A stretch of 10,027 nucleotides of DNA, taken from NCBI GenBank assembly GCA_001795345.1, contig MGON01000007.1, positions 207 to 10,233 on the forward strand, written 5' to 3'. Position numbers and translations under genes: made by a program. Below are positions 1 to 10,027 of the stretch, piece after piece (within the stretch, counting starts at the first letter, position 1; each line of letters starts with the position of its first letter). The notes under the pieces were generated by a model. It had not been told where the DNA came from. It saw only the letters and a list, made by a program, of their open reading frames with translations, and ran no database searches. This DNA comes from Chloroflexi bacterium RIFCSPLOWO2_02_FULL_71_16. Lineage in GTDB: Bacteria; Chloroflexota; Limnocylindria; P2-11E.

Positions 1-201
1 CTCGGCGCGGGCTGGCCGACCCCCGCGCGTCCCGCGGTGCAGGCCGAGGACCTCGTGCCTCCCGGCGGAAGAGCGACGTTCAAGTTCTCGGTCACGGGTG
101 AGCTGCCGGGGAGCTACCTCATCCCGCTGCGCCCCGTGGTCGATGGCGTCACGTGGCTGGAGGACCAGGGCATGCACACCGTATTGAAGGTGCGCGACTA
201 G
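1..201 (+). CDS. C-terminal fragment of a protein ending in a bacterial NBR1-type Ig-like domain
   Basis: The gene enters from the left edge in frame 1 and ends at TAG 199-201, leaving 66 residues. The visible part has a proline/glycine turn (LVPPGG), alternating hydrophobic strands (FKFSVTG), a PGSY step, then RPVVDGVTWLEDQGM and a final beta strand before the stop. This 'VPPG..F.F.V...PG.Y...RPV.(D/E)GVTW.ED.G' pattern is what I know from the Ig-like domains related to the NBR1 central domain. These sit at the C-terminus of bacterial secreted, peptidoglycan-binding or hydrolase proteins and are frequent in Chloroflexota. They are thought to be adhesion or binding modules, not catalytic ones. 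The N-terminal part, which would tell the enzyme or binding type, lies outside the window. Coding frame is confident, domain name fairly so, whole-protein function unknown. Confidence 0.72.
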   Translation, partial: LGAGWPTPARPAVQAEDLVPPGGRATFKFSVTGELPGSYLIPLRPVVDGVTWLEDQGMHTVLKVRD

Positions 202-291
202 AGAGGCGTGAGCGAGCGTCCGGCTTTGCCGGCGCGAGCGAGCTTCGACGAGCGGGGTCGAGGCGGCGAGGCCGAAGGCCGAGCGCGAATA

Positions 292-963
292 TCAGGCGTG
301 CTCCTCGATCCAGACGGAGCCGTCCTCGCTGTGCTCCTTCTTCCAGATCGGGACGTCGCGCTTCAGCTCGTCGATCGCCGAGCGCGCCGCGGCGAAGGCC
401 GCATCCCGGTGCGGCGCGCCCGCCGCGACGATGACCGCGATCTCGCCGATGCCGAGGTCCCCGACGCGGTGATGCATCGCCACCCGGGCCGGCGCGTGCT
501 CGCGCTCGAGGCGGTCGGCGATCTCGCGCATCCGGCGCTCGGCCATCTCGGCGTACGCCTCGTACTCGAGATGGGTCACGCGCTTCCCGCGGCTCTGGTC
601 GCGCACCGTCCCGAGGAACACCGCGACGCCGCCGAACCCGTCCGCGCGCACGGCTGCGATGACGTCGTCGACCGAGAGCGGGGCCGTACCGACGGCGATC
701 CGCTCCATGGAAGGAGCGGCCCCGCCTGACACCGGCGGTATGAGCGCGAGCTCGTCGCCGTCGGCTAGCGCGGCGTCCGCGTCCACGTACTCCCGGTTGC
801 GGGCCATCACGACCTGGCGTCCCTCGGCCACGAGGGGGTGCTCGCGGAGCACCTCGCGGACCGCGTCGCGCACGAGCGCGCCGTCCGGCAGCTCGACCTG
901 GATGTGTCCGACCCCGGCGGCCTCGCGGTACGACGCGAACAGCCGTACCAGAACGCGGATCAT
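292..963 (-). CDS. moaX: Molybdopterin synthase, MoaD-MoaE fusion
   Basis: This 223-residue protein joins the two subunits of molybdopterin synthase, which turns cyclic pyranopterin monophosphate into molybdopterin in the cytoplasm during molybdenum cofactor synthesis. Residues 1-81 form a MoaD ubiquitin-like fold (start MIRVLVRLFASYRE, end IPPVSGG at 75-81). Residues about 86-223 are MoaE: GTVRDQSRGK at 118-127, LEYEAY at 132-137, HHRVGDLGIGE at 164-174, and the PIWKKE motif at 205-210 with the active-site lysine region (K201, K208/K209). The length equals MoaD plus MoaE with almost no linker. Free MoaD needs a C-terminal Gly-Gly for thiocarboxylation, yet here Gly80-Gly81 is internal. The similar MoaX fusion of Mycobacterium tuberculosis is known to need cleavage after this pair. 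The ATG at 963 lies 6 nt after a TAGGCT -10 box, which supports this start. No other moa gene is in view. Confidence 0.94.
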   Translation of the reverse strand: MIRVLVRLFASYREAAGVGHIQVELPDGALVRDAVREVLREHPLVAEGRQVVMARNREYVDADAALADGDELALIPPVSGGAAPSMERIAVGTAPLSVDDVIAAVRADGFGGVAVFLGTVRDQSRGKRVTHLEYEAYAEMAERRMREIADRLEREHAPARVAMHHRVGDLGIGEIAVIVAAGAPHRDAAFAAARSAIDELKRDVPIWKKEHSEDGSVWIEEHA

Positions 964-975
964 GGTCTGAGCCTA
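964..975 (-). promoter_or_regulatory. Leaderless -10 promoter box for the MoaD-MoaE gene
   Basis: Read on the minus strand, TAGGCT (975 to 970) is followed by 6 nt (CAGACC) and then the ATG at 963. A bacterial -10 hexamer normally ends 6-7 nt before the transcription start, so the transcript should begin at or within a base of the start codon. No -35 box is evident. The same hexamer faces the other way at 1007-1012. Confidence 0.55.
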
Positions 976-1006
976 CAGGCGAGCGAAGCGACAGCCAGCT
1001 TCACGC

Positions 1007-1021
1007 TAGGCTGCCCTTTGA
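1007..1021 (+). promoter_or_regulatory. Near-leaderless -10 promoter box for the DUF21/CBS gene
   Basis: TAGGCT (1007-1012) precedes the ATG at 1022 by 9 nt. There is no Shine-Dalgarno sequence in between (GCCCTTTGA), and the predicted start of transcription falls 1-3 nt before the ATG. The arrangement CTAG(G/A)CT-N9-start recurs before the histidine kinase at 7801, which makes chance less likely. Confidence 0.55.
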
Positions 1022-2329
1022 ATGGATCTCGGCGCGGCTCTGCCCGCGCTGGCGCTCACGCTCCTCCTGCTGCTGACGAACGGTTTCTTCGTGGCCGCCG
1101 AGTACGCGATCGTCCGCGTCCGCCGCACGCGGCTCGCGGAGCTGGCCGAAGGCGGGAGCCGCCGCGCGAGGCTGGCCATGCACATCAACGACTCGCTCGA
1201 CGACTACATCTCGACGGTCCAGGTCGGGGTCACGGGCGCGTCGCTGGGCATCGGCATCATCGGCGAGCCGGCGGTCGCGACGCTCCTCGAGCCCATGCTC
1301 GGCTGGCTCGCGGGCATCTCGGAGCCGCTCTTCCACACCGCGAGCTTCATCGTCGCGTACGGCCTCATCACGTACGTGACCCTGGTCGCCAGCGAGCTCG
1401 CGCCGAAATACGTCGCTCTCGAGCACGCGGTGCCGCTCGCCCTGGCCACCGCCTACCCCATGCACGTCGCCTATCGCGTGCTCTTCCCGTTCGTCTGGCT
1501 CGTGAATCGAGGCGCGGGGGCGCTCGTGCGGCTGTTCGGAGTGCGGCCCTCGAGCGACCTCGACGCCATGAGCGAGGAGGAGCTCAAGATGCTGGTGGCG
1601 GTCTCGAGCCGCAAGGGCGTGCTCCAGGAATCAGAGCGCGTCCTCCTGGTCAGGGCGCTCGACTTCGCGGACACCCTCGTCCGGCAGGTAATGGTCCCGC
1701 GGACCGAGATCGTGGGCATCGACGAGCGCAGCACGCTGCGCGAGCTGCGGGACATCGCGCGCGAGCGGCCCTTCACCCGGTTCCCGGTGTTCCAGGGCGA
1801 CCTCGATCACGTGGTGGGCGTCGTGCACATCAAGGATCTGGTCCCGGCCGTCGACCTGTCGCGGCCGGTCCGCGAGGTCATGCGCAAGCCGCTGTTCATG
1901 CCGGAGACCCAGGGCCTCGACCGCGCCCTCGCCGAATTCCGGCGCCAGCAGCTGCAGCTGGCCGTCGTGGTCGACGAGTTCGGTGGCACCGCCGGGATCG
2001 TCACGCTCGAGGACGTCTTCGAGCAGCTCGTCGGGGAGGTCCAGGACGAGTTCGACCGCGAGACCCCGCACTTCCGCGCCGAGAAGGACGGGACCTGGCT
2101 CATCGACGGCCTCGGCGGGCTGGGCGAGCTGCGCGAGCGCCTGGGGATGGAGCTCGAGGACGAGCCCTACGACTCCGTCGGCGGCCTCGTCTTCGGCCGG
2201 ATCGGGCGCCTCGCCAAGGTCGGGGATGCGGTCGAGATCGAAGGCCGGCGGTTCGTCGTGACCGCCCTCGATGGCCGCCGCGTGGCGCAGGTGCGCGTCG
2301 AGCGCGCCGCGTCCAAGCGCGGGCCGTGA
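1022..2329 (+). CDS. CNNM/DUF21-CBS-CorC membrane transporter family protein (hemolysin C-like)
   Basis: A 435-residue inner-membrane protein with the full CorC/CNNM architecture. Residues about 1-170 are the DUF21 (CNNM) transmembrane domain: a first helix at 7-28 running into NGFFVAAEYAIVRVRR, the ISTVQVGVTGASLGIGIIGEP stretch at 63-83, a helix around 106-124 followed by ASELAPKY (123-130), and a last helix around 140-163. Two CBS domains follow (about 215-335) with VMVPRTEI at 223-230 and VVDEFGGTAGIVTLEDVFE at 316-334. A CorC/HlyC C-terminal domain fills 345-425 (YDSVGGLVFGRIGRL at 383-397). Family members move or regulate Mg2+ or other divalent ions; the old name hemolysin reflects one early paper and should not be read as toxin. 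The stop overlaps the start of the flavin reductase-like gene by 4 nt, so the two are co-translated. The ion is not deducible from sequence. Confidence 0.93.
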   Translation: MDLGAALPALALTLLLLLTNGFFVAAEYAIVRVRRTRLAELAEGGSRRARLAMHINDSLDDYISTVQVGVTGASLGIGIIGEPAVATLLEPMLGWLAGISEPLFHTASFIVAYGLITYVTLVASELAPKYVALEHAVPLALATAYPMHVAYRVLFPFVWLVNRGAGALVRLFGVRPSSDLDAMSEEELKMLVAVSSRKGVLQESERVLLVRALDFADTLVRQVMVPRTEIVGIDERSTLRELRDIARERPFTRFPVFQGDLDHVVGVVHIKDLVPAVDLSRPVREVMRKPLFMPETQGLDRALAEFRRQQLQLAVVVDEFGGTAGIVTLEDVFEQLVGEVQDEFDRETPHFRAEKDGTWLIDGLGGLGELRERLGMELEDEPYDSVGGLVFGRIGRLAKVGDAVEIEGRRFVVTALDGRRVAQVRVERAASKRGP

Positions 2330-2814
2330 GCCCCGTCGCGGCCGGGGACCTCCGCCGGGTGGCCGGACGCTTCCCGACCGGCGTGACCGTCGTGACGGCG
2401 ACGGCCGCCGGCCGTCCCTGCGGCCTGACGGTCAGTAGCTTCACGTCGGTCTCGCTCGAGCCGCCCCTGGTCCTCGTCTGCATCGCCCGGACCGCTCGGG
2501 CCTACGCCTGCTTCGAAGCGGCGCAGAAGTTCGCCGTGAACGTCCTGGCCGACGACCAGGAGGCCGTCGCGCGGCTCTTCGCCAGCCTTTCCGAGGACAA
2601 GTTCCGGGGCCTCGCGTACCGGCCGTCGCCCGCCGGACATCCGCTCCTGGAGGGCGTCCACGCCTGGCTGGACTGCGAGACGGCCGCGCGCTACGAGGCG
2701 GGGACGCACACGGTGTACCTCGCGCGGGTCACCGACCTCGGCGCCGGCTCCGGCCGGCCGCTCCTCTTCTACCGGTCGGCGTACGCGCGTCTCGGAGGCG
2801 TCGCACCTCGCTGA
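2326..2814 (+). CDS. Flavin reductase-like (HpaC/DIM6-NTAB family) FMN-binding protein
   Basis: 162 residues from the GTG at 2326, which overlaps the preceding TGA (GTGA), the usual sign of translational coupling. Family marks are FPTGVTVVTA at 16-25, GLTVSSFTSVSLEPPLVLV at 33-51, FAVNVLADDQ at 69-78, GTHTVYLARV at 126-135 and the closing PLLFYRSAYARL at 145-156. These are the FMN-binding and dimer segments of the short-chain flavin reductases that pass reduced flavin to two-component monooxygenases. No partner monooxygenase is present here, and the neighbour is an ion-transport-type membrane protein, so the physiological partner is unknown. It could instead be a flavin-dependent oxidoreductase of the same split-barrel fold. 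The reading frame stays open far upstream (to about 838), but that part is antiphase to two better genes and is not coding. Confidence 0.88.
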   Translation: MSPVAAGDLRRVAGRFPTGVTVVTATAAGRPCGLTVSSFTSVSLEPPLVLVCIARTARAYACFEAAQKFAVNVLADDQEAVARLFASLSEDKFRGLAYRPSPAGHPLLEGVHAWLDCETAARYEAGTHTVYLARVTDLGAGSGRPLLFYRSAYARLGGVAPR

Positions 2815-2876
2815 CAGCGCCGCGTCGCGCGCCGTCACGCTCGCAACACGCTACCGCTGCCCTCGTTACAAGGTCG

Positions 2877-2882
2877 TTGACA
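2877..2882 (+). promoter_or_regulatory. Possible -35 box (TTGACA) upstream of the small membrane gene
   Basis: A perfect sigma-70 -35 hexamer, TTGACA, lies 76 nt before the ATG at 2959 in an otherwise GC-rich spacer. I find no convincing -10 hexamer 16-19 nt downstream (around 2899-2907 the sequence is CTCCCGTCT), so this may be chance. It is listed because the spacer 2815-2958 has no gene and the downstream ORF needs a promoter. Confidence 0.25.
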
Positions 2883-2944
2883 TGGCGCGCGATGCGGTCC
2901 TCCCGTCTGGCACGCCGGGTGCGTTCGCTGGGGTCAAAGGCAAG

Positions 2945-2951
2945 AAGGAGG
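2945..2951 (+). promoter_or_regulatory. Strong ribosome binding site of the 48-residue ORF
   Basis: AAGGAGG, a 7-nt match to the anti-Shine-Dalgarno sequence, sits 7 nt before the ATG at 2959. It is the best ribosome binding site in the window and is the main reason to accept this short ORF as a gene, since several neighbours are leaderless or translationally coupled. Confidence 0.75.
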
Positions 2952-2958
2952 CAACGAG

Positions 2959-3105
2959 ATGGATCTCATCGGCACCCTCGGCAGCGACGCCGGCCTCCTC
3001 CTCTTCTCGGCCGCCGGCCTGCTGGCGACGACCGTCGCCATCCTCTACGACACCAGGGACCAGCGCACCGACCTGGCGAAGGCGAACCTCCGGCTGGAGC
3101 GCTAG
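2959..3105 (+). CDS. Small single-pass membrane protein, 48 residues, unknown function
   Basis: ATG at 2959 to TAG at 3105, 48 residues. A hydrophobic segment at about 11-30 (AGLLLFSAAGLLATTVAILY) is preceded by a short neutral/acidic N-terminus (MDLIGTLGSD) and followed by a charged tail (DTRDQRTDLAKANLRLER). This suits a single helix with the charged tail in the cytoplasm. Support for expression: a perfect Shine-Dalgarno AAGGAGG at ideal spacing, a position in an otherwise empty intergenic stretch, and a GC-rich hairpin terminator starting 6 nt after the stop. I recognise no family. It is monocistronic and convergent with the parAB operon. It was too short for common ORF cut-offs. Confidence 0.68.
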   Translation: MDLIGTLGSDAGLLLFSAAGLLATTVAILYDTRDQRTDLAKANLRLER

Positions 3106-3110
3106 CGGGG

Positions 3111-3141
3111 CCGCGCCCTGCGGGCGCGGTCTCTTCTTGTT
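3111..3141 (+). terminator. Intrinsic terminator after the 48-residue ORF
   Basis: An 8-bp perfect stem, CCGCGCCC (3111-3118) with GGGCGCGG (3122-3129), a 3-nt loop, then the pyrimidine-rich tail TCTCTTCTTGTT (3130-3141). The tail is T-rich only in the plus direction, so it should end the small-gene transcript. The hairpin also lies just beyond the minus-strand stop at 3140-3142 and may protect the 3' end of the par operon transcript. Confidence 0.75.
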
Positions 3142-3328
3142 AGCGGGGCCGCACCGCGTCGACCAGGGCCCGGACGAAGGTACCCAGCTCCGAGAAGCGG
3201 TCGCCCCACCAGTCCTGGGTCCGGGGGTCCAGCAGCACGAGCAGCGCGACGGCCAGGACGAGGACGCCCGCGGTGACCGCGACGGCCGCGATGACGTTCC
3301 AGCGGAACGTCGGGCGCCGGACCGCCAC
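3140..3328 (-). CDS. Small membrane protein, third gene of the parAB operon, 62 residues
   Basis: The GTG at 3328 starts 2 nt after the parB stop (TAG 3333-3331); the ORF ends at TAA 3142-3140. The 62 residues have a basic N-terminus (MAVRRPTFRWN), one long hydrophobic helix at about 12-33 rich in Val/Ala/Leu, and a C-terminal stretch with aromatic and charged residues (DPRTQDWWGDRFSELGTFV at 34-52) that could form an amphipathic helix. By the positive-inside rule the N-terminus is cytoplasmic. Upstream of this GTG the same frame lies antiphase to parB and is not coding, so the gene is hidden inside a longer open frame. The tight spacing says it is co-translated with ParB. I know no family for it; a role in tethering the partition complex to the membrane is only a guess. 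Confidence 0.65.
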   Translation of the reverse strand: MAVRRPTFRWNVIAAVAVTAGVLVLAVALLVLLDPRTQDWWGDRFSELGTFVRALVDAVRPR

Positions 3329-3330
3329 CG

Positions 3331-4263
3331 CTAAGCGTGCCGCAGGCGCGCGACCAGGTTGTCCATCCGCGCTCGGGAGATCGTGAGGAACTTCGCCAGG
3401 TTCTGGCGGTCGCCCTCGGGGACGCCGTCCGAGGCCTCGAGCGCCCGCGCCAGCTCGGCCAGGGCCTCGTTCAGCTTCCGCGTCCCGAGGATGAGCGCGT
3501 CGTCGCGGAGCGGCGGGGGGCCCTCCTTCTCCTCCCTGGGAGGCTGAGCCGTCGGGTCGAGGATCTTCTGGACGCGCTCGTGGAGCTTGAGCAGGGTGAG
3601 CTCCCCGCCGAGGACCCGCTTCACGAGCGCCCGGCGTCGCTTCTTGTCCTCGATCTTCATGAGCTCGTAGGCGTGGGTGATCGTGTCGTAGCGCTGGGCG
3701 ACCATCTCGCGCACGTCGTCGGGCGCGTTCGCCAGGCGCAGCCGGTTCTCGACGTAGCCCTTGTCCTTGCCGAGCTTCCCGGCGAGCCCGCGGATCGAGT
3801 AGCCCAGCTCGTTCGTCATCTTGTGGTAGATGAACGCCTCGTCGAGCGGCGAGAGATCCTCGCGCTGCAGGTTCTCGATGAGCGCGATCTCGAGCGCGGT
3901 CGCGTCGTCGAACCGCTCGACGATCGCGGGCACCGTCTCGCGGCCGGCGAGCTTCGACGCGCGCCAGCGGCGCTCGCCGGCGATGATCTCGTAGCCCTCG
4001 CCGCTCGGCCGCACGAGGATCGGCTGCAGGACGCCGTGCTCGGTGATCGAAGCGGCGAGCTCCTTCAGCGTCTCCTGGTGCCACGTCATGCGCGGCTGCG
4101 AGGGATTCGGCTCGATCTTCTCGATCGGGATCTCGCGCACCGCGGTCGGCGTGCGCGCCGAGAGCAGGCTGATGATGCCGGCCTGCGTCTCGGATTCCTG
4201 CTGGAAGATCCGGCTCCCCGCGTCGCGGAAGGACTTCGTCCGCCGGTCTCGGGTGCTAAGCAT
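3331..4263 (-). CDS. parB: Chromosome partitioning protein ParB
   Basis: 310 residues. ParB is a CTP-dependent clamp that loads on parS and, with ParA, segregates chromosome origins. Visible parts: the N-terminal CTP-binding domain begins at about 43 (REIPIEKIEPNPSQPR), with GVLQPILVRP at 77-86, GERRWRAS at 96-103 and ENLQREDLSPLDEA at 130-143. The helix-turn-helix lies around 155-180 (YSIRGLAGKLGKDKGYVENRLRL), followed by a helical region to about 235, a charged linker rich in Pro/Glu (239-251), and a C-terminal helical dimerisation segment (262-310). The start ATG overlaps the parA stop by 8 nt, and GAGGTGG about 3-9 nt upstream is a good ribosome binding site. The 42-residue N-terminal region is basic but lacks the usual GLGRGL box that stimulates ParA. 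No parS-like 16-mer was seen in the window. Confidence 0.95.
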   Translation of the reverse strand: MLSTRDRRTKSFRDAGSRIFQQESETQAGIISLLSARTPTAVREIPIEKIEPNPSQPRMTWHQETLKELAASITEHGVLQPILVRPSGEGYEIIAGERRWRASKLAGRETVPAIVERFDDATALEIALIENLQREDLSPLDEAFIYHKMTNELGYSIRGLAGKLGKDKGYVENRLRLANAPDDVREMVAQRYDTITHAYELMKIEDKKRRRALVKRVLGGELTLLKLHERVQKILDPTAQPPREEKEGPPPLRDDALILGTRKLNEALAELARALEASDGVPEGDRQNLAKFLTISRARMDNLVARLRHA

Positions 4264-5032
4264 GGGCCACCTCTTTCGCGAGCTCGAGGAAGCTCTTCGC
4301 GGCCTCCGAGCGGGCGTCGTATGTGGTGATCGGCACGCCCGCGGTGGGCGCCTCGCCGATCTTCACCGACTGGCGGATCACGGTGCGGAAGACCGGATGG
4401 TCGCCGGTCTCCTTCAGCGAGTCGAGCATGTCGCGTCCCAGGATCGTCCGGCTGTCGTAGAAGGTCGGCAGCAGGCCGAGCACCTGGAGGCGCGGGTTCA
4501 AGCGAGCCTGCACCGTCTTGATGATCTTCAGGAGCGCGGCGACGCCCTTGAGCGAGTAGTACTGCGTCTGCACCGGGATGATCACGCCGTCCGCCGCGAC
4601 GAGCGCGTTCAGCGTGAGCAGCCCGAGCGTCGGCGGGCAATCGATGACGATGTGCGAATAGCGATCCGCGACGTCGGGCGTGACCTTGTCGCGAAGCGCC
4701 ATCTCGCGTCCGATGGCGGTCATGAGCTCCATCTCGGCGGCCGACAGATCGATCGTCGTCGGCGCGACGTCGAGACGAGGGGTCTTGGTCTCACGGATGA
4801 CCGAAGCCAGCGACACGTCGGGCTCGACGATGACCTGCGCCATGCCGCGCTCGACACTGTTCAGGTCGATGCCGAGGCCTACGGACAGGTTGCCCTGGGG
4901 ATCGAGGTCGATGCAGAGGACCCGCTCACCGAGCTGCGCGAGCGCGCCGCCCAGATTGATCGCGCAGGTGGTCTTGCCGACGCCGCCCTTTTGGTTCGCT
5001 ATCGCGATGATGCGTCCCAACGCGCCTCCCAT
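4256..5032 (-). CDS. parA: Chromosome partitioning ATPase ParA (Soj-type)
   Basis: 258 residues from the ATG at 5032. It is a deviant Walker-A P-loop ATPase that binds DNA non-specifically when ATP-bound and moves ParB-parS complexes. Motifs: NQKGGVGKTT at 13-22 with the signature lysine, VLCIDLDPQGNLS at about 38-50, a Walker B-like IVIDCPPTLGLLTLNAL further on, then PVQTQYYSLKGV. It lacks an N-terminal helix-turn-helix, so it is the short chromosomal type and not the long plasmid type Ia. An in-frame TTG at 5020 is a serious alternative start: it gives MGRIIAIANQKGG, the common family N-terminus, and GGGAGG lies 4 nt before it. Upstream in-frame ATGs at 5056 and 5101 would run through the promoter region and are not favoured. 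First gene of a three-gene operon. Confidence 0.95.
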   Translation of the reverse strand: MGGALGRIIAIANQKGGVGKTTCAINLGGALAQLGERVLCIDLDPQGNLSVGLGIDLNSVERGMAQVIVEPDVSLASVIRETKTPRLDVAPTTIDLSAAEMELMTAIGREMALRDKVTPDVADRYSHIVIDCPPTLGLLTLNALVAADGVIIPVQTQYYSLKGVAALLKIIKTVQARLNPRLQVLGLLPTFYDSRTILGRDMLDSLKETGDHPVFRTVIRQSVKIGEAPTAGVPITTYDARSEAAKSFLELAKEVAHA

Positions 5033-5089
5033 GGCGAGACTCGGCCGTCTCCCCATGCGCGCGCAGTCGCGACGCGCCAGCCGTGCGTC

Positions 5090-5095
5090 ACTATA
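5090..5095 (-). promoter_or_regulatory. Probable -10 box of the parA operon
   Basis: On the minus strand the hexamer TATAGT (5095 to 5090) differs from TATAAT at one position. Transcription would start near 5083, about 50 nt before the parA ATG. It overlaps by four bases the -10 box proposed for the divergent tRNA. No good -35 is visible (CTACGG at the right distance). Confidence 0.45.
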
Positions 5096-5097
5096 GA
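5092..5097 (+). promoter_or_regulatory. Probable -10 box of the tRNA-dehydratase operon
   Basis: TATAGA at 5092-5097 would place the transcription start at about 5104, leaving a 4-5 nt leader before the tRNA. Short leaders are common for single tRNA genes. It is the only AT-rich hexamer in the 75-bp divergent spacer, and -35 similarity is poor. Confidence 0.45.
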
Positions 5098-5107
5098 GCA
5101 CAGACCA

Positions 5108-5179
5108 CGGCCCGTAGCTCAGTGGTAGAGCGGCAAACTCATAATTTGCTGGTCCCAGGTTCGATCCCTGGCGGGCCGA
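5108..5179 (+). tRNA. tRNA with CAU anticodon, probably elongator tRNA-Met
   Basis: A full cloverleaf: 7-bp acceptor stem CGGCCCG/CGGGCCG, D stem GCTC/GAGC, anticodon stem GCAAA/TTTGC with loop CTCATAA (anticodon CAT), and T arm CCAGG-TTCGATC-CCTGG, with discriminator A at 5179. The first pair is C1-G72, properly paired, and the anticodon stem lacks the three G-C pairs of initiator tRNA, so this is not the initiator. The CCA end is not encoded (CCG follows), so a CCA-adding enzyme must finish it. A CAU anticodon can also belong to tRNA-Ile2, modified to lysidine; the C4-G69 and C5-G68 pairs resemble the E. coli Ile2 determinants, so Met is likely but not certain. Confidence 0.95.
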
Positions 5180-5181
5180 CC

Positions 5182-6612
5182 GTGGAGGAGGGACAGCTGG
5201 TCGGTCTCGACGACGTCCAGCGGGCCCGAGAGGTCGTCGCTCCTCACATCCAGCGGACGCCGCTCCTGTCTAGCCGCCACCTCGGCGAGCGCATCGGCGC
5301 CCAGGCCTGGCTCAAGGCGGAGAGCCTCCAGCGGACCGGCTCCTTCAAGCCGCGCGGTGCGGTCTACGCGGTCGCGACCATGCCCGAGGCCGACCGGCAG
5401 CGGGGGATCGTGACCATGAGCGCCGGCAACGCGGCCCAGGCGATCGCCTACGCCGGCCTGGCGGTCGGTGCGCGCGTCGTGGTCGCCATGCCGGAGACCG
5501 CCCCGGCGACCAAGGTGGCGGCGACCCGCGGTTACGGCGCGGAGGTCCGCTTCGGCGCCGACACGACGAAGCTCATGCCCATCGTCCGCGAGCTCGAGGC
5601 CGCCGGGATGCGGTTCCTGCACCCCTTCGACGACGACGCGATGATCGCCGGGCACGGCACCGTCGCGGTCGAGATCCTCGAGGATCTGCCCGACGTCGAC
5701 CTCATCGTCGTGCCGGTCGGCGGGGGCGGGCTCATCGCGGGCATCGCGGTCGCGGCCACGGCCCTGCGGCCGGGCATCCGCGTCGTCGGCGTCGAGCCGG
5801 AGGGCGCCCCGGGCATGCGCCGGGCGCTGGACGCCGGCCGCGTCGTCCCGCTCGAGCGGCCGAGGACCATCGCCGACGCGCTCGCGGCGCCCTTCGCCGG
5901 CGAGCGGCCCCTCGAGATCGTCCGGGGGCTCGTCGAGGACGTCGTGCTCGTCAGCGACGACGAGATCGCCGAGGGCGTCCGCTTCCTGGCGGCACGGGCC
6001 CGGCTCGTCGTCGAGCCCGGCGGCGCGGCGGCCGTCGCCGCGCTGCTCGCGGGCCGCGCCGGCGTGCGTCCAGGGGAGCGGGTGGCCGTCCTGGTGAGCG
6101 GCGGGAACGTCGACGCCGCCCGGCTCGCGGAGATCCTGGGAGCCGACGGACCGGCGCTGTCCAGTACGCCGGGCGGACCCGGGCCTCGGCCGCAGGGAGC
6201 GGACCGCCCCCGGGCGACGCTCTACGCGGACGGCGCGGCGCGCGGGAACCCAGGCCCCGCCGGCGCCGGGGCACTGCTCCTGGACGAGCGTGGGGACACG
6301 CTCGCCGAGCTCCACCTCGCGCTGGGGCGGGCGACGAACAACGTGGCCGAGTACCAGGCGCTGATCCTCGGCCTCGAGGAAGCGAAGAAGCGCGGCATCG
6401 AGCGCATCGACGTGCGGATGGACTCGCTCCTGGTCGTGCGCCAGATGCAGGGCCTCTGGAAGATCAAGCATCCCGGGCTGCGGCCCCTCGCCGTCCGCGC
6501 GGGCGCGCTCCTGGCGGAGTTCGGCGACCGCACGATCGAGCACGTGCCCCGCGAGCAGAACAGCGGGGCCGATCGGCTCGCGAACAAGGCGATCGACGAG
6601 GCGGGCGGGTGA
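5182..6612 (+). CDS. Threonine/serine dehydratase-type PLP enzyme fused to RNase HI
   Basis: One uninterrupted frame, 476 residues from the GTG at 5182. Residues about 8-322 are a fold-type II PLP enzyme like biosynthetic/catabolic threonine dehydratase or serine racemase. It has TGSFKPRGA with the Schiff-base Lys56, an SAGNAAQ loop at 80-86, the phosphate-binding GGGG at 180-183, an EPGGAAAVAAL stretch and the closing VSGGNVD. It has no ACT regulatory domain. After a linker of about 20 residues rich in Pro/Gly (about 323-343), residues 344-474 are a complete RNase HI with the four acidic catalytic residues D350 (YADGAARGNPGPAG), E390 (NNVAEY), D414 (RMDSLLVV) and D464 (SGADRLANKA). I find no in-frame ATG, GTG or TTG between the halves, so this is a true fusion. 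The GTG lies 2 nt after a tRNA; a CTG at 5197 behind GGAGGAGG is an alternative start. The next gene overlaps by 4 nt. Confidence 0.9.
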   Translation: MEEGQLVGLDDVQRAREVVAPHIQRTPLLSSRHLGERIGAQAWLKAESLQRTGSFKPRGAVYAVATMPEADRQRGIVTMSAGNAAQAIAYAGLAVGARVVVAMPETAPATKVAATRGYGAEVRFGADTTKLMPIVRELEAAGMRFLHPFDDDAMIAGHGTVAVEILEDLPDVDLIVVPVGGGGLIAGIAVAATALRPGIRVVGVEPEGAPGMRRALDAGRVVPLERPRTIADALAAPFAGERPLEIVRGLVEDVVLVSDDEIAEGVRFLAARARLVVEPGGAAAVAALLAGRAGVRPGERVAVLVSGGNVDAARLAEILGADGPALSSTPGGPGPRPQGADRPRATLYADGAARGNPGPAGAGALLLDERGDTLAELHLALGRATNNVAEYQALILGLEEAKKRGIERIDVRMDSLLVVRQMQGLWKIKHPGLRPLAVRAGALLAEFGDRTIEHVPREQNSGADRLANKAIDEAGG

Positions 6613-7403
6613 GCGTCGAACCCATCGAAGGTCTCATCGGCCGCGCGCTCGGCGCCGAGGTCCACGACGTGCGGCGCGAGCCGCTCGGGACCGCGGGTGG
6701 AGTGGAGCGTGAGCGGGTCCGATTCACGAGCGACGGCGCCGAGCGCACGGTCCTCTTCGAGCGGATGTCGCCGCGGCGCGCGCTCGAGGTGCAGCTCCTC
6801 CCATTCCTCGCTCGCAAGACCGACCGCGTGCCGGCCGTCCACGCGCGGGGCGTCCCGCCCAAGCACGTGCCGGCCCCGCAGTGGCTCCTGGTCGAGGACC
6901 TCGCCGGCGCGCCGAGCGCGTGTGACGGCGACGTCAGGGCGATCCTCGACGCGAAGCTCGCCGTGGAGCAGGCCGTCCGCGCCGACGCTCCGGCGCTGCG
7001 GGCGCTCGGGGTGCCCGAGCGCGGACCGGACGCGATCGCGGCCGAGATCGCGGAAGCCGTCGCGGCCGAGGCGGACGCGGACGGGATCCGGGAGGAGGCA
7101 CGAGAGTCGGCGCGACGGATCACGAAGCTGCCAGTCGCGCTCGTCCACGGCGACCTGCGCTGCGACAGCGCGGTCACGACGGATCGGGGCGTGGTCCTCC
7201 GAGGATGGGGGAGCGCCTACATCGGCTGCGCCCTGCTCGACGTGGTGCGGCTCGTCGCGGACGTGGTCGAACGCGGCGAGGCCGTGCTCGGCATCGGGCT
7301 CTCACGCCTCTACGCCGAGCGGGTGGGCATCGTGCTGCCGACCGAGGTCCTGAGGGGTGCCGAAAAGCTCGACCGGCTGGCTCGCCGCTACCTGGATCGA
7401 TAG
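6609..7403 (+). CDS. Aminoglycoside phosphotransferase-like protein with degenerate active site
   Basis: 264 residues from a GTG overlapping the previous TGA by 4 nt (GTGA). The layout follows the APH/choline kinase fold. An N-lobe has RTVLFERM at 46-53 where the ATP lysine strand should be, a helix with Glu60 (RALEVQLLPFLA), and a hinge-like WLLVEDLAG at 92-100. A helical middle section follows, then LVHGDLRCDS at 178-187 and a segment that aligns with the metal-binding 'IDWGDA' loop but reads LRGWGSAYIG (197-206), then LLDVVRLVADV. The catalytic Asp182 is kept, but the Asn of HGDxxxxN is Ser187, the metal-binding Asp is missing, and the N-lobe lysine is Arg or absent. It may be a pseudokinase or use another chemistry. 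Operon position after the dehydratase-RNase HI gene suggests co-expression; no function can be named. Confidence 0.72.
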   Translation: MSVEPIEGLIGRALGAEVHDVRREPLGTAGGVERERVRFTSDGAERTVLFERMSPRRALEVQLLPFLARKTDRVPAVHARGVPPKHVPAPQWLLVEDLAGAPSACDGDVRAILDAKLAVEQAVRADAPALRALGVPERGPDAIAAEIAEAVAAEADADGIREEARESARRITKLPVALVHGDLRCDSAVTTDRGVVLRGWGSAYIGCALLDVVRLVADVVERGEAVLGIGLSRLYAERVGIVLPTEVLRGAEKLDRLARRYLDR

Positions 7404-7425
7404 CCCCCGAGGGCGTCGAAACCGG

Positions 7426-7431
7426 TAGAAT
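7426..7431 (+). promoter_or_regulatory. -10 box of rnpB
   Basis: TAGAAT at 7426-7431 is followed by 7 nt (GGTCCAT) and then G7439, the first base of RNase P helix P1. That is the expected distance from a -10 box to a transcription start, so promoter and RNA 5' end confirm each other. No clear -35 box. The promoter begins 23 nt after the preceding stop codon. Confidence 0.65.
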
Positions 7432-7438
7432 GGTCCAT

Positions 7439-7741
7439 GTCGAGCGGTCCGGATGGTCGCGACGCCGAAAGGCGGCGAGGAAGGTCGGGGCTGCAGAGGG
7501 CAGGGTGGCGGGTAACGCCCGTCCGCCGCGAGGCGAGGACCAGCGCCACAGTGACGATGCCGCCGAGAGGCGGAGTGAAACGCGGCAAGCTCCACCCGCA
7601 GCAAGATCGAATAGAGGGACCATGGCGTGGCCCGCGCCGTCCCTGGGTCGATCGCTAGAGGCGGAGGGTGACCTCCGATCCCCAGAAGGATGACCGTCAC
7701 CCCGCAAGGGGGACAGGACCCCGCCTACAGGGCCGCTCGAC
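7439..7741 (+). ncRNA. rnpB: RNase P RNA (type A, compact)
   Basis: This is the catalytic RNA that matures tRNA 5' ends. Helix P1 pairs 7439-7450 with 7730-7741 (12 bp, one G-U); P2 pairs 7452-7458 with 7692-7698. The conserved GAGGAAGGTCGGGGCT (7477-7492) forms helix P4 with ACCCCGCCT (7718-7726), keeping the bulged U at 7485. Further marks are GGGTAACGCCCG (P8 region), P9 as CGCC-GCGA-GGCG, ACCAGCGCCACAG, a short P12 CCGCC-GAGA-GGCGG, AGCAAGATCGAATAG, and P18 as CGGAGG-GTGA-CCTCCG (7663-7678). The GGT that binds tRNA CCA lies at 7647-7649 in the L15 region. GGGC (7498-7501) can pair with GCCC (7631-7634) as P6, which marks type A. P13 and P14 appear absent, giving about 303 nt against 377 in E. 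coli. Short ORFs in this interval are spurious. Confidence 0.95.
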
Positions 7742-7750
7742 ATCCTTCTG
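7683..7750 (+). repeat. 10-bp perfect inverted repeat spanning the rnpB 3' end
   Basis: CAGAAGGATG (7683-7692) and CATCCTTCTG (7741-7750) are exact reverse complements. The left arm lies between helices P18 and P2 inside the RNase P RNA; the right arm begins at the last base of P1 and covers the 3' trailer. No T-run follows, so it is not a standard terminator. It could form only in the unprocessed transcript. Confidence 0.7.
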
Positions 7751-7785
7751 ACCCCGCGTAGACGAGTCCGGCTTCGGCCTCTCCC

Positions 7786-7791
7786 TAGACT
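7786..7791 (+). promoter_or_regulatory. Near-leaderless -10 promoter box for the histidine kinase operon
   Basis: TAGACT at 7786-7791 lies 9 nt before the GTG at 7801, with no Shine-Dalgarno in the gap (CCCCCTGCC). Spacing and hexamer match the box in front of the 1022 gene (CTAGGCT-N9-ATG). It lies 45 nt past the end of the RNase P RNA, so the kinase probably has its own promoter. Confidence 0.55.
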
Positions 7792-7800
7792 CCCCCTGCC

Positions 7801-9621
7801 GTGACCGCCGTCGAGCTCATCCAGCTGGTCTCGCAGGTCGTCTGGGTGGCGCTCGGCGTCATCACGGTGGTCCGCGCGATACGCCAGCCGTCGCGGGCGA
7901 ACGTCGACATCGCGCTATTCTTCGCCGGGCTCGCGTTCGTCACGGTCGAGGGCCGCATCGCGGCGGCCATCGAGCTGCCGGCCGCGCCACTTCTCACGTT
8001 CCTGGTCCGCGTCATCGTCGTGGCGCTTCCGTACCTGCTCATTCGGCTCGCGCACGACTTTGGATCGGTCGCCCTGCCTGTACGGCGGGCCGCGGAGATC
8101 CTGCTCGCGGCCTCGGTCGTGGCAATGGCCGTGTTCCCCGATCTACCCGCGCAGCTCACGCTGTCGATCGTCGCGTACTTCGTTGTCTTCTCGCTGTACG
8201 CGGCCGTGTCGTTCATCCGGCTCGCCAGCAGGTCGCACGGCGTCACGAGACGCCGGATGCACGCGGTCGCGTGGGGCTCGTACCTCCTCGGGATCGCCAT
8301 CCTCATCGCGGGCGTGGCGATCTTCGCTCCCGCGCTCGGCGATCTCACACGCGCGGTAACGCAGATCCTGGCGCTGGCATCGTCGCTCTCGTACGCGGTC
8401 GGGTTCGTGCCACCCACCGGCCTGCGTCGGTACTGGCAGCTGCCCGAGATCCGCGACCTGGCCCGGCGCGTGTCCGAGCTGCCGCGGCTGCCGACGACCG
8501 AGGCGATCGTGCGGGAGCTCGAGAAGGATGCCGGGCGGGCCCTCGGCGCGGGCGCGGCGATCGGCATCTGGGACGAGAGCACCGGCGCGCTGCGGTTCGC
8601 CAGCCCTCTCGACGGCCTGCCTAACGAGATCCAACCGAGCGCGTTCCCGTCCTGGCGCTCCTTCACGGAGCAGCGCCCGCTCCACATCGCGGACGCCGCG
8701 GCCGCGCTGCCCGAGCGGGCCGAGGGCTACCGCCGGTCCAACATCCGGTCGCTCCTCGTCGCGCCGATCACGGCCGGCGAACGCCGCCTCGGCGTGCTCG
8801 TCGCCTACGCCCCCTCTGAGCCGATCTTCGCGGAGGACGACATCGACCTCGCGGTCCTGCTCGCTCAGCAGGCCGCGGTCATCCTCGAGAGCCGCGATCT
8901 CATCGACGAGGCCGCAGGTGTGCGCGCCGAAGCGGAGGCCGCGCGACTGAAGGAGGACTTCGTCTCGGCCGCGGCGCACGACCTCAAGACACCGCTCACG
9001 ACGATCGTCGCGCAGGCGCAGCTGCTCGAGCTGCGCGCCCAGCGCGCCGGCCGCACCGACGAGCTCCCCGGCCTCGGCCGGCTCCTCCGGGAGACGGAGC
9101 GGCTGGCGAGGCTCGTGGACGAGCTCCTCGATGCGTCGCGGCTCGAGCGCGGCGCCTTCCCGCTCCATCCGGAGCCCGGAGATCTCGCCACGATCGCGCG
9201 CTCGGTCCTGACACGCGAGCGCGCCGGGTCCGAGCGCGTCGAGCTCGAGTCCGACGGTGCCGTGCCGGGCCTCTACGACCCTGAGCGCATCGCGCAGCTC
9301 ATCGACAACCTCGTGGAGAACGCGCTCAAGTACAGCCCCGACGGCACGTCGGTGCGGATCCGCGTCTGGCGCGCGGACGGATCCGCCCGCCTCGCCGTGA
9401 CCGATCAGGGCATCGGCATCCCGCGGGAAGACCTGCCGCACGTGTTCGACCGCTTCCGTCGAGCGTCGAACGTCGACGCCCGCCGCTTCGCGGGCATCGG
9501 CCTCGGCCTCTACATTTGCCGAGGCATCGTGGAGCAGCACGGCGGGCGCATCTGGGCCGAGAGCGTGCCGGGGCGCGGCACGACCTTCCACCTGGCGCTC
9601 CCTTCTGAGAGCGCGGGATGA
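7801..9621 (+). CDS. 7TM-GAF sensor histidine kinase
   Basis: 606 residues from GTG. Residues about 5-203 hold roughly seven hydrophobic helices (near 7-25, 36-56, 63-82, 98-113, 118-139, 157-178, 184-202) with very short loops, a membrane sensor without a periplasmic domain. A GAF domain follows (about 228-365), then a HisKA dimerisation domain with the phosphorylated His393 in AAHDLKTPLT (391-400). The HATPase_c domain shows the N box DNLVENALKYS (502-512), G1 DQGIGI (535-540), the F box VFDRFRR (548-554) and G2 GIGLGL (565-570), ending GRGTTFHLALP. All catalytic motifs are intact. The response regulator gene overlaps its stop by 4 nt, so the pair is a two-component system. The signal is unknown; a small hydrophobic or membrane-related ligand at the 7TM region and a cytosolic ligand at GAF are possible. 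Confidence 0.93.
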   Translation: MTAVELIQLVSQVVWVALGVITVVRAIRQPSRANVDIALFFAGLAFVTVEGRIAAAIELPAAPLLTFLVRVIVVALPYLLIRLAHDFGSVALPVRRAAEILLAASVVAMAVFPDLPAQLTLSIVAYFVVFSLYAAVSFIRLASRSHGVTRRRMHAVAWGSYLLGIAILIAGVAIFAPALGDLTRAVTQILALASSLSYAVGFVPPTGLRRYWQLPEIRDLARRVSELPRLPTTEAIVRELEKDAGRALGAGAAIGIWDESTGALRFASPLDGLPNEIQPSAFPSWRSFTEQRPLHIADAAAALPERAEGYRRSNIRSLLVAPITAGERRLGVLVAYAPSEPIFAEDDIDLAVLLAQQAAVILESRDLIDEAAGVRAEAEAARLKEDFVSAAAHDLKTPLTTIVAQAQLLELRAQRAGRTDELPGLGRLLRETERLARLVDELLDASRLERGAFPLHPEPGDLATIARSVLTRERAGSERVELESDGAVPGLYDPERIAQLIDNLVENALKYSPDGTSVRIRVWRADGSARLAVTDQGIGIPREDLPHVFDRFRRASNVDARRFAGIGLGLYICRGIVEQHGGRIWAESVPGRGTTFHLALPSESAG

Positions 9622-10027
9622 GCGCGGCGCTGCGGCCCGTGCGGACCCGGCCGATCCTGGCGGTCGACGACGACCCGTCGATCCTCGGGCTGATGACCGA
9701 CATCCTCTCCGGAGAGGGATTCCGGGTGCTCGCCGCGATGAACGGCGCCGAGGCGCTCGACCTGCTCGCCGACGATCCGCCGTGCGTGGTCCTGCTCGAC
9801 ATGCGGATGCCCACCATGGACGGCTGGGGCTTCGCCAAGGCGCTCCGCGACCGCGGCCTGCGCTATCCGGTCGTGGTCGTCACCGCCGCCGAGAACGCGC
9901 GCCTCTGGGCCCAGGAGATCGGCGCGGACGCCTACCTGGCCAAGCCGTTCAAGCTGAAGGATCTCGTCCGGACGGTCGACCGGTTCTGCGCGGCCGACGC
10001 CGAGTCATCCATCGGACCGTCCTCCGC
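9618..10027 (+). CDS. Response regulator receiver protein, cut by the window edge
   Basis: Starts at ATG 9618 inside the kinase stop (ATGA overlap) and stays open to the right edge: 136 codons visible, no stop. A full receiver domain occupies about 11-124: acidic cluster DDD at 17-19, phospho-acceptor Asp61 in VVLLDMRMPTMDG, Thr89 in VVVTAA, and Lys109-Pro110 in YLAKPFK. All key residues are present. After about residue 125 the sequence (AADAESSIG) looks like a linker or a tail, so it is either a single-domain CheY-like regulator or one with an output domain outside the window. Translational coupling makes it the cognate partner of the upstream kinase. Confidence 0.93.
   Translation, partial: MSAALRPVRTRPILAVDDDPSILGLMTDILSGEGFRVLAAMNGAEALDLLADDPPCVVLLDMRMPTMDGWGFAKALRDRGLRYPVVVVTAAENARLWAQEIGADAYLAKPFKLKDLVRTVDRFCAADAESSIGPSS

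Follow-up and report, generated by a model that had tools for sequence, protein, structure and literature searches.

A single gene in the 10,027-nt Chloroflexota stretch analyzed here (the window) joins a PLP-dependent dehydratase of the PALP type to a ribonuclease HI, and we consider it probable (roughly three chances in four) that it is a young, lineage-specific fusion of two adjacent genes, nearly neutral in effect, whose product would carry two enzymes that are tethered but work independently. As the initial annotation had claimed, one frame (positions 5182–6612, forward strand) runs through both domains, with 476 codons open and then TGA, an arrangement that lies far outside chance expectation; the calculated mass of the polypeptide is 49.4 kDa.

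The dehydratase part is assigned to residues 1–319 (5182–6138), the interdomain linker of 24 codons to residues 320–343 (6139–6210) and the RNase HI part to residues 344–476, with the TGA included in its coordinates (6211–6612). Directly 5′ of the fusion gene and, like all the features named here, on the forward strand lies a tRNA-Met gene with a CAT anticodon (5108–5179 by Rfam RF00005; 5108–5181 by ARAGORN). The fusion is followed by an APH-like phosphotransferase gene (6609–7403; PF01636, E 3.7e-6), whose GTG overlaps the fusion TGA (GTGA), and by the class A RNase P RNA gene rnpB (7441–7743; RF00010, 183.8 bits), which ends the conserved gene order. The exact N-terminus of the fusion is uncertain, since the frame is also open in the 5′ direction through the tRNA-Met gene up to GTG 5083 and the codon aligned with the dehydratase starts of some relatives is CTG 5197 rather than GTG 5182. 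A canonical dehydratase start is lacking in 8 of the 20 relatives L002–L021, from three genera (L002, L004, L006, L010, L013, L015, L016 and L018), which have no in-frame ATG, GTG or TTG from the end of the tRNA up to the conserved start. The codon at that place is ATC in six of them and CTG in two, each time after a GGAGG stretch; L002 and L013 have in-frame starts within the tRNA, and the other 12 relatives have canonical dehydratase starts. Judged from these codons, AUC/CUG initiation of the dehydratase gene is possible in the family.

The N-terminal domain matches PF00291 at residues 20–307 (E 4.1e-79, 266.4 bits against a curated cut-off of 35). Over its whole length it aligns with the nearest solved relative, the catabolic threonine dehydratase 2gn0 (E 4.7e-69), sharing the GSFK lysine motif and the GGGG loop and differing in having SAGNAAQ where 2gn0 has SAGNHAQ. 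The PLP lysine (K56, in S-F-K) and the phosphate loop (G180–183) align with those of 2gn0; the PLP domain is complete, with Lys56 and GGGG as had been proposed at the outset. Unlike the catabolic threonine dehydratase/serine racemase group (PF00291), the fusion has an RNase HI at its C-terminus. No NCBIfam cut-off was reached among the 25 families listed of 44 matched (best scores 297.6 with 496 needed and 295.7 with 378.75 needed), and by these cut-offs the protein is not placed in any named family with a single substrate, threonine ammonia-lyase included. The same assembly encodes a dehydratase of 417 aa that is extended at its C-terminus, lies beside a leuD-like frame and was taken by eye for the biosynthetic type, as well as a third paralogue of 334 aa; because of these two, the fused dehydratase is probably not the biosynthetic one. 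Codon 93 (5458–5460) is CTG (Leu) in the window, whereas the variant protein P0002 described below has Arg and 14 other proteins compared have R, K or Q at this position; Leu93 is either a strain polymorphism or a sequence error.

The C-terminal domain matches PF13456 (RVT_3) at residues 350–470 (E 1.5e-25, 89.9 bits against a cut-off of 21.6). Its four carboxylates (D350, E390, D414 and D464) align with those of the solved Rv2228c domain 3hst, in agreement with the complete RNase HI that the initial annotation had read in the same residues, and the domain is predicted to be an RNase HI of the Rv2228c type that would cleave the RNA of RNA–DNA hybrids. The proposed check for a second rnhA or rnhB found none: the fusion is the only RNase H gene detected in the assembly (131 contigs) with the PF13456, PF00075 and PF01351 profiles, but since this assembly is 78% complete, a second gene may be missing from it. 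In fact, RNase HII was found in 27 of the 28 genomes of the family, the exception being the window's own assembly, and it may merely be missing from this draft.

Comparison with the family supports the suggestion, already made from the window, that a separate operon pair became fused. The dehydratase and rnhA genes are adjacent, with a readable junction, in 21 of the 27 other family genomes (L002–L021 and L030), as separate genes in the same order in all 21. At each of these junctions the rnhA start (GTG in 18, ATG in two, TTG in one) lies one base before the dehydratase TGA, giving a 4-nt overlap in a different frame. L030 (genome G003) is counted among the 21 for its readable junction; its dehydratase is damaged (a two-piece match, with residues 42–93 unmatched). 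The separate pair thus has the domains, order and neighbours of the fusion, but is made as two proteins instead of one. The APH-like gene follows the pair in all 21 relatives and rnpB in 19 (L004 and L013 stop short of it); on the same strand, tRNA-Met lies ahead of the pair in 15. The conserved run, corresponding to 5108–7743 of the window, is tRNA-Met, PALP, rnhA, APH-like gene and rnpB, with divergent parAB upstream in many loci; the genes for RNase HI and RNase P RNA are near neighbours in this family. At the protein level, 12 separate PALP/rnhA pairs were inferred from equal-sized contigs and a shared source, and one pair (P0156/P0278) was dropped, its sources being different.

The remaining six genomes include two in which one of the genes stands at the locus without the other: in G010 the dehydratase is directly followed by the APH-like gene, with no PF13456 match, and in G018 rnhA comes directly after two tRNAs and the dehydratase is absent. 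The G018 locus (L137, 1334–1875) has two tandem tRNA genes, the second with a lower score (41.9 bits), and then rnhA; in P0335, from a different source, rnhA is likewise called from tRNA-like sequence. In G021 the contig stops inside the dehydratase (L023) and no PF13456 match was found; G001, G005 and G008 have no PF13456 match either, and their best dehydratase matches are weaker (E 3e-52 to 3e-66). The junction script found no rnhA in L022–L029: L024 ends with its contig, and five more distant relatives of the class (L025–L029) have no rnhA match beside PALP.

The fusion junction can be compared base by base with L002, L003 and L004, the three closest relatives of the window among the genomes compared. 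Between residue 319 (after IL or FL) and R344 of the RAT motif the window has 72 nt, and each of the three relatives has 11 nt, including a stop and a start. With this net difference of +61 nt the reading frame is displaced by one position, which puts rnhA in the dehydratase frame. In the ancestral arrangement, as seen in relatives, the dehydratase TGA overlapped the rnhA start by 4 nt, and the pair was probably translated in a coupled fashion; the comparison shows that the junction has since gained a net 61 nt in the lineage of the window, with the loss of both stop and start and the entry of rnhA into frame. The product would begin with a PLP dehydratase of the catabolic threonine dehydratase/serine racemase type, continue through a tether and end in a C-terminal RNase HI. 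With neither active site damaged, the two enzymes most likely remain functional, each independently of the other. The fusion has probably been kept since it does little harm and fixes a 1∶1 ratio, and not because the two reactions cooperate.

The linker that occupies the place of the stop/start overlap is rich in Gly and Pro and has no stop in any forward frame. A codon scan upheld the claim that it contains no in-frame ATG, GTG or TTG; among CTG, ATT, ATC and ATA the only in-frame match is CTG 6157 (6157–6159), a candidate rare internal start, and the nearest in-frame canonical starts 5′ of the RNase H domain, GTG 6094 and GTG 6082, are both within the PALP domain. Third-position GC is 0.76 in the linker, a short slice of 25 codons that includes residue 319, against 0.96 in the PALP and 0.95 in the RNase H part, in keeping with a young stretch. 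Residues 321–340 have a pLDDT of about 30 in an AlphaFold model, and the ten-residue blocks of the RNase H part from 341 on have 81–98. The PALP part is poorly modelled (mean pLDDT 67.8, pTM 0.44), since the alignment used (A3) had only four stand-alone PALP rows, and its residues 11–59 are as low as the linker, so that the low linker values are only suggestive. (Another alignment, A2, was left unused because its rnhA rows were misplaced onto the PALP part, as confirmed by a test of MAFFT settings.) With this weak evidence from the model, the linker is probably a flexible tether of 24 residues.

As to the source of the linker, no repeat family covers it within 5900–6420, which rejects a copy from nearby. 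A copy from elsewhere in its own genome was also rejected: besides itself, the linker gave only short, chance-like matches (25 of 26; the best 17 bp, E 0.04). That it is an older extension of the separate rnhA was likewise rejected, as five six-letter words of the linker occur only in P0001 and P0002 among all proteins compared, the 120 nearest stand-alone rnhA proteins listed included. A short SSxPAA tail, perhaps an early step toward the linker, closes three of the nearest stand-alone dehydratases (P0122, P0124 and P0129) but is lacking in P0123, which is equally close.

An assembly or sequencing artefact at the junction is very improbable. It would draw on the draft state of the genome, on the lack of the fusion in all 27 other family genomes (though six have no readable pair junction) and on the odd join of the PALP/rnhA pair in gene-catalogue entry P0005 (see below). 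A frameshift or single-base error is rejected by the junction itself, which differs by 61 nt and not by one base, with the frame kept open, and by a second contig that agrees with the window. This contig, of 9745 bases (that of the window has 19311), encodes P0002, the same 476-aa fusion, differing from the window protein only at residue 93 and in the reading of the first codon; the cluster of P0002 counts 10 members, and P0002 and the window may share a sampling site or a set of reads. The initial annotation had named a stop and a separate rnhA start in relatives as the sign of such an error. These were indeed found, and they show the ancestral state; that the fusion is an error does not follow, because of the size of the difference and the second contig with the fusion.

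The proposed novelty of the domain pair was borne out among the matches listed in the searches performed. Residues 1–476 were spanned only in the window's own genome among 177 genomes of the class, with no other complete fusion among the matches listed, and the same was true of the matches listed for 400 genomes sampled from the phylum (some of them shared with the class set); a complete fusion in a near relative would rank high in those listings. The protein search with the RNase H part, judged by the best 120 of 8000 candidates scored (proteins of ∼262–833 residues), found PF00291 in P0002 and P0005 only, the rest being 116 RNase H/PF00300 proteins, P0003 with two RNase H domains and one plant protein. 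In the best 120 of 8000 candidates scored with the whole protein, P0002 and P0005 had both domains and 118 had PALP alone. P0002 is thus the only other complete fusion among the best 120 listed, and distant fusions may have been missed by searches of this depth. P0003 (301 aa), named ribonuclease HI, reads as two tandem RNase H domains. The 348-aa P0005 likewise joins PALP to a downstream RNase H within a single frame, but roughly the final third of its PALP is missing, and PALP sequence replaces its first RNase H strand, with an Asp present where the catalytic spacing calls for the first one of RNase H; it has the look of a deletion or a chimera and not of the same event.

The closest parallel is provided by the RNase HI/CobC fusions of Actinomycetales (Rv2228c, MSMEG_4305, SCO2299), which likewise combine an RVT_3 RNase HI with an unrelated metabolic enzyme over a variable linker. 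In these proteins RNase HI forms the N-terminal part, ahead of a CobC-type acid phosphatase (PF00300), whereas the window's fusion, in one Chloroflexota lineage, has RNase HI at its C-terminal end, after a PLP dehydratase. Pfam gave no PF00300 match in the fusion, and its score for the bifunctional RNase H/acid phosphatase family (NF005567) is 160.9, with 326 needed. PMC7466739 comes to the conclusion that drift most probably fixed MSMEG_4305. A search of open-licence literature with narrow terms found no paper naming both partners of our fusion, which is a real and new domain pairing of a familiar kind. Elsewhere in the window, one frame on the reverse strand (292–963) carries ThiS/MoaD-type and MoaE domains; here the two subunits of molybdopterin synthase are apparently fused.

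Selection on the two parts bears on the possibility that one domain has been an inactive passenger since the fusion. The pN/pS of the fused gene against L002–L004 is 0.32–0.35 for PALP and 0.23–0.43 for RNase H, compared with 0.26–0.27 and 0.27–0.28 for the unfused L002 against L003 and L004, and 0.12 and 0.02 for the close unfused pair L003–L004. Against the more distant L006 the fused and unfused genes hardly differ, with 0.42 and 0.49 for the fused gene and 0.40–0.44 and 0.50 for unfused L002/L003. The fused gene is somewhat above L002 in five of the six nearer comparisons, which, together with Leu93, could be read in favor of a passenger. All its values are nevertheless well below 1, catalytic residues are present, no stops occur, and the variant P0002 has R93 at the position concerned. 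There is no clear decay in these comparisons, a mild relaxation is possible, and an inactive domain is very improbable.

It is unlikely that a separate RNase HI is also made by internal initiation, at the linker CTG or at either GTG within the dehydratase. In its favor are the in-frame position of CTG 6157, the AGGGGAG that ends three bases ahead of GTG 6082, and the apparent use of CTG or ATC as the dehydratase start in several family genomes. On the other hand, rnhA starts with ATG, GTG or TTG in all 21 readable relatives, the GGGAG stretch is as far as 14 nt before CTG 6157, and there is no upstream stop to release ribosomes for reinitiation. An adaptive fusion of cooperating enzymes, partners in the relatives and one protein here, appears improbable. 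It is favored by the conserved pair with its overlap in 21 of the 27 other family genomes and by the enrichment of short overlaps among subunits of heteromeric complexes, as reported in PMC10666635. Against it stand G010 and G018, with one gene lacking at the locus, and the presence in the same run of the APH-like gene (with a GTGA overlap of its own) and rnpB, which points to a general operon order. Apart from the conserved overlap, itself a weak hint, nothing points to a functional link. To our knowledge there is no metabolic connection between the dehydratase and RNase HI. The earlier idea that the fusion links amino-acid catabolism with hybrid removal finds no backing other than co-residence in one polypeptide, with G010, G018 and L025–L029 counting against it. 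Improbable, too, in our estimate is a true functional unit, e.g. an RNase HI tuned by amino acids sensed at the PLP site, in which the overlap would keep stoichiometry and the fusion would be the end point.

Overall, the fusion is a well-resolved case of a stop/start overlap between operon genes becoming a fused protein, in which the separate state, the neighbours and the fused product are all visible and the codon composition of the linker is still unlike that of the domains. It would be of greater importance only if the two activities influence each other. In genome annotation, a dehydratase name could conceal the RNase HI of the lineage.
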